Shown here one piece after another: positions 1-64,000 of a DNA stretch of 64,000 bases. Location: positions 186,001 through 250,000 of the forward strand of contig NZ_BAAADV010000003.1 in NCBI RefSeq assembly GCF_039522665.1, written 5' to 3'. The position numbers were made by a program, and so were the translations under genes. Numbering within the stretch: position 1 is the stretch's first letter; every line of letters starts with the position of its first letter. The notes beneath the pieces were generated by a model, which ran no database searches, was not told the DNA's origin, and worked only from the letters and a program-made list of their open reading frames with translations. The stretch comes from Natronoarchaeum mannanilyticum. Lineage in GTDB: Archaea; Halobacteriota; Halobacteria; Halobacteriales; Natronoarchaeaceae.

Positions 1-298
1 CGCGATCTTCGGCTTTCTCTGCCTGCAGTTTCCGCAGTTCGTCCTCGGAGACGTTTCGCCGCTCGCGGACGGCGTCGACGACCGCCAGCACGTCGGCCAG
101 CTCCTCGAGTTCGCCGCTCTCACGGAACTCATCGGCCTCCTCGACGAGCTTCTCGGCCAGCAGCTCGGCGTACTCCTCGTCGTCCGCGACGCGCGCGATC
201 GGCGTCTCGCCGTTCTCGCGGACGATCTCGGGGATGTCGTCGCGGACGAGCTTGCGGTACTCGCGGCGAGTCGACTCGCCGTCGTCTGATGGCGCCAT
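1..298 (-). CDS. MazG/PRA-PH-like NTP pyrophosphohydrolase (3' end cut off)
   Basis: Reading leftward from the ATG at 298, 99 codons are open to the window edge, so the C-terminus is missing. After a short acidic leader comes YRKLVRDDIPEIVRENGETP, then a helical stretch with EKLVEEADEF and ELADVLAVVDAV. This LVRD-IPEII / EExxE / ExADxL layout is typical of the all-alpha NTP-pyrophosphatase (MazG, phosphoribosyl-ATP pyrophosphohydrolase-like) superfamily. The acidic residues would bind Mg2+ for hydrolysis of a nucleotide triphosphate to monophosphate and pyrophosphate. A house-cleaning role on damaged nucleotides is inferred; the substrate cannot be read from sequence. It is divergent from ridA with a 98-bp gap. 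Confidence 0.75.
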   Translation of the reverse strand, partial: MAPSDDGESTRREYRKLVRDDIPEIVRENGETPIARVADDEEYAELLAEKLVEEADEFRESGELEELADVLAVVDAVRERRNVSEDELRKLQAEKAEDR

Positions 299-396
299 CT
301 CGGCGCGAACGTCTCGGCGTCGTCAGTAAGCGGTTTCGGTGGGACGCCGCGCCCGCACGTCGTGGTTTTAAGCCGCGCCGCACCCACTGTCCGGCC

Positions 397-777
397 ATGA
401 AACGCGTCATCAACACCACTGACGCCCCGCACGCCGTCGGCGCGTACAGCCAGGCGACGACGAACGGCGAGCTGCTGTTCACGGCCGGTCAGATCCCCCT
501 GACGCCGGACGGCGAACTGCTCGACGACGAGCCGATCGCCGTCCAGACGCGCCAGGCGCTGGACAACGTCGTCGCCATTCTGGAGGCGGAGAACCTGAGC
601 CCCGACGACGTGCTGAAGGTGACCGTCTACCTCGACGACATCGACGAGTTCGACGAGATGAACGAAACCTACAGCAACTACTTCCGGACTGACCCGCCGG
701 CCCGCAGCGCCGTCGAGGTCGGCGCGCTCCCGAAGGGCGTCGGCATCGAGATCGAAGCCGTCGCCGCCCAGCCGTGA
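397..777 (+). CDS. ridA: RidA family enamine/imine deaminase
   Basis: This 126-residue protein is full length for the RidA/YjgF/UK114 family. These cytosolic homotrimers hydrolyse reactive 2-aminoacrylate and related imines released by PLP enzymes. Visible family features are the N-terminal DAPHAVGAYSQA, the central LFTAGQIPLTPDGEL, and the C-terminal PPARSAVEVGALPKG. The Arg in ARSAVEV is the conserved ligand-binding residue. The ATG at 397 is preferred over in-frame upstream codons because family homology begins there and a TATA-like ttttaag at 366-372 lies about 28 nt upstream, as expected for a leaderless haloarchaeal mRNA. It overlaps the next gene by four bases (GTGA). Confidence 0.93.
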   Translation: MKRVINTTDAPHAVGAYSQATTNGELLFTAGQIPLTPDGELLDDEPIAVQTRQALDNVVAILEAENLSPDDVLKVTVYLDDIDEFDEMNETYSNYFRTDPPARSAVEVGALPKGVGIEIEAVAAQP

Positions 778-977
778 ACCCCAGGGTCAAGGCCAGCGTC
801 CTGTGGGGCGTCGTGGGCGCGATGACGTTTCTCGTGCTCCACCAGGCGTACCTGCTCCTCGACGGCGAGTTCACCTCGATCGAAGCCGTCGCCGCCGTGA
901 CACTGCTGGTCGGGCTCGTCGCCGGCGTCGCCTCGTATCTCGCCGAGGGCTGGCTGGCGCGGAAAGAAAGGGTTTAA
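774..977 (+). CDS. small two-helix membrane protein
   Basis: This 67-residue protein starts at a GTG overlapping the ridA stop (GTGA), so the two are probably translationally coupled. It has two hydrophobic segments, about residues 7-27 and 39-58, separated by an acidic loop (DGEFTSIEA), and ends in a basic RKERV. I recognise no family beyond small haloarchaeal membrane proteins. The function is unknown; the coupling to ridA is the only contextual clue. Confidence 0.7.
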   Translation: MNPRVKASVLWGVVGAMTFLVLHQAYLLLDGEFTSIEAVAAVTLLVGLVAGVASYLAEGWLARKERV

Positions 978-1004
978 ACGATCGACCCCGCTACTGCCGT
1001 ACGA

Positions 1005-1086
1005 GCCAGGATGGCCGAACGGCAAGGCGCACGCCTGGAAAGCGTGTTCCCTTTCGGGATTCGGGGTTCAAATCCCCGTCCTGGCG
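1005..1086 (+). tRNA. tRNA-Ser (GGA anticodon)
   Basis: This 82-nt class II tRNA has a 7-bp acceptor stem (1005-1011 with 1079-1085) and discriminator G at 1086. The anticodon loop ctggaaa has anticodon GGA at 1037-1039, closed by cacgc/gcgtg. A long variable arm (ttcccttt-cgggat) and the T-loop ggttcaaatcc follow. The long variable arm fits serine identity, and GGA reads UCC/UCU. CCA is not encoded, and a short T run follows directly. Confidence 0.97.
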
Positions 1087-1144
1087 TTTTCTACTCGGTA
1101 CAATCGACGGTTTAGCGCGTCGTGATGCGAACGGCCACTGACGT

Positions 1145-2965
1145 TCACGATGGGGGCGCATCTCCAACCGACGCCTCGTCGTCGGCGCCGTTGACCGCAC
1201 AGCCGGTCACCTCGAACCTGGCGCCTCCCTCTTCGCTCTCCATCACGCTGATCTCCCAGCCGTGCGCGCCGGCGATGGCGTCGACGATGGCCAGCCCGAA
1301 GCCGGTGCCGTCCTCGTCGGTGGTGAAGCCGCGCTCGAACACGTCTTCGCGATGTTCCTCGGGGATTCCGGGCCCGTCGTCGGCGACGTAGAACCCCAAC
1401 TCGTCGTCGAGAGCACCTACGCGGATCGTCGCGTCATCGGCCCCGTGATCGAGCGAGTTGCGGAACAGGTTCTCCAGCATGCGGCGGAGCCGATCCTCGC
1501 TGGCGACGACCGTGACGTCCCCCTCGACGGCCAGCGTCGCGTCGTCGCCCTCGACGTAGTCCCAGGCGGCCCGCGCGACGGCGTCGAGATCGGCCGGTTC
1601 GGTTTCGGCGTCGTCGAGGCGCTGGCCCGACCGGGCGAACGAGAGGGCTTCCTCGATGATCGTGCGCATCCGCTCCAAGCTGTCGCCGACCATCTCCATT
1701 TCGCGTGCGTCGGACTTGCGCTGGAGCAGTTCGAGCGCGCTCTCGGCGACGGTCAGGGGGTTCCGGAGGTCGTGGGAGACGGTGCTGGCGAACTGCTCCA
1801 TGTGCTCGCTCTGGCGTTCGAGCTCGCGGCGCTGCTCGCGGCGGGTCGTCTCGTCCCGGAAGATCAGGAGGTAGCCGGTTCGCTCGGCGCGCTGGGACAG
1901 CGGCGAGACGTCGAGCAGGAAGTGGCGCCGCTCGCCGTCGATCGTGGCGGTGAGCTCGGCGGTCGATCGCCCGGTCGCCTCGCCGAAGTCGCCGGCGCCG
2001 TCGGCCGCAGTTTCGTCCGCGCCGACCATCGCGTCGATCCCGGTGCTGTCGACCGCTGCCCCGTCGTCGGCCGCCGCGCCGGCGCCGTCCGGGAAGGTGA
2101 GGACGGGACTGAGCGTGTCGGCGTCGAACGGGAGCGCCTCGACGATCGGTTCGCCGAGCGGGTCGTCGGGACGGAGCAGATCGGCGCCGGCCGGGTTGTG
2201 GTCGGTGACGACCCCCGAGGGGTTCGCGACCACCACGGCGTCGCGGATCGCCGTCATCACGGTCTCGCTCTCGACGGGGTAGATGTCGAACAGGCGGTGG
2301 CGGTACAGGGCCCACGCCGTGACGACGCTCCCCAGGCCGAGTCCGAGCGGCGCGTAGTTGATCCCGGAGTAGGGGAGCGCCCCCACCGCGGAGCCGACGG
2401 TGAGCGCCAGCGCGATCGAGCCGGCGGCGATCAGCACGGCCGGCTGGGTGCGGTGGGCGTCGCGGGCGTCGACGATCACCTGCAACAGCAGGACGATCCC
2501 GCCCAGCACGAGCCAGGTCGTGACGAACATGTGCGCGACGTACACGGGACCGGCAGTCGCGATCGTCGGCCCCGCTTGTGCTGCGGAGCCGAGTTCCCAG
2601 ACCAGCTGGTGGCTGTCGTTGGTCAGCGCCAGCGCCGCGACGACGGTCGCCTCCGCGAACAGCAGCGCCGACACCGGCCTGGCGTACTCGGCGTAGAGGT
2701 TCGTGTACCGGATGGTAAAGAGTAGCCACAGCGCGGGGACGAACGAGATCACCGCCAGTCGGACCTGCTGCCAGAGCAGCCACTGTCCGTCGCCCGACAG
2801 CGCCGCCATCGCGTCGACGAACGTCCAGGTGGCGACGACAAAGAGGAGCCCGATGAACGTCCGGGCGCCGCGGTGGTCCCGCCGGCGCCAGACCCAGGTC
2901 GCCACGCCGATCGAGATGACGCCGGAGAGGGCGTAGAGGGCGGCGTAAAGTTCAGGGGATGCCAT
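1145..2965 (-). CDS. membrane sensor histidine kinase (7TM-type N-terminus, PAS, HisKA, HATPase)
   Basis: This 606-residue protein starts at ATG 2965. Residues 1-225 form about seven hydrophobic helices typical of the 7TM histidine-kinase N-terminal region. A PAS-like segment (about 230-375) follows, interrupted by an Ala/Asp/Gly-rich insert (about 293-335). The dimerisation/phosphoacceptor segment contains SHDLRNPL with the phosphorylated His near residue 398. The ATPase domain shows the N box ENLFRNSLDHG (498-508), G1 DDGPGIP (529-535) and G2 GTGFGLAI (553-560). All catalytic motifs are intact, so it should autophosphorylate. No response regulator lies next to it, so the partner is unknown; orphan kinases are common in haloarchaea. 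The ligand sensed cannot be inferred. Confidence 0.9.
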   Translation of the reverse strand: MASPELYAALYALSGVISIGVATWVWRRRDHRGARTFIGLLFVVATWTFVDAMAALSGDGQWLLWQQVRLAVISFVPALWLLFTIRYTNLYAEYARPVSALLFAEATVVAALALTNDSHQLVWELGSAAQAGPTIATAGPVYVAHMFVTTWLVLGGIVLLLQVIVDARDAHRTQPAVLIAAGSIALALTVGSAVGALPYSGINYAPLGLGLGSVVTAWALYRHRLFDIYPVESETVMTAIRDAVVVANPSGVVTDHNPAGADLLRPDDPLGEPIVEALPFDADTLSPVLTFPDGAGAAADDGAAVDSTGIDAMVGADETAADGAGDFGEATGRSTAELTATIDGERRHFLLDVSPLSQRAERTGYLLIFRDETTRREQRRELERQSEHMEQFASTVSHDLRNPLTVAESALELLQRKSDAREMEMVGDSLERMRTIIEEALSFARSGQRLDDAETEPADLDAVARAAWDYVEGDDATLAVEGDVTVVASEDRLRRMLENLFRNSLDHGADDATIRVGALDDELGFYVADDGPGIPEEHREDVFERGFTTDEDGTGFGLAIVDAIAGAHGWEISVMESEEGGARFEVTGCAVNGADDEASVGDAPPS

Positions 2966-3378
2966 CGCGTCTCCCGGACGTTTACCGGCAGATCGTATCA
3001 GTCTTTGGGGCGATTCGTCCGATCGTCGGGCGGTGAATTCCGCGCATAGCGTCCGGTAACAATCGGATTTCCGCCCTCCACGGGCCGGGTCGAGGCAGTC
3101 GCCGGGACGCCCGATCGCGACGGCGGGTCGCTCGGGAGAGATGAACGCGCGCGACGCACGTGGCGGGCTACTCCGAGCGCCAGCACAGGAGATACATAAA
3201 CGTTGGCTTTACCGCCGCGATCAGCGCCCGGCGCCGATGTCCGCTCGTTCGTCGTCGAACGCACTGAACCACCGCAGGGGACTCCTGCGTGGACGATTCA
3301 CACTGTGTCGTGAGGTGCGGTTGGCCACCGGAGATTCAAAGAGTTTATATAGAATCACATTCAATCATTCGACCGACT
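2966..3378. other. 413-bp intergenic region with divergent promoters
   Basis: No convincing gene lies between the histidine kinase and the thermosome gene; the open frames here are antisense or out-of-frame extensions with no recognisable protein. Besides the proximal thermosome TATA box at 3344-3351, a second AT-rich gatacataaa at 3191-3200 stands out of the GC-rich background and could drive a longer thermosome transcript. Confidence 0.5.
3344..3351 (+). promoter_or_regulatory. TATA box of the thermosome gene
   Basis: The sequence tttatata is centred about 31 nt before the ATG at 3379. A haloarchaeal TATA box normally lies 25-30 nt before the transcription start, so the mRNA would have almost no leader. 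The surrounding 3330-3375 is AT-rich relative to the window. Confidence 0.75.
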
Positions 3379-5049
3379 ATGAGCCAGCGAATGCAGCAGG
3401 GACAGCCGATGATCGTGATGAGCGAGGACTCCCAGCGCGTCAAGGACCGGGACGCGCAGGACTACAACATCGCCGCCGCGCGCGCGGTAGCGGAGTCCGT
3501 CCGCTCGACGCTCGGCCCGAAGGGGATGGACAAGATGCTCGTCGACTCGATGGGCGACGTCACAATCACCAACGACGGCGTCACCATCCTCCAGGAGATG
3601 GACATCGACAACCCGACGGCCGAGATGATCATCGAAGTCGCCGAAACGCAGGAGGACGAGGCCGGTGACGGCACCACGACCGCCGTCGCCATCGCGGGCG
3701 AGCTCCTGAAGAACGCCGAGGATCTCCTCGAGCAGGACATCCACCCGACGGCGATCATCAAAGGCTTCCACCTCGCGAGCGAGCAGGCCCGCGAGGAGGT
3801 CGACGACATCGCCGAGGACGTCGACGCCTCCGACGAGGAGCTGCTTCGCTCGGTCGCCGAGACGTCGATGACCGGCAAGGGCGCCGAGCTCAACAAGGAG
3901 CACCTCAGCCAGCTGATCGTCGACGCCGTCCGCCAGGTCACCGTCGAGAACGGGGACGGCGAGAGCGTCGTCGACCTGGAGTTCCTCAAGATCGAGACCC
4001 AGACCGGCCGCTCGGCCGGCGATTCCGACCTGCTGGAGGGCGCCGTCATCGACAAAGACCCCGTCCACGACAACATGCCCAGCGAGGCGACCGACGCCGA
4101 CGTGCTCCTCCTGGACTCCGCGGTCGAGGTCGAGGAGACCGACGTCGACACCGAGGTCAACGTCACCGACCCGAGCCAGCTCCAGCAGTTCCTCGACCGC
4201 GAGGAGGACCAGCTCAAGGAGAAGGTCCAGCAGATCGTCGACACGGGCGCCGACGTCGTGTTCTGCCAGAAGGGCATCGACGACCTGGCCCAGCACTACC
4301 TCGCGAAGGAGGGCATCCTCGCCGTCCGCCGCGCGAAGAAGTCCGACATCGAGTTCCTCAAGGAGGTCCTGAACGCCAACGTCGTCTCCGACCTCTCCAG
4401 CGCCGGCGCCGACGACCTCGGCCACGGCGACGTCACCCGCGACGACGCCGACGAGCTGTTCTACGTCACCGGCGACGACAGCCACGGCGCGACGCTGCTG
4501 CTGCGCGGCTCGACCGACCACGTCGTCGACGAGCTCGAACGCGGCGTCAACGACGCGCTCGACGTCGTCGCACAGACCGTCTCGGACGGTCGCGTGGTCG
4601 CCGGCGGCGGCGCCATCGAGGTCGAGGTCGCGCGACGCCTGCGCGACTTCGCCGACGGCGTCTCCGGCCGCGAGCAGCTGGCCGTCGAGGCGTACGCCGA
4701 CTCGCTGGAACTGGTCCCACGCGTGCTGGCCGGCAACGCCGGTCTGGACTCGATCGACACGCTGGTCGACCTGCGCGCCGCCCACGAGGACGGCCAGCAG
4801 CGCGCCGGCCTGAACGTGTTCTCCAGCGAGGTCGAGGACACGCTCGACGCCGGCGTCGTCGAGCCCGCACACGCCAAGGAGCAGGCGCTCTCGTCTGCCA
4901 CCGAGGCCGCGAACCTCGTGCTCAAGATCGACGACATCATCTCCGCCGGCGAGCTGTCGACCGACAAGGGCGACGACGAGCAGGGCGGTCCCGGCGGCGC
5001 GCCCGGCGGCATGGGCGGTATGGGCGGCGGCATGGGCGGCATGATGTAA
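3379..5049 (+). CDS. ths: thermosome subunit (group II chaperonin)
   Basis: This 556-residue protein matches the size of archaeal chaperonin subunits, which assemble into double-ring ATP-driven folding chambers in the cytosol. Diagnostic motifs are [13 protein letters not shown] (residues 44-56), TNDGVTIL (64-71), the nucleotide-binding GDGTTT (96-101) and the late [10 protein letters not shown]. The C-terminus is a Gly/Met-rich tail ([14 protein letters not shown]) that projects into the cavity in this family. The ATG at 3379 gives the usual [11 protein letters not shown] start and sits next to the TATA box. Haloarchaea carry two or three paralogues; I cannot assign this one with confidence. 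Expression is probably high and heat-responsive, a family inference. Confidence 0.96.
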
Positions 5050-5050
5050 G

Positions 5051-5225
5051 CGAGGTTCGGAGCGAAGTGAGAACCTCGATGAGTCGAACGGCGAAGCCGT
5101 GAGACAAGCTCGGCTCGGAGTGAAGCGAGAGCCGACAAAAAGAGAGCGGGCCTCGCCCGCGAGCAAAGCGAGGCGACGTAGTCGCCTCGGATAGTCGAGC
5201 GGCGAAGCCGCGAGACGAGCTCGGT
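5051..5225. repeat. palindromic repeat cluster, two related units
   Basis: Downstream of the thermosome stop lie three hairpins: stem 5051-5058/5071-5078 (8 bp) with loop ggagcgaagtga; stem 5110-5116/5129-5135 (7 bp) with loop ggagtgaagcga; and stem 5170-5177/5181-5188 (8 bp). The first and third are each followed by a nearly identical stretch of about 35 bases (5079-5113 and 5190-5224) centred on ggcgaagccg. Stems differ while the loop is conserved, so this is a structured dispersed repeat rather than chance. It could also act in 3'-end formation. Confidence 0.7.
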
Positions 5226-5306
5226 TCGACGCGGATCGCATCACCACCTGCGCGGCGCCGACGCGGATTTCCGACGTTTTTTGATGCCGTGCAAAATTCT
5301 GCCTGC

Positions 5307-5657
5307 ATGGGACAGACTGAAACGACCGACGGAGAGACGAGCATCCTCGCCGTCGTCGTTCACCTCTTCGGCCTGTTTTATTCGGTCGTCGGCGCCGGAA
5401 TCGTCTACCTGCTCGCGAGCGACGAGTTCACAAAGACCAACGCGCGAAACGCGCTCAACTGGCACATATTCTTCCTCGTCGTCGCGACGATACTGGGCGG
5501 GCTGGCGCTCGCAGGGCTCGGCGGCGCGCTCGGCGCTCTGCTCGTTCTGGGCGTCGGAGTGTTGGTACTGCTGGATACGGCGTTTTGCATCTGGGCGACG
5601 TACAAAGCGGTCGACGGGACCGCGTGGACGTATCCGATCGCCCCCGAGTTCGTCTGA
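5307..5657 (+). CDS. DUF4870-type membrane protein
   Basis: This 116-residue protein starts at ATG 5307. A short polar N-terminus (MGQTETTDGETS) precedes three hydrophobic segments at roughly 16-37, 51-67 and 68-92. The pattern of a first helix with HLFGLF, then KTNARNALNW, then a terminal ATYKAVDGTAWTYP is characteristic of the small DUF4870/Tic20-like membrane family. Its role is unknown. It stands alone between the repeat cluster and the convergent lrp gene. Confidence 0.75.
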   Translation: MGQTETTDGETSILAVVVHLFGLFYSVVGAGIVYLLASDEFTKTNARNALNWHIFFLVVATILGGLALAGLGGALGALLVLGVGVLVLLDTAFCIWATYKAVDGTAWTYPIAPEFV

Positions 5658-5769
5658 GACGCCCGAAATCGTCGACGCGTCGACGACAACTCCCGGAACG
5701 GGCCGCGAGGCGACGCGCAGCTACGGCGTCGAACTGTAGGCAACGAAAAGTGGGAAGTCGGGAGCCGTG

Positions 5770-6228
5770 CTACTCCTCGACGTCGAGCTCGAACTGCTCG
5801 TTCTCGCTGGTCGCGTTGAGCACGACGCTGGTGTTGGACTCCTTGATGTCGGGGTCGGTCAGCAGCGTCTTGATCTGGGCGTTCATCCCGTCGGTGTCCT
5901 CGAACTTGCCGATCGCGATGATGTCGTAGCCGCCGGTGACCTCGTAGACGCTGGTCATCTGCTTTTGCTGGTCGAGCCGATCGGTGATGTCGGGCAGGGC
6001 GTTCCCCTCGACCTTGAGCTGGATCACCGCGGTGACGTCGAACTCCAGTTCGTTGTAGTTGATCTTGGGCGTGTACCCCTCGATGACGCCGTCCTCTTCG
6101 AGGTCGCTGAGGTGGTTCGACACCGTCGTCACCGAGACGTCGAGTTCCTCGGCGAGGCTGCGCAGGCTCGCGCGACCGTCGTCCAACAGTGCATTCACTA
6201 GTTTCGCGTCGAGATTTTCGTACGTCAT
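5770..6228 (-). CDS. lrp: Lrp/AsnC family transcriptional regulator
   Basis: This 152-residue protein is standard Lrp length. The N-terminal winged HTH (about 1-60) reads [20 protein letters not shown] followed by [22 protein letters not shown]-terminal ligand-binding/oligomerisation domain contains [18 protein letters not shown] and KESNTSVVL. Lrp-type proteins bind DNA as dimers or octamers and sense amino acids. It is divergent from glnA with only 127 bp between the starts, and haloarchaeal lrp genes next to glnA are well known. Regulation of glutamine synthetase, and of itself, is the natural inference. Confidence 0.92.
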
Positions 6229-6256
6229 TACCCTACCTCACTCACCCCACCCATTA

Positions 6257-6264
6257 GAATTTTA
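6257..6264 (-). promoter_or_regulatory. TATA box of lrp
   Basis: On the minus strand the sequence taaaattc is centred about 32 nt before the lrp ATG at 6228, in a clearly AT-rich patch (6250-6275) of the shared lrp/glnA control region. Confidence 0.55.
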
Positions 6265-6315
6265 CGAATATCCACTTTCACGGCGAGGGCGGCATATTTG
6301 CGAAGAACGGCAGCC

Positions 6316-6323
6316 CTTTAGTA
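6316..6323 (+). promoter_or_regulatory. TATA-like element of glnA
   Basis: The sequence ctttagta lies about 36 nt before the glnA ATG at 6356. The 127-bp lrp/glnA intergenic region is the place to look for Lrp binding; I see no clear palindromic operator. Confidence 0.5.
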
Positions 6324-6355
6324 CCGGGCATCTACGGATACACTGACAACACACC

Positions 6356-7711
6356 ATGACAAGTGGAAGCCTGAGTTCCGCGGAGCAGGACGTACTCGAT
6401 CGGATCGACGAGGAGGACATCGACTTCCTCCGCCTACAGTTCACCGACATTCTCGGCACTGTGAAGAACGTCTCCGTCCCGGCCCGGCAGGCCGAGAAGG
6501 CGTTCACCGAGGGGATCTACTTCGACGGCTCCTCGATCGAAGGGTTCGTCCGCATCCAGGAATCGGACATGCGCCTGGTGCCCGACCCCTCGACGTTCGC
6601 CGTCCTCCCGTGGCGCGACACCGAAGACGGACGAGCCGCGCGCCTGATCTGCGACGTCATCGACACGAAGACCGGCGAGCCGTTCAGCGGCGACCCGCGC
6701 TCGGTGCTCAAGAGCGTCCTCGAGGAAGCGAAGGAGATGGGCTACACGGTCAACGCCGGCCCCGAACCGGAGTTCTTCGTCTTCGACAAGGACGAGGACG
6801 GCCGCGCCACCACCGAGACCCACGACGCCGGCGGCTACTTCGATCTCGCACCGAAGGACCTCGCCTCCGATCTGCGCCGGGAGATCATCTACAACCTCGA
6901 AGCGATGGACTTCGAGGTCGAGGCCTCCCACCACGAAGTGGCGGAAGGCCAGCACGAGATCGCGTTCAAGTACGACGACGGGCTCTCGACGGCCGACAAC
7001 ATCGCTACCTTCCGCTCGGTCGTCCGCGCGACCGCAGAGGTCAACGACGTCCACGCGACGTTCATGCCCAAGCCGATCGCCCACATCAACGGCTCGGGGA
7101 TGCACACGCACCTCTCGCTCTTTACGACCGACGGCGAGAACGCGTTCCACGACACCGACGACGAGTTCAACCTCAGCGAGACCGCCAAGCAGTTCGTCGC
7201 CGGCATCCTCGACCACGCGCCCGCGCTGACGGCCGTCTGCGACCCCACCGTGAACAGCTACAAGCGCCTGGTGCCGGGCTACGAGGCGCCCGTCTACATC
7301 GCCTGGTCGGACGTGAACCGCTCGGCGCTGATCCGCAAGCCGGCGGCCCGCGCGCCCGCAGCCAGCCGGATCGAGCTGCGCTCGCCCGACCCGTCGTGTA
7401 ACCCCTATCTCGCGCTGGCCGTCATGGTCAAGGCCGGCCTCGACGGGATCAAGCGCGAGCTGGACTGTCCGGACCCGGTCCGGGAGAACATCTACGAGTT
7501 CGACGAGGAGAAACGCGACGAGTACGGCATCGAGACGCTGCCGCCGAACCTCGGCGCCGCCGTCGACGAACTCGAACAGGACGAAGTCATCCAGGACGCG
7601 CTCGGCGAGCACGTCTCCGAGAAGTTCATCCAGGCCAAGCAGTCCGAGTACGACGAATACAAGGCAGAGGTTTCCGAGTGGGAGATCGACAGCTACCTCG
7701 AGAAGTTCTGA
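6356..7711 (+). CDS. glnA: glutamine synthetase, type I
   Basis: This 451-residue enzyme condenses glutamate and ammonia to glutamine at ATP cost and is the main ammonium-assimilation step. Family motifs are intact: FDGSSIEGF (56-64), PEPEFF (136-141) with a metal-binding Glu, EVAEGQHE (194-201), NGSGMHTH (245-252), NRSALIR (321-327) and [14 protein letters not shown] (340-353). Length is normal for the dodecameric GSI class. Divergence from lrp suggests nitrogen or amino-acid control. Convincing start: TATA-like element upstream and homology from the first residues. Confidence 0.97.
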
Positions 7712-7728
7712 ACTCGGCCGTTCGCGAA

Positions 7729-7745
7729 CCGTTTTCCGTTTTTGC
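7729..7745 (+). terminator. T-rich terminator after glnA
   Basis: Two T runs (gttttccgttttt) follow the glnA stop by about 20 nt. Archaeal transcription termination depends mainly on such U tracts, so this is a plausible glnA terminator. No hairpin is needed or obvious. Confidence 0.45.
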
Positions 7746-7839
7746 CGATCGCCACGAGGTCCAGCAGCGGCGTCCGTCCGCGGTGGCGGCCGACCGCTCC
7801 GCCGCGACACCCTTAAACGACGGAGGGGCGTACCGTCGA

Positions 7840-8203
7840 GTCGGTAGAGAGAGCCCGGCCTCCGCGAGCCCTCCGGGGCGCGTGAGGAAAGTCCCCCCAC
7901 CGTCCGGGCAGGCGACCGGGCACAAGCCCGGGGCGGGAGACCGCCGGCTCTGGAACAGAAACGACACGTCTCGGCCCGACCGATGCGGTGCGCGACCCCC
8001 GAGCGAAAAAGCGATCGCGAACAAGCGACGGGAAGCTAACCCACCCAGGAGTGAGGGTCGAGGATCGATGGAACGGCGAATCCTCGCCGGTGCAAGTCGG
8101 CGCCCCGGCGCGCAAGCGCCGCAAGGTAGCCCGGACGCGGGCGCCGACGCTCAGCCGAATGCCGGGAAGAACAGAAGGGGGCTTACTCCTCTCTGCCGGT
8201 CTT
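7840..8203 (+). ncRNA. rnpB: RNase P RNA, archaeal type A
   Basis: The gene has the universal core: gtgaggaaagtcc (7880-7892, CR I) and acagaagggggcttac (8171-8186, CR V), which pair to form helix P4. The ends pair as P1: cggtagagag (7842-7851) with ctctctgccg (8189-8198). The interior contains ggtgcaagtcggc-like and gcaaggtagcccgg elements typical of the specificity and CR IV region. RNase P removes 5' leaders from pre-tRNAs. A TATA-like ccttaaac lies at about 7810-7817. Ends are placed from P1 and are good to a few bases. Protein-like open frames across this interval are spurious. Confidence 0.93.
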
Positions 8204-8314
8204 TCGCTCCCCAGCGACGGCGTCCGACGGAACCATCGTCGAATAGCCGCTACTGACGCCGCTCCGGCGTGACGACGCCACGGCAGAATCGGCGTCACGA
8301 CGCAGTAACCGGGG

Positions 8315-8896
8315 TCAGTGGTTCTGGATCGCGTCGATGACCATCGCGGCGGCGACGACCGACTCCTTGGGGACGTCGCTGGCGTCGTCGATCGTGATGT
8401 CGTACTTGTCCTTGATCGAGACGTGTCCCGAGATATCGCCGACGTGGTCGCCGTCCTGATCGGTGATCTCGTACTTGTGGGGAATCAGCGCGCCGAAGGG
8501 GAGGTAGTGGCGCGCGATGGTCGTCAGCGCGCCCCGGGAGTCGATCTGGGCGATCTTGGCCTCGGTGTCGGCGTCCCGGATCGTCCAGGTGTCCTGAAAG
8601 ATCGAGTAGTCGTTGTCCAGGATGACGACGTCCTCGCCGGTCTCGGCGTCCGAGAGCACGTAGTTGCCCGCGACGTCGATGATGCCGCCGGCCTTGACGG
8701 TGAAGACCTCCTCGCCGTCGGCGTCGACGAACGGGAACTCCTCTTTCATCTTGAACATCTTCTGTTTCCCCCGGAGGACGACGTTGCCGGCCGCGTCGGT
8801 GGCCCTGTACTTGTTCCGGATCATCGACTGGACGACCTGGTACTCGCTGTCTGTGAGGTCGATCCCGCTGATCGACCCGTCACCTGCGGTTGCCAT
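8315..8896 (-). CDS. LURP-one/tubby-like domain protein
   Basis: This 193-residue protein starts at ATG 8896 (MATAGDG); an in-frame ATG at 8917 adds seven residues and cannot be excluded. The pattern of short beta strands with KYRATDAAGNVVLRGKQKMF, FPFVDADGEEVFTV, YVLSDAETGEDVVIL, WTIRDADTEAKIAQI and YEITDQDGDHVG resembles LURP-one-related proteins, which fold as a tubby-like 12-strand barrel. No catalytic residues are expected. Some family members bind membrane lipids; the role in archaea is unknown. It is convergent with rnpB. Confidence 0.7.
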   Translation of the reverse strand: MATAGDGSISGIDLTDSEYQVVQSMIRNKYRATDAAGNVVLRGKQKMFKMKEEFPFVDADGEEVFTVKAGGIIDVAGNYVLSDAETGEDVVILDNDYSIFQDTWTIRDADTEAKIAQIDSRGALTTIARHYLPFGALIPHKYEITDQDGDHVGDISGHVSIKDKYDITIDDASDVPKESVVAAAMVIDAIQNH

Positions 8897-9014
8897 GGAC
8901 GTCGTTTCCCCGCGCATCGCACTTGAATTTTCGCAGTCGTCTCAGTCGCGGTAACGGGGTCGACGGCGGATCGGGACCCGGAACTAAGCGTCCGTCCGTC
9001 GTAGTCGGTCGTGC

Positions 9015-9251
9015 ATGACCGAACTCACGGACGACGCGGTCGGGAAGACGGTCGTCGGAGCCAACGGGAAGGAACTGGGCGTCGTCGCCAGCGTCGAAGG
9101 TGGAACGGCTCACGTCGATCCGAACCCGAGCCTCGCCGAGCAGGTGATGTCGAAGATCGGCTGGGAGGACGCGGACGACGAGGACTACCGGGTGACGGGG
9201 GACATGGTCGACCACGTGGGCGAGGAGGTCGTGCTGCAGGGGGACCTGTAA
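9015..9251 (+). CDS. PRC-barrel domain protein
   Basis: This 78-residue protein is a single small beta barrel. It opens with LTDDAVGKTVVGANGKELGVVASVEGG, the typical PRC-barrel start in which a hydrophobic GKxVxxxxGxxLGxV repeat leads into strands, and ends with VDHVGEEVVLQGDL. Such stand-alone PRC-barrel proteins are common in haloarchaea and are thought to mediate protein or RNA interactions; CdpB-type members act in cell division. Sequence alone does not show whether this one does. It lies 111 bp upstream of uvrA. Confidence 0.75.
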   Translation: MTELTDDAVGKTVVGANGKELGVVASVEGGTAHVDPNPSLAEQVMSKIGWEDADDEDYRVTGDMVDHVGEEVVLQGDL

Positions 9252-9362
9252 GTCGGCGTCGGCGAGTGGGCGCCGAGCCGCGTCGCCGCGACGACCACTT
9301 TCACCGCGCAAGCATCCGCAACCGACAGCCCTTCATTCGCTTAGCCGCTTGCTGGCCTATAG

Positions 9363-12329
9363 ATGAGCAAGGAGTACATCGAGGTCCGGGGTGCCGAGGA
9401 GAACAACCTGAAGGACCTCGACGTCGAGATTCCCCGCGAGCAGTTCAACGTCGTCACCGGGCTGTCCGGCTCGGGGAAGTCCTCGCTCGCGTTCGACACG
9501 GTGTACGCCGAGGGCCAGCGACGGTACATCGAGAGCCTGTCGGCGTACGCGCGGAACTTCCTGGGCCAGATGGACAAGCCGAAAGTCGAGACGGTCGAGG
9601 GGCTGTCGCCCGCGATCTCGATCGACCAGAAGAACGCGGCGAACAACCCGCGATCGACGGTCGGGACCGTCACCGAACTGCACGACTACCTGCGCCTGCT
9701 GTACGCCCGCGTCGGGACGCCACACTGTCCCGAGTGCGGTCAGGAGGTCGGCGAGCAGAGCGCCCAAAATATGGTGTCTCGGCTGCTCGACCTGCCCGAG
9801 GGCACGAAAGCCAAGCTCGCGGCGCCGGTCGTCCGCGACCAGAAGGGGGCGTTCGAGGACCTGTTCGACGAACTCGTCTCGGAGGGGTACTCCCGGGTCG
9901 AGGTCGACGGCGAGGAACACGACCTCACGATGGACAGGCCGGAACTGGACGAGAACTACGACCACACGATCGACGTGATCGTCGATCGCGTGAAGATATC
10001 CGCCGAAGCGCGCTCGCGGATCGCCGACTCCGTCGAGACCGCACTGGAGGAGGCCGAGGGCGTCATGAAGGTGATCCTTCCGAATCCGCCGGAAGACGTC
10101 GACGTCGGCGCGACGGCGCGCTCGACGGGCGACCTCGGCGTCGGCGGCGAGAAGGACGACTCGGCCGACGAGCGCCTCGTCGTCGAGTTCTCGGAAGATC
10201 TGGCCTGCACGGAGTGCGGCATCGACCTCCCCGAGATCGAGACGCGCTCCTTTTCGTTTAACTCGCCCCACGGCGCCTGCCCGGAGTGCGAGGGGATCGG
10301 CGAGACCAAGGAAGTCAGCGAGGACCTGGTCGTGCAAGACCCCTCGAAGCCGCTCAAGCACGTCTTCGAGCCCTGGAGCTACCAGCGATCGTACTACCGG
10401 ACGCGGCTCGACGCCGTCGCCGAGCACTTCGACGTCTCGCTGGAGACGCCGTTCGAGGACCTGCCCGCGGACGTGCGCGAGCAGTTCCTCTACGGCACCG
10501 ACGAGCAGGTGCTGTTCAAGCGCCAGACCAAAAACGGCACCCGCCGGAAGCGCAAGCGCTTCGAGGGCGTCGTCCCGAACCTCGATCGTCGGTACGTCGA
10601 GACCGACAGCGACGGCACGCGCGAGCACATCGAGGACTACATGTCGGTCACTCAGTGTCCGGCCTGCGACGGCACGCGCCTGAAGGACGCTTCGCGCGCC
10701 GTGCTCGTGGACGACACGGGCATCAGCGAGGTCAACCGGATGAGCATCGGCGACGCGCTGGAGCACTTCGAGGGGATGGAAGCGGGCATGAGCGCCCGCG
10801 ACCGGAAGATCGCCGAGGAGATCCTCAAGGAGATTCGCGCCCGCCTCGGGTTCATGTGCGAGGTCGGCCTGGAGTATCTGACCCTCGATCGCGAGGCCTC
10901 GACGCTCTCTGGCGGCGAGAGCCAGCGCATCCGGCTCGCGACCCAGATCGGTTCGGGCCTCGTCGGCGTGCTGTACGTGCTCGACGAGCCCTCGATCGGG
11001 CTCCACCAGCGCGACAACGACCGCCTGCTGAGCACGCTCAAGGAACTGCGCGATCTCGGGAACACCCTGCTGGTGGTCGAGCACGACGAGGAGACGATGC
11101 GGCAGGCCGACAACGTCATCGACCTCGGCCCCGGCCCGGGCAAGCGCGGCGGCGAGATCGTCGCCCAGGGCGACGCCGAGGAGATCATGGCCGTCGACGA
11201 GTCGATCACCGGCGACTACCTCGCCGGCCGCGAGCAGATCCCGGTGCCCGACGAGCGCCGCGAGCCCGAGGGAACGATCACGATCGAGGGGGCGCGCCAG
11301 CACAACCTCGCCGACCTCGACGTCGATCTGCCGGTCGGCTGCTTCACCGCGATCACCGGCGTCTCGGGCTCGGGCAAGTCCACCCTGATGCACGACGTGC
11401 TGTACAAGGGGCTGGCCCGAGAGATGAACGACAACACGTCGGTCGACCCCGGCGATCACGACGCGATCGAGGGACTCGACGCGATCGAGACGGTGCGCCT
11501 GATCGACCAGAGTCCGATCGGCCGGACGCCGCGCTCGAACCCCGCGACCTACACCAGCGTGTTCGACCACATCCGCGAGCTGTTCGCCCAGACCGAGCTC
11601 TCGAAGCAGCGGGGCTACGAGAAGGGCCGGTTCTCGTTCAACGTGAAGGGCGGGCGCTGCGAGGAGTGCGGCGGGCAGGGCACCGTCAAGATCGAGATGA
11701 ACTTCCTCTCGGACGTTCACGTCCCCTGCGAGGAGTGTGACGGCGCCCGGTACAACGACGAGACGCTCGACGTCGAGTACAAGGGCAAGACGATCGCCGA
11801 AGTGCTGGAGATGAGCGTCGAGGAGGCCTACGACTTCTTCGAGCACGACTCCCGGATCGAGCGCCGGCTCAAGCTCCTGAAGGACGTCGGCCTCGACTAC
11901 ATGAAGCTCGGCCAGCCCTCGACGACGCTCTCGGGCGGCGAAGCCCAGCGCATCAAACTCGCCGAGGAGCTGGGGAAAAAGCAGACCGGCGAGACGCTGT
12001 ACCTGCTCGACGAACCCACCACGGGGCTGCACTCGGCCGACGAGCGCAAGCTGATCGACGTGCTCCAGCGCCTGACCGACAACGGCAACACGGTCGTCGT
12101 CGTCGAGCACGAGCTCGACCTCGTCAAGAACGCCGACCGCGTGCTCGATCTCGGGCCCGAGGGCGGCGAGCACGGCGGCCGGATCGTCGCCGCGGGGACG
12201 CCGGAGGAAGTCGCGCGGAACGACGACTCCCACACCGGTCGCTACCTTCGCGATCTTCTTCCTGACGTCGACCTGAAGGGACCGCGCTCGGACCGCGAGA
12301 AGGCGGCAGCGGTCGCGGACGACGACTGA
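9363..12329 (+). CDS. uvrA: excinuclease ABC subunit A
   Basis: This 988-residue ATPase is the damage-recognition subunit of UvrABC nucleotide-excision repair. Two ABC modules are complete: Walker [11 protein letters not shown] (33-42) with signature [11 protein letters not shown] near 515, and Walker [11 protein letters not shown] near 665 with signature [11 protein letters not shown] near 856. Zinc-binding CxxC pairs are visible ([39 protein letters not shown]). The acidic C-terminal extension after VDLKGPRSD is haloarchaeal style. No uvrB or uvrC is adjacent in the window; in archaea these genes are often unlinked. Confidence 0.97.
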
Positions 12330-12401
12330 ACATCGGCGTCGTTCTCTCGATCGATCGGCGACGCGGCGTCGTCGTTCCCGCCGGCTCCCCGCGACGCGGC
12401 G

Positions 12402-13337
12402 TCACGTCCCGCGATCCTTGCTCACGAGGTAGACGCCGTAGCTCATCACGACGCCGCCGGCGACGAACGCGGTCCCGACCTGCTCGCCGAGAAACGCCGC
12501 GCCCAGGGCGGTCCCGACCACCGGCTGGAGGAAAATGAAGACCGCGACGGTGCCGGTGTCGACGTACTCGATCCCCTTGTACCAGAGGTACCAGGCGACG
12601 GCCGTCGCCGCCACGCCCAGATAGAGGACGGCGCCGAGCGTCGAGAGCGACCGCGGTAGCTCCGTCGGCGAGATGCCCAGCGCCGTGAGCTCCGCCGCCG
12701 CCAGCAGCCCGCACAGCGGCACCGAGAGCGCCGTCGAGTACGCCGCGGTCTCGAGCGCCGAGTAGCGGCGGACGAGCGGCTTCCCCCAGACCGTGTACGC
12801 GGCCCAGGTCAGCGCCGCCGCCAGGAGCGCCAGCACGCCCCGGCCGTCGACGCCGGCGACGCTGCCGGCGTGCTCGCCCACCGCGACGACGACCGTGCCC
12901 GCGGTCGCCAGCGCCATCCCGACGATCCGGCGTCGCGTGATCGCCTCGCCCAGTACCGCCACGCCGAGGACGACGGTGAACACCGGCGTCACGACGGTCA
13001 GCAGCGCGCCCTGACTCGCGGACGTCAGGTCGGTGCCGACGAACCCGGCCGCGGTGGTGCCGGTCACCCAGCACGCCAGCGCGAAAAATCGCGCGGCGTC
13101 GCGCCGCGAGAACGTTCGGTCCGAATACTGGTAGCGCACGATCGCCAGCAGCGCGACCGCGCCCACCGAGACGCGCGCGAACCCGAGAGTCAGCGGCGGG
13201 ATCGTCTCGAACCCCCACTTGCTGACGACGTACATTCCGCCCCACAGCATCGCGGCGGTCAGCGGGGCGAGCGCGAAGACGTACTCGCGCCACCGCTCGA
13301 CGCCCGCGCGCTCCGTCGGCGCCGCGCCCGCGGTCAC
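12402..13337 (-). CDS. EamA/DMT family transporter
   Basis: This 311-residue integral membrane protein has about ten transmembrane helices in two EamA halves. The first half begins FALAPLTAAMLWGGMYVVSKWGF and contains PPLTLGFARVSVGA. The second begins GRGVLALLAAALTWAAYTVWGKP. The duplicated pattern and the terminal FLQPVVGTALGAAFLGEQV are hallmarks of the drug/metabolite transporter superfamily of exporters. The substrate is unknown. The start is a GTG at 13337; the leader MTAGAAPTERAG is poorly constrained and a later start is possible. Confidence 0.88.
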   Translation of the reverse strand: MTAGAAPTERAGVERWREYVFALAPLTAAMLWGGMYVVSKWGFETIPPLTLGFARVSVGAVALLAIVRYQYSDRTFSRRDAARFFALACWVTGTTAAGFVGTDLTSASQGALLTVVTPVFTVVLGVAVLGEAITRRRIVGMALATAGTVVVAVGEHAGSVAGVDGRGVLALLAAALTWAAYTVWGKPLVRRYSALETAAYSTALSVPLCGLLAAAELTALGISPTELPRSLSTLGAVLYLGVAATAVAWYLWYKGIEYVDTGTVAVFIFLQPVVGTALGAAFLGEQVGTAFVAGGVVMSYGVYLVSKDRGT

Positions 13338-13585
13338 GCGGCGCTCACCGACGCTCGGTCCGCGCTCGATCGCCGGTCGGCGCTGCTCGGGAGCGTCCCG
13401 GGCGTCGCGTCGCCCGAGATGGCAGGGAGAGAACGTACGGTCAGCATCTGCTCACGTAGGCTGCGGAACACGGGAATGCGTATATCTGCTCTGGAACGGT
13501 CGCCCCAATAACTCCGGGGCCGTCCATAGGCGGGTCCCCGGGCCGATCGACCGAAGGCGATCAGAATCTCCGCTCGCCGATCCCG

Positions 13586-13699
13586 ATGGCCGAAATCAAC
13601 GGGACCGCGTGTATCGCCTGCGGCGCGGAACTCGTCGACGCGGGCGGGACCGTCCACTGCCGCGACTGCGGGTGGAACGAGCGTCACGGCGCCGACTGA
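13586..13699 (+). CDS. 37-residue CxxC zinc-ribbon microprotein
   Basis: A small open frame, ATG 13586 to TGA 13699, encodes MAEINGTACIACGAELVDAG followed by GTVHCRDCGWNERHGAD. Two Cys pairs (CIACG and CRDCG) spaced like a rubredoxin-type knuckle would bind one zinc. Haloarchaea encode many such CPxCG-like small zinc-finger proteins, some with effects on motility or biofilm. A TATA-like cgtatatc near 13486-13493 could supply a leadered transcript. Function unknown. Confidence 0.7.
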   Translation: MAEINGTACIACGAELVDAGGTVHCRDCGWNERHGAD

Positions 13700-13839
13700 C
13701 GGCGCCGGCACGACCCGAACTCGCCGACGCCGATCCGTTTTCGCCGCCACCGACGAACCGGGAGCCCCCGCGCTACTACTGTTACGTTTGAATTATGAAT
13801 AGCCAAAGATACTTGCGATCTGGCTACCAATATGGGGCC

Positions 13840-14505
13840 ATGACTCCGATCGAAATCGCGCTCGTCGTCGGCGGGCTCGTGCTCGCGTTCGCCGGTGCGG
13901 CGCTGTTCAAGTACACCGTCGCGGCCGTCGGGCTACTGGCCGGCGGCTCGGGCGGCTACCTGCTGGCCAGCGCGGTCGCGCCCGAGCCGATGACGATGGC
14001 CGCGGGCGCGCTCGTCGGTGCCCTCGTCGGCGTGTTCCTGCTGTTTTCGGTGATCACGACGGTCGCGATGATCCCCGGGTTCGTGCTGGGATCGTACGTC
14101 GCGGCGATGATCGTCGGACTGGAGGGTGGGAACGTCGCCATCAGCACGATCGGGCCGACGATACTGGGCGGCATCGCCGGTGCGGCGATCTGCGGGCTCC
14201 TATTCAAGAAGGTGCTCCCGGTCCTCACCGCGCTGCTGGGAGCGGCGCTGGCGACGCAGGCCTGGACGGTCGACGCGTTCACAGAGGCGGCGTCCTCGTT
14301 AGATCCCTCACCCGTGCTGATCGAGCCGGGCGTGCCCTTCGCCGCGGTGGCCGTCGCCGGGACGCTCACGCAGTACGGCCTGCTGAAGCTGGGCTGGGCG
14401 AAGAAGCTGGGCGCGCCGCTGAAAGGCATCTGGCGTCGCGGCCGCGGGGGGAAGCCCGACTCCGGCGTCGACGCCGAGTCCGACGACGGCGTCACGGGAC
14501 AGTAG
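13840..14505 (+). CDS. multi-spanning membrane protein of unknown function
   Basis: This 221-residue protein has about six to seven Gly/Ala-rich transmembrane segments (from IEIALVVGGLVLAFAGAALF to AAVAVAGTLTQYGLLKL) and a basic-then-acidic cytosolic tail (WRRGRGGKPDSGVDAESDDG). The Gly-rich helix pattern loosely recalls DUF4203/TMEM198-like proteins, but I would not assign it. ATG 13840 puts the first helix at the N-terminus; an upstream ATG at 13795 would add 15 polar residues. Confidence 0.65.
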   Translation: MTPIEIALVVGGLVLAFAGAALFKYTVAAVGLLAGGSGGYLLASAVAPEPMTMAAGALVGALVGVFLLFSVITTVAMIPGFVLGSYVAAMIVGLEGGNVAISTIGPTILGGIAGAAICGLLFKKVLPVLTALLGAALATQAWTVDAFTEAASSLDPSPVLIEPGVPFAAVAVAGTLTQYGLLKLGWAKKLGAPLKGIWRRGRGGKPDSGVDAESDDGVTGQ

Positions 14506-14631
14506 CGGCGTCGAGTTCAGTTCCCGCGACCGGCCGGCAGCGTCGTTCGATGCGCGCTCTTTCTGTTGGGCTCCGTTCGGTCGGCCTCGATCGGGTGACC
14601 ACTCATGTGGATGCGGGACGAACGTGAACGC

Positions 14632-15639
14632 ATGACAGTGTACGCGGCCATGCGGGACGGTGTGCTCGCAACCGAAAGCGACGACGGGGAGTGGCGAACG
14701 ACCGAGGGCCTCGTCGAGCACCGGATCGAGTGCCTCGACGCGGCGGCCGAACACGCCTTCTGCGGGACGTTCGAATCCGGGCTGCACCGGACGATCGACG
14801 GCAGGTCCTGGGAGCGCGTCGGCGCCGAGTCGCTGCCCGACGCCGTCACCGCGGTCCGGGTCAGTCCGCACGACCCGCGAGAGGTGTGGGTCGGAACCGA
14901 ACCCAGCCGACTGTTCAAATCGCCCGATGCGGGCAAGACGTGGCGCGAGCTGCCGGCGCTGACGAGCCTCCCCTCGGCCGACGAGTGGTCGTTCCCGCCC
15001 CGCCCCTCGACACATCACGTGCGCTGGATCGAGCTCGATCCGACGGATCCCGAGCGCGTATACGTCGGGATCGAGGCGGGCGCCCTGCTGGTCAGCGAGG
15101 ACGGCGGCGAGACGTGGACCGACCGGCCGGAGGGGTCTCGGCGGGACAACCACGCGCTCGCCACCCATCCCGACGCGCCCGGCCGCGTCTACTCGGCGGC
15201 CGGCGACGGTTACGCAGAGTCGACCGACGGCGGGCTGGCGTGGGAGCACCCGCAGGAAGGGTTAGAGCACCGCTACGTCTGGAGCGTCGCCGTCGATCCG
15301 GGCGACCCCGACACGGTGCTCGTCGCGGCGGCCAGCGGCGCCAACAGCGCTCACCGCGTCGGGGAGTCCTACGTCTACCGGAAGCGAGGCGGAGGCGAGG
15401 ACGCCGCGTGGCGCCGCATCGGCGACGAGTACGATTCCGGTGCGGGACTACCGACCGGGCAGGGAACCTACCGGTACGTGCTGTCGGCCGGCCGCGAGGC
15501 GGGCGAGTTCTGGGCGCTCTCGAACACCGGACTGTTCCGCACCGCGGACGCGGGCGACAGCTGGGAGCGCGTGGGCGTCGCGTGGCCCGATCGATTCGAC
15601 GACGCGACGGCCCGCGGGCTGGCCGTGGTCGGCGAGTGA
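14632..15639 (+). CDS. BNR/Asp-box repeat beta-propeller protein
   Basis: This 335-residue protein contains repeated Asp-box motifs of the SxDxGxxW kind: TIDGRSW, SPDAGKTW, SEDGGETW, STDGGLAW and TADAGDSW, each ending a propeller blade. Blades also carry DPTDPERVYVG and DPGDPDTVLVA, as in VPS10/sortilin-like and photosynthesis-assembly propellers. There is no signal peptide, so it is probably cytosolic, and sialidase catalytic residues are not evident. The enzyme or binding role is unknown. ATG 14632 is chosen over 14605; both are in frame. Confidence 0.75.
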   Translation: MTVYAAMRDGVLATESDDGEWRTTEGLVEHRIECLDAAAEHAFCGTFESGLHRTIDGRSWERVGAESLPDAVTAVRVSPHDPREVWVGTEPSRLFKSPDAGKTWRELPALTSLPSADEWSFPPRPSTHHVRWIELDPTDPERVYVGIEAGALLVSEDGGETWTDRPEGSRRDNHALATHPDAPGRVYSAAGDGYAESTDGGLAWEHPQEGLEHRYVWSVAVDPGDPDTVLVAAASGANSAHRVGESYVYRKRGGGEDAAWRRIGDEYDSGAGLPTGQGTYRYVLSAGREAGEFWALSNTGLFRTADAGDSWERVGVAWPDRFDDATARGLAVVGE

Positions 15640-15806
15640 GACCGACGGGAATGGCGAACAGACGGCACGGGCGACGATCCGCGGAAGGGAGTGCCGTACG
15701 ATCGCGGGCCCCTCCGCGGCGAAGCTCAGAGCACGCCGGAGCGTCGCCTCGGCTTCGGATATAAACGTGCGGCGCCGTTCGGCCGTCGGCCTCGAAATCG
15801 AGAAGG

Positions 15807-15814
15807 TATTTACT
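15807..15814 (+). promoter_or_regulatory. TATA box of the geranylgeranyl-reductase-family gene
   Basis: The sequence tatttact lies about 32 nt before the ATG at 15842, supporting that start and a near-leaderless mRNA. A second AT-rich atataaa at 15759-15765 could be an upstream alternative. Confidence 0.5.
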
Positions 15815-15841
15815 CGCGCGGCCTGACACACCGGACCGGAG

Positions 15842-16996
15842 ATGCACGATTTCGCCGTCGTCGGCTGCGGACCCCCCGGAGCGCGGTTCGCCCGGCGAGC
15901 CGCCGAGGAGGGGTACGACGTGGTCGCCTTCGAGAAGGGACGGGTCGGCGAGCCGCTGGCCTGTTCGGGCCACGTCAGCACCGACGTCTGGGGGTTTACT
16001 GGGCCGGACGCGCGCGACGAGCTGTTTCAAAATCGCGTCCGCGGGGCCCGATTCCACGTCGCCGGAGCGGCGGAGAACGGGGACAGCGGTCGGAACGGCA
16101 ACGCCGACGAGCGCGCGCGCAAAGGCGGCCCGCAGTTCGATGCCGAAGACTCGCACCCGTTCTACAAGGACGAGACGGTCTCGAACGTGATCGACCGCGT
16201 CGGACTGGATCGACACCTCGCCGACCTCGCTCGCGACGCCGGCGCCGACGTTCGCGAGCGCCACACCGTCACCGGCGTCGACGAGTACGAGGATCGCGTC
16301 GAGCTGACGGTCAAGTCGCCCGAAGGAACAGAGACGGTCGCGGCGAAGATGGTCGCGGGGGCCGACGGTCCGCGGTCGCGCGTGCGCGACGAGCTCGGCC
16401 TCCCCGAACCCGGCGAGTTGCTCCACGGCGTGCTGGGGTTCGACCCTGCACCGGACCACCAGGACTTCGTCGACGTCCACCTCTCGGCGCCGCGCTTTTT
16501 CGCGTGGCGCATCCCCCGGGGCGACGCCGGCGTGGAGTACGGTCTGGCTGCGCCGCCGGGCGACGGCGTCCGCGACCTGTTCGAGGAACTGCAGGCGGGC
16601 TACGGCGTCGAACTCGAAAACCGGTGTTCGGGCGCGATCCCGATCGGCCCACCCGAGACGGTCACCTCGCGGCGCGGGTTCCTGCTGGGCGACGCCGCGG
16701 CCCAGACGAAGCCGTTCACCGGCGGCGGCATCCTCTACGGCATGACCGCGGCCGACCACGCCGTCGAACGGATCGATCCGGACTGGCCGCCGACGCTCGC
16801 CGACTACGAGAGCGCGTGGCGCGACGACCTGTCGCGGGAGATCCGGCTCGGACATCTGCTTCGCCGGGCGTACTCGCTGCCCGAGCCGGTCCAGCGGCTG
16901 GGTCTGGGTGCGCTCTCGGGCGAGATCGGCGTCCACATGGACCGGCCGACCTCGCTGTTCTCGCGCGAGCAGCTGAAAGCGTGGTTGACGTCCTGA
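15842..16996 (+). CDS. geranylgeranyl reductase family FAD-dependent oxidoreductase
   Basis: This 384-residue flavoprotein begins with a Rossmann dinucleotide fold (FAVVGCGPPGARFARRAAEE) followed by LACSGHVS, a cysteine motif typical of archaeal geranylgeranyl reductases. The second FAD motif GFLLGDAAAQTKPFTGGGIL near residue 280 is strongly conserved in the GGR family. Members saturate the isoprenoid chains of archaeal ether lipids or menaquinone. Which substrate this paralogue uses is not determinable here. The segment around residues 75-95 (NGDSGRNGNADERARKGG) is a low-complexity insertion. Confidence 0.85.
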   Translation: MHDFAVVGCGPPGARFARRAAEEGYDVVAFEKGRVGEPLACSGHVSTDVWGFTGPDARDELFQNRVRGARFHVAGAAENGDSGRNGNADERARKGGPQFDAEDSHPFYKDETVSNVIDRVGLDRHLADLARDAGADVRERHTVTGVDEYEDRVELTVKSPEGTETVAAKMVAGADGPRSRVRDELGLPEPGELLHGVLGFDPAPDHQDFVDVHLSAPRFFAWRIPRGDAGVEYGLAAPPGDGVRDLFEELQAGYGVELENRCSGAIPIGPPETVTSRRGFLLGDAAAQTKPFTGGGILYGMTAADHAVERIDPDWPPTLADYESAWRDDLSREIRLGHLLRRAYSLPEPVQRLGLGALSGEIGVHMDRPTSLFSREQLKAWLTS

Positions 16997-17054
16997 ACGA
17001 GGCTGATGTCCCGAGCGTGGCTGGCGTCCCGATCGGTCGCGAAAAGAGCGACGG

Positions 17055-18140
17055 TCAGTACGACGGCAGCCGGGCGGATCGATCAGTTCCCTCGTAGAAC
17101 GGTAGTTCGACCGGCGTCGCGGCGACCTCCTCGCCGCCGACGCGGACCGTCAGGTCGGCATCGGCGCCGACGCCGAACTCCACCAGCGCGAACGCGATCG
17201 GCTCGCCGACGGTCGGGCTGTCGACCGCCCGCGTGATCTCGCCGACGGCGCTGTCGCCGTCGAACACGGCCGCGCCGCCTTCGGGAACCGTCTCGCAGGT
17301 CAGCCCGACGAGGCGCTTGCTCGGCCGCCCCTGATTCTCGACGCGCGAGACGACCTCCTGGCCGACGTAGCAGCCCTTCTCGAAGTCCAGCGCGTTCCGG
17401 AGTCCGACGACGTTGGGAATGTTGCCTTCGAGTTCGGTCTCGAACAGCGGCGTCCCCGCCTCCAGCGTGAGCGCGTCCCAGGCGTCGTAGCCGACCGGCG
17501 CGGCGTTCATCCCCTGGGTTTCGAGGATCTCGTAGACGTCGTCGGCGTCGTCGGCCGCGACGACGACCTCGTACCCCTCGTCGCCGGTCGGCGCGTCCGT
17601 CCGGAGCACGCTGACGCCGACGTCGCCCATCGACCCGCGGACGAACGTAAGCTGCTGGTCGGGCGTGCTCGACCCGTTGAGCACGCTGGCGACCTTCTCG
17701 GTGGCTTTCGGGCCGTGGACGCCGAACACGGCGAACTCGTCGGTCGCCTCGCGGATCTCGACGTCCTGGACGAACACCTTCTCGCTCCAGTCCTCCGCGA
17801 GCGGGCCGGCGCGCCGGGGCGGCGTGAAGAGTAGCAGGCGCTCGCCGGCGTTGTACACGTACATGTCCGTCTCGACGCCGCCCTGCGGGTCGAGCACGAG
17901 CGCGTACGACCCCTCGCCGTCGGCGTCGGGCACGCGGTTCGAGACGACGTTGTCGACGTAGTCGACGCGGTCGGATCCCTCGACCACGACGACGCCGTAG
18001 GCCATCTCGATCAGCCCGACGACGTTCCGGACCGCCCGCTGTTCGCGCTCGGGGCGCCCGAAGTTGCGGACGACGCGCCGGCCGCCGCGCTCGCCGAAAA
18101 CGGCGCCGTGATCCTCGTGGACCGGGCCGATAACTGTCAT
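17055..18140 (-). CDS. YgfZ/GcvT-like folate-binding protein
   Basis: This 361-residue protein has the aminomethyltransferase (GcvT) fold, but carries KGCYVGQEVVSRVENQGRPS near residue 253. KGCYxGQE with its conserved Cys is the hallmark of the YgfZ/CAF17/IBA57 branch, which supports iron-sulfur cluster assembly or repair with tetrahydrofolate. Haloarchaeal relatives are usually named aminomethyltransferase. No other glycine-cleavage gene (gcvH, gcvP) is adjacent, which favours the Fe-S role. It lies upstream, in the sense of transcription order, of nothing else in its direction before 17055. Confidence 0.8.
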   Translation of the reverse strand: MTVIGPVHEDHGAVFGERGGRRVVRNFGRPEREQRAVRNVVGLIEMAYGVVVVEGSDRVDYVDNVVSNRVPDADGEGSYALVLDPQGGVETDMYVYNAGERLLLFTPPRRAGPLAEDWSEKVFVQDVEIREATDEFAVFGVHGPKATEKVASVLNGSSTPDQQLTFVRGSMGDVGVSVLRTDAPTGDEGYEVVVAADDADDVYEILETQGMNAAPVGYDAWDALTLEAGTPLFETELEGNIPNVVGLRNALDFEKGCYVGQEVVSRVENQGRPSKRLVGLTCETVPEGGAAVFDGDSAVGEITRAVDSPTVGEPIAFALVEFGVGADADLTVRVGGEEVAATPVELPFYEGTDRSARLPSY

Positions 18141-18201
18141 GGGTGGTACTCCGCACCCTGTCCGAAAAAGGCTCGCGCTTCAGAACGGTGGTCGCTCGGC
18201 G

Positions 18202-18498
18202 TCAGAACGGGAGCCGCTCGCGAAGTTCCTCGTAGAACGATCGGTTCCCGTCGGCCTCCTCGGGGTCGGGAACGACGTGGTCGGCCGGCTTGATCACTGT
18301 ACGATCAGCCTCGTTTTCGACGTCGATCAGCCCGTCGTCCTTGAGCGATTCCAGCGCCCCTTCCATGTCGTGGATGCTCACGTCCGCGTGCGACCGGAGC
18401 TCGAACACCGTCATGCCGTCGTCGGGCCGGTCGACGAGGGCGTCGAGCACCTCGACCTCGGTCGCGTCCCGGTCGCGGTACTCCCGCCGTACTCTCAT
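18202..18498 (-). CDS. haloarchaeal winged-helix-like protein (probably DUF6432)
   Basis: This 98-residue protein starts at ATG 18498. The sequence EVEVLDALVDRPDDGMTVFELRSHADVSIHDMEGALESLKDDGLIDVE has the helix-turn-helix-wing rhythm of MarR-like or DprA-type winged helices. The end FYEELRERLPF is short and acidic-basic. The arrangement matches the haloarchaeal DUF6432 family as I remember it. DNA binding is inferred from fold only. It is 61 bp upstream of the YgfZ-like gene in the same direction, so they may share a transcript. Confidence 0.65.
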   Translation of the reverse strand: MRVRREYRDRDATEVEVLDALVDRPDDGMTVFELRSHADVSIHDMEGALESLKDDGLIDVENEADRTVIKPADHVVPDPEEADGNRSFYEELRERLPF

Positions 18499-18662
18499 GT
18501 CTGGTACATACCTCCCCTGTGGTTTTACCTTATTCCAAGTTTCTTGATATTTTCGGCGGCGCCGACGCTCCGTACCGCGACGCGGATCGGGTGCGACGCC
18601 GAGCCGGCGCCGGAACGCGGCCAGCGGCAACTTTTTACGGCCCGGTTGGGTAGGCGATGGCA

Positions 18663-19571
18663 ATGGGTCTCAGGTGTTCGCTTCTCGGACACAGCTTCGG
18701 CGACAGCGAGGTCGAGCGAGAGCGAGAGGAACAGGGCAGCGAGGTGGTCGTGACGATCCGCGAGGAGCAGACGTGTTCGCGGTGCGGGAAGACGAAGCTC
18801 GTCAGCGAGAACAAGGAAGTGACGTCGCTGGCGGCCCGGCAGGGCGGGGGCGGAGCGTCGGACGCGTCGGCGGGCGGTGAGGACGCCGGCGCGGACGCTG
18901 CCGTCGAGAGTAACGGTCCCGCGGCGGGTGACGCCGGAAGCGAGGACGCTGTCGACGCCGACGGTGAGACGGTCGCCGCCGGCGACGGCCGGGACGCCGA
19001 GATCATCGATGATGGGCCCGACGACACCGTGCCCGAGGCCACCCGCGAGGCGGCGTCGGTCGCGGAGGGCGACGACGAGGCCGCGAGCGATCCCGAGAAC
19101 CCGGTCGAACCGGAGACGGATCCCGAGGACGACGCGGTGATCCTCGACGAGGACGAGGAGGAGAACTCCGAACCGAGCGAGCGCGAGCACGGCGAGTGGC
19201 CCGACGCCGACGACACCCGGCGGAGCGACGACGCCGAGGGCACATCCCAGAAGTGGCCGGACGCCGACGGCGAGGACGAGGGGTTCGACGCCGAACCCAC
19301 CAGCGGCGAGCCCGACGACGTCGAGTTCGGCGGCGGGTTGACTCCCGAAGCCGAGGGAACGCCGGAGGGCGAAGGACAGATGGTCGAGAGCGCCGACACC
19401 GGGTTTACCAGCGCCGACAGCGCGCCCTCGCCGGTCGACGCCGACCGCGAGCGCGAGACGACCGAGTACGTCTGCCCGGAATGCGGCCACACCGCGGCCG
19501 GCACCGGCACGTCGCTGCGGGCGGGCGACATCTGCCCGGAGTGCCGCCGCGGCTACATCGCCGAACGCTGA
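18663..19571 (+). CDS. acidic protein with terminal zinc ribbons (DUF7093-like)
   Basis: This 302-residue protein starts MGLRCSLLGHSFGD at ATG 18663; an ATG two codons earlier is equally placed. The N-terminal part has an EQTCSRCGKTKLVSENKEV knuckle. The last 45 residues have YVCPECGHTAAGTGTS and DICPECRRGYIAER, giving a second zinc site. The 210 residues between are a disordered Asp/Glu/Ala/Gly linker. This layout is a conserved haloarchaeal family of unknown function (DUF7093 as I recall). A TATA-like cttttta lies at about 18631-18637. Confidence 0.7.
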   Translation: MGLRCSLLGHSFGDSEVEREREEQGSEVVVTIREEQTCSRCGKTKLVSENKEVTSLAARQGGGGASDASAGGEDAGADAAVESNGPAAGDAGSEDAVDADGETVAAGDGRDAEIIDDGPDDTVPEATREAASVAEGDDEAASDPENPVEPETDPEDDAVILDEDEEENSEPSEREHGEWPDADDTRRSDDAEGTSQKWPDADGEDEGFDAEPTSGEPDDVEFGGGLTPEAEGTPEGEGQMVESADTGFTSADSAPSPVDADRERETTEYVCPECGHTAAGTGTSLRAGDICPECRRGYIAER

Positions 19572-19617
19572 CGGCCAAGCGTAACCGGTAAATCAGCCCC
19601 GACCGATTCCACCAACC

Positions 19618-20010
19618 ATGAAGGAGTACAAGATGCGACGCGGCGAGCACCTCGAGGATCGGATCCCGGACATGGAGTCGACCGTCGAAGACTACTTCGG
19701 CGAGATCACCGACACCCAGGAGTTCAAGGGCAACGACCTCTACGTCGTCGAGGATCCGGACAACCCCGTCTTCCAGCGGATCGTCGCCGGAACATCCGAA
19801 TACAGCGGCAAGAAGAACAAGCTCGCGGTCCACTTCGAGGAGCGCGACGCAGAGGACGTCATCGCGGAGGGCAACGCCGACGCCGCCGCCGACGCGGTCG
19901 ACGCCAAGAACGACTTCCTGCTGGAAGCCACGGGACGGGACGCCAAGGCCCGACGCGACTCGATGAAGCGCGCCGTCGAGGACGATCCCGACCACGACGT
20001 CGACGCCTGA
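19618..20010 (+). CDS. DUF5611 family protein
   Basis: This 130-residue protein is rich in charged residues and has no membrane segment. The sequence MKEYKMRRGEHLEDRIPDME, with FKGNDLYVVEDPDNPVFQRI and SGKKNKLAVHFEER, is that of a small conserved euryarchaeal family (DUF5611) of unknown role. The C-terminal region (AKNDFLLEATGRDAKARRDSMKRAVED) is helical. It follows the zinc-ribbon gene by 46 bp in the same direction. Confidence 0.75.
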   Translation: MKEYKMRRGEHLEDRIPDMESTVEDYFGEITDTQEFKGNDLYVVEDPDNPVFQRIVAGTSEYSGKKNKLAVHFEERDAEDVIAEGNADAAADAVDAKNDFLLEATGRDAKARRDSMKRAVEDDPDHDVDA

Positions 20011-20140
20011 TCGTCGGTCAATTCTCTCTCGAACCCGCAGTTTAGCGGCTGCGCCGTAGGATCGACGCACCGCACGGCCAGCCGCTGGTGCCCGCGCGCC
20101 ACCCCAACGAATTCCACGCGCGACGTGGACGGGGACAGTG

Positions 20141-21145
20141 ATGGACGCTCGTACGGCGTTCGCGTGGGCGCTGGTCGCCGCGCTCGCGGCGATCACGTGG
20201 CTGCTCGTCGAGCCGTTTCTCTCGTGGCTGCTCCTGACGGGACTGCTCGCGGTCGTTCTGCACCCGATCCACCGGCGGCTGGCACCGCGGATCGGCGCGC
20301 GCGTCTCGGCGGGACTGCTGGCGGTCGGCGTCGCGGTGCTGACCGTCGCGGCGATCGCGGCGGGCGGCACGCTCGCGATCCAGCGGGGCGCCGAACTCCT
20401 CGAAGGCGTCTCGCGGTCGGACCTCGTGGCGCGAGCCGATCGGCTGCTCGCGCAGTACGTCGGCGCGGGCATCGCCGTCGAACCGCTCGCGGAGCGCGCG
20501 GCCGACCGACTGACGAGCTCCGTCGGCGGGAGCGCCACCTCGATCGCGAGCGCCGGGCTCCACGCCTTTATCGGATTCCTGCTGCTGACGTTCGTGCTGT
20601 ACTACCTGCTGAAAGACGGCCGCCGGTTCGTCGCGTGGCTCGAACGCGTGACGCCGCTCGCGCCGGACGTGCGCGACGAGCTGTTCGCCGCGGCCGACGA
20701 CATGACCTGGGCCGTCCTGAAGGGCCACGTACTGGTCGCCGCGGTCCAGGGCGCCGTCGCCGGCGTCAGCCTGTTCGTCACCGGCGTCCCACAAGCGGGG
20801 GTGCTCACGGCCGCGATGATGGTTCTGGCGCTGATCCCGGTGATCGGCGTCGCGCCCGTGCTCGGTGGCGCGGTCGTCTTCCTCTTCGCGAGCGGGCGGG
20901 TGCTGGGCGCCGCGTTCGTGATCGTCTGGGGGTTCACGTCGGTCGCGATCACCGACGACTACCTGCGCGCGTACCTGATCGACCGCCAGTCGGACATGCA
21001 CTCGGCGGTCATCTTCGTCGGCATCGTCGGCGGCACGTACCTGCTCGGCCCGATCGGACTGTTCGTCGGGCCGATCCTGATCGGGCTGTTCAAGGTGACC
21101 GTCGAGGTGCTCGGCGTCCACTACGGCGTGATTCGACGAGCGTGA
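20141..21145 (+). CDS. AI-2E family transporter (PerM-type)
   Basis: This 334-residue membrane protein has about eight transmembrane helices. Family features are the N-terminal EPFLSWLLLTGLLAVVLHPIHRRLAP, the polar periplasm-like middle (residues 85-150), LLLTFVLYYLLKDGRRF, and the terminal ISGxLLGPIGLFVGPIL-like IVGGTYLLGPIGLFVGPILI. The family includes TqsA and Na+/H+ antiporter-like members, so the substrate is not established. ATG 20141 is preferred over the adjacent GTG at 20138. Confidence 0.88.
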   Translation: MDARTAFAWALVAALAAITWLLVEPFLSWLLLTGLLAVVLHPIHRRLAPRIGARVSAGLLAVGVAVLTVAAIAAGGTLAIQRGAELLEGVSRSDLVARADRLLAQYVGAGIAVEPLAERAADRLTSSVGGSATSIASAGLHAFIGFLLLTFVLYYLLKDGRRFVAWLERVTPLAPDVRDELFAAADDMTWAVLKGHVLVAAVQGAVAGVSLFVTGVPQAGVLTAAMMVLALIPVIGVAPVLGGAVVFLFASGRVLGAAFVIVWGFTSVAITDDYLRAYLIDRQSDMHSAVIFVGIVGGTYLLGPIGLFVGPILIGLFKVTVEVLGVHYGVIRRA

Positions 21146-21167
21146 CCCTCGCCGACGGGAATCGGCG

Positions 21168-21458
21168 TCAGCCGACTTTTACGAACCGGACGCTGCCGTC
21201 CTGCTCGATCGTGATCCGGTAGCCCTCGTAGGTGAACTCGACGACGAGCTGGGCCTCCTGCGACGGCGGGTCCGAGAAAACGTGTTCGATCACCCCGTCG
21301 ATGCAGCCGTACATCGTCGTCAGGTCGGCCGGATCCTCACCTTCGAGTTCGGCGACGATCTCCGCGATCTGCACGCCGGGGTTCTCGCGATCGGGATCGA
21401 GCCGCCGGTCGACGATCTCCTCTCCGTGTGTATCGGTCGTTTGGTCCGAATCACTCAT
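21168..21458 (-). CDS. HalOD1 output-domain protein
   Basis: This 96-residue protein starts at ATG 21458. Its core, PGVQIAEIVAELEGEDPADLTTMYGCIDGVIEHVF, then LVVEFTYEGYRITIEQDGSVRFVKVG, is the haloarchaeal output domain 1 pattern. HalOD1 occurs alone or attached to signalling domains and is thought to act at the output end of phosphorelay systems. No signalling partner is adjacent. Confidence 0.8.
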   Translation of the reverse strand: MSDSDQTTDTHGEEIVDRRLDPDRENPGVQIAEIVAELEGEDPADLTTMYGCIDGVIEHVFSDPPSQEAQLVVEFTYEGYRITIEQDGSVRFVKVG

Positions 21459-21538
21459 CCCGTCGTAACCGTCGACCGCGTCCCTCAAATTAGGCCGGGG
21501 GAGTTGCCGCGCGTCGGACAGTAACCTGCCGGCGCGGG

Positions 21539-23014
21539 CTAGAGTGCGTTCTCGACGGCGCCGGCGACGCTCCGGGCCTTCTCGGCGAGTTCCTCGGAGA
21601 CGTAGCCCGTCTCAACCGCCTCCGCGAGCTCGTCGGCGTCGACCCGCTCGACCTCGCCGTCGGGGCGCCTGACGACGTCGACGTACAGGTCGACGTAGCG
21701 GGCGACCGAGGGGAACAGCTCGACCGGCGTGCAGACGTTGACGTACGTTCCCTTGCGCTCGCCGTCCTCGCCCCGGTACACCGTCGGATACCACCAGCGA
21801 CCCTCCTGGAGCTTCGTGACGGCGACGTCGCCCGGCTCGCGCTCGGTGCCGATGGCGTCGTACGTACCCGACGAGCTGATCTCGCGGCGCAGCGTCAGCG
21901 CCCCGTCGTCGTCGCGCTCCGTGACCTCGCCGCGCCCGAGCGTGATGAGTCGGCCGTCGGGCTTGCCGTGGCCCAGCGCGATCCGGTCGCCCTCCCGCGG
22001 GCCGAACTGGTCGGCGACGGCGCCGAAGGGAAACTCGCCGACGGGGAACTCACCGGACGTCGCGCAGACCGCCTCGACGAAGTCGACCGCGTCGCTGGCC
22101 GACCGCGCGGCGGCCTTCGTGCGGTGGTGGCCCGGCATCGTCGTCGTCACGTCGCGGCGCCGCCCGTCGAGCGCGAACCGCGACTCGCGACCGAACCAGA
22201 CCCACGCGGTCGCCTGCGGGGCGACAACTCTCCGCGGCGCAACCCCCTCCGACGGCGACGACGACAGCGTCTCCTCCATCGACTCGGCGCGCTCGACGGC
22301 TCGCGAGAGCGCGGAACCGAGCGCGTCCATCTCGGCGTCGGCGGCGTCGCGCTCCCAGCGCACGCCCCAGCCGTCGGGCGCCTCGGCGGGCAGGAGGTCG
22401 GTCGTCCGGACGAGTTCGGTGCCGCGCTCGCCGCGGGCGTCGGCGCTGGCGCCCTCCTCGCCGCGCACGAGCGAGACGAGCTCGCCCGGCACCTCGATAT
22501 CGGTCCCGAGCAGCGGCCGGTCGTCGCCCCACGGCGCCGCCGGTTCGCGGACCTGGACGCGCAGGCTGTCGCCCTCGTCGACGTAGCCGTCGGCGTCGTC
22601 GAACGGGAGAAAGCCCTCGGCGTCGACGTCGGGCGCGCGGGCGTCCAGCTCCGGCGTCGCGGGGGTTTCCGAATCGCCAGCCAGTTCGACGACGGCGCCG
22701 CTGCCGAGCGTCCGCGAGACGACGCCGTCGAACACCGCGCCGCGCGGGGCTCGGGCGGACCAGACCATCGCATCCCGCGCGAGTTCGTCGGTCAACAGGC
22801 CGACCAGCTCCGACACCGCGTCAGGATCGCCGCTGACGCCGACGCCCTGCCGGTCGTCGGTGTCCGCGATACCGGCGGCCGCCGGCGCCGCGGCGAGGTC
22901 GGCGTCGAACCGCTCGCGGATCGGCGGCGACGCCTGAACGACCTCGTGGTCCGCATCCAGGAGGAGCCGCGTCAGCGCGGTCGAGTAGATGCCGCGCAGC
23001 CGAACCGCCGTCAT
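21539..23014 (-). CDS. FAU-1/AU-1-like RNA-binding protein, probable ribonuclease
   Basis: This 491-residue protein begins VRLRGIYSTALTRLLLDADHEVVQASPPIRERF, a start shared by RNase E/G N-termini and archaeal FAU-1 proteins. It ends with a DUF402-type domain: RRDVTTTMPGHHRTKA, then LQEGRWWYPTVYRGEDGERKGTYVNVCTPVE and YVDLYVDVVRRPDG. FAU-1 of Pyrococcus binds AU-rich RNA and has RNase E-like activity toward 5S rRNA precursor. The middle is less conserved. It overlaps the upstream small gene by four bases (ATGA at 23011-23014). Confidence 0.85.
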   Translation of the reverse strand: MTAVRLRGIYSTALTRLLLDADHEVVQASPPIRERFDADLAAAPAAAGIADTDDRQGVGVSGDPDAVSELVGLLTDELARDAMVWSARAPRGAVFDGVVSRTLGSGAVVELAGDSETPATPELDARAPDVDAEGFLPFDDADGYVDEGDSLRVQVREPAAPWGDDRPLLGTDIEVPGELVSLVRGEEGASADARGERGTELVRTTDLLPAEAPDGWGVRWERDAADAEMDALGSALSRAVERAESMEETLSSSPSEGVAPRRVVAPQATAWVWFGRESRFALDGRRRDVTTTMPGHHRTKAAARSASDAVDFVEAVCATSGEFPVGEFPFGAVADQFGPREGDRIALGHGKPDGRLITLGRGEVTERDDDGALTLRREISSSGTYDAIGTEREPGDVAVTKLQEGRWWYPTVYRGEDGERKGTYVNVCTPVELFPSVARYVDLYVDVVRRPDGEVERVDADELAEAVETGYVSEELAEKARSVAGAVENAL

Positions 23015-23388
23015 CGGAGCCGCTCGCGATCCGGCGCGAACTGCACGCGGTCGTTGATCGTCGGTCCGAGCGTCAGCTCGACGAGGTCATCCTCGAGCAC
23101 GCGGCCGTCCTCGACGTACGCGCCCCACGAGTCGAAGCGCAGCCAGCCCCGCATATCGTCGGCGTGAGTCGTCAGATCGAGGTACTCGACGGTGTGTTCG
23201 GGGAAGTCGCTGGCGCTGTGGGCCATCTCCATATCCGAGTAGAGCGTGTCCGCGGCCTGGAAAAAGGCCTCCAGCTCGGCGGCCGTCTCGGCGGTCTCCT
23301 CGACGACGAGCTCCGAGGCGCGCCGCAGTTCGTCGGCGTCGAGGCCGACCTCGCGCAGCGCGCGCTGTGTCCGCTGGTCGAAGTGCAT
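23011..23388 (-). CDS. haloarchaeal conserved protein coupled to the FAU-1-like gene
   Basis: This 125-residue, wholly soluble acidic protein starts at ATG 23388. The N-terminal half is helical (TQRALREVGLDADELRRASELVVEETAETAAELEAFFQ), followed by EHTVEYLDLTTHADDMRGWLRFDSWGAYVE. I do not recognise a functional domain. Its stop overlaps the start of the FAU-1-like gene (ATGA), so the two are cotranslated and may work together in RNA metabolism. Confidence 0.7.
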   Translation of the reverse strand: MHFDQRTQRALREVGLDADELRRASELVVEETAETAAELEAFFQAADTLYSDMEMAHSASDFPEHTVEYLDLTTHADDMRGWLRFDSWGAYVEDGRVLEDDLVELTLGPTINDRVQFAPDRERLR

Positions 23389-23594
23389 ACCGGGAAGTTC
23401 GGGCCCCGGGGTTTTGAGCGTGACGAGCGCGCCGCTCCGGGCACCTGTGCGAGCGGTCGGAACCAAAGCGTTTGGGGACAAACACATGACGGTTGCCCGC
23501 GTAGGGCACCTGTGAACGTTCCCCAGGCTTCGAGTGCCGGCGGTTCGGGGGTATCGACTCACGGAGTGAACCGGTCCGCGGGGGGTGGCGCGCC

Positions 23595-24233
23595 ATGAGC
23601 GGGAACGACGCCGACGCGGAGGTAGCCGATCCGATGGCGATCGGCCAGCAGTGGACCGACGCCTCCCGTCACGCCGTAAATAGCTACGTCGAGGCGAACA
23701 ACGCCCTGTTCGCCGCGATGGGGATCGACCGGGAGTCCGGGGAGGCGGACTGCGAACGGACGGACGCGCCCGTCGCCGAGGTCGCCTTCGGCGACGCCGG
23801 CTGGTCGATGGAGCGAACGACCGACGAGTACGACGAGCTGGGCGTCGGCGACTACGTCCGCTTTTCCAAGCCGCTCGTCGAGCGCGACGTCAACGCCTTC
23901 GCGCAGGCCAGCGGCGACACGAACCGCCTCCACCTCGAAGACGTGTTCGCCGACGGGACGCGGTTCAAGGGCCGCATCGTCCACGGGACGCTCGTCGCGG
24001 GGACGATCAGCGCCGCGCTGGCGCGCCTCCCCGGACTGACGATCTACCTCTCGCAGGATCTGGAGTTCAACGCGCCGGTGCGGATCGGCGAACGGGTCAC
24101 CGCCGAGTGCGAGATCGTCGAGGACCTCGGCGAGCACCGCTACCGGCTCGCGACAGCGGTGTACGACGAGGACGACGAGGCGGTCATCGACGGCGAGGCG
24201 GTCGTGCTGATCGACGAGCAGCCGGACGTGTAG
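23595..24233 (+). CDS. MaoC-type (R)-specific enoyl-CoA hydratase
   Basis: This 212-residue protein carries the hot-dog MaoC hydratase signature FAQASGDTNRLHLEDVFADGTRFKGRIVHG, in which the Asp (SGD) and His (LHLED) are the catalytic dyad. Members hydrate trans-2-enoyl-CoA to (R)-3-hydroxyacyl-CoA and feed polyhydroxyalkanoate synthesis or other acyl-CoA chemistry. In haloarchaea related PhaJ/MaoC proteins have an N-terminal extension like the 65 residues here. No PHA synthase is adjacent, so the pathway is open. Confidence 0.88.
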   Translation: MSGNDADAEVADPMAIGQQWTDASRHAVNSYVEANNALFAAMGIDRESGEADCERTDAPVAEVAFGDAGWSMERTTDEYDELGVGDYVRFSKPLVERDVNAFAQASGDTNRLHLEDVFADGTRFKGRIVHGTLVAGTISAALARLPGLTIYLSQDLEFNAPVRIGERVTAECEIVEDLGEHRYRLATAVYDEDDEAVIDGEAVVLIDEQPDV

Positions 24234-24358
24234 GCGGGACGCCGTCACGACGCCGTGCAGCGATTGCGACTGTCGGCGTAGAGCGACCGTACCGGCGTCG
24301 ACCGGGATCGCTGAAAGGACTTTACGCGAATTTCTCGTAGCTCTAGTTAGAGACTACC

Positions 24359-24838
24359 ATGGAGAATATCGATCGACCGCTCGAACTGGACGTGTACATG
24401 CGAGCGTTCGCCCCCGACGCCGCCCGGCGCCGGCAGGAGGCGATGCTCGAACGGATGCGCGAGCTCCGCGATCGGGGGACGGCCGAGGCGGTGTCGGTGA
24501 CCCGCTGGAGCAACCAGGTGTCCGTCAGCCCGGCGCGGGACCGCGACCCGCCCGTCGGCGTCGAGACGTACCGGGAACTCGACGCGGCGACCGACGGGAC
24601 CGAGCTCTCGATCGAGCCGTTCTTCCGCGAGCGCTCGGGCGCCGGCGGGGATCGCACGGTGCTCAGCCTCCCGGTGCTGTGCGTGGCGATCCGGCGCGAC
24701 GGCGAGATCACCGGCGTCTACCCTTCCTCGGCGCCGGACGGCTCCTACAGCGTCACCGACTGCCTGGACGCGCTGGCGGCCGGCGACGACGTCGAGAACC
24801 TCGCGGAGGACGTCGTGCTCGACCCCGAACCCGTGTAG
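24359..24838 (+). CDS. HTH_63-like haloarchaeal regulator
   Basis: This 159-residue protein has the layout [48 protein letters not shown], then [13 protein letters not shown] and [24 protein letters not shown], ending in [15 protein letters not shown]. This is a family found in many haloarchaea and annotated as an HTH-domain protein. The function is unknown; a role in transcription is inferred from the annotation tradition rather than from a clear HTH here. Paralogues are usually numerous. Confidence 0.7.
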
Positions 24839-24917
24839 CGACGGGACGACTCCGCACCCGCTCGGGTCGGCGCGGGCGCCGCGGCGTCCCCGGCGTCCCC
24901 GGCGTCGCGATGCCGGT

Positions 24918-24970
24918 GCGCCCTCGGCGTCGCGCCGTCGCCACGATGTCGACGCGCCCTCGGCGTCGCG
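24918..24970. repeat. 17-nt GC-rich tandem repeat upstream of argS
   Basis: The 17-mer gcgccctcggcgtcgcg occurs exactly at 24918-24934 and 24954-24970, a 36-nt period, within the 217-bp gap before argS. The flanking sequence is similarly built from ggcgtc units (24870-24910). It is non-coding and looks like slippage-prone GC-rich sequence. Confidence 0.6.
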
Positions 24971-25055
24971 GCGCCGCCGCGACCGCATCGTCGTGCCGCG
25001 GCCACGACCGCCCCAACTCGTCACGCCTTTATCCGCCGCTCGAATACGACGTGGT

Positions 25056-26810
25056 ATGTTCCTCAGCGTCCGCGAGGAGGTCGAGGCCGCGCTGGCCGAC
25101 GCGCTGGCCGCGCTCGACCTGCCCGCCGACGACCTCGGCATCGAGCGGCCGCCGGACGACGTCGACGCCGTCCTCGCATCGAGCGTCGCGTTCCGGCTGG
25201 CCGGCGAGGTCGGCGCGCCGCCGCCGAAGGTGGCCGCCGACGTCGCCGACGAGATCGACCCCGACGAGTACGAGTACGTCGCCGCCGTGACGACGCAGGG
25301 CCCCTACGTCAACTTCCTGCCGAGCGACCGCTACTTCGAGGCCGCGCTGGAGGCCGCGCAGGCCGACGACTTCGGCGCGCTGCCGGATCGCGACGAGTCG
25401 CTCGTCCTCGAACACACCAGCGCGAACCCGACCGGCCCGGTCCACGTCGGCCGGGCGCGCAACCCGATCATCGGCGACGCGCTCGCGCGAGTGCTCGACT
25501 ACGCCGGTTACGACGTCGACCGGCACTACTACGTCAACGACGCCGGCCGCCAGATCGCGGTGTTCACCTGGGCCTACGAGACGTTCGACGAGTCGGACTT
25601 GTCCGAGCCCGAGCGCGAGAAGGCCGACTACGACCTCGTCCGCTACTACCGCAAGGGCAACGAGTTCCTCGAAGAGGGGCCCGAAGCCGACGTCGAGACC
25701 GCCGAGCAGGAGATCGAGGCGATCATGCAGGGCCTGGAGGAGGGCGACGAGGCGACCTACGAGCGGATCAGCGAGGTCGTCGACACCGTGCTCGGCGGGA
25801 TGCGCGAGTCGCTCGAACGCCTCCCCGCGGAGTTCGACGAGTTCGTCAAGGAGACGCGGTTCATGTTCGACGGCTCGGTCGACGACCTCGTCGAGCGGCT
25901 CAAGGAGTTCGACGAAGCGGTCTACGAGGAGGACGCCTGGCAGCTCGACCTCAGCGAGCACGGCATCGAGAAGAACTTCGTGTTCCTCCGCTCGGACGGC
26001 ACCAGCCTCTACGCGACCCGCGACCTGGCCCACCACGAGTGGAAGTTCGACAACTACGACCGCGCGGTGACGGTGCTCGGCGAGGACCACGGCCTGCAGG
26101 CCCGCCAGCTCCGGACCTCGCTGGAGCTGCTGGGCAACGACACCGACCAGCTCGAACAGGTGCTGTACTCCTACGTCAACCTCCCCGAGGGGAAGATGTC
26201 CACCCGCGCGGGCACCGGCGTCGATCTCGACGACCTGCTCGACGAGGCGATCGACCGCGCCCGCGAGGAAGTCGAGGACCGCCTCGACGACCGGATTCGT
26301 GACGACGACCTCGACGAGGACGACGTCGAGCGGATCGCCCGGCAGGTCGGCATCGGCGCGGTGCGCTACGACATCGTCGCCAAGCAGCCCGCCAAGGCGA
26401 TCACGTTCGAGTGGGACCGGGCGCTCGACTTCGAGGCCCAGTCCGCGCCGTACGTCCAGTACGTTCACGCGCGGTGCTGCGGGATTCTGGAGGGCGCGGA
26501 TGACGACCCGTCCCCCGACGTCGACGCCGACCTGCTCTCGACCGAGTACGAGCGCGATCTGCTCCGGACGGTCGCGCGGTTCCCCGCCGTGATCGAGGAG
26601 GCCGCCGACGAGCTCCAGCCCCACGTCGTCGCGACCTACACCCGCGAAATCGCCGAGGATTTCAACGCGTTCTACCGCGAGTGCCAGGTGCTGGGCGACG
26701 ACGTCGACCCCGAGGTTCGTGACGCCCGCCTCGCGCTGGTCGCGGCCGCGCGCCACGCCGTCGGCAACGCGCTCGACGCGCTGGGCGTCGAAGCGCCCCG
26801 CTCGATGTGA
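25056..26810 (+). CDS. argS: arginyl-tRNA synthetase
   Basis: This 584-residue class I synthetase charges tRNA-Arg. It starts with an Add-1 domain ([13 protein letters not shown]), has the HIGH-type motif [10 protein letters not shown] (125-134), and the KMSKS-loop equivalent KMST (380-383). ArgRS enzymes often have degenerate motifs. The C-terminal helical DALR anticodon domain includes [15 protein letters not shown] and ends [16 protein letters not shown], the family's usual terminus. ATG 25056 gives the standard N-terminus; longer upstream codons have no support. A TATA-like ctttatc lies near 25027-25033. Confidence 0.96.
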
Positions 26811-26811
26811 C

Positions 26812-27015
26812 TCAGTTCGAGTAGATCAGCGAGAGCCCGGCCAGAAAGCAGAGCCACCCCCACAGGTGGGCGGCGACGACGAGGACGCCGAGGCGACCGT
26901 TCAGGAGGAACCAGAGGCTGGCCGGCGTCAGCAAGGCGCCCGTGAACAGCAGCACGTGGCCCGCGACCCGGCCCAGCAACGATCGAATTTTCGCCGCGGT
27001 GGAGTCGTCGTCCAT
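26812..27015 (-). CDS. small two-TM membrane protein
   Basis: This 67-residue protein runs MDDDSTAAKIRSLLGRVAGH, then two hydrophobic segments (about 20-40 and 44-63) joined by NGRLG, and ends GLSLIYSN. Its stop is one base beyond the argS stop, so the genes are convergent. Homologues appear as short hypothetical membrane proteins in haloarchaea. Function unknown. Confidence 0.65.
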   Translation of the reverse strand: MDDDSTAAKIRSLLGRVAGHVLLFTGALLTPASLWFLLNGRLGVLVVAAHLWGWLCFLAGLSLIYSN

Positions 27016-27047
27016 GGATCGTGCGCGTCAATCGACGAGCGGCCAGT

Positions 27048-28463
27048 TCAGAAGATACCGCCGAGGAAGCCGCCGTCGTCGTCTTCGTCGTCGGCTTCCG
27101 CGTCGTCGGCGTCCCCGGCGTCGTCAGTTTCGTCTCCATCGTCGTCGTCCTCGGCCGAATCGACGGCGTCGTCCTCGTCGGACGACGCGGCGTCCGCGTC
27201 GTCGCCCGAGAACGGGATCGCGTCGTCGTCGAGTTCGACGGGATCGTCCGCCTCGTCGGCTTCGGCGTCGGCGCCGGAGTCAGCTTCGGCGTCCGGGATC
27301 GTGACGGCGCCCTCGACCGCATCGTCCTCGGCTTCGCGCGCCGTCGACCCGTCGCCGCCGACCGCGACGGCGCCTTCCGGTTCGCTCGCGGCCTCGGCAG
27401 CGTCGTCAGCCTCGTCGTCGGCGCCCACGTTGACCTCGGAGATGGCGTCCTCCACGGACGTCTCGGAGGCGGGTTCCTCGGGATCGGCGGGGTCGGTTTC
27501 GTCGGTAGCTTCCGCCGCGGCCGGATCGGCGTCGAGTTCGGCCGCGCTCTCGGCGGCGGCGACGCCGTCGACCTCGGCCCCCTCGTCGAGGTCCGCTTCG
27601 GCGTCGTCGGCGTCCGCCTCGGTATCGTCGGAGTCCGCTTCGGTATCGGCGAGGTCCGCCGCGGGCTCGTCGGGGGCCGCGGCGTCCTCCGTTACGTCGT
27701 CCGATTTCTCGTCAGCTTCCGACTCAGCAGCGGCGCCCGGCACGTTCACGTCCACGTCGTCGGCCAGCGTCGCGGCGAGCTGGCGGTAGGCCGTCGCTGC
27801 CGGCGCCTCCGGCTCGTGGACGACCAGCGGCGTCCCGGCGTAGACGCTGTCCCGGGCCGTCGGGTCCTCCGGAATCGAGCCCAGCAGGTCGACGCCGAGC
27901 TGCGAGGCGATCTCCTCGTGGGAGACGTCGCCGTCGGGCCGACCGCGGGTGACCACCAGCCCGGCGACCGAGCCGCCGGCGCGGTCGACCAGGTCGATCG
28001 TCTTGCGGACGTCCTGAACGGAGGCGGGCTCGGGCGTCGAGACCAGCAGCACCTCGTCGGCGATGCCCAGCGGGAGCACCGACTCGTGGCTGACGCCGGC
28101 GCCGACGTCTAACAGCACGTAGTCGAACTCGCCGCGCAGGCGGTCGATCGCCTCGCCCAGCCCGGTGGCGTCGGTGTCGGCGAACGCCTCCAGCTCGGTG
28201 CCGCTGGGGATCGCCGCGATGCCGTCGGCCACCTCGTAGGTCGCGTCGGGGACGTCGGCGTCGCCCGCGAGCACGTCGTGGAGCGTCGGGCCGTCGGGCG
28301 AGAGGCTGACGAAGCCCGCGAGATTGGCCATCCCGAGGTCGGCGTCGACGATCGCGACGCGCTTGCCCGCGCCCGCCAGCGCGGTGCCGAGGTTGACCGT
28401 GGTCGTCGTTTTCCCGACCCCACCTTTCCCGCTCGCGACGGCGTAGACCGTGGTGCCAGACAT
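27048..28463 (-). CDS. MinD/ParA-type ATPase with long acidic C-terminal tail (MinD4-like)
   Basis: This 471-residue protein has a complete MinD-type deviant Walker A, GKGGVGKTT, with signature Lys13 and P-loop Lys18. It also has the switch region VDADLGMANL (39-48) and DYVLLDVGAG (114-123). Residues 1-241 are the ATPase. Residues 242-471 are an almost purely Asp/Glu/Ala tail ending in the hydrophobic tip GGFLGGIF. Haloferax volcanii MinD4 has an unusual C-terminal extension and positions archaella and chemosensory arrays; similarity to it is an inference from this architecture. A TATA box at 28493-28500 lies about 33 nt upstream. Divergent from prf1. Confidence 0.85.
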   Translation of the reverse strand: MSGTTVYAVASGKGGVGKTTTTVNLGTALAGAGKRVAIVDADLGMANLAGFVSLSPDGPTLHDVLAGDADVPDATYEVADGIAAIPSGTELEAFADTDATGLGEAIDRLRGEFDYVLLDVGAGVSHESVLPLGIADEVLLVSTPEPASVQDVRKTIDLVDRAGGSVAGLVVTRGRPDGDVSHEEIASQLGVDLLGSIPEDPTARDSVYAGTPLVVHEPEAPAATAYRQLAATLADDVDVNVPGAAAESEADEKSDDVTEDAAAPDEPAADLADTEADSDDTEADADDAEADLDEGAEVDGVAAAESAAELDADPAAAEATDETDPADPEEPASETSVEDAISEVNVGADDEADDAAEAASEPEGAVAVGGDGSTAREAEDDAVEGAVTIPDAEADSGADAEADEADDPVELDDDAIPFSGDDADAASSDEDDAVDSAEDDDDGDETDDAGDADDAEADDEDDDGGFLGGIF

Positions 28464-28492
28464 ATTCGTTACCGGACCACAGTCACCCGCGG

Positions 28493-28500
28493 GTAATAAA
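28493..28500 (-). promoter_or_regulatory. TATA box of the MinD-like gene
   Basis: On the minus strand the sequence is tttattac, centred about 33 nt upstream of the ATG at 28463. The rest of the 259-bp gap to prf1 holds no gene that I can support. Confidence 0.55.
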
Positions 28501-28689
28501 ACATCGCAGGACGCGCGCGTCCGGCTCGGCGGCGCTGAGCGCGTCGTATCACCGCACCGACCTGACGCCGCGCCGGACCGAGCGTCGACGGTCGACGCCG
28601 ACGGGCGACCGGGCGCCGGACGGGCGCTCGCGGGCGTTCGATCAGGTCCCGCGAGGACTCGCGTACGCCCGCCTGCTGCCAGGTCAAAG

Positions 28690-28697
28690 CATACTTA
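28690..28697 (+). promoter_or_regulatory. TATA-like element of prf1
   Basis: The sequence catactta lies 26-33 nt before the ATG at 28723, the expected spacing for a leaderless transcript, and fixes that start over in-frame upstream codons. Confidence 0.5.
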
Positions 28698-28722
28698 CAC
28701 GCTCCGGCGGCTAGTACACACA

Positions 28723-29982
28723 ATGAGTCAGCAGGACGCCGAACAGTCCGACCGGAAAAAGTACGAGTTCCGGAAGGTCATCGAGGACCTCAAGGAGTAC
28801 GAGGGCTCGGGGACTCAGCTCGTCACCATCTACGTGCCGCCGGACAAGCAGATCAGCGACGTCGTCGCCCACGTCACCCAGGAGCACAGCGAGGCGTCGA
28901 ACATCAAGTCCAAGCAGACCCGCACCGCCGTGCAGGACGCCCTCTCGTCGATCAAGGCCCGCCTGAAGTACTTCGACACCTACCCGCCGGAGAACGGCGT
29001 CGTGCTGTTCTCGGGCGCCGTCGACTCCGGCGGCGGGCGCACCGAGATGGTCACCGAAGTGCTGGAGAACCCGCCCCAGCCCATCGAGTCGTTCCGCTAC
29101 CACTGCGACTCGGCGTTCCTGACCGAACCGTTAGAGCACATGCTGGCCGACAAGGGGCTGTACGGCCTTATCGTGCTCGACCGGCGCGAGGCCAACGTCG
29201 GCTGGCTGCGGGGCAAACGCGTCGAGCCCGTCAAGTCCGCCACGTCGCTGGTGCCCGGCAAGCAGCGAAAAGGGGGCCAGTCCGCCCAGCGATTCGCTCG
29301 ACTCCGGCTCGAAGCGATCGACAACTTCTACCAGGAGGTCGCCGGGATGGCCAACGACCTGTTCGTCGCCGAGCGCCACGAGCTCGACGGCATCCTGGTG
29401 GGCGGCCCCTCGCCGACGAAAGACGAATTTCTAGACGGCGACTACCTCCACCACGAGCTCCAGGACAAGGTGCTCGGCAAGTTCGACGTCTCCTACACCG
29501 ACGAGTCCGGCCTGTACGACCTGGTCGACGCCGGCGAGGAGGCGCTGGCCGACGCCGAGCTCATGGAGGACAAGTCGCTGATGGAGGAGTTCTTCCAGGA
29601 GCTCCACGGCGGCGAGGAGGCGACTTACGGCTTCGAGCAGACCCGCCGGAACCTCGTCATGGGCTCGGTCGAGACGCTGCTGATCAGCGAGGATCTCCGC
29701 AAGGACGTCGTCACCTACGAGTGTTCCAACGGCCACGAGGAGCGCGAAGTGATCGACCGGCGCAAGAACACGCCGACCCACACCTGCAGCGAGTGCGGCG
29801 AGGAGGTCGAAGCCGACGAGGAGGACGACGCCCGCGAGGACGCCATCGACCACCTCATCGACATCGCCGAGCAGCGCGGCACCGACACCACGTTCATCTC
29901 GACTGACTTCGAGAAGGGCGAGCAGCTCTACGACGCGTTCGGCGGCGTCGCCGGCATCCTGCGGTACTCGACGGGCGTCTGA
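28723..29982 (+). CDS. prf1: peptide chain release factor aRF1
   Basis: This 419-residue protein recognises all three stop codons and triggers peptidyl-tRNA hydrolysis. The NIKS stop-codon motif is at residues 60-63 (ASNIKSKQTR), and the catalytic GGQ is at 184-186 within KGGQSAQRFARLR. The C-terminal domain carries a zinc-like pair, YECSNGHEER and THTCSECGEEVEADEEDD, and ends YDAFGGVAGILRYSTGV as expected. Length is normal for archaea. The ATG at 28723 (MSQQDAEQSDRKKYEF) is preceded by a TATA-like element. Confidence 0.97.
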   Translation: MSQQDAEQSDRKKYEFRKVIEDLKEYEGSGTQLVTIYVPPDKQISDVVAHVTQEHSEASNIKSKQTRTAVQDALSSIKARLKYFDTYPPENGVVLFSGAVDSGGGRTEMVTEVLENPPQPIESFRYHCDSAFLTEPLEHMLADKGLYGLIVLDRREANVGWLRGKRVEPVKSATSLVPGKQRKGGQSAQRFARLRLEAIDNFYQEVAGMANDLFVAERHELDGILVGGPSPTKDEFLDGDYLHHELQDKVLGKFDVSYTDESGLYDLVDAGEEALADAELMEDKSLMEEFFQELHGGEEATYGFEQTRRNLVMGSVETLLISEDLRKDVVTYECSNGHEEREVIDRRKNTPTHTCSECGEEVEADEEDDAREDAIDHLIDIAEQRGTDTTFISTDFEKGEQLYDAFGGVAGILRYSTGV

Positions 29983-30071
29983 TCTACCGCTCACCGCGAT
30001 CGCAGGCGGCCACGCTTTCTCCGTTTGTGCGAAACGTCGAGAAATGAGCGAGGGACGAGGCGAGCGACTCG

Positions 30072-30983
30072 TCAGAACAGCCCGCCGCCGTCCGACTCGT
30101 TGTCGCCAGACCTGTTGTCGGAGGCGTTCGTCCCGGTCCCGCCGGACGTGTTGGTGCTGCCCGACGAGTTCCCCCCGCCGTCGTCCTCGGACTGGCGCGT
30201 CCCCGTCGGTTCGGTGTCGCCGCCGTCGGACTGGACCGCGATCTCCCAGTCGCTCGACGCGGCGACGACGAGCCAGCCCTGGCCGCCGTAGTCGACGGTC
30301 ACGTCGGCCTCGAAGATCCCCTGGTCGTGGTACAGCTCCTGGAGGTACTCGCCGGACAGGTCGTACAGCTTCAGCGAGAACTCGCCGACGCCCGCGTGGT
30401 CGATCGCGACGGAGCCGACCTCCGAGAAGTCGACCGGACCGAGATACTTCGGCTCGGTGCCCGCGAGCGTGGCCTCCGGCGTCACCAGGTCGCCGTCGCC
30501 GACCTCCGGCTGGATGACTTGGATCGTCCAGTCGCGGTCCGTCCGGACCTCCAGGGTGTACTGTCCCTGCGGAATGTCGACCGGGACCAGCCCCTGGTAG
30601 TTCCGGAGATCCCACTCCAGCGACCGCCAGACGTCTCCCTGCGAATCGACCACGTCGACCGCCATGCCGGTGACCGGATCGACGTCCAGCGCGGTGAGCC
30701 CCGGCCGCGCCGCGAACGGCTCGGTCCGAGCGTTGCCGCTCCCCGAGTACTCGATCGGGTCGGGATCGGTCGCGCCGAGCCGGTCCTCCTCGCCGCCGGC
30801 CTCCCCGTCGCTCTCGTTATCGCCGCCGCTTTCGTTGCCACCGCCGCTCTCGTTGCCGTCACTCACGTTGTCCTGGCCGTCCGCGGGCTGGGCCGACTCG
30901 TTGTCGGGGTCGTCCTCGTCGGCTCCGAAGCACCCGGCCAGTGCCGTGATTCCGCACGCCGTGACGAACGTTCGACGTCGCAT
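30072..30983 (-). CDS. Tat-exported lipoprotein of unknown function
   Basis: This 303-residue protein starts at ATG 30983 with MRRRTFVTACGITALAGCFG. It has a twin-arginine signal followed by the lipobox LAGC, so the Cys near residue 18 should be lipidated after Tat export, a common haloarchaeal route. After a Gly/Asn/Ser/Asp-rich spacer come two beta-rich segments (about 90-270: LEWDLRNYQGLVPVDIPQGQ and FSLKLYDLSGEYLQELYHDQ). The tail is again low complexity with many N-x-S/T sequons (NSSGSTNTSGGTGTNASDN). The ligand is unknown. Confidence 0.8.
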   Translation of the reverse strand: MRRRTFVTACGITALAGCFGADEDDPDNESAQPADGQDNVSDGNESGGGNESGGDNESDGEAGGEEDRLGATDPDPIEYSGSGNARTEPFAARPGLTALDVDPVTGMAVDVVDSQGDVWRSLEWDLRNYQGLVPVDIPQGQYTLEVRTDRDWTIQVIQPEVGDGDLVTPEATLAGTEPKYLGPVDFSEVGSVAIDHAGVGEFSLKLYDLSGEYLQELYHDQGIFEADVTVDYGGQGWLVVAASSDWEIAVQSDGGDTEPTGTRQSEDDGGGNSSGSTNTSGGTGTNASDNRSGDNESDGGGLF

Positions 30984-31226
30984 GGTCTGCGCTGGGGCGA
31001 ATCGGGTGAAAGGTATTCGGGGGATAGTAGACGGCACGTTCCGGCTATCCGGACCGCAACTGGCGGTTACCGGACATCCGAAACGGTAACTGACGTATAC
31101 GCTCCCGCGTCGGCAGTCGGGGCGACGGCGTCCCGCGGTACGCCCCGCTTACCGGAGAATCGGGGGCGATGAACTATCGGACCGAACGGCGGCGCCGCCG
31201 GAGACAGCGCTCGCGGGGGCCTACCT

Positions 31227-31574
31227 TCAGAGAAACTCGCGGACGTCGGAGTAGTACATGTCGTGGTGGTCGGCCGCGTCGATCGAATCGGCGATCGTCG
31301 CCGCCAGCGCGTGCCAGCAGAGGTCGGTCGGGTCGTCGGGGTCGAGATTGTACAGCGTGTCCTCGCAGGTGCAGCCCCGCCCCTCGACGACGTACTCGTC
31401 GGAGTGGCCGACGACGACCGTGAAATCGCGGTACTCCTTGACGCGTCCCTCGGCGACGGCCTCGATGGCGCGAGCTCCCCGGTCGCCGTGGATCGCCGTG
31501 ACGCGCTCGACGACCGCGGGCGTCAGTTCGCCGGCTGCAGCCAGCTCCGTGCGCCAGTCGTCGGCGTCGCTCAC
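31227..31574 (-). CDS. SWIM zinc-finger-like protein
   Basis: This 115-residue protein is read from GTG 31574; an in-frame ATG at 31649 would add 25 poorly conserved residues, and a TATA-like stretch at about 31650-31660 leaves the start open. The middle has VVGHSDEYVVEGRGCTCEDT and YNLDPDDPTDLCWHALA, a CxC...CxH SWIM-type zinc site. SWIM fingers mediate DNA or protein contacts, for example in Rad51-related factors. The N-terminal DWRTELAAAGELTPAVVERV is helical. Function unknown. Confidence 0.7.
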   Translation of the reverse strand: MSDADDWRTELAAAGELTPAVVERVTAIHGDRGARAIEAVAEGRVKEYRDFTVVVGHSDEYVVEGRGCTCEDTLYNLDPDDPTDLCWHALAATIADSIDAADHHDMYYSDVREFL

Positions 31575-31691
31575 GGTCGACCCTCCGCTGGCCGCACCGG
31601 CTGGCGCGCGCGGATCGACGACTCGCCGATCACCCGGGTCACGCCACACAGATTAGAAAGCGCCTCTCAAAACAGGTTCGGTCGCAGGGGA

Positions 31692-32936
31692 TCAGGCGTC
31701 GTCCGGCGCCTCGGTGTCACGACCGGCAGCGTCGCGGTCGTTCGAACCGACGGCGGCGTCGCCGCGCTCGCGGCGAAGCTCTTCCTCGAGTTGCCGACGC
31801 GCGCTCACGTCCGCGATGTACCCCTCGAGGATCTCGGGCTCGACGCGGTGGCCGCGCTCGGAGACCCAGCGGACGTCGCCGGATTTCGTCAGGATGCGGT
31901 ACTCCAGGGCGAAGGCGTCGCCGTTGTCCAGCGCCTCGCGGGTGACCCGATTCACCGTCTCGAGGTCGTCGGGGTGGATCACCGACTCGCCCCAGGAGAC
32001 CTCGCCGGACTCCAGCGCGTCGGGCTCGTAGCCGGTGAGCCGCTCGCACCCCTCGCTGACGAACTCCATCGGCCATCCCGAGTCGGTGCGCGCCCGGTAC
32101 GCCATCCCGGGCAGACTTTCCAGCAGCGACCGGAAGCGGCGTCGTTGTTCCTCGAGTTCCCGCTCGCGCTCGCGGCGCTCGGTGAGGTCACGTACCACGC
32201 AGACGGCGCCGCCGCTCCGTTCGTCGTCCGGGTTGCGGCCCGTCGCTCCTCGCTCGATGGACGCGACCGACACCGACGAGGGAACGGTCGTCCCGTCGGA
32301 CCGCTCGACGGGTAGTTCTCCGGACCACTGCCCGCCCTCGCGCAGCGACGGCAGGACCTCGTCGTCCGCCCGCTCGATCGCCCACTCCGAGTGGATGTCG
32401 CGCCAGTGCTCGCCGAACAGGTCGTCGAGGTCGCGACCGTACAGCTCCGAGTACGCCTCGTTCGCGTACGCCAACTCGCCGCAGCCGTCGAAGATCGCGA
32501 TCCCCTCGGAGGCGGCTTCGATCGCCTCGACGCGCTGGCGGAGCGTCTGCTCGGTCCGGCGCTGGTCGACGAGATTTCGGATGCGGTTGGCCAGCACGGT
32601 GTACTGGTCGCTGCCGGTCTCCTTCTGGATGTAGTCCGAGACGCCCGCCGAGATCGCCTCGCTGGCGATCTCCTCGCTGCCCTTGCCGGTAAACAGCACG
32701 AACGGGATCGACGGGCGGCGCTCGCGCACGGCGTCGAGGAACTCGATGCCGTCCATCGCAGGCATCTGGTAGTCGCTGAGCACGCAGTCGATCGAGCCGT
32801 CGAGCAGTTCGAGGGCGCGCTCGGGATCCGACTCGGTCCGCACCTCGATGCCGCCCTCCCGTTCGAGGAACGTCTTCGTCAGGTCCAACAACGGCGGCTC
32901 GTCGTCGACGTGGAGTACGGTGATCGGCTCGATCAT
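31692..32936 (-). CDS. receiver-PAS-PAS signalling protein without kinase domain
   Basis: This 414-residue protein starts at ATG 32936 ([13 protein letters not shown]). The receiver domain (1-125) has the acidic pocket HVDDE, phosphoacceptor Asp in VLSDYQMP (about residue 56), Thr/Lys switch residues in LFTGKGSEE and DYIQKE. Two PAS domains follow (about 140-270 and 275-390: [19 protein letters not shown] and [17 protein letters not shown]), the second ending [15 protein letters not shown]. There is no histidine kinase domain, unlike most relatives with this start. It may act as a phosphorylation sink or scaffold. Confidence 0.85.
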
Positions 32937-33108
32937 GGGTCTGTCTCGGCGACGGAGCCGCCCCGTCGCCCGCGTTCTCCGTGGTATCATTTCCCACGAG
33001 TCAAAAAACCGACGGTCGGTCGCGGTCGTTCCCGCCCGCCACGGCAGCCGTCAGCGCCCGCCGACGCGCATCGTGGGGCTTTTCGCCCCGCGGCGGCGAG
33101 AGGTCGGC

Positions 33109-34215
33109 ATGCAGATCCGGGAGGGCGCAGTCGAGATCGAGGTGCCCGAACAGGAGTCCGAGGGCATCGACGACGCGGTGTTTTTCAACCCCGTCCAGGA
33201 GCTCAACCGCGACCTGACCGTCGCGGCGCTGCGGGCCTACCGAGAGCGCGAGGAGCGGGCGAACTCCTATCTCGACGCGATGGCCGCCAGCGGCGCCCGC
33301 GGCGTCCGCGCCGCGGTCGACGGCTGGGACGTCACGCTCTGTGACCTCGATCCCGACGCCGTCGCCCTCTGCGAACGCAATCTCGAACGCAACGGCGTCG
33401 AGGGCGAGGTCGTCGAGCGCGACGTCAACGCCCTGCTCCACGAGTCGGTGTACGACGTCGTCGACATCGACCCGTTCGGAACGCCGATGCCCTTTGCCGA
33501 CGCGGCGCTGGCCAACACGCGGGACCTCGTCTGCGTCACCGCGACCGACACGGCGCCGCTCTGCGGCGCGCACTTCGACAGCGGCGTCCGCAAGTACTCC
33601 GCGATCCCGCGAAACACCGAGTACCACGCCGAGATGGGCCTGCGCGTGCTCGTCTCCGCGCTGGTCCGAACGGCCGCTCGATACGATGTCGGCGCAACGC
33701 CGATCCTCTCTCACGCAACCAACCACTACGCCCGGACCTACCTCGATCTCGACCACAGCGCGACCGACGCCAACGAGGCGATCGACGGGCTGGGCCACGT
33801 CCACCACTGCGAGGACTGTCTCCACCGCGAGAGCGAGCCGGGGTTGATCGCCCACCCGCCCGAGACGTGCCCGAACTGCGGCGGCAACCGCGTCCTCACT
33901 GCGGGACCGATCTGGCTGGGGCAGCTGACCGACAGCGAGTTCGCCGCGGCGACCCGCGAGCAGGTCTCGGAAGATATGGGGACCGCCGAGGACTGCCGGG
34001 ACCTGCTGGACACGCTGGAAGACGAACTCGACGAGCCGACTCACTTCGACCAGCACAAGCTCTGCAAGCAGTGGACGCGCTCGGCCGTCGCGATGGACGA
34101 CTTTCTGGAACAGCTTCGAGACGCCGGCTACGAGGCGACCCGGGCCCACTACGGCGGGACGACGTTCAAGACCGACGCCGCCGTCTCGGAGATCGAGGCC
34201 GCGACGAGCGAGTAA
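33109..34215 (+). CDS. trm1: tRNA (guanine26-N2)-dimethyltransferase
   Basis: This 368-residue enzyme uses S-adenosylmethionine to make N2,N2-dimethylguanosine at tRNA position 26. It starts at ATG 33109 ([14 protein letters not shown]) and has [21 protein letters not shown], the SAM-binding [15 protein letters not shown], and the catalytic DIDPFGTP (about 120-127). A zinc ribbon (HHCEDCLHR and CPNCGGNRV) and the terminal [11 protein letters not shown] are typical of archaeal Trm1. Length is normal. It is preceded by a divergent gap of 172 bp. Confidence 0.95.
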
Positions 34216-34291
34216 GCGGGACGCCGAGGAGCGGCGTCGAGACTCGTGCGTTCGGCGTCGGCTGACCGCTGCGCCGCCCGCGGACGCCGGG

Positions 34292-34298
34292 AATATTT
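34292..34298 (+). promoter_or_regulatory. TATA box of the BrkB/YihY fusion gene
   Basis: The sequence aatattt is centred about 29 nt before the GTG at 34324 in an otherwise GC-rich gap, which supports that start codon and a leaderless mRNA. Confidence 0.55.
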
Positions 34299-34323
34299 GT
34301 GCAGCGGCGCCGAACTACCACCC

Positions 34324-35982
34324 GTGCGACAGCGACTCGACGCCGTTCCGGACGACGTTCGCGCGGTAGCGGTGGCCGCCCAGTCAGAGCAGATCACGTT
34401 CCTGGCGGCCGCGGTCGCCTACTACGCGTTCGTCTCGCTGATCCCGCTGTCGCTGCTGGGGCTGGTGATCGCCTCTGTGATGGGCGGCGCCGTCTTCGAG
34501 GGGCAGGTCGTCGCGACCGCCGGCGAGTTTCTCACGCCCGACGCCCAGAATCTGCTCACGGAAGCGCTGACCGGCGAGGCCGGCCGCGGGGGCGCGACGA
34601 TCGTCGGGACCGTCGTGTTGCTCTGGAGCGGGCTGCGGCTGTTCCGCGGGCTCGACAAGGCGTTCTCGCAGGTGTACGGCACGATCGGCTCGAAGTCGAT
34701 CGTCAACGAGTTCCTCAACGCGCTGGCGGTCTCGGTGGCGATCGTCGTCGGCGTCGCCTCGATGACCATCATCGGGGCGGCGATCGAACGGTTGCCCGCG
34801 GGCGGGATGTCGCCCCAGATCGGGTTCGCGCTGCTGGTCGCGACGCTGGCGGTCGTGTTTTACCCGATGTACCTGCTGCTGCCGGACGCCGACATCGAGC
34901 CGCGCGAGGCGCTGCCGGGGACGCTGTTCGCGTCGCTCGGGTGGGTGGTGCTGGGCGCCGGCTTCCAGCTCTACACGGCCAACGCGGGCACGTTCGCGGC
35001 CTACGGCGTGCTCGGCGGTGTGTTGCTGCTCGTGACGTGGCTGTACTTCGGTGCGCTGATCGTGATGCTGGGCGCGGTGGTCAACGCGGTGCTGGCCGAT
35101 CGGCTCGACGCCGACGACGCCGCCGCGATGGACTACGAGCCGGGGTACGATCCGAGCGGACTCGCCGAGGGGGCGGCGGCAGCCGGCGTCGGCCAGGGTC
35201 CGAACGGAGCGCCGGGTGCCAGGGAGGGCGGCGCCTGCACGGCCGGCGAAACGAACGTGCACGCATCGAACGACCGACCGACGACAGACCGGCAAGTACA
35301 ACGTGATGGCGCTCGACAATCTGACACAACCGAAGCGATGACTGGCGAGGATTCATCCGAACGACCGGACGACGCCGACGAGGACGCCGATCTCGGCGAG
35401 GAGACGCCGGACTCCGATAGCTCGGCGACGGGCGCGGGCGACCCGAAGACGGACGGCGGGCCCGGCGCGGACGCCGACCGGGAGTCCGGCGACTCGACCG
35501 GGCCGAACGGTCCGACCGCATCGGACGGTCCGACTACGTCGGACGACCCGAATGACGCGGACGACCCGACCGCCTCCGAACGCGTCCGCCCGGGAACGGC
35601 GCCGGCGAGCGAGGTGGCGCGGCTGAACAGCGAGATCGCGGACCTGCGCTCGGAACTCGACGAGTTCGAGGAGAACGTCGACGACCGGACGGTCGACCGC
35701 GACGAGTTCGAGGGCGATCTCAAGCGCTACGTCCGCAGGCGCGTCCGCCGCGGCCACGCGCGGGGTTGGGGGCCGTATCTGGTGTTACTCTACGGCACCG
35801 CGATGACGATCGCGGCGCTGTACACGCCCTACCTGGGCGGCGGCTGGGCGATCTTCGCGATGATCGTGATCTGGCTGTCGACGCTGGGGCTGTACGTCCT
35901 GATGGTGCTGGTCGGCGCCGGCCTGTCGCTGCTCGGCGTCCCCGGTCGGCTCCGGAACGCGATCGGGTCGTGGCGGTCCTGA
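34324..35982 (+). CDS. BrkB/YihY membrane protein fused to a coiled-coil, two-TM module
   Basis: This 552-residue protein starts at GTG 34324. Residues 1-265 are a BrkB/YihY domain of six transmembrane helices, with ITFLAAAVAYYAFVSLIPLSLL, the conserved LWSGLRLFRGLDKAFSQVYG, and LPDADIEPREALPGTLFAS. The next 170 residues are a disordered Asp/Gly/Thr/Pro/Ser linker. A charged coiled coil (EVARLNSEIADLRSELDEFEENVDDRT) follows, then two helices (WGPYLVLLYGTAMTIAALYTP and MIVIWLSTLGLYVLMVLVGA). An internal ATG at 35338 could be a second start, so the C-terminal half may also be made alone. Function of the family is not settled. Confidence 0.75.
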   Translation: MRQRLDAVPDDVRAVAVAAQSEQITFLAAAVAYYAFVSLIPLSLLGLVIASVMGGAVFEGQVVATAGEFLTPDAQNLLTEALTGEAGRGGATIVGTVVLLWSGLRLFRGLDKAFSQVYGTIGSKSIVNEFLNALAVSVAIVVGVASMTIIGAAIERLPAGGMSPQIGFALLVATLAVVFYPMYLLLPDADIEPREALPGTLFASLGWVVLGAGFQLYTANAGTFAAYGVLGGVLLLVTWLYFGALIVMLGAVVNAVLADRLDADDAAAMDYEPGYDPSGLAEGAAAAGVGQGPNGAPGAREGGACTAGETNVHASNDRPTTDRQVQRDGARQSDTTEAMTGEDSSERPDDADEDADLGEETPDSDSSATGAGDPKTDGGPGADADRESGDSTGPNGPTASDGPTTSDDPNDADDPTASERVRPGTAPASEVARLNSEIADLRSELDEFEENVDDRTVDRDEFEGDLKRYVRRRVRRGHARGWGPYLVLLYGTAMTIAALYTPYLGGGWAIFAMIVIWLSTLGLYVLMVLVGAGLSLLGVPGRLRNAIGSWRS

Positions 35983-36200
35983 CCCGGTAGTTCGTTCCTC
36001 GTCGTCCCGCCCGCGGGCGCGGACCTCCGTCGCTGTCGCTCATTCCATCTCGGACTCTAACGCCGTCTTACCGGACCGTTCAGCGCGAGTACGACCGCGC
36101 TACGGCTGAACGGTTCGCCCACTTTTTACGCGGACTCGTGGAACCGGGTCCTGCTTACCGGTAACGCGTCGCGTTCCGGCGACACCCGCGAGCACCTATC

Positions 36201-37424
36201 ATGCCACGAGACAGAGACGACGAGCGACCGGACCGACGAGCGGCACCGCATCGAGAACAGGGCGATCCGAGTCGGGAACAGCCGTTCGGCCGCGGACGGG
36301 GGGAACAGCAACCGCCGGAGGACGGCCAGCAGTCCGGCGGCGGGCGACGGCAACCGCCGCAGCAACAACCGACACGACGCCAACAACGGCCTCAATCGTC
36401 CCGACAGGACCAGACCCAGCAGCGACCGGCACAGCAGCAAGTGCCACAGCAGGGACAACAACCACCACAACAGGGCCAGCAACCACAACAACAGGGTCAG
36501 CAACCACCACAGCAGGGCCAACAGCCGCCTCGACGGCAATCGGGCGAACAGCGGCAGCCATCCCAGCGCCAGCAACCACCCCAGCAGGGCCAGCAGTCGC
36601 CGCGGCGCGGTCAGGAGTCGCCGCCCCGTCGATCGCCTCCGCGCCAGCCCGATCAGACGCCGTCGCGGCAGGGGAGCCGGCAGTCCCAGCAGGGCGGCCA
36701 TCAGTCTCGGCAGGGCGACCACCAACCCCAGCAGAGCGGACAGCAGTCACGACAGGGCGCTGGACAGCAGTCCCGGCAAAGTTCCGGACAGCACCGACAG
36801 GGCGGCCAGCAGCCGGGCAGGCGCCAGCAGCAAGGGGGGTACCAGAAGCAGGCGCGCGTATCGGGCGACTGGAACCAGGGGAACGCGCCCGGTTCGGGCC
36901 GACAGGCAGGCGGCGAAACCGCGGCCCGGCAGCCCCGACCTCAGTCGGGCCGCGGCACGCCCGGAATCGATCAGTCCGGCGGCGAGCGGGCGATCCGACC
37001 GCGAGCGATAGACGAGATCATGACCGAGGACGTCGTCACGACGACGGGGGACACGCCGCTGCACGAGGTCGCCGCGACGATGGCCGGCGAGGAGGTCGGC
37101 AGCGTCGTCGTGGTCGACGACGACGAATCGCCGGTCGGGATAATCAGCGATCGCACGATCGCGCTGTCGATCGACGACGAGGGGACGCTGGCGGATCGTC
37201 ACGTCTCGGACGTGATGACCGGCGACATCGTCACCGTCACCGCGGGGACGAGCGTGTTCGAGGTGACCCAGCGCCTGGCCGACGCCGGCGTCCGCAGGCT
37301 GCCGGTGATCGACGGCGACGGAGCCCTGGAGGGGATCGTCTCGATCGACGACGTCGTCGTACTGCTCTCGCAGGAACTGGAGAACGTCAGCGACGTGCTC
37401 TCGACCCAGTCCCACCGGCTCTGA
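36201..37424 (+). CDS. CBS-pair protein with Gln-rich, basic disordered N-terminus
   Basis: This 407-residue protein has two parts. Residues 1-263 are low complexity Gln/Pro/Arg/Gly/Ser with four tandem heptapeptides of the PPQQGQQ type (81-108) and hardly any Lys, Asp or hydrophobic residues after the start. That is basic and prion-like, opposite to the acidic haloarchaeal norm. Residues 264-407 are two CBS domains (DEIMTEDVVTTTGDTPLHEV and VSDVMTGDIVTVTAGTSVFE), which usually bind adenosine nucleotides and regulate partners. It lies 218 bp after the BrkB fusion and 98 bp before a TrkA-type gene. Partner unknown. Confidence 0.8.
   Translation: MPRDRDDERPDRRAAPHREQGDPSREQPFGRGRGEQQPPEDGQQSGGGRRQPPQQQPTRRQQRPQSSRQDQTQQRPAQQQVPQQGQQPPQQGQQPQQQGQQPPQQGQQPPRRQSGEQRQPSQRQQPPQQGQQSPRRGQESPPRRSPPRQPDQTPSRQGSRQSQQGGHQSRQGDHQPQQSGQQSRQGAGQQSRQSSGQHRQGGQQPGRRQQQGGYQKQARVSGDWNQGNAPGSGRQAGGETAARQPRPQSGRGTPGIDQSGGERAIRPRAIDEIMTEDVVTTTGDTPLHEVAATMAGEEVGSVVVVDDDESPVGIISDRTIALSIDDEGTLADRHVSDVMTGDIVTVTAGTSVFEVTQRLADAGVRRLPVIDGDGALEGIVSIDDVVVLLSQELENVSDVLSTQSHRL
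36441..36524 (+). repeat. four tandem 21-bp repeats in the CBS gene
   Basis: The stretch encodes VPQQGQQ, PPQQGQQ, PQQQGQQ and PPQQGQQ in succession, with 21-bp units differing mainly at third positions (cag/caa, ggc/ggt). Synonymous drift between units suggests the repeats are not the product of very recent slippage. Confidence 0.75.
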
Positions 37425-37522
37425 GCGCCGCGACGGGCCCGTTCCGGGGACAGTGTCGGATCGACGCCCGGCGGCGAATCGGGGACCAGTCTTTTTGGGG
37501 GTCGACCGCGTAGGCATCTCGC

Positions 37523-38176
37523 ATGAAGTTCGTTATCGTGGGGTACGGTCGGGTCGGCATCCGGACGGCCCGCATCCTGCGCGAGGAGGGACACGAGGTC
37601 ATCGTCGTCGAGAACGACCCCGAGAAGGTCGACCGGGCCCAAAGCGACGGGTTCCAGGTCGTCGAGGGCGACGGCGGCGAGGACGAGACGTTCGAGCCGA
37701 TCGAGATGGAGACGATCGACGCCGTCGCCGGCCTCACGGGCGATCTCAACGTCAACTTCGCGGCCTGCATGATCGGCAAGCACAACGGCGCCCGCACCGT
37801 GCTGCGCATCGACGAGGACTACCGCCAGGACATCTACCAGAAGTACGCCGACGACGTCGACGAGGTGATCTACCCCGAACGCCTCGGCGCCGCGGGCGCC
37901 AAGACGGCACTGCTTGGCGGTGACTTCAACGTGCTTTCCGACCTGACCGAGCAGCTCCAGCTGTCGGTGTTCACGATCGGCGACGGCTCCGCGGCGGTCG
38001 GCAGCCGCGTCAGCGACGTCGATCTTCCCGAGAGCGCCCGGATCTACGCACACGGCCGCGAGCACGAGTCGCTGACGATCCCCCTGCCCGGGACGACGAT
38101 CGAGTCCGGCGACCAGGTCGCCGTGATCGTCGAAACCGAGAGCGTCGGCGACGTGAAGACGGCGCTGGCGGGCTGA
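37523..38176 (+). CDS. TrkA-type RCK potassium-channel regulator
   Basis: This 217-residue cytosolic protein has an RCK_N Rossmann domain with the NAD(H)-binding VIVGYGRVGIRTARIL and the acidic VENDPEKVDRA, followed by a TrkA_C domain ending in ESGDQVAVIVETES. Such proteins bind nucleotides and gate Trk/Ktr-type K+ uptake, central for haloarchaea that use KCl as osmolyte. No TrkH membrane partner is in the window. A TATA-like cttttt lies at 37491-37496, about 30 nt before the ATG. Confidence 0.9.
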   Translation: MKFVIVGYGRVGIRTARILREEGHEVIVVENDPEKVDRAQSDGFQVVEGDGGEDETFEPIEMETIDAVAGLTGDLNVNFAACMIGKHNGARTVLRIDEDYRQDIYQKYADDVDEVIYPERLGAAGAKTALLGGDFNVLSDLTEQLQLSVFTIGDGSAAVGSRVSDVDLPESARIYAHGREHESLTIPLPGTTIESGDQVAVIVETESVGDVKTALAG

Positions 38177-38245
38177 GAGAAGCCGCGGCATCGACGCTTC
38201 GTTCTCCCGTCCGCCGCGTTCGAGAGCCGTGGCGCCGGCGGCGTT

Positions 38246-39346
38246 CTACAGGTAGTCGATCTCGATTCGCTCGCCCGTCTCCGCGGACTCGTAGACGGCC
38301 TCGGCCGCCTGCAGGTCCGCGAGCCCGTCACGGCCGTCCGGTTCGGGGCGGCGATCGGTGAGGATGTGGTTCGCAAAGTACGCGACCTCCTCGACGACGT
38401 CGTCGACCGGCGGGCCGGTGTACTCCATGCGCATGTCGCCGCACTCGACGACGATCTCCTGGGGGACGTCGCCGTAGGGCGAGTCGATCGAGATCGACCC
38501 CTCGGTGCCCACGATCTGTAACTGACTGTTCGGCTGGCCGTTGAACGTCGTCGAGCAGGAGGCGACGACGCCGTCGGGAAAGGCGAGCTGGAAGGCGGCG
38601 TGCTCGTCGACCCGGTCGAACGCGGGGTCCCAGGAGTTGGTCGCGCCCTGGACCGCGACGGGATCCTCGCCCAGCAGGAATCGCGATGTGTTCAGCGGGT
38701 AGACGCCGATGTCGAGCAGGGCGCCGCCGCCGGCGACGTCGGGGTCCAGTCGCCAGTGACCTGGCCCGAAGTTGTCGAGCAGCTTCGTCGAGAAGTTGCT
38801 GTGGATCTGGACCGGCCGGCCGATACAGCCCTCGCGGATGATCTCGCGCGTGCGACGCGCCGCGGGCTCGAACTGCAGGCGGTAGGCCGTCATCAGCGTC
38901 ACGTCCGCGTCGTCGCAGGCGTCGACCATCGCGGCGGCGTCCTCGGCGCTCGCCGCCAGCGGCTTCTCGCAGAGGACGTGCTTACCGTACCGGGCCGCCG
39001 ATTCGGCGTAGTCCCGGTGGAACAGGTTCGGCGTCGCGACGTAGACGGCGTCGTAGCTCTCTGTTGCCGCGCCGTCGTGGAACTCGTCGTAGCCGAGCAC
39101 GGCGTCGACGCCGTACTCGTCGACGACCGGGTCGGACTCCCCGATGGAACGGCTGACCAGCACGGTCGTCTCGGTGGCCGCAACGTCCTTGATCGCCGGC
39201 AGCGCGCGGTTGCGCGCGAACCCGCCGACCCCGACGACAGCGAACCGGATCGGTCCCCCTTCGACCGACTGTTCCCAGTCCCGGCGCGTGAAATCGGCGA
39301 AGTGTCGTCCGACGTTGCCCGCGTTCTCCCTGGCTCGTTCCCCCAT
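38246..39346 (-). CDS. Gfo/Idh/MocA oxidoreductase, D-xylose-dehydrogenase-like (Gfo6-like)
   Basis: This 366-residue enzyme starts at ATG 39346. An N-terminal DFTRRDWEQ leads into the nucleotide-binding FAVVGVGGFARNRALPA. The EKP motif is in HVLCEKPLAAS, and the C-terminal Gfo/Idh domain contains GGGALLDIGVYPLNTSRFLLG, with the catalytic Asp/His region typical of the family. The unusual DFTRRDWEQ start and overall layout resemble haloarchaeal D-xylose 1-dehydrogenase Gfo6, which starts oxidative pentose degradation. Other xylose pathway genes are not adjacent, so the substrate assignment is tentative. Confidence 0.8.
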   Translation of the reverse strand: MGERARENAGNVGRHFADFTRRDWEQSVEGGPIRFAVVGVGGFARNRALPAIKDVAATETTVLVSRSIGESDPVVDEYGVDAVLGYDEFHDGAATESYDAVYVATPNLFHRDYAESAARYGKHVLCEKPLAASAEDAAAMVDACDDADVTLMTAYRLQFEPAARRTREIIREGCIGRPVQIHSNFSTKLLDNFGPGHWRLDPDVAGGGALLDIGVYPLNTSRFLLGEDPVAVQGATNSWDPAFDRVDEHAAFQLAFPDGVVASCSTTFNGQPNSQLQIVGTEGSISIDSPYGDVPQEIVVECGDMRMEYTGPPVDDVVEEVAYFANHILTDRRPEPDGRDGLADLQAAEAVYESAETGERIEIDYL

Positions 39347-39440
39347 ACCACAAACTGGGGACGCCGAGACAAAATCCATCGGGGTGGCGTGACGCCGTTC
39401 CGCGTCTTCACGACGCCGCTCTGCGTCTCCCGATACCGCG

Positions 39441-40202
39441 TCAGGGCGCCGCGAAGCACCGCTCGACGGCTCGGTTCTCGCGAATCGCGAGCAGTTCCTC
39501 GACGCCGTCGGCGTCGAACCGCATCGGCCGACGCCACCACGGTCCCCTTCCCGAGTCGCTCGACAGTTCGGTGACGAGCCGGTTCGCGTCGCTGCCGGCG
39601 TCCCGTTCGCTCAGCGGGATCGCTCGGTCGTACAGCGCCGACTCCTCGGGGTCGCCGGCGAGCAGTACGCGCGCGTCGAACGTCTCGCGGCGGACGTGGG
39701 CGTTGGCGTCGAACCACGCGCGCTCGTCGGGATCGAGCACGCGATACTCGTCGCCGGTGAGCGGATCGCGGGCCAGGCGGAACTGGCCGATGACGTACGC
39801 TCCCCACTCCGGAGCGATCCAGTCGGCGGGGGCGTCCGGCACGGGGCCGTCAGCGTCGCCATCAATCTCGACGGCCGTCGACAGCGTCGCGTAGAAAAAG
39901 ACGTAGTCGCCCGCAGAGAGCTCCGAGAGCGGGCCGGCTTTCGCGGCGTAGTCGTCGCCGTAGGTGTAGCGGTCGCAGCAGGGGTACTCGGCGAACGTCG
40001 GATCGAGGTGGACCCGCTCGTCGAGCGCCTCGGCGGGCAGGTCGACGTCCAGATCGAGGTCGGCGTACGTCGGCACCGACTCGGCGGTCGGCTCGCGCTC
40101 GGGGATCGGGACGTACCGGAACCGGCCGTCGGGGTAGATCGGCCCCCTGACGCCGGGGATGTTGGTGTTGGCACCGACGTTGACGGCGACGCCGCGGGGC
40201 AT
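39441..40202 (-). CDS. Nmad3-like putative nucleotide modification protein
   Basis: This 253-residue protein opens VAVNVGANTNIPGVRGPIYPDGRFRYVPIPE, close to the start of the nucleotide-modification-associated domain 3 family, in which NVG-N, RGPI-DG-F and PIPE are recurrent. It continues HLDPTFAEYPCCDRYTYGDD, AGDYVFFYATL and WGAYVIGQF, then RPMRFDADGVEELL. Nmad proteins are linked by comparative genomics to DNA/RNA base modification in phages and hosts; the reaction is not established. Conservation of CC and DRYTYGD suggests a functional site. Assignment by pattern only. Confidence 0.6.
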   Translation of the reverse strand: MPRGVAVNVGANTNIPGVRGPIYPDGRFRYVPIPEREPTAESVPTYADLDLDVDLPAEALDERVHLDPTFAEYPCCDRYTYGDDYAAKAGPLSELSAGDYVFFYATLSTAVEIDGDADGPVPDAPADWIAPEWGAYVIGQFRLARDPLTGDEYRVLDPDERAWFDANAHVRRETFDARVLLAGDPEESALYDRAIPLSERDAGSDANRLVTELSSDSGRGPWWRRPMRFDADGVEELLAIRENRAVERCFAAP

Positions 40203-40290
40203 ATCCGAGGGTGCGTCGCCGGACGCAAAAGGGTACGGACGGGCCGCTACGTCGGACGGACGGCGACGCCGGACTCCCGCACCCGGTCGC

Positions 40291-40620
40291 TCAGGCGCCG
40301 AGCTGCGAGACGCAGTTCCGGCAGTACGTGAACGTCGGCTCGCGCTCGTTGCGCGCGCCGCAGTGCGGGCAGACGAGCGTCTCCTCGTCGGCGTCGGGCC
40401 GCGGATCGCCCTCCGGGCTCGACTCGCCGTCGTCGGGCGATCCGGGCATCTCCCGGAGCCCGGAGCTGTTCGGGACGGCGCCGTTGGTCCGGCCGCGATC
40501 GCCCGCGCCCGAGACCGTCATCGACTGCCGGTCCCGGCCCCGGCGCAGGTAGTAGTAGATCAACAGCTGGACGAGCGCGAGGAACGCCGCGTACAGCAGG
40601 ACCCACTGCCAGACGTCCAT
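40291..40620 (-). CDS. TM-anchored zinc-ribbon protein (DUF7577-like)
   Basis: This 109-residue protein starts at ATG 40620 with a single transmembrane helix (VWQWVLLYAAFLALVQLLIYYYL), then a basic RRGRDRQ stop-transfer. A flexible linker leads to a C-terminal zinc ribbon (LVCPHCGARNEREPTFTYCRNCVSQLGA). The topology puts the ribbon in the cytosol. The ribbon matches the haloarchaeal DUF7577 type as I recall it. Role unknown. Confidence 0.7.
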   Translation of the reverse strand: MDVWQWVLLYAAFLALVQLLIYYYLRRGRDRQSMTVSGAGDRGRTNGAVPNSSGLREMPGSPDDGESSPEGDPRPDADEETLVCPHCGARNEREPTFTYCRNCVSQLGA

Positions 40621-40719
40621 CAGTGTGCAGTACGTTCTCACACAACTTGATTGTTCGGTGCCGAACCCTCTCCTGGGGGAGAACGGCGGCTGAGGACTGT
40701 TCCGGGAGCGACGATCGCC

Positions 40720-41646
40720 CTACTCGTCGGACGAACGAGGCGGCGCCGGCGGTTCGAGGTCGCGCTGGAACTCGTCGAACGGCTCGAAGTCTTCGGGGAG
40801 ATCGCGCTCGACCCGGCGTTCGTCCTGCCGGTTGGCGTTGACGCCGTCGGCGTCCAGCGGCGTCGCGACGTCTTCCCACCCCGGCTTGATCTTGACGCTC
40901 TTGGCGGGCATCCCGACCGCGACGTGGTGGTCGGGCACGTCGCCCTGCACGACGGCCCGCGCGCCGACGACGGCGTTCTCGCCGATCCGGCAGCCCGCCC
41001 GCACCATCGCGTCGTAGGTGACCCGCGCGTCGTCCTCGACGATCGTGTGGAAGTTCTCGACGGCGGTCTGGTCGACGAGATCGTGATCGTGGCTGTAGAG
41101 GTGGGCGCCGTCGGAGATCGACACCCGATCGCCGATCGTCAACTTTCCGCGGTCGTCGAGGTGGACGTCGTCGTGGATCACGACGTTGTCGCCGATCTCG
41201 ACGTTGTGGCCGTAGGTGACGGAGATCCCCTTGAAAAATCGGCAGTCGTCGCCGCACTCGGCGAACAGGTGATCGGCGAGCATCTGGCGGAAGCGGAGCG
41301 CGAACTCGACGTTGTCGGCCATCGGCGTCGCGTCGAACTGCCGCCAGAGCCACTGGAGGTGCTTGGACTCGCGGAACTTCTCTTCGTCCTTCTCGGCGTA
41401 GTACTCGCTCTCCAGGGTGGAGTTACACGGGTCGTACCCCTGCAGGCGGACGCGCTCGGCGGGCGAGACGTCCCCGCCGGCCTGCCAGCGCTCGTAGGCG
41501 TCCCGGTCGCCGTGCAGGTCGACGAGCACGTCCTCGACGACCGAACAGGTGTCCTCGTCCGAGGCGAGCCGCCTGTCTACCTCGTCGAGGAACTCCTCTA
41601 ACCCGGCTTCGGCGTCCGCCGGGAGGCTGACGTGCCGCTTTGTCAT
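40720..41646 (-). CDS. hexapeptide-repeat acyltransferase
   Basis: This 308-residue protein has a left-handed parallel beta-helix made of hexapeptide repeats: VTYGHNVEIGDNVVIHDDVHLDDRGKLTIGDRVSISDGAHLYSHDHD, then MVRAGCRIGENAVVGARAVVQGDVPDHHVAVGMPAKSVK. The SHDH and GMPAK features are typical of the LpxA-superfamily acetyltransferases such as Maa/NodL/VatD. The N-terminal 120 residues are helical and carry VRLQGYDPCNSTLES. The likely reaction is transfer of an acyl group from acyl-CoA to a sugar or other hydroxyl/amine; the substrate is unknown. Confidence 0.85.
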   Translation of the reverse strand: MTKRHVSLPADAEAGLEEFLDEVDRRLASDEDTCSVVEDVLVDLHGDRDAYERWQAGGDVSPAERVRLQGYDPCNSTLESEYYAEKDEEKFRESKHLQWLWRQFDATPMADNVEFALRFRQMLADHLFAECGDDCRFFKGISVTYGHNVEIGDNVVIHDDVHLDDRGKLTIGDRVSISDGAHLYSHDHDLVDQTAVENFHTIVEDDARVTYDAMVRAGCRIGENAVVGARAVVQGDVPDHHVAVGMPAKSVKIKPGWEDVATPLDADGVNANRQDERRVERDLPEDFEPFDEFQRDLEPPAPPRSSDE

Positions 41647-41754
41647 GACGAGAGGTTGCTCGCCGCGCGTAAAATGGGTTTCCGTCGGGGCCGACTTGGC
41701 CGCGAGCGACGCCGGCGGTCGGACGGGAGGGCGACGGGCCGGAAATCGACGGGA

Positions 41755-42042
41755 TCAGCGATCGGCGAACAGGTCGTCCATCGAGGCGTCGATCGGGACG
41801 TTCTCCTCGGCCCCGTCCGCCGCGGCGACGCGCCCGGCGTCGACGTCCTCGACGAACTCGGCGAACCGTTCGGGCGTCGGGCCGGCGTCGGCGAGGGGCT
41901 CGTCGTCCGCAGTCGTACCGTCGGCGGTCGGGTCGTCGTGGAGCGCCGCGATCGCCTCGGGATCGACGGCGTCGATATCGCCGGGTTCGGCGTCGATCGA
42001 GGCGGCGCCGTCGATCGTCAGTCGCTTCCGTTCGTCGGTCAT
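41755..42042 (-). CDS. small acidic protein of unknown function
   Basis: This 95-residue protein starts at ATG 42042 (MTDERKRLTIDGAASI) and is highly acidic with no hydrophobic segment. Short motifs such as AIAALHDD, ERFAEFVEDVDAG and ASMDDLFADR suggest short helices. I recognise no family. An AT-rich promoter directly upstream (42061-42072) argues it is a real, expressed gene. Confidence 0.6.
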   Translation of the reverse strand: MTDERKRLTIDGAASIDAEPGDIDAVDPEAIAALHDDPTADGTTADDEPLADAGPTPERFAEFVEDVDAGRVAAADGAEENVPIDASMDDLFADR

Positions 42043-42060
42043 GGACGGTAATTTCCATCC

Positions 42061-42072
42061 GTTTATAATAAA
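42061..42072 (-). promoter_or_regulatory. strong AT-rich TATA region of the small acidic gene
   Basis: The minus-strand sequence tttattataaac ends about 19 nt before the ATG at 42042. The flanking 42050-42110 is one of the most AT-rich patches of the window, with further ataatatt and gtaataac elements. Confidence 0.6.
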
Positions 42073-42227
42073 TCTTCTCCATAATATTTGGCGTAATAAC
42101 TCCCAATCAATCCGAAACGAACACGCCCGACGGCAACCGGAACGCGTTGTCACGGGAGTAACGACACATCCGTCTTCCCGGTTGCACTCACGGCGCCCTC
42201 AAGTGCGCTCGTGGCCTCGAAACTACA

Positions 42228-42542
42228 ATGGCACAACAGCAACTCCCCGCCGCCGAGCTCGACGACGTGCGCGACGACGAGACGCTCGAAGCGCTCGCGA
42301 ACGTGCGGCGTCGGCTCGCGCTCGATTGCCTCCCCAGTCGCGGTGAGTCGGCCGCGCTCGCCGAACTGGCCCGGAGAGTCGCAGTCAGCGAAGCCGAGGG
42401 GACGACCGACGCCGTCTCGGAGGAGCGTATCGAGCGCGTGAAGCGGACGCTCTACCACGTACACCTCCCCAAGCTCGACGACGTCGGACTCGTCGCGTTC
42501 GACGCCGACGAGCGCACCGTCGAGCGGGCGGCGACCCGATGA
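42228..42542 (+). CDS. DUF7344-type winged-helix protein
   Basis: This 104-residue protein has the pattern ALANVRRRLALDCLPSRG, then ALAELARRVAVSEA and RVKRTLYHVHLPKLDDVGLVAFDADERTVE. RRRLALxxL followed by YHVHLPKLxxxGxVxxD is the haloarchaeal DUF7344 winged-helix signature. A DNA-binding role is inferred from fold. It starts at ATG 42228 and lies just upstream of a TrmB-type regulator. Confidence 0.78.
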   Translation: MAQQQLPAAELDDVRDDETLEALANVRRRLALDCLPSRGESAALAELARRVAVSEAEGTTDAVSEERIERVKRTLYHVHLPKLDDVGLVAFDADERTVERAATR

Positions 42543-42633
42543 CGGGTGGAGGGAAGCCGCAACCGGATCGCACGTCGACGTAACTAATTCGCCGGTCAGC
42601 ATACCAGTGAGACGCCGTTAGGGCGGATATCGT

Positions 42634-43422
42634 ATGCCCACGGAGTCCGAAGCGGTCGAACTTCTCGAGGAACTGGGGCTGACAGAGTACGAGGCGCGCT
42701 GCTTCGTCGCGCTCTCGCGGGTCGAGAAAGCCAGCGCGAAAGAGGTCAGCGATCTCTCGGAAGTGCCTCGTTCGCGAGTGTACGACGCGGTCGAACGCCT
42801 CCATCGACGGGGGCTGGTGGACGTCCAGCAGTCCGATCCCAGAGAGTTCCGCGCGCTCTCTCAGGAGAAGGCGTTGCAGGTGCTGCGCGACCAGCACGAG
42901 GAGACGCTCGCGAACGTCGGCACCGCGCTCGGGAATCTCGAACGCTCGGACGATCTCGAAGAGTCGGGCGCGTGGGCGATCTCCGATCACGAACACGTGA
43001 CCGACCGGATCGAGACGCTACTGGGGGACGCCGACGACGAGGCGTACCTGCTCGTCACCGACGAGAGCGCGATGGAACGGGACGTTCGGTCGACGCTGGC
43101 CGGGGCGAGCGATCGCGGCGTCGACGTGATCACCGAAGTACCCTCCGACGACGCCGAGGAACGGCTTCTGGAGGACGTCCCGGACGCGACCGTTCGGATC
43201 ACCGAGCTCGCCGGGGACGCCGCGCAGATCGAATCGAAGTGGCTGAGCCGGATCGTGATGGTCGACCGACGGTCGGTGCTGCTGGGCGCGCTCACCGACG
43301 ACGCGCGACCGGGTCGAACCATCGAGACGGCCATCTGGGCGAAGGGATCGAATCACGGTCTCGTCGTCGGCGTCCGACACCTGCTGACGGCCCGGATCGA
43401 GGAACAGGGCGTGTTCGACTGA
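42634..43422 (+). CDS. TrmB family transcriptional regulator
   Basis: This 262-residue protein has an N-terminal TrmB winged HTH (AVELLEELGLTEYEARCFVAL, then SAKEVSDLSEVPRSRVYDAVERLHRRGLVDVQ). A predicted coiled linker (LRDQHEETLANVGTALGNLE) leads to a C-terminal effector half with ITDHEH-type and DDEAYLLVTDESA segments and a terminal SNHGLVVGVRHLL. TrmB proteins regulate sugar or other metabolism genes; some bind sugars. It lies 104 bp upstream of an aldo/keto reductase in the same direction, a candidate target. Confidence 0.85.
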   Translation: MPTESEAVELLEELGLTEYEARCFVALSRVEKASAKEVSDLSEVPRSRVYDAVERLHRRGLVDVQQSDPREFRALSQEKALQVLRDQHEETLANVGTALGNLERSDDLEESGAWAISDHEHVTDRIETLLGDADDEAYLLVTDESAMERDVRSTLAGASDRGVDVITEVPSDDAEERLLEDVPDATVRITELAGDAAQIESKWLSRIVMVDRRSVLLGALTDDARPGRTIETAIWAKGSNHGLVVGVRHLLTARIEEQGVFD

Positions 43423-43526
43423 CCGAACACCACCCGGACGACGGCCGGGCGAGCGGGCGAACGTGTTCGCTTCGGCTGGCAGAGCAATCCGCACGCGCTA
43501 AGTGGCCCCGCTCCCAACGATCGGGT

Positions 43527-44582
43527 ATGCACTACCGTACGCTGGGCGACACCGGCGTCGAGGTCAGCGAAGTCGGATTCGGCGCGTGGGTCGTCGGCAC
43601 GGACTGGTGGGGCGACCGCTCGGAAGAGCAGGCGATCGAAATGGTTCGCCACGCCGTCGATCAGGGGATCACGTTCTTCGACACCGGCGACGTGTACGGC
43701 CACGGCGCCAGCGAGGAGATCATCGGCGAGGCCCTCGCGGATCGCCGCGAGGAGGTCACCATCGGCACGAAAGTCGGCTACGACTTCTACAACAACCCGC
43801 AGGCGGGCCACGGGGAACTCCCCAAGGAGGTCACGCCCGAGTGGATCGAGACGGCGCTCGATCGGTCGCTCGACCGGCTCGACACCGACTACGTCGATCT
43901 GCTGCAACTGCACAACGCGAACGTCGACGAGGTCGATCGGGACGTGCGGGAGAAACTGGACGAGCTCGTCGAGTCGGGACGGGTCGACTCGATCGGCTGG
44001 GCGCTGGGCCCCTCGATCGGCTGGCTCGCCGAGGGCGAAGCCGCCGTCGAGCAGGGCTTCGACGCCGTCCAGACCGTCTTTAATCTGTTCGAGCAGGGGC
44101 CGGGCACGCACTTCCTCGACGCGGTCGAGCGGGAGGGTGCGGACACGAGCGTGCTCGCGCGCGTTCCCCACTCATCGGGACTGCTCAACGAGCAGGTCAC
44201 GCCCGACACCGAACTCGGCGAGGGCGACCACCGCTCGCACCGGCCCCAGGAGTGGTACGAGACGGGCTGGGACAAGCTCGAAGCGATCCGCTTCCTCGAA
44301 AAGGACGGCGAGCGCACGATGGCCCAGGCCGCGATCCGGTGGCTCCTGTATCACGACGCCGTCGCCTCGGTGACGCCGACGTTCCGGACGACCGACGACA
44401 TCGACGCGTGGGCGGCCGCGAGCGACGTCGCGCCGCTCTCGGACGACGAGTACGAGCGCGTCCAGGAACTGCACGCGGAGAACTTCGGCGTCGCGCGGGA
44501 CGACGGGATGGACAGCTACCGATCCTCGGTCGGCGGGCGCGACGTCGAGCAGGCCGGACTCCAGCCCAGCGCGGGCGACTGA
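43527..44582 (+). CDS. aldo/keto reductase
   Basis: This 351-residue NAD(P)H-dependent enzyme reduces aldehydes or ketones. It starts at ATG 43527 (MHYRTLGDTGVEVSEVGFGA). The catalytic tetrad is recognisable: Asp and Tyr in FFDTGDVYGHGASEE, Lys in IGTKVGYDFY, and a His-equivalent region in DYVDLLQLHNANVD. The barrel ends with RTMAQAAIRWLLYHDAVASVTP, the AKR cofactor-binding signature. The substrate cannot be inferred. Confidence 0.92.
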   Translation: MHYRTLGDTGVEVSEVGFGAWVVGTDWWGDRSEEQAIEMVRHAVDQGITFFDTGDVYGHGASEEIIGEALADRREEVTIGTKVGYDFYNNPQAGHGELPKEVTPEWIETALDRSLDRLDTDYVDLLQLHNANVDEVDRDVREKLDELVESGRVDSIGWALGPSIGWLAEGEAAVEQGFDAVQTVFNLFEQGPGTHFLDAVEREGADTSVLARVPHSSGLLNEQVTPDTELGEGDHRSHRPQEWYETGWDKLEAIRFLEKDGERTMAQAAIRWLLYHDAVASVTPTFRTTDDIDAWAAASDVAPLSDDEYERVQELHAENFGVARDDGMDSYRSSVGGRDVEQAGLQPSAGD

Positions 44583-44724
44583 ACCGTCGAAGCGGCAGCC
44601 TGCTCTTTCTACCAGCCGCCGAGCGTGCGATCGTTTGACAACCCCTTCGTTTCGCTTCGAAATCGCACTACTACGACGGCATCATCGGACGTAGAACTAC
44701 TTTCGCTCCGGCGTCAGACGCGAG

Positions 44725-45003
44725 TCACCAGGTCTCGACGACGCCCTCGCGGACGTCCTCGGCGCACCCTCGACAGCCGGGATGGTCCGGATCGAAGCAC
44801 TCGGGCCGTCCGTCGGCGTCCAGATTGACCGCGCGCCGCTCGGCGTAGCGGCGACAGACGATTCGGACTTTGCCGTCCTCGTCGCGCGGCAGCGACGCCG
44901 TGCGCTGGCCCTCGTGGTAGGCCTGTCGGGCTTCCTCGAGCTGGCGGCCCGCGCCGCGGAGCGTCTTGCTGACGAACCGCCGGACGCGGTCGCGATCACC
45001 CAC
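44725..45003 (-). CDS. DUF7091-like haloarchaeal protein
   Basis: This 92-residue protein is read from GTG 45003 (VGDRDRVRRFVSKTLRGAG); an in-frame ATG at 45060 would add 19 residues without homology that I know. The sequence KVRIVCRRYAERRAVNLDAD, then CFDPDHPGCRGCAEDVREGVVETW, has four Cys that could bind metal. It matches the haloarchaeal DUF7091 family as I recall it. It is divergent from the rpa operon. Function unknown. Confidence 0.65.
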   Translation of the reverse strand: MGDRDRVRRFVSKTLRGAGRQLEEARQAYHEGQRTASLPRDEDGKVRIVCRRYAERRAVNLDADGRPECFDPDHPGCRGCAEDVREGVVETW

Positions 45004-45211
45004 GGCGACCACCGGCCTCTGGCATACGAAACGGTTGCGGGCGGGCGCACTAAGGTCCATCGCAGGCGCGCGTTTGCGCGGACGACGCCGAAGCCGATCG
45101 CCCGCGTCCCCGGGCGGCGATTCCGGTCAAATCTCCGATCCGACAGGTGCGTTAGAGTCCGTCATCCGACGCCGTACCGGTGGTTTTCACTTTCGATCCG
45201 GTCGCCACAAG

Positions 45212-45219
45212 TTTATATA
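45212..45219 (+). promoter_or_regulatory. TATA box of the rpa3 operon
   Basis: The sequence tttatata lies in an AT-rich patch about 62 nt before the ATG at 45278. That leaves a 5' leader of about 35-40 nt, unlike the mostly leaderless genes here. Confidence 0.65.
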
Positions 45220-45277
45220 CGAACGGGGCCAACGTTCGAGTGTCTCCCACCGAAAACAGAGCGGAGACGAGAAAGCC

Positions 45278-46216
45278 ATGAGTGATCTTCGAGAGCACGC
45301 GGAAGACATACACGAACAGTTTTCGGACCACCTGGAGATCGACGTCGACGACGTCGAGTCGCGGCTGTCCAACCTGGTCGACGAGTACAGAGTGCCCGTC
45401 GACGAGGCGCGCCGCAGCGTCACCAACCACTACCTCGACGAGGCGGGGTTAGAGCGCGACGCACTCGGCGGCGGTGGCGGCGACGGCAGCGAGCTGATCG
45501 CCGTCGGCGACATCGACGAGGACGAGGCGTGGCACACGGTCGAGGCGAAACTCGTCGACCTGTGGGAGCCCCGCAGCGACTCGATCGCGCAGGTGGGCCT
45601 GCTCGGCGACGAGAGCGGGACGATCAAGTTCGTCAAGTGGGCCGAGTCCGACCTCCAGGAACTGGAGGAGGGCGCGGTCTACCGCCTGGGTAACGTCGTC
45701 ACCGACGAGTACGAGGGCCGGTTCTCGGTCAAGCTCAACAGCACGACGACGATCGAGGAACTCGACGAGGACATCGAGGTCGGCGACGACGCCGAGGAGA
45801 TCGAGGGCGCGCTGGTCGACATCCAGAGCGGCAGCGGCCTCATCAAGCGCTGCCCCGAGGAGGACTGCACGCGCGTTCTGCAGAACGGCCGCTGCAACGA
45901 GCACGGCGAGGTCGAAGGCGAGTTCGACCTCCGCATCAAGGGCGTGATCGACGACGGCCTCGACGCCCACGAGGTCATCTTCAACCAGGAGGCGACCGAG
46001 GAGGTCGCCGACATCACGCTGGAGGAAGCACAGGAGATGGCGATGGACGCGCTCGACACCGAGGTCGTCGCGGACGAGATCGCCGACGCCCTGCTGGGCA
46101 AGTACTACCGCGTCGCCGGACCGGTGTTCGGCCGCTACGTCCTCGCGGACGAGGTCGAGGAGCTCGCCGGGCCGACGGACGTCGAGGACACGCTGATCAA
46201 AGCGAGGTCGATCTAA
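45278..46216 (+). CDS. rpa3: replication protein A, Rpa3-type single-strand DNA-binding protein
   Basis: This 312-residue protein has an N-terminal helical region (EHAEDIHEQFSDHLEIDVDD), one OB fold (about 75-160: TVEAKLVDLWEPRSDSIAQVG and IKFVKWAESDL), and a zinc finger with CPEEDCTRVLQNGRCNEHGE near residue 193. A C-terminal beta/alpha part ends DVEDTLIKARSI. One OB fold plus zinc finger at about 310 residues fits haloarchaeal Rpa3 rather than the longer Rpa1. It coats ssDNA in replication and repair. It is followed one base later by rpap3, the conserved rpa-rpap operon arrangement. Confidence 0.93.
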   Translation: MSDLREHAEDIHEQFSDHLEIDVDDVESRLSNLVDEYRVPVDEARRSVTNHYLDEAGLERDALGGGGGDGSELIAVGDIDEDEAWHTVEAKLVDLWEPRSDSIAQVGLLGDESGTIKFVKWAESDLQELEEGAVYRLGNVVTDEYEGRFSVKLNSTTTIEELDEDIEVGDDAEEIEGALVDIQSGSGLIKRCPEEDCTRVLQNGRCNEHGEVEGEFDLRIKGVIDDGLDAHEVIFNQEATEEVADITLEEAQEMAMDALDTEVVADEIADALLGKYYRVAGPVFGRYVLADEVEELAGPTDVEDTLIKARSI

Positions 46217-46217
46217 C

Positions 46218-46811
46218 ATGAGCGACGCACCGAGTCGAGAGGTCGCGCGGCGAGCGTTCGCCAGCGAGTTCAACGATTCGAGCTACACGTTCAAGGAGTC
46301 GGACGACGAGCGAGCGCCCGTCTACGCGCTGTTGCCGACCGGGGAGCGCGCGAACCGCGTGTTCTTCGTCGGCACGCTCACCGAGAAGGAAGATATCGGC
46401 GACGACAACGAGTACTGGCGCGGCCGGATCGTCGACCCGACGGGGACGTTCTTCGTCTACGCCGGCCAGTACCAGCCCGACGCCGCCGCGATGCTGCGGG
46501 ACCTGGAACCGCCCGCCTACGTCTCGGTCGTCGGCAAGCCCCGCACCTACGAGACCGACGAGGGCGACGTGAACGTCTCCGTGCGACCGGAGTCGATCAC
46601 CGTCGTCGACGCCGACGTGCGGGACCGTTGGGTCGTCGAGACCGCCCAGCGCACGCTCGACCGGATCGAGAGCTTCGACCCCGAGGCCGACGAGTACGCC
46701 GCGATGGCCGACGAGCATTACGAGATGGCGATCGAGAACTACCGCCGCGAGGTCGTCACCGCCTTAGAGGACCTCGAAGACGAGCAGGAAGCCGCCGCCG
46801 ATCCGACCTAA
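46218..46811 (+). CDS. rpap3: RPA-associated protein Rpap3
   Basis: This 197-residue protein starts one base after the rpa3 stop. It begins SREVARRAFASEFNDSSYTF and carries an OB-like core with VFFVGTLTEKEDIGDDNEYW, IVDPTGTFFVYAGQYQPDA and YVSVVGKPRTYET, followed by a helical tail. This is the RPA-associated protein family (COG3390), cotranscribed with rpa genes in haloarchaea and needed for their function in DNA repair. Both proteins probably act as a complex on ssDNA. Confidence 0.92.
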   Translation: MSDAPSREVARRAFASEFNDSSYTFKESDDERAPVYALLPTGERANRVFFVGTLTEKEDIGDDNEYWRGRIVDPTGTFFVYAGQYQPDAAAMLRDLEPPAYVSVVGKPRTYETDEGDVNVSVRPESITVVDADVRDRWVVETAQRTLDRIESFDPEADEYAAMADEHYEMAIENYRREVVTALEDLEDEQEAAADPT

Positions 46812-46835
46812 CACGGTCGGATTGCGGCAGTTCCC

Positions 46836-46850
46836 GTTCGCCGTTTTTTG
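46836..46850 (+). terminator. T6 terminator after rpap3
   Basis: A run of six T (46844-46849) follows the rpap3 stop by about 33 nt (cgttcgccgttttttg), a good archaeal U-tract terminator for the rpa operon. Confidence 0.55.
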
Positions 46851-46943
46851 TTGTCTGGTTCGACGAGAGGATGCCTGATTGGTGTGATCTTCCGGTAGCT
46901 CCGCTCCTGGCGGTCCCTACGTCTACGGCCAACGAGAACTTCT

Positions 46944-47020
46944 CGAAAGCCCTCGGCCCGCTCCTAGCATCGGTGATAGCAGGGACTGGTTGGACCACCA
47001 CGAAAGCCCTCGGCCCGCTC
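46944..47020. repeat. 20-bp direct repeat pair
   Basis: The sequence cgaaagccctcggcccgctc occurs exactly at 46944-46963 and 47001-47020, a 57-bp period. The 37 bp between contain an unrelated tagcatcggtgatagcaggg stretch. Confidence 0.85.
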
Positions 47021-47077
47021 GCCCGTTCTCAGGGGGATATCCTCACTACGTTCGGATAGGGCCCCCTGAGAACGGGC
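47021..47077. repeat. perfect 16-bp inverted repeat
   Basis: The arm gcccgttctcaggggg (47021-47036) is exactly complementary to 47062-47077, with a 25-nt spacer that itself contains tatcc/ggata. The structure begins at the last base of the second direct repeat. It could form a stable hairpin in RNA or a cruciform in DNA. Confidence 0.85.
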
Positions 47078-47103
47078 CACCGGTCCTCGCCCTTTCAGTC
47101 CAC

Positions 47104-47475
47104 CGGAAGACTCGCTACGCTCGTCTTCCGAGCCCTGCCTCGCTTCGCTCGGCAGGACACCAGGACAGTACCGCGACCGCTTGCGCGGGTCGCCACAAGG
47201 GCGACCACGCGCAGCCCTGCCCTTCCCCGGGGCGCGACACAGGGTCGCGCCCGGCCGCGGGGTTGCGGTGGCGCGCGCTGTCGAGCCGCTCGTGGCGAGA
47301 CAGCGCCGCGCGAGGGATGAGTAGCGCAGGCGCAAGCCGAGCAACGCAATCGGTTGGGGAGGACGAGGTCGCTGTGGGTGGGAATGAAAGGGGCCGCCTC
47401 GGTCGATCCGGTGAGGCGACGGTGAGCCGAACATCGTGAGGCGAACGTCGGAAGACGAGGGGAGCGAGTCTTCCG
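47104..47475. repeat. three hairpins with GAGCG-AGCGA-type loops
   Basis: Stem cggaagac/gtcttccg occurs twice: at 47104-47130 with loop tcgctacgctc, and at 47449-47475 with loop gaggggagcga. A third hairpin, cctgcc/ggcagg at 47134-47156, has loop tcgcttcgctc. The loops are the reverse complement, or a variant, of those at 5059-5070 and 5117-5128, so they belong to the same dispersed family. Confidence 0.7.
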
Positions 47476-47741
47476 GAATAAGCACTGGACTGAGCGAGCA
47501 CCGCGAGCGAAGGAAGCGCACAGCGAGCCACAACCGGTCGACCGCGGCGGGGGCTTTCAGAGAGTTGCCGTCCAGTGTTGTTCGGGAGAGTGCGGCGGGG
47601 ACTTACAGCGCGTTCGCCCTCCCTGGCTGTCGATTCAGTCGTACACGAGCGATGCACCTCTCGCTCGATTGAGGAGAGCATAATACTCGATCCGGCGTCT
47701 GACAAACCTTCAAGTGAATTCAGCGAGAGGTCACGCCTAGC

Positions 47742-48155
47742 ATGGGCAACAAGAACAAGACGATCTCGTTCCGCGTCAACGAGGACGACTTCGAGTCGCT
47801 GCGGGAGATCGCCGAGGAGCGCGACCTCTCGCTGTCGGCGGTGTTCCGCGACTACGTCGACATGCTCGTTGCCCACGACGGCCAGGTCGAGGTCGTCCCC
47901 GAGCACGAACTCGACGGCCCCGTCGACGAGAGCGACGACGAGTTCCCGCCGAAGGTCACGGTCCCCAAGAGTTTCGTCCGCGAGCACGAGCGCCTCGAAC
48001 TCGAAGCCGACCACCTCCGGGAACAGTTAGACGAGTACAAGCAGTACGCCACGCACCTTCGCGAGCGCGTCGACGACGACGCCGACGACGTCATCCACTT
48101 AGAAGATCTCGACCGCGAGAAAGACGAGCAGGACGAGACGCTCCATCTGGGGTAG
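47742..48155 (+). CDS. ribbon-helix-helix DNA-binding protein, CdrL-like
   Basis: This 137-residue protein has an N-terminal ribbon-helix-helix (about 1-45: NKTISFRVNEDDFESLREIAEERDLSLSAVFRDYVDMLV) of the CopG/MetJ type. A conserved FPPKVTVPKSFVREHERLELEADHLREQLDEYKQYATHLRERV coiled coil follows, and an acidic end. The layout resembles haloarchaeal CdrL, a regulator of the cdrS-ftsZ2 cell-division locus; this comparison is from memory and unverified. No ftsZ is in the window. Expressed from the right edge of the repeat island. Confidence 0.78.
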   Translation: MGNKNKTISFRVNEDDFESLREIAEERDLSLSAVFRDYVDMLVAHDGQVEVVPEHELDGPVDESDDEFPPKVTVPKSFVREHERLELEADHLREQLDEYKQYATHLRERVDDDADDVIHLEDLDREKDEQDETLHLG

Positions 48156-48170
48156 CCAGCCCCGATTCGG

Positions 48171-48626
48171 TCAGCCCGACAGCTCCCGCTTCGTGTCGCG
48201 CGCCTGCTCTCTGGCTTCTTCGTCGCCCTCGACGGCCGCGAGCTCCTCGACCGCCTCCAGCGTCCGGACGCCGTTGTCGAGGAAGGACAGCACGTCGCCG
48301 GGATAGGCGTACAGCATGTAGTCGTCGCTCATCACGTCGACGATGGCGTCCGGGCCGAGCCCCTGGGCGCGCAGCTCCAGCAGGTACCGCATGAATTTCC
48401 GCTCCGGGCAGCCACAGTAGGGATTGTTGTCGCAGTCGCAGTCCAGAAAGTCCTCCGCGAAGTCCAGCACCCGATCGCGGGTGGCTTCGTCCAACTTCTC
48501 CAGTCCCTCCCCGGTGAACAGCACGTCCATCGTCGCGCCCTTGAACGCGCCCTTGGGGATGTGCGTGTCGAGCTGGGAGCTCAACTGCCGGTGGTTCTTC
48601 ACGTAGATCTTGTCCGTGATCGCCAC
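48171..48626 (-). CDS. Cys-rich haloarchaeal protein (probably DUF5814)
   Basis: This 151-residue protein starts at ATG 48626 (MAITDKIYVKNHRQLSSQLD). Its middle has a dense cysteine cluster DCDCDNNPYCGCPERKFMRYL that probably binds zinc or another metal. It continues with LRAQGLGPDAIVDVMSDDYMLYAYPGDVLSFLDNGVRTLE. It matches a haloarchaeal family that I believe is DUF5814, whose role is unknown; related domains occur beside helicase modules. It is convergent with the ribbon-helix-helix gene, with 15 bp between the stops. Confidence 0.7.
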   Translation of the reverse strand: MAITDKIYVKNHRQLSSQLDTHIPKGAFKGATMDVLFTGEGLEKLDEATRDRVLDFAEDFLDCDCDNNPYCGCPERKFMRYLLELRAQGLGPDAIVDVMSDDYMLYAYPGDVLSFLDNGVRTLEAVEELAAVEGDEEAREQARDTKRELSG

Positions 48627-48807
48627 AGTTGCCCGTCGCTACGGCGCCGCGGGAGAAAAGCGCCGCGGTGTGGCGCGCGGCGCCGATGCGGGAGCGCTAC
48701 CGCGTGCGTGCGACGCCGTATCGCGCCGCCGTCGTGTGAGAACGCCTGACGCTATCGGTGCGAGGCGTAACGTATTTCAATTCAGTCGCTGTTAGGTTGG
48801 AGTACGT

Positions 48808-48881
48808 GTCCGGGTTGGGGTAGTGGACTATCCTTCAGCCTTGTGGAGGCTGAGACGCGGGTTCGATTCTCGCACCTGGAC
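48808..48881 (+). tRNA. tRNA-His (GTG anticodon)
   Basis: This 74-nt tRNA has an 8-bp acceptor stem including G-1 (48808) paired with C73 (48881), the identity feature of tRNA-His. The anticodon stem is cagcc/ggctg (48836-48840, 48848-48852) with loop ttgtgga and anticodon GTG at 48843-48845. The T arm ends gcgggttcgattctcgc. CCA is not encoded. An AT-rich taacgtatttcaattc upstream (about 48767-48782) is the promoter. Its last 24 bases are repeated downstream. Confidence 0.97.
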
Positions 48882-48992
48882 TTTCTGACGACGAACGGAC
48901 GTGAGGAGTCGGAAGTCCGTTCGTAAGAGAATCGAATCACGCGAGACGAGCGCTAGCGAGTCTCGCATCGGGTTCGATTCTCGCACCTGGAC
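48858..48992. repeat. att-like 24-bp direct repeat of the tRNA-His 3' end
   Basis: The last 24 bases of tRNA-His (48858-48881, starting cgggttcgattctcgcacct) recur without mismatch at 48969-48992. A complete T-arm and acceptor 3' half duplicated downstream of a tRNA is the usual mark of tyrosine-integrase insertion at a tRNA (attL/attR). The 87 bp between the copies contain two hairpins: 48891-48900/48915-48924 and 48941-48947/48960-48966. They also contain an inverted copy of the T-loop core (gagaatcgaa). Confidence 0.85.
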
Positions 48993-49181
48993 CTGACAAA
49001 CTCTTTGATTGTTGTTTTTGGCCTTTGTAGGGCCTCAAATGGAGATTTACCCGTCCTTCGGCCGGAACATACAGATATTATCATTTTTGGCAGCACCAGC
49101 GATCGCCGTTTCGAAGATCCAAGAGTTGGCCGAACACTTTCGGGAACACGTTGGTCCATCCAAGTCAGCTAGAATCGAGCG
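48882..49181. other. low-GC gap after tRNA-His
   Basis: No supported gene lies in these 300 bp. After the second att-like copy, composition drops sharply: bases 49021-49080 contain 29 G/C of 60 and 49081-49140 contain 30 of 60, against roughly two thirds elsewhere. A T-rich run (49009-49018) could terminate the tRNA transcript. The low-GC stretch probably is a relic of inserted DNA. Confidence 0.6.
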
Positions 49182-49487
49182 ATGACTCGCCGGGAGGAAC
49201 TCGAAGCGTTGGCCGACCGCGTCGCGGTGATCGACGGCGTCGAGCGATCGTGGGGCGCCCGGAGCTTCGAGGACACGCTGCTGTTCGTCGAAGTGCCCAG
49301 CGGCGCAATGCTGCCGGACGACGCCGCCGAACTGCTGGACGAGCAAGAACTGACGGGCGCCAACGAAGCCTACGGCATCGACGCTTCGGGCGCCTCGGAC
49401 GCCGGCAACGTCGGCGACTACGAGCAACACCGGTTCGTCGACACGGCCGACGAGAACGAGAGCATCAGTCGAGCCAGTTCGACCTGA
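49182..49487 (+). CDS. conserved acidic protein of unknown function
   Basis: This 101-residue protein starts at ATG 49182. It reads ELEALADRVAVIDGVERSWGARSFEDTLLFVEVPSGAMLPDDAAELLDEQELTGANEAYGI, then a disordered end. Codon use and acidity are ordinary for the chromosome, so it is probably native and marks the right-hand end of the atypical patch. I do not recognise the family. Confidence 0.6.
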   Translation: MTRREELEALADRVAVIDGVERSWGARSFEDTLLFVEVPSGAMLPDDAAELLDEQELTGANEAYGIDASGASDAGNVGDYEQHRFVDTADENESISRASST

Positions 49488-49603
49488 ACCGGGCCGCGAC
49501 TCGACGTGACGCCCCGCCGGCGGACCGCACCGCGGCGACGTATCAGCGGTATCGACACACACGACTAACAGGCGCTCCGTGGACCCACCGACTGGGATCC
49601 AGC

Positions 49604-50011
49604 ATGAAACACAGCGAGTTCATCGGCAAGGCACAGCAGCGCACGGAGTTCGGCCAGCGCGGCCACGCGGTCCGCGCCACGCGGGCGGTACTGTGGACGC
49701 TCGGCGAGCGACTGCCCGAGGGCGACGCCACCGACCTGGCGTCGCCGCTGCCGGTCGATATCGACTTCTACCTGCGAGCGCCGGAGTCGGGCCAGCAGTT
49801 CGGCTTCGACGAGTTCGTCGACCGGGTCGGCGAACGGGCGGACGCCGACGAGTCCGACGCGACGTTCTACGCGCAGGCGATCGTCTCGCTGGTCGCGGAG
49901 GTCGTCCCCGAGGGCGAACTCGAGGACGTGCGGAGCTCGCTGCCCGACGAGTACGACCCGCTGTTCGAGCTCGTCGGCGTCGACGAGCAGGCCATCGAAC
50001 AGAACCGGTAG
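49604..50011 (+). CDS. DUF2267 family protein
   Basis: This 135-residue protein starts at ATG 49604 (MKHSEFIGKAQQRTEFGQRG). The sequence HAVRATRAVLWTLGERLPEGDATDLASPLPVDIDFYL, then FDEFVDRVGERADADESDATFYAQAIVSLVAEVVPEGELEDVRSSLPDEYDPLF, has the two-helical-repeat pattern typical of DUF2267. These all-helical proteins are widespread and their role is unknown. A gap of 147 bp precedes the receiver-PAS gene. Confidence 0.85.
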   Translation: MKHSEFIGKAQQRTEFGQRGHAVRATRAVLWTLGERLPEGDATDLASPLPVDIDFYLRAPESGQQFGFDEFVDRVGERADADESDATFYAQAIVSLVAEVVPEGELEDVRSSLPDEYDPLFELVGVDEQAIEQNR

Positions 50012-50158
50012 GCGTCGGAGTTTCCGATCGCGGATATTTTTCCATTCAGGAGCTGAAAATTCAGATCGACGAGCGTTCCGCCACCGCAACCAGCCGACCG
50101 CCGTACGGTCCCGGGGCCGCCGGAACCATTATTACTGACAGCTACGAGACAGAGGACA

Positions 50159-51301
50159 ATGACAACTGTCTCCGGGGGTCCCATCCGGGTTCTCATCGTC
50201 GACGACAACCCCCGCTTCGGGGAACTGGCGGAGATGTTTCTCGAGGAGGAGTTCGAGGACATCCGCGTCAAGGCGGTGACAAGCGCCGCCGAGGGCGAGA
50301 ACGTGCTCTCCGAAGCGACGGTCGACTGCGTCGTCAGCGACTACCAGATGCCCGAGAAAGACGGCGTCGAGTTCCTCCGCTCGGTGCGGGAGGATCATCC
50401 CGATCTCCCCTTTATTATCATGACTGGCAAGGGCGACGAGACCGTCGCCAGCGAGGCGATCTCGGCGGGCGTCACCGACTACATCCGCAAGGAGGCCGGC
50501 AGCGAGCACTACGACCTGCTGGCCCACCGCATCCGGAACGTCGTCGGCCAGCAGCGGGCCGAGCAGGCCAAGAAGGCGCGCAACCGGCGGATCCGCCGGG
50601 TGTACGAGCGGATCGACGACGGGTTCGTCGCGCTCGACGAGGAGTGGCAGCTCACGTACGCCAACAGCCGCGCGGCCGAGCTGCTGGACCGGCCGAACGA
50701 CGAGCTGATGGGCAAACGAGCGACGGAGGTGTTCCCCGGGATCGAGGATACCGAGTTCTACGAGGCGGCCGCGGGCGTGCTGGAGGACCAAGAGGTACTG
50801 ACCGTCGAGGAGCACTACGACCTGCTCGACGCCTGGTTCGAGGTGCGGATCTTCCCCGACGTCGACGGGCTGTCGATCTACTTCCGCGATATCACCGAGC
50901 GCAAGCGTCGCCAGCAGGAACTGGAGCGCTCGCGCAAGCGCTACCGGGCGCTGGTCGACACGGCGCCGACGGCGATCGTCGTCGTCGACGCCGACGACGG
51001 GAGCATCGTCGAGCTCAACCAGTCGGCCGAGTCGCTCCTCGGCTACGACTCCGAGGAACTCTCGGGAGACCACCACACCGAGCTCCACCCGCCGGAGGAC
51101 GAGTCGCTCTACGAGACGCTGTTCCGCGAGCGCCTCGAAGCCGGCGCGGGCATGGTGAGCAAGCACGCCGACGGCTCGCAGGTGTGCGTCGAGACGGCCG
51201 ACGGCGAGCGCGTCCCCGTCGAGATCTCCTCGCAAGTGATCGAGCTAGAAGAGGAGCGGCTGGTCCAGAGCGTCATCCGGGACATCGTCAAGCGATCCTG
51301 A
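50159..51301 (+). CDS. receiver-PAS-PAS signalling protein without kinase domain
   Basis: This 380-residue protein has a receiver domain (1-130: VLIVDDNPRFGELAEMFLEE, phosphoacceptor Asp in VVSDYQMPEKDGVEFL, and [25 protein letters not shown]). Two PAS domains follow (about 145-265 and 270-380), with DEEWQLTYANSRAAELLDRP and NQSAESLLGYDSEELSGDHH. It ends VIRDIVKRS without a histidine kinase or other output. The architecture and many receiver motifs match the protein at 31692-32936. The TTATTA-like cattattact at about 50127-50137 may be its promoter. Confidence 0.85.
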   Translation: MTTVSGGPIRVLIVDDNPRFGELAEMFLEEEFEDIRVKAVTSAAEGENVLSEATVDCVVSDYQMPEKDGVEFLRSVREDHPDLPFIIMTGKGDETVASEAISAGVTDYIRKEAGSEHYDLLAHRIRNVVGQQRAEQAKKARNRRIRRVYERIDDGFVALDEEWQLTYANSRAAELLDRPNDELMGKRATEVFPGIEDTEFYEAAAGVLEDQEVLTVEEHYDLLDAWFEVRIFPDVDGLSIYFRDITERKRRQQELERSRKRYRALVDTAPTAIVVVDADDGSIVELNQSAESLLGYDSEELSGDHHTELHPPEDESLYETLFRERLEAGAGMVSKHADGSQVCVETADGERVPVEISSQVIELEEERLVQSVIRDIVKRS

Positions 51302-51323
51302 GCGAGCATTCGCGATCGCGTCC

Positions 51324-52487
51324 TCAGTCGGCCAGCGAGCTCGCGTCGTTCGGATCCATCCCGTCGGTCGACCGGACGACGTCGAGCGCGGTCATCAGGT
51401 CGGTCCGGGAGAGCAAGCCGACCACGTCGCCGCGGGCGTCGACGACGAGCAGTCGGCCGACGTCGTGCTCCTGCAGCAGGTCGAACGCTTCCATCGCGTC
51501 GGCGGCGGCCGGGATCGTCACGAGCTCGCGAGTCATCACGTCGGCAACGGTGTACGCCTCGCGCTCGACGGGCTGGACGTCGCGGGCGTCGTCGAGGGTG
51601 ACCATCCCGACCGGGCGGCCGTCCTCCAGTACGGGGTAGCCGGTGTGGCGCTCGCTGAACATCCGCGAGAGCAGCTCCGCGATCGTCGTCTCCGGCGCGA
51701 CGGTGTGGAGCCTGTCGGCCGGCGTCATCACGTCCCGGACCGTCACGCCCTCGAAGGCCGCCTTCATCTGGACCTGCTGGGACTCCGAGGAGGCCGCGAT
51801 GTAGACGAAGAAGGCGATCCCGATCATGAGGATGTTGAAGCTAAACAGGCCGACCAGCCCGAGTATGACGGCGAAGAACTTGCCGACCTCCGCGGCGATC
51901 GCCGTCGCCCGCGCGTACGGTCGCGTCCGGCCGAGGATAGCCCGGAGGATCCGGCCGCCGTCCATCGGGAACGCGGGGAGGAGGTTGAACACCGCCAGGA
52001 CGACGTTCAGCACCGCGAGGTAGCCCAGCACGAACCGGGCGCCCCCGACGTCCGGCGGGACGGCGACAAACAGCCCGTAGCAGGCCACGCCCACGAGCAC
52101 GCTCACGATCGGCCCCGCGATGGCGATGGCGAACTCCTGGCGCCAGTCCTCGGGCATCTCGGTGAAGGAAGCGACGCCGCCGAAGATCCACAGCGTGATC
52201 GAGTCGATCGGGAAGCCGTACCGACGGGCCACCAGCGAGTGGCCCAGCTCGTGGAGCAACACGCCGACGAACAGCCCGAGCGCCGCGACGGTGCCGAGGA
52301 TCCAGCGGACGGCGCCGTCGACGAAGAGCTCGTCGCCGATGTTCGCGCCGAGGATCTCGTTGAGCAGCTCGACGATCTGGGCCGACTGCGAGCCGATGAG
52401 GTAGGCGAACAGCGGCAACACGAGCAGGAACGTCAGGTCCAGCTTGATCGGGATGCCGAACGCGGATCCGATCCTGAAGCTTCGCAT
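51324..52487 (-). CDS. M50 site-2 protease-like metalloprotease with CBS pair
   Basis: This 387-residue integral membrane protease starts at ATG 52487 (MRSFRIGSAFGIPIKLDLTF). The zinc motif HELGH is at residues 79-83 and the third ligand is in NLLPAFPMDGG (168-178). About six transmembrane helices make the core (1-230). Two CBS domains follow (about 245-300: VRDVMTPADRLHTVAPETTI; and 305-365: VADVMTRELVTIPAAADAME). This is the SpoIVFB/S2P-like CBS subclass, in which adenine nucleotides regulate intramembrane cleavage. The substrate is unknown. Confidence 0.92.
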   Translation of the reverse strand: MRSFRIGSAFGIPIKLDLTFLLVLPLFAYLIGSQSAQIVELLNEILGANIGDELFVDGAVRWILGTVAALGLFVGVLLHELGHSLVARRYGFPIDSITLWIFGGVASFTEMPEDWRQEFAIAIAGPIVSVLVGVACYGLFVAVPPDVGGARFVLGYLAVLNVVLAVFNLLPAFPMDGGRILRAILGRTRPYARATAIAAEVGKFFAVILGLVGLFSFNILMIGIAFFVYIAASSESQQVQMKAAFEGVTVRDVMTPADRLHTVAPETTIAELLSRMFSERHTGYPVLEDGRPVGMVTLDDARDVQPVEREAYTVADVMTRELVTIPAAADAMEAFDLLQEHDVGRLLVVDARGDVVGLLSRTDLMTALDVVRSTDGMDPNDASSLAD

Positions 52488-52562
52488 ACCCGTCCTAGGA
52501 GCGCGAGCGCCTTGAACCTCCGCAAGGTGACGCTTTTGTCGCTCCCGGCCGATCCTCGGGGC

Positions 52563-53756
52563 ATGGATCTCGATCTGCCCGCATCGCCGGAAACCCCGCC
52601 GCCCGACTCCGACCGATCGGTCGCCGTGGTCGGCGGCGGCGCGGTCGGCGCGACGGCCGCCCGCGACCTGGCGCGCTGGGACGTCGACGTGACGCTGTTC
52701 GAGCGCGACGCCGTCGGCGCCGGGGCGACCGGCCGCGCGGCCGGCATCGTCTACGACGCGTTCGCGGAGGATCTCGACGCCGCCGTCGCCGACCGCGCGC
52801 TCGACCGGTTTCGCGAGCTCTCGGGCACCGCCGAGTTCGAGCTGACCGACCGGCCGTACGTCTGGTTCGCGCGAGAGGGCGACGACCGGAACGCCGAGGC
52901 GATCCGCGAGCAGGTGCCCAGAATGCGCGCGAACGGCCGAGACGTCGATCTGCTCGCGCCGGGCGAGATCGCCGACCGGTGGCCGACGCTGTGCGCGGAC
53001 GATATCAGCGTGGCCGCCGTCGCGGAATCGTCCGGCACGACGACGCCCTCGACCTACGCCGCGGCGACGGCCGAGCTGGCCGAAGCCGACGGCGCGACGA
53101 TCGAGACGGGGACCGCCGCACGGATCGAGACCGATCCAGTGGCGGTACGCGTCGGTGCCGAACGCCGGCAGTTCGACGCCGTCCTCGTCGCCGCGGGCGC
53201 TCGGACGCCGGGGCTGCTGGCCGACCCGGGGATCGAACTCGCCAGCGAGGCCTACCGGGTGCAGGCGCTGACCGTCGGCGTCGAGGCGGAGGACGACGAG
53301 CAACGCGACCGAGCGGCCGCGCTCCCCTCGTTCTACGACGCCACGGGCGGGTACTACGCCCGACCGAAGGACGGGGAACTGCTCGCCGGCGACGGAACAG
53401 AACCGGTCCCGGCCGATCCCGACGACTGGGATCGAGAGAGCGACGCGTGGTTCCGCGATGACGTGCTGGAGAAACTATCGGGGCGCGTCGACGGCGTCGA
53501 ATCGACCGCGAGCGACGCCTGGGCCGGGCTGTGTACGGCGACGCCGGACCGAAATCCGCTGGTCGGCCAAGTCGAATCCGGGCTGTTCGTCGCGACCGGA
53601 TTCCACGGCCACGGGTTCATGCGCGCGCCGGCGATCGGCGAGCTCGTCGCTCGTCAGCTCTGTGGCGCGGACGGCATCGCGGCGTTCGATCCGGCCCGGT
53701 TCGACGGGCGCGATGAGTTCGAGATCGTGGAGGGGATGGCGCTCGACGAACACTGA
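52563..53756 (+). CDS. FAD-dependent amino-acid-oxidase-type oxidoreductase
   Basis: This 397-residue DAO-family flavoprotein has an N-terminal Rossmann motif (VAVVGGGAVGATAARDLARW), then GAGATGRAAGIV, and a C-terminal FAD region ending FVATGFHGHGFMRAPAIGELVA. GFxGHGFxxAPxxG is typical of sarcosine oxidase/glycine oxidase relatives. It would oxidise an amine or amino acid with oxygen or a quinone. The substrate is not determinable. It is divergent from the protease with 75 bp between the starts. Confidence 0.88.
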   Translation: MDLDLPASPETPPPDSDRSVAVVGGGAVGATAARDLARWDVDVTLFERDAVGAGATGRAAGIVYDAFAEDLDAAVADRALDRFRELSGTAEFELTDRPYVWFAREGDDRNAEAIREQVPRMRANGRDVDLLAPGEIADRWPTLCADDISVAAVAESSGTTTPSTYAAATAELAEADGATIETGTAARIETDPVAVRVGAERRQFDAVLVAAGARTPGLLADPGIELASEAYRVQALTVGVEAEDDEQRDRAAALPSFYDATGGYYARPKDGELLAGDGTEPVPADPDDWDRESDAWFRDDVLEKLSGRVDGVESTASDAWAGLCTATPDRNPLVGQVESGLFVATGFHGHGFMRAPAIGELVARQLCGADGIAAFDPARFDGRDEFEIVEGMALDEH

Positions 53757-53777
53757 GGAGGGCAATCGGAGCGGGCG

Positions 53778-54287
53778 CTACGCGTCCGATTCGACGTCGA
53801 GAGACTCCGAGTCGGAGGCGTCGACCGACTCCGCATCGGGGGCGTCGATCGGTTCCGCGTCGGCATCGGCAGTGTCCTCGGCGTCGGCAGTGTCGGCCGA
53901 CGCCGCGTCGGCGTCGACCTTCGGCAGCAGCACTTCGAGCGTGCCGGCGTCGGTCAGCGTCGCGGTCGCCGCCTCGGCGTCGACCGTCACGTCGTCGGGG
54001 ATTTCGACCTTCCCGTCGAGCGAGAGCCCGCGGCCGGGGAAGCGCATCTCGAAGTCCTCGTGGGGGTCGCGGAACCGGTCGATCCGGACGTGGACGGCGC
54101 CCCGGGAGAACCGCACCTGCACGTCGCTGCCGGTCGCGCCGGCGGCGTCGAACACCGCGAGCAGGGCGTCGTCGCTTTCGAGCAGGTCGACCGGAATCGC
54201 CCGGCGCTCCTGAACGCTGCCGGCGACGCGGCCGATCCGGCGGAGCACGCGCCCGCCGACCGACCGGCCGATCTCGCGTAGCGTCAT
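53778..54287 (-). CDS. Hsp20/alpha-crystallin-like protein with acidic tail
   Basis: This 169-residue protein starts at ATG 54287. The middle (about 28-125) shows an alpha-crystallin-like sandwich: DDALLAVFDAAGATGSDVQV, HVRIDRFRD, FEMRFPGRGLSLDGKVEIPDDVTVDAEAATATLTDAGTLEVLLPK, with the LEVLLPK end equivalent to the GxLxVxxPK motif. The C-terminal 45 residues are an Asp/Ser/Glu/Ala tail. It would be a holdase-type chaperone. Its start overlaps the stop of a zinc-ribbon gene (ATGA). Confidence 0.72.
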   Translation of the reverse strand: MTLREIGRSVGGRVLRRIGRVAGSVQERRAIPVDLLESDDALLAVFDAAGATGSDVQVRFSRGAVHVRIDRFRDPHEDFEMRFPGRGLSLDGKVEIPDDVTVDAEAATATLTDAGTLEVLLPKVDADAASADTADAEDTADADAEPIDAPDAESVDASDSESLDVESDA

Positions 54288-54442
54288 ACCTCGATCTCCT
54301 CGAGACAGTCGGTCCCGCCGCAGTACGGACAGGAGAAGTCGGCTACGCCCACGTCGTCGGGCATGTCGTAGGTGTAGTGTAGCTCGAACATGTCGATATC
54401 GCAGTCCTCGGCCGTACACTCGACTTCCAGGGTCGGCGGCAT
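54284..54442 (-). CDS. 52-residue zinc-ribbon microprotein
   Basis: This small protein starts at ATG 54442: MPPTLEVECTAEDCDIDMFE, then HYTYDMPDDVGVADFSCPYCGGTDCLEEIEV. Cys residues in ECTAEDC and CPYCG pair into one zinc ribbon (with a further TDC near the end). It resembles a haloarchaeal small zinc-ribbon family (DUF7559 as I recall). The stop overlaps the Hsp20-like start (ATGA at 54284-54287), so it is coupled to that chaperone. Confidence 0.78.
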   Translation of the reverse strand: MPPTLEVECTAEDCDIDMFELHYTYDMPDDVGVADFSCPYCGGTDCLEEIEV

Positions 54443-54503
54443 ACCCGATAGTTGGGGCGTGGGCGGAAAACAGTTTTCGGGAGCGGCACGACTCGCGCGT
54501 CGC

Positions 54504-55922
54504 CTACACCTCGAACTCTTCCTCTCGGACCGACCGCACGTCCTCGGGCGCGACCGTCTCGCCGTCGACCTCGACGGACTGGCCGTTCGAGAGCTTGCCG
54601 AACGCCGGGCCCTCGGGGACGCCGGCGGCGCTGGCGAGTTCGGGATCGAACGCCTCGATCTCGACCCGCAGACAGCCGTTCCGGCGCTCGACGGCGTCGT
54701 ACTTCTCCGCGAGCACGTCCGCGAGCGCCGCGACGAGATCCTGATATGCGTTCGGTTTGGACCCTCCGCCGTCCGCGGCCGGGAACGCCGCCCGCCCTGC
54801 GACCCTGGTGCCGGACTCGTTCGTCTCGAAGGCGTAGGCGTGCCGTTCGAACGCATCCCTGACCGCATCCCGATCGACGCCCTGTGCTTCGGCGAGCAGG
54901 TCGTCGGGGAGGTCGACGACGGCCACCTCGTCCTCGGGAACGATGTCGGCCTCGCGGGCAGGGTCGCCGAATCGGAGCCCGTCCGAGATCGACGAGAGCT
55001 CGTCTTCCAGCGGCGTCACCAGCGAGAGCGGGACGCCGTCGGTCTCGCGGAGCCAGCGCTCGCCGACCGTGCGGTAGCCCAGCTCCTCGATCACGTCGAC
55101 GACGTCTTCGTACTCGCCGTCGGCGTCGTCGACGAGCGCGAGATCGGCCTCGCTGTGCGCAAAGGCGGCGTCGAGCACGTCGCGGCGTTGGTCCGGATCG
55201 CCCATCGCGTCGAGCGCCCAGTCGGCGGCGACGTGGCCGACGTGCCAACCCGTCTCGCGGACGATCCGCTCGAAGCGCGGCGCGTAGTGGCCGCCGCCGA
55301 TCCCGACGACGTGCCGGCGGATCGGGCAGTCCGTGACGGCCGGCGAGTCGCCGTCGCCCGGCCGGCGCTCGGCGTGGGGCGCGACGCCGTCGAGGTCGAG
55401 GATCGCTTCGGCGACGGCCCGGGCGCCTTCCGGATCCTGCCACTGCTCTTCGTCGCTGCCGAGCTCGACGAACATCGAGGGGACGCCGACCTCGGTCGGG
55501 CCGTGGTGGGTCGCTTCGACGCCGACGTCGTACGCCGGCGGGGCGTGTTCGCCGAGCGCGTCGACGACCGCCGAGAGCGCCTTCGGGCAGGCCGTCGCGA
55601 GCGCGTGGTCCTCGCCGCCGTACTTCGCGGGCCCGAAGTTGCCGGTGAAGTGGGCCGTCAGCAGCGCGCCGGTGTCGCCGGCGTGTCGCGAGGCGAACAC
55701 CAGCAGGTCCGGGTCGTCGAACGGCGCCGCGGCGGCCTCGACGTCGAGGTGGAGATCCTCGAACGTGCGCAGCTCGAACTCGCCGGCCCGGAACACCGCG
55801 CCGCCGCCCCCGGCGTCCGGGTGGGCGTCGTCGACGCGGCGGCGCCAGTCGGCCAGCTCCAGTAGGTGCTCGCCGACGTGCTCCGATGCCGAATCCGCGC
55901 GGCTGACGACGATCCCGATCAC
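54504..55922 (-). CDS. dtdA: D-aminoacyl-tRNA deacylase, archaeal DtdA/GEK1 type
   Basis: This 472-residue enzyme removes D-amino acids from mischarged tRNAs. It starts at ATG 55922 ([20 protein letters not shown]) and has [26 protein letters not shown], the metal-linked [26 protein letters not shown] and [13 protein letters not shown], all typical of DtdA/GEK1. The last 200 residues form the C-terminal extension seen in archaeal members. The neighbouring Hsp20 and zinc-ribbon genes lie in the same direction, a possible proteostasis cluster. Confidence 0.93.
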
Positions 55923-56052
55923 GGAGAGTGGTACTGGCGCGCCGGGAAAAAGGGTATCGACAGCGGGCGAGTCGGCGGCGCGAACGCGAGACCGGTACCG
56001 GCAGTCGCGATCGACCGCACCAGTTATTTTCCGCGGGCCGCCTCTTGGCGGT

Positions 56053-56853
56053 ATGGACGTGTACGGTCTGATCGGGAATCCGGTCGGGCACTCGCTGTCG
56101 CCGCCGATGCACGAGGCCGGCTACGAGGCGCTCGGGATCGACGCCCGCTACGTGACCTTCGAACCGGCGCCGGAGGACGTCGGCGCCGCGATCGAGGGCG
56201 CCGAATCCCTCGGCGTCGCCGGGCTGAACGTGACGATTCCCTTCAAGCGGGACGTGCTCGATCACGTCGACGCCGACGAGCTGGCGAGCCGGATCGGCGC
56301 GGTCAACACGGTCGATTTCTCGGGCGAGCGCCCGACCGGCCACAACACCGACGCCGAGGGCGTCCGGCGCGCGTTCGATCGGTACGACGTCGACCTGGAC
56401 GGCGCGACGGCGGTCGTCGTCGGCGCCGGAGGAGCCGGACGAGCCGCCTCGTTCGCGCTGTCCGACGCCGGCGCCGCGGTGCGGATCGCCAACCGGACCG
56501 AAGCGCGCGCGCACGATCTCGCGGCGGACGTGCCGAACGCGAGCGGCCACGGCCTGGCGGGGCTCGACGACCTGCTCGCGGACGCGACGGTGCTGGTCAA
56601 CGCGACCAGCGTCGGGATGGAGGAGGACGCCACGCCGGTACCCGCCACCGCGCTTCACGGCGATCTGGCGGTGCTCGACGCCGTCTACCGACCGCTGGAG
56701 ACCACCCTGCTTCGCGACGCCGCGGACGCCGGCGCGACGACGATCGACGGCGCGTGGATGCTGCTGTACCAGGGCGTCGCCGCGTTCGAGCGCTGGACCG
56801 GCGAGAACGCCCCGGTCGACGCGATGAACGACGCGCTTCGGGACGAGCTGTAG
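56053..56853 (+). CDS. aroE: shikimate dehydrogenase
   Basis: This 266-residue NADP-linked enzyme reduces 3-dehydroshikimate to shikimate in aromatic biosynthesis. It starts at ATG 56053 ([20 protein letters not shown]; the SLS motif binds shikimate). The catalytic Lys is in [10 protein letters not shown], Asp in GHNTDAEGV, and the NADP site is [14 protein letters not shown] followed by NRTEARAH. The end [16 protein letters not shown] is characteristic. It supplies chorismate, which the pabB-pabA operon 840 bp downstream consumes. Confidence 0.96.
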
Positions 56854-56982
56854 CGGCGGGCGCTGCGCGACGCGTTGTAGCGGCAATTCCTGCGAGAACC
56901 GACGCGCTCGTCGGCGAAGTCCCCGGAGTCACCGCCCACGAGGCGAACGGCTTTAAGTGGAACGACTGGTAACTACTGCACA

Positions 56983-57651
56983 ATGTCACTGTTGGATACG
57001 TTGAAGTCGCTTCTCGGACTCGGCGGCGGAACGAACGAATCGCAAGGCGACGTCGGAGTCACCGTCGAGCGCGAGACGGGCGACACCGAACCGGCGACCG
57101 AGACCGAGAGCACGGTCAAGGGCGCCGACGTCGAGCCGAGCGACGCGGAGGTCGACGAATCGGCGTCCGAGAAAGCGGGCGACGAGGACGCCGACGAAGA
57201 CGATCGCGAGCCGAGCGCCGAAACCGCCGACGAGGCGATCGAGGAGGCCGAACCAGAGCGCGGCGAGTCCGACGAGATCGTCGAGATGGACGAGACCGAT
57301 GCCGACGAGGGAGACGACGACGAGGAGGAACCCGAAGCGGCAGAGGAGACTGAATCCGGGTCCGAGACGGAGGACGAGTCCGAAGCGGCAGACGAGTCCG
57401 AAGTGGCGGACGAAGGCGCGGAATCCACCGAGGAAGACGAGACTGACGAGGAGGACGACGCCGAGGACGAGCCCGAGGACGACCTCGAGGACATCAAGGG
57501 CGTCGGCCCGGCCTACGCCGAGCGCCTGCGCGGCGTCGGCGTCGAGTCGATCGCCGACCTCGCCGACGCCGACGCGGAGTCGATCGCCGAGGAGACCGAT
57601 CTCTCAGCCTCTCGCGTCGAAAACTGGATCGAGCAGGCGAAGGTCCGCTAG
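56983..57651 (+). CDS. HhH-domain protein with acidic linker
   Basis: This 222-residue protein has three parts. Residues 1-16 (MSLLDTLKSLLGLGGG) form a hydrophobic amphipathic helix. Residues 17-165 are a Glu/Asp/Ala/Ser low-complexity linker. Residues 166-222 are a helix-hairpin-helix DNA-binding module (LEDIKGVGPAYAERLRGVGVESIADLADADAESIAEETDLSASRVENWIEQAK), like that of DNA ligase or RuvA. A TATA-like ctttaag at 56951-56957 lies about 28 nt upstream. It precedes pabB by 39 bp. Confidence 0.78.
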   Translation: MSLLDTLKSLLGLGGGTNESQGDVGVTVERETGDTEPATETESTVKGADVEPSDAEVDESASEKAGDEDADEDDREPSAETADEAIEEAEPERGESDEIVEMDETDADEGDDDEEEPEAAEETESGSETEDESEAADESEVADEGAESTEEDETDEEDDAEDEPEDDLEDIKGVGPAYAERLRGVGVESIADLADADAESIAEETDLSASRVENWIEQAKVR

Positions 57652-57690
57652 ACCGCAACACCGTTATTTCCCGGCCGCTTTCTCCCGGTA

Positions 57691-59346
57691 ATGAGTTCCC
57701 CGACGGTCGCGACCGACGCGGACGCGTTCCGCGCGGTCGCCGCGGACGCGCCGATCGGCGCGCGCGTGCCGGTGGAAGTCCGCGCGACGGTGGCCGACCC
57801 GTTCGACGCCTACCGCCGCGCCCGCGACGGCCCCGGCGGCGCGTTCCTGGAGACGACCGGCGGCCAGTCCGGCTGGGGCTACTTCGGCGTCGAACCTATC
57901 GAGCGGCTCACCGTCAGCTCCGACGCCGTCGTTCGACAGTCGCCCGAACACGCGGGGGACGACGCGCTCGACGGGCTCGGCGGCCGAACCGCGCCGTCGC
58001 TCGCCGCGCTCCAGGGGCTGCTCGACGGCGAAGCGCTCGTCCGGGGCGACTGCGACGTTCCCTACCCCTGCGGCGCGATCGGCTGGCTCTCCTACGACCT
58101 CGTGCGCGAGATCGAGCAGTTGCCCGAGACGACGACCGACGATCGCGACCTCCCGCAGCTGCAGGTCGGCGTCTACGACCGGCTGGCCGCGTGGGAGGAG
58201 CCCCGCGGCGGCGAGGAGGCCGGGGACCACGAGACGACGCTGCGGATCACCGCCTGCCCGCGGATCGAGGACGACGACGCCGCGGCGATCGACGCCGCCT
58301 ACGAGCGGGGGCGCGAGCGTGCGCTCGACCTCGCGCGGAAGATCGAGGAAGGCGCCCGAGAGGTCGACGCCCCGCCGGTCGAGCGGGACAGCGCCACCTT
58401 CGAGAGCGACTGCGGGCGCGCGGCGTTCGCCGAGCGCGTCCGGCGCGTCAAGGAGTACGTTCGCGACGGCGACACGTTCCAGGCGAACGTCTCCCAGCGC
58501 CTGACCGCGCCGGCGGCGGTCCATCCGGTCGCGGCGTACGACGCCGTGCGCGAGGTCAACCCCGCGCCGTACTCCGGGCTGCTGGAGTTCCGCGGCGTCG
58601 ATCTGGTGAGCGCGAGCCCCGAACTCTTACTGGAGCGAGCGGGCGACCGGATCGAGACGGAACCGATCGCGGGCACCCGCCCGCGGGGCGCCACCCCCGA
58701 GGAGGACGTAGCCCTCGAATCGGAACTCCTCGGCGACGAGAAGGAGCGCGCCGAGCACGCGATGCTGGTCGATCTGGAGCGCAACGACCTCGGGAAGGTC
58801 GCGGCGTACGGCAGCGTCGACGTGCCCGAGTACCGCCGGATCGACCGCTACTCGGAGGTGATGCATCTGGTCTCGCGAGTCACCGGCGAACTGCGGCCCG
58901 GCGCGGAACTGGCGGACGCCGTCGCCGCGGTGTTCCCCGGCGGGACGATCACGGGCGCACCGAAGCCCAGGACGATGGAGATCATCGACGAGGTAGAAGC
59001 GACCCGCAGGGGCCCCTACACCGGGTCGATGGCGATATTCGGCTTCGACGAGCGGGCGACGCTGAACATCGTCATCCGGACGCTCGTCCGCCGCGGCGCG
59101 GAGTACCACCTGCGCGTCGGCGCCGGGATCGTCCACGACTCGGTTCCCGAACGCGAGTACGAGGAGACGCTGGACAAGGCCCGCGCGCTGATCCGAGCGG
59201 TCGACGAGGCGCTCGACGGCCGGACGAGCCTAGGCGTGGAGGAGGAGGAGAGCGGAGCGGAGGACGCCGTGTCGGCGTCGGACGCCGCGGACGCGCCGGC
59301 GTCCGGCGACGAGACGCCCGACGACCGCGGGGGTGAGCCGCGGTGA
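57691..59346 (+). CDS. pabB: aminodeoxychorismate synthase component I
   Basis: This 551-residue enzyme converts chorismate plus ammonia to 4-amino-4-deoxychorismate. The chorismate-binding half carries [10 protein letters not shown]-like [20 protein letters not shown], [16 protein letters not shown], and the active-site stretch [22 protein letters not shown]. Chemically it could equally be TrpE, but the downstream pabA and pabC argue for pABA/folate synthesis. Its N-terminal 160 residues and acidic C-terminal tail ([20 protein letters not shown]) lack assignable function. Its stop overlaps the pabA start (GTGA). Confidence 0.88.
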
Positions 59347-59996
59347 TCCTCGTCATCGACAACTACGACTCCTTCGCGTACAACCTCGTCCAGTTCGTCG
59401 CGGAAGCCGAGATTCGGGCCGCCGAACGCCGGGGCGTCGAGCCCGTCGAGCCGGTGGTCCGACGGAACGACGCGATCGACATCCCGGAAATCCGGGAGCT
59501 GGATCCCGACGGGATCGTCGTCTCGCCGGGGCCCGGAACGCCCGCCGAGGCCGGCGTCTCGATCCCGATCTTCGAGCGGACCGAGTATCCCGCGCTGGGG
59601 GTCTGTCTCGGCCACCAGGCTCTGTGTGCGGCCCACGGCGCGCCCGTGATCCGCGCGCCCGAGGTCGTCCACGGGAAGCCCTCGACGGTGCGCCACGACG
59701 GCGAGGGTATCTTCGAAGGGTTACCGGACGCGTTCGAGGTGGGGCGGTACCACTCGCTGGCGGTCGAGCGCGAGGACCTCCCCGACCCGCTCGTCGAGAC
59801 CGCCCGGACCGACGACGAGCAGGCGATCCTGATGGCGGTGCGGCACCGCGATCGGCCCCACGTCGGCGTCCAGTTCCACCCCGAGAGCATCCTGACGGGG
59901 CCGGTCGACCGCGACGCCGAGGGGGCCGAGCTCTCGCTCGAACTGGGGAAGCGCCTGATAGCCAACTTCTGCGAGTACGCCCGAACTCACTCATGA
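59343..59996 (+). CDS. pabA: glutamine amidotransferase component of aminodeoxychorismate synthase
   Basis: This 217-residue class I glutamine amidotransferase starts at a GTG at 59343 overlapping the pabB stop. It opens [20 protein letters not shown]. The catalytic Cys is in [10 protein letters not shown], and the His-Glu pair in [10 protein letters not shown]. The acceptor interface loop [19 protein letters not shown] is typical of PabA/TrpG. It hydrolyses glutamine and channels ammonia to PabB. It overlaps pabC (ATGA). Confidence 0.92.
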
Positions 59997-60859
59997 AATA
60001 CCACGTCGACGGAGAACTCGTGCCGGCAGAGAACGCGACGGTGAGCGTCGAGGATCGCGGGTTCCAGTACGGCGACGCCGCCTTCGAGACGATGCGCGCC
60101 TACGGCGGGTCGATCTTCGAGTGGTCGGCCCACGCCGAGCGGCTCGCCGGCTCCTGCGAGACGCTCGGGATCGACCACGGGCTCTCGGATGCCGAACTGC
60201 GGAAGCGCATTCGGGAGACCCTCGACGCCAACGACCTCGCCGACGCCTACGTGAAGCTCTCGATCTCGCGGGGCGTCCAGGAGGGGAAGCTGACGCCGCG
60301 GCCCGACGCCGACCCGACGGTCGTCGTGATCGTCAAGGAGCTCCCGCGCGGCGGCGTCGAGGGCGCCGACGTCTGGGACGAGCCCGCGACCGTCCAGACC
60401 ACGAAAACTCGCCGCATCCCCGACAACGCGCTCCCGGCCGAGGCGAAGACCCACAACTATCTCAACGGGATTCTCGCGCGCCGCGAACTCGTCGAGGGGG
60501 CCGACGAGGCGCTGCTGCGCGACGCGGAGGGTAACGTCGCCGAGGGCGCGGCGAGCAACCTGTTTCTCGTCGGCGAGGACGGCATCCACACGCCGAGCCT
60601 CGACGGGCCGGTGCTGCCGGGGATCACCCGCGAGGTCGTGATCGAACTGGCCGACGAAGCGGAGATCCCGGTGTACACCGGCAGCTACGCGCCCGACGAC
60701 GTCCGGAACGCCGAGGAGGCGTTTCTCACGAACACGACCTGGGAGCTCCGGCCGATCGAGTCCGTCGACGGGATCGAGATCGGCGGCGGGCCGGTGACGA
60801 ACCTGCTCTCGCGGCTGTTCGACGAGCGCGTCGAGCGGCGTCACTACGACGGCGACTGA
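59993..60859 (+). CDS. pabC: aminodeoxychorismate lyase (class IV PLP enzyme)
   Basis: This 288-residue PLP protein is the fold-type IV class that includes PabC, branched-chain and D-amino-acid aminotransferases. The PLP Lys is in PAEAKTHNYLNGILARRE, and AEGAASNLFLVGEDG and ITREVVIELADEA are standard features. Position in the pab operon favours aminodeoxychorismate lyase, which releases pyruvate and p-aminobenzoate. It starts at ATG 59993 and overlaps pabA by four bases. Confidence 0.85.
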   Translation: MKYHVDGELVPAENATVSVEDRGFQYGDAAFETMRAYGGSIFEWSAHAERLAGSCETLGIDHGLSDAELRKRIRETLDANDLADAYVKLSISRGVQEGKLTPRPDADPTVVVIVKELPRGGVEGADVWDEPATVQTTKTRRIPDNALPAEAKTHNYLNGILARRELVEGADEALLRDAEGNVAEGAASNLFLVGEDGIHTPSLDGPVLPGITREVVIELADEAEIPVYTGSYAPDDVRNAEEAFLTNTTWELRPIESVDGIEIGGGPVTNLLSRLFDERVERRHYDGD

Positions 60860-60957
60860 CCGTCTTTCGAAAGAGCGGCGACGCGGCGAAAACTGACGTA
60901 TGAGGCCTTCGGAACGGGACAAACCTGCCGCCGCCGTCGCGGGGTTTCGCAGAAGGC

Positions 60958-60965
60958 CTTTAAAC
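60958..60965 (+). promoter_or_regulatory. TATA box of the psmAB proteasome operon
   Basis: The sequence ctttaaac is centred about 33 nt before the psmA ATG at 60994, giving a near-leaderless transcript. Confidence 0.6.
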
Positions 60966-60993
60966 GTGAGACCCTTACCCGTGGTGAAGACTG

Positions 60994-61749
60994 ATGCAGG
61001 GACAACACAATCAGCAGGCCTACGACCGGGGGATCACCATCTTCTCCCCGGACGGACGGCTCTACCAGGTAGAGTATGCGCGCGAAGCGGTGAAGCGAGG
61101 GACGGCGACCATCGGCGTCCGGACGCCCGACGGCGTCGCGCTGGTGGCCGACCGGAGCGTCCGCTCGCGACTGATCGAGCCCGAGAGCGTCGAGAAGCTC
61201 CACGAGATCGACGACCACGTCGGCGTCGCCAGCGCCGGCCACGTCGCCGACGCTCGGAAGCTGGTCGACTTCGCGCGACGGCGCGCACAGACCGAGCAGC
61301 TCCGGTACGGCCAGTCGATCGGCGTCGAGACGCTCTCCAAGGCGATCACCGACAACATTCAGGAACACACCCAGACCGGCGGCGCGCGCCCCTTCGGCGT
61401 GTCGCTGCTGATCGCCGGCACCGAGGACGGCGAGCCCCACCTCTACGAGGCCGACCCGTCCGGGGTCGCGACCGAGTGGAAGGCCGTCGCCGTCGGCGGC
61501 GACCGCGACGTGATCCAGGGCCACCTCGAAGACGAGTACACTGAAGCGCTGGGCGTCGACGAGGGCGTCGGCCTCGCGCTCGAAGCGCTGGCCGAGGCCT
61601 CCGACGAGCCGCTCGACCCCGCGAGCGTCGACGTCGCGGCGATCGAGGCCGAGACCGACGAGTACCGACCGTACGACGTCGAGGAAGTGCGCACGATCGT
61701 CGACGATCTCGAGGTCGAGACGGTCGACGAGGAGGAGGACGAAGAATGA
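60994..61749 (+). CDS. psmA: proteasome alpha subunit
   Basis: This 251-residue subunit forms the outer heptameric rings of the 20S proteasome. The signature YDRGITIFSPDGRLYQVEYAREAVKRG is the alpha-type helix H0 region. GTATIGVRTPDGVALVADRSV and ARPFGVSLLIAGTEDGEPHLYE are standard. The C-terminus (EVETVDEEEDEE) is acidic. It overlaps psmB by four bases (ATGA at 61746-61749), which ties the two into one operon with matching subunit production. Confidence 0.97.
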   Translation: MQGQHNQQAYDRGITIFSPDGRLYQVEYAREAVKRGTATIGVRTPDGVALVADRSVRSRLIEPESVEKLHEIDDHVGVASAGHVADARKLVDFARRRAQTEQLRYGQSIGVETLSKAITDNIQEHTQTGGARPFGVSLLIAGTEDGEPHLYEADPSGVATEWKAVAVGGDRDVIQGHLEDEYTEALGVDEGVGLALEALAEASDEPLDPASVDVAAIEAETDEYRPYDVEEVRTIVDDLEVETVDEEEDEE

Positions 61750-62441
61750 ACGACAACTTCGAGACCGCCGGCGCGGAGAACCCCTTCGAGCCCGAAGTGG
61801 GCTCGTTCCAGGACGTTCAGGGCGGCGAAGAGGGCGAAGTGACCAAGACCGGGACGACGACGGTCGGTCTGACGACGGCCGACGGCGTCGTGATCGCGAC
61901 GGACATGCGCGCCAGCCTCGGCGGGCGGTTCGTCTCGAACAAGGACGTCCAGAAGGTCGAGCAGATCCACCCGACGGCCGCGCTCACGCTCGTGGGCTCG
62001 GTCGGCGGCGCCCAGTCCTTTATCGAGACGCTGCGCGCCGAAGCGAGCCTCTACGAGACCCGCCGCGGCGAGCCGATGAGCATCGAAGCGCTCGCCACGC
62101 TCGCGGGGAACTTCGGTCGCGGCGGTCCGTTCCGCGCCATCCACCCGATCCTGGGCGGCGTCGACGAGGACGGCAGCCACGTCTACAGCATCGATCCCGC
62201 CGGCGGCGTGGTCGGAGACGACTACACCGTCACCGGCAGCGGGATGCAGGTCGCCTACGGTACCTTAGAGCAGTACTACGAGGAAGGCCTCTCGAACGAG
62301 GAAGCCAAGAAGGTCGCCGCTCGCGCGGTCCAGAGCGCGGTCGAGCGCGACACCGGCAGCGGTAACGGCGTCTTCATCGCCGAGATCACCGACGAAGGCG
62401 TCGAGATCCAGGGCCACAAGGACTTCGACGAGGTCCTGTAG
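61746..62441 (+). CDS. psmB: proteasome beta subunit
   Basis: This 231-residue subunit is the proteolytic one. A propeptide of 36 residues ends EVTKTG, and self-cleavage before Thr37 would expose TTTVGLTTADGVVIATD as the N-terminal nucleophile. The conserved SNKDVQKVEQIHPTAALTLVGSVGG and YTVTGSGMQVAYGTLEQYY follow. Regulation is probably constitutive. Psm genes in haloarchaea are usually not linked, but here alpha and beta are coupled. Confidence 0.97.
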   Translation: MNDNFETAGAENPFEPEVGSFQDVQGGEEGEVTKTGTTTVGLTTADGVVIATDMRASLGGRFVSNKDVQKVEQIHPTAALTLVGSVGGAQSFIETLRAEASLYETRRGEPMSIEALATLAGNFGRGGPFRAIHPILGGVDEDGSHVYSIDPAGGVVGDDYTVTGSGMQVAYGTLEQYYEEGLSNEEAKKVAARAVQSAVERDTGSGNGVFIAEITDEGVEIQGHKDFDEVL

Positions 62442-62576
62442 TCGGCACCGTTCCGTAGTCGACCCATTTCGTCGGCGTCACCGAACGACCATCCGCGGCG
62501 CTCTGTTGATCGAGGACTGGCGGATCGGAGTCGAACCACCGGAACTGTTTTGACGGTTTAGTATCGACGGAGTATC

Positions 62577-62897
62577 ATGTCGAGCCCGGAAGACACCCTC
62601 CGCCACTCGCCGGTCGACTTCGAGACCGCCGTCGCGTACGCGTTGCACCCGGAGATGCGCCGCCTGCTCATCATCTACGCCGTCGGGTCGCTGCTGGTAC
62701 CCCTCGGGCTGGGGTCGTTCGCCAGCCGGCCGCTGTTCACGCCGCTGCTCTCGGGGCTGATCCAGCAGATCGTCGGGCTGGCGATCGCCGTCGCCGGCGC
62801 GCTGTTGCTGTTCGCGGGGCTCGTCGGGGCGGCGTTCAAGGTCGTCACCGACGCGAACGTGCTGGCCGCCGAGACGACCGGCCCGCGGTCGCAGTAA
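62577..62897 (+). CDS. small membrane protein of unknown function
   Basis: This 106-residue protein has a polar start (MSSPEDTLRHSPVDFETAVA) and two hydrophobic segments (about 30-48 and 62-87: LLIIYAVGSLLVPLGLG and QIVGLAIAVAGALLLFAGLVG). I recognise no family. The TATA-like ggtttagtatc at about 62555-62565 is 15-22 nt upstream. It is convergent with the SdpI-like gene. Confidence 0.65.
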   Translation: MSSPEDTLRHSPVDFETAVAYALHPEMRRLLIIYAVGSLLVPLGLGSFASRPLFTPLLSGLIQQIVGLAIAVAGALLLFAGLVGAAFKVVTDANVLAAETTGPRSQ

Positions 62898-62901
62898 GGA
62901 A

Positions 62902-63543
62902 TCAGCTCGGGAGCTTACTGTACGCCCAGTAGGAGTACGCGGTCGTCGCGACGGCGGCCAGCAGGAGCGGGCCGACCAGAAACGCGAACGCGTACTCGCC
63001 GGCGACGACGCCGCCCAGCGTGAGCACCGCGGCGCCCTTGAACAGCGCGGCGCCTTTCTCGTGGGTTCGGTCCCAGACCCGCTCGTCCGACAGCGTCCAG
63101 GGATTGCGGATGCCGACGAACCAGTTGGGTTCCGCCCGCTCCAGCAGGACGCCGGCACCGTAGTACAGCGCCGCCGTCGCCGGGACGAGCGCGCGCGTCA
63201 TCGAGACGTCGACGCCGAGGTTCGTCGCCAGAACGATCCCGTGGACGTAGGCCAGAAACGCCAGCGCGGCGACGACGAACCAGTCGTAGGTCGGCCGGAA
63301 CGACTCGTAGTTTTCCCCGAGCGGATCGAACCGCGGCACCGACCACAGCAGCGCGGCCAGCGCGGCCATCAGCGCGGGGAGGCCGAACGCGCCGACCGGT
63401 CGCGACGCCCAGCCGTCGGCGTCGCCCGCCGGTCCCCAGTGGATCGCCATCTCCGCGGGCAGGTCGCCGTAGACTGCGGCGCTGGCCAGCGCAGCGGCGC
63501 CGACCAGCGCGACCGTCGCCGCGAGGCGGCGTCTCGCGTTCAT
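62902..63543 (-). CDS. SdpI/DUF1648 family membrane protein
   Basis: This 213-residue protein starts at ATG 63543 (MNARRRLAATVALVGAAALA). An N-terminal DUF1648-like stretch has YGDLPAEMAIHWGPAGDADGWASRPVGAFGLPALMA. SdpI-like helices follow, with NWFVGIRNPWTLSDERVWDRTHEKGAALFK, the conserved VGIRxPWTLxxxxVWxxTHxxxG box. Bacterial SdpI confers immunity to the SDP toxin, but most homologues have no known toxin partner; none is visible here. Confidence 0.88.
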   Translation of the reverse strand: MNARRRLAATVALVGAAALASAAVYGDLPAEMAIHWGPAGDADGWASRPVGAFGLPALMAALAALLWSVPRFDPLGENYESFRPTYDWFVVAALAFLAYVHGIVLATNLGVDVSMTRALVPATAALYYGAGVLLERAEPNWFVGIRNPWTLSDERVWDRTHEKGAALFKGAAVLTLGGVVAGEYAFAFLVGPLLLAAVATTAYSYWAYSKLPS

Positions 63544-63596
63544 AGCAGGATGATTTTCGAGCCAACTATATGAACCCTCCCGCAAACGAGGGGACG

Positions 63597-64000
63597 ATGC
63601 CACCGGGAGCCGAGATCGCGGCCGCCGACGAGATCCCCGACGACTCGACGCTGATTTTCACCGTACGGGACGCCGACGGCGAGGAAGCGGAGGCGATCCT
63701 CGTCGAACTGGACGGCGAGATCGCGGGCTGGCTCAACGCCTGCCAGCACATGACCCACATCAAGATCGACAAGGGCTCGGGCGCCGCGATGCGCAACGGT
63801 GAACTCGTCTGCGAGAATCACGGCGCGTACTTCGAGGCCGACACGGGCTACTGTTCGTTCGGCCCCTGCGAGGGCGCCTACCTGGAGGAAGTCGGCGTGA
63901 CGGTCGACGACGGCGTGGCGTACCTGACCGACGACGACTACGAGTTCGTCCGCGTCGGGCCGGTCGAGGACGACCCGGCGGATCTCTCCTCGTCGTCGAA
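63597..64000 (+). CDS. Rieske [2Fe-2S] protein (3' end cut off)
   Basis: The frame is open from ATG 63597 to the window edge (134 codons, no stop). The residues TCQHMTH-like ACQHMTHIKIDKG and VCENHGAYFEADTGYC supply the CxH...CxxH pattern of a Rieske cluster, with a small insertion (GSGAAMRNGEL) between the two halves and GPCEGAYLEEVGVTV after it. The protein has no signal or membrane segment in the visible part, so it may be a soluble ferredoxin or subunit of an oxygenase-type system. The C-terminus is missing. Confidence 0.8.
   Translation, partial: MPPGAEIAAADEIPDDSTLIFTVRDADGEEAEAILVELDGEIAGWLNACQHMTHIKIDKGSGAAMRNGELVCENHGAYFEADTGYCSFGPCEGAYLEEVGVTVDDGVAYLTDDDYEFVRVGPVEDDPADLSSSS

Follow-up and report, generated by a model that had tools for sequence, protein, structure and literature searches.

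The 111 bp that follow the tRNA-His(GUG) gene in the 64,000-nucleotide stretch of Natronoarchaeum mannanilyticum DNA analyzed here (the window) may well be one unit of a haloarchaeal family of non-coding repeats that behave like cassettes and recombine at the T-arms of tRNA genes, a reading to which we assign a probability of roughly 0.45. Because the copies end in the 3' end of their own tRNA and come and go as whole units, they point to a family of their own and not to the scar of a single lost virus.

The window contains the last 24 nt of the tRNA, CGGGTTCGATTCTCGCACCTGGAC, in just two exact copies, which start at 48858 and 48969 and lie 111 bp apart with 87 bp in between, and a search of the N. 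mannanilyticum genome allowing up to 3 mismatches found no occurrence beyond these two. The original prediction, made from the sequence of the window, had described an exact 24-bp duplication 111 bp apart, a neighboring stretch of low G+C content, and an inverted T-loop core with two hairpins between the copies. All of these were borne out, the duplication by sequence search, the low G+C content at 48993-49181 downstream of the second copy (48.1% vs 68.8% for the window), and the inverted core and hairpins at 48927-48938, 48883-48914 and 48941-48966. The features of the locus are the following:

48808..48882, + strand: tRNA-His(GUG) gene, called by ARAGORN and matching Rfam RF00005 at 46.1 bits
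48858-48881, + strand: last 24 nt of tRNA-His, the first copy, with the same sequence as the second copy
48882..48992, + strand: complete 111-bp tail unit, with a unit about 90% identical behind tRNA-His in the relative G004
48883..48914, + strand: proximal hairpin of the unit, from the predicted fold; its GA/GA motif, GACGAACGGACGTGAGGAGTC, is also found behind many tRNAs
48927..48938, + strand: inverted T-arm (GAGAATCGAATC), the reverse complement of the tRNA T-arm and the 5' arm of the distal hairpin, from sequence and covariation
48929..48980, + strand: distal hairpin, over the extent covered by covariance model R1 (73.6 bits, E 5.8e-18, with this sequence itself among the 29 used to build the model)
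48941..48966, + strand: central hairpin GCGAGAC-GAGCGCTAGCGA-GTCTCGC, of a type common to the tRNA-Gly, -Glu and -Asp units of the same genome
48969..48992, + strand: second 24-nt copy of the tRNA-His 3' end, exact, from sequence matches in the window and genome

Across 114 distinct units in which the inverted arm is clear, lengths range from 82 to 253 bp with a median of 115 bp, and the elements run in the order of tRNA 3' end, proximal hairpin (often containing GAACGnnGTGAG), inverted T-arm, central hairpin, and direct T-arm with the 3' strand of the acceptor. The units occur singly or in tandem. Their T-arm sequence tracks that of the host tRNA (CGATTC, CAATTC, CAAATCC, CGAATCC), and a small set of central hairpin and junction types (AC..ATCG, CT..TCC, AG..GCGT, AG..CCGT) recur across different tRNAs and families. 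For 55 of the 59 copies scored in two congeners, the adjacent tRNA was the best match, with three of the remaining four coming from the array of a neighboring tRNA gene and one being truly foreign.

Copies that nearly always match the adjacent tRNA, together with inverted and direct copies of one sequence, are also what one would expect if no special enzyme were involved and T-arms were simply hot spots of replication slippage or template switching. The copies would then arise locally, the hairpins would be perfected by templated correction, and the arrays would be reshuffled by general homologous recombination, in keeping with the reshuffled or duplicated units that we found within single arrays. 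However, this explanation accounts neither for the recurrence of a few central hairpin and junction types behind different tRNAs and families nor for the near-absence of the units outside haloarchaea, and we consider it unlikely.

When 29 distal hairpins were aligned, 97% of the cells paired and compensatory changes were present at 9 of 19 pairs; 59 cells were changed on both sides compared to 17.6 in shuffled alignments, and the slid controls collapsed. Of 63 units, 52 fold better as the tRNA-sense strand than as the complement (p = 1.4e-7), and G-T mispairs outnumber A-C mispairs (24 vs 9, p = 0.014). Taken together, the covariation, the better folding of the sense strand, and the G-T excess argue that the structure is kept, and kept on the tRNA-sense strand, with the mispair excess fitting RNA and single-stranded DNA equally well.

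As such, a functional RNA tail has to be weighed, i.e., that the unit is transcribed with the pre-tRNA and its two hairpins aid 3'-end formation, protection, or regulation, with the copied tRNA end sequestering the inverted T-arm and so keeping it off the tRNA. The compensatory covariation and the better folding of the sense strand speak for such a tail, as do the tolerance of G-U at arm positions, the orientation of the apical motif, which is fixed in the sense direction (58 forward, 2 reverse), and the near-universal presence of the units in haloarchaea. Runs of at least five T within the next 60 nt also follow 18% of last copies compared to 5% of tRNAs, although this is weak support, and a terminator argument drawn from these runs is weak as well. 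On the other hand, about half of the tRNAs of a genome carry no unit and orthologues in congeners gain and lose units freely; no tRNA therefore seems to need one, which argues against an essential role. Rfam, furthermore, returned only noise and no family matching the unit, so we rejected a known RNA family as its identity. A functional RNA tail, including the sequestering role of the copy, is possible but in our view doubtful.

The original prediction had interpreted the duplication as an excision scar or a decayed att pair of a larger element. A direct repeat beside a stretch of low G+C content does superficially fit such a scar, and tRNA-His is a genuine integration site in haloarchaea: in Haloquadratum walsbyi HBSQ001, a 52-kb island with an integrase lies at tRNA-His and ends in a 43-nt tRNA-His repeat (PMC3119063). 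However, comparison of the region 48780-49200 to 59 relatives showed that in several families the entire unit immediately follows tRNA-His, with an identity of 90% in G004 and of 81-86% in G058, G003, G056, G039, G054, G005 and G041; other relatives have two or three tandem units. Parts of the His unit also match downstream of tRNA-Gly, Glu, Asp, Arg, Ala and Leu. The structured unit is thus common to the tRNA-His of many genera and to many other tRNAs of the same genome, with the same inner hairpins, which comes close to the widespread second copy free of insertions that the prediction itself had named as evidence against a scar. At the loci examined in this genome and its relatives, only short non-coding bodies lie between the His copies, apart from one locus in G030 described below, and the predicted homologues with an integrase and cargo in that position were not found. 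Empty sites of the predicted kind do exist, albeit at other tRNAs (tRNA-Gly and others in the congeners G044 and G019) and not at tRNA-His.

A virus or plasmid carrying the 24-mer had also been anticipated, but searches with the exact 24-mer and with the core hairpin produced 0 matches in IMG/VR and none in phages, and the only two plasmid matches, both on Natrinema plasmids, cover just the tRNA part of the query. We accordingly rejected carriage of the unit by viruses, phages or plasmids. What stands of the prediction is that this is a recombination-related feature of a tRNA 3' end. As a remnant of one larger element at tRNA-His, it is so improbable that we regard that interpretation as refuted for practical purposes.

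Two further tRNA-His loci deserve mention. In G030 (L054, 2750-5838), a near-copy of the tRNA-His 3' end with 2 mismatches lies 3.07 kb away, behind the His unit, and the 3-kb interval holds genes that, judged by eye, resemble nadB and a metal-dependent hydrolase, with no integrase seen; these are possibly genes caught between tail copies. In Natronorubrum bangense (L131), we considered whether an integrase element had used the outer His copy and rejected this, as the chromosome holds just the two copies that belong to the unit, and these do not enclose the nearby integrase.

With a unit counted wherever the final 22 nt of a tRNA recur no more than 450 nt downstream, 18 of the 38 ARAGORN-resolved tRNA genes of the N. 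mannanilyticum genome carry one, including genes for Gly, Ile, Glu, Phe, Val, Met, Ser, Leu, Pro, Arg and His, and two congeners have units at 20/40 and 18/40 orthologous tRNAs. Across 93 haloarchaeal tRNAs, a set partly picked by similarity in which the own-genome part (18/38) is unbiased, the best downstream match to a tRNA's own last 22 nt was bimodal. At most 6 mismatches were found for 50 of the 93, compared to only 2 of 93 in upstream control regions. Duplication of tRNA 3' ends is far beyond chance. The signature of T-arm, inverted T-arm and T-arm matched 115 of the 116 haloarchaeal genomes tested, covering all 45 genera (45/45), with the reversed control nearly always at zero, and 11 of 119 other Halobacteriota genomes sampled across the phylum outside the order, mostly as single matches and once as a CRISPR-like array. 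The signature also catches some chance matches in coding DNA, which makes counts per genome rough. The CRISPR-like array (G223:C8:98172-100154) has a repeat, GTTCAAATCAGACCAAGATGGGATTGAAAG, that fits the T-arm pattern by chance, and it is an artifact and not a tail array.

A covariance model of the distal hairpin yielded 70 full-length matches in three genomes. For 66 of them, a tRNA on the same strand precedes the match by no more than 600 nt, against a chance expectation of about 0.5%. The same kind of apical hairpin was also found away from tRNAs, which counts against the cassette reading. Inspection by eye revealed no unit behind the SRP RNA or the RNase P RNA of the N. mannanilyticum genome.

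Turnover of whole units can be followed between the congeners G044 and G019, whose orthologous tRNAs differ by entire units between conserved flanks (93-97% identical). One tRNA-Gly has no unit in G044, and its orthologue in G019 is followed by an additional 135 bp starting right at the end of the tRNA, with flanks 97% and 93% identical; the other tRNA-Gly has zero units and two, respectively. At the tRNA of a further pair (pair 4), the G019 sequence runs on directly at the sequence that follows the array in G044. The comparison covers the two congeners alone, and some of the differences may be losses by recombination between repeats.

In G044, one tRNA-Leu array has an additional unit of 89 bp, and the left copy of this unit matches, with one mismatch, the 3' end of another tRNA-Leu. 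The body of this foreign unit resembles the units at that other tRNA-Leu, and the junction falls within a shared GGTTCGAATCC. Together with the empty sites, the presence of another tRNA's 3' end indicates that units move or recombine at the T-arm, and the arrangement is what insertion of a unit, or recombination, within the T-arm would predict. It is the one clear case of transfer between tRNAs, and plain homologous recombination could have made it. Several tRNA arrays of the G044/G019 genus additionally contain, or are followed by, a second dispersed module, CCACTTTTTCCGAGGGGCTGC...GCAGCCCCTCGCAAAAACTTGGGG (e.g., L150, L151 and L171), which is perhaps a terminator.

The other 4 of the 70 model matches are far from any listed tRNA. 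In G044, a displaced tRNA-Arg unit lies 54.8 kb from its tRNA and adjoins an apparent tyrosine integrase gene; all that is left beside this gene is CCTGCAACGCCCA. In G019, the corresponding tRNA-Arg unit directly follows the tRNA and is 96.9% identical over 130 bp to the displaced one. The 54.8-kb region between tRNA-Arg(TCG) and the displaced unit in G044 (G044:C1:1166560-1221340), with the tyrosine-integrase-like gene at its far end (L256), is probably an integrated element. That only CCTGCAACGCCCA stands beside the integrase gene here, a footprint unlike that of the tail units, counts further against a scar as the origin of the tail units.

A second distant match (G000:C4:98266) adjoins the end of an integrase gene. 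A third, in the N. mannanilyticum genome itself (G000:C7:346438), is a unit of the tRNA-Arg(TCG) type located 58 kb downstream of that tRNA, which has integrase-like fragments beside it, and G000:C7:346438-404549 (L257, L079) is probably an old integrated element. The fourth match is in G044, in the vicinity of tRNA-Trp. Cases such as the displaced tRNA-Arg unit indicate that classical integrase elements sit between the tRNA and the unit, and the tyrosine integrases found close to displaced units apparently go with integrated elements distinct from the units. In G002 (L032/L125) and G024 (L033), members of two families, tyrosine integrases that are 93% identical lie beside a unit and a tRNA-Pro-like 3' end; this may be an element carrying a unit within its own attachment site. 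L032 and L033 were also considered as non-tRNA loci of the unit and rejected, since neither is an SRP RNA locus and both terminate with a tRNA-Pro-like 3' end.

Occurrence throughout genomes and the lineage, clustering of model matches behind tRNAs, whole-unit turnover, the foreign tRNA-Leu unit, shared central hairpins, covariation, and sense-strand folding are the grounds on which we propose a cassette that would insert by recombination inside the T-arm sequence (GGTTCRAAYCC). An incoming unit would supply a new, correct tRNA 3' end and displace the old end outward. The inverted T-arm would let the single strand fold so that the T-arm is displayed in duplex form, in the manner of integron attC sites, and this duplex could be a natural substrate for a putative tyrosine recombinase acting in trans, provided by the host or by tRNA-targeting elements. 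Insertions with a foreign acceptor end would be tolerated only in outer copies because an acceptor-stem mismatch at the gene itself would kill the tRNA, which would account for the foreign tRNA-Leu end having been observed in an outer copy alone. Counting against the cassette proposal, no unit was found on a virus, phage or plasmid record. The fullest form of the proposal, that the units are previously undescribed, haloarchaea-wide, self-folding non-coding cassettes on tRNA T-arm platforms, forming integron-like arrays at about half of a genome's tRNA genes and moved in trans by a recombinase that recognizes the folded single-stranded T-arm duplex, is one that we offer tentatively and as less probable than the cassette reading itself.

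Tandem units behind a tRNA gene are known from Escherichia coli tyrT/rtT, where 178-bp repeats follow tRNA-Tyr, each with the last 19 nt of the tRNA. The haloarchaeal units similarly have their own copy of the tRNA 3' end. In contrast to tyrT/rtT, which concerns one tRNA locus in some enterobacteria, they are present at many tRNAs in nearly every haloarchaeon, and they have an inverted T-arm and shared central hairpins. Similar to integron cassette arrays and their attC sites, they form tandem arrays of imperfect palindromes that fold as single strands, are anchored at a fixed site, and are gained and lost as whole units. However, the attC core consensus is GTTRRRY / RYYYAAC, and the haloarchaeal units carry GTTCRAA at that place; they also contain no genes, being at a median of 115 bp too short for a protein of usual size, and have many anchors (the tRNAs) per genome. 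Archaeal examples of integron cassettes and attC sites have been described, without mention of haloarchaea (PMC9668308).

The small mobile repeats and MITEs of H. walsbyi are likewise about 110 bp long and non-coding, with inverted repeats, a strong target preference, and unexplained mobilization, but they target IS605-type elements without target duplication (PMC3119063), whereas the units here lie at tRNA 3' ends flanked by direct copies. Like MITEs and SMRs in general, the units are short, lack a transposase, and contain inverted repeats, here the inverted and direct T-arms. As in the att sites of tRNA-targeting proviruses and plasmids that use tyrosine recombinases, as covered in a review of archaeal tyrosine recombinases (PMC8371274), the 3' part of the tRNA is duplicated; those sites enclose kilobases and an integrase, in contrast to 87 bp of conserved hairpins with no gene. 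A CRISPR array, with regular repeats of about 30 nt and unique spacers of even length, was rejected given the recurring hairpin types of the bodies and unit lengths of 82-253 bp. To judge from their descriptions, none of tyrT/rtT, integron arrays, and the H. walsbyi repeats combines inverted and direct T-arms matched to the tRNA with presence at many tRNA genes. No description of such units was found in a literature search whose reach ended short of older work on halobacterial stable-RNA genes, and a term search of the review (PMC8371274) did not bring any to light. The tail-unit family is likely, but not certain, to be novel.

The units affect how duplicated tRNA ends in haloarchaea are read as provirus scars, and they supply ready-made recombination sites beside tRNAs. 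They also constitute a testable system, a short non-coding cassette whose gain and loss are visible between sister species. Should a recombinase act on the folded strand, tRNA genes would be the basis of a mechanism resembling that of integrons; should the tails be transcribed, they would represent a new class of structure in pre-tRNA trailers.

A separate dispersed intergenic repeat family is present in the window at 46940-47160 (- strand) and at L109, L112 and L114-L119, with GGACTGAAAGGGCGAGG ... GGGCCGAGGGCTTTCG and GAGCGNAGCGAG hairpins. It has an apical hairpin type in common with the tail units and contains no copies of tRNA ends.
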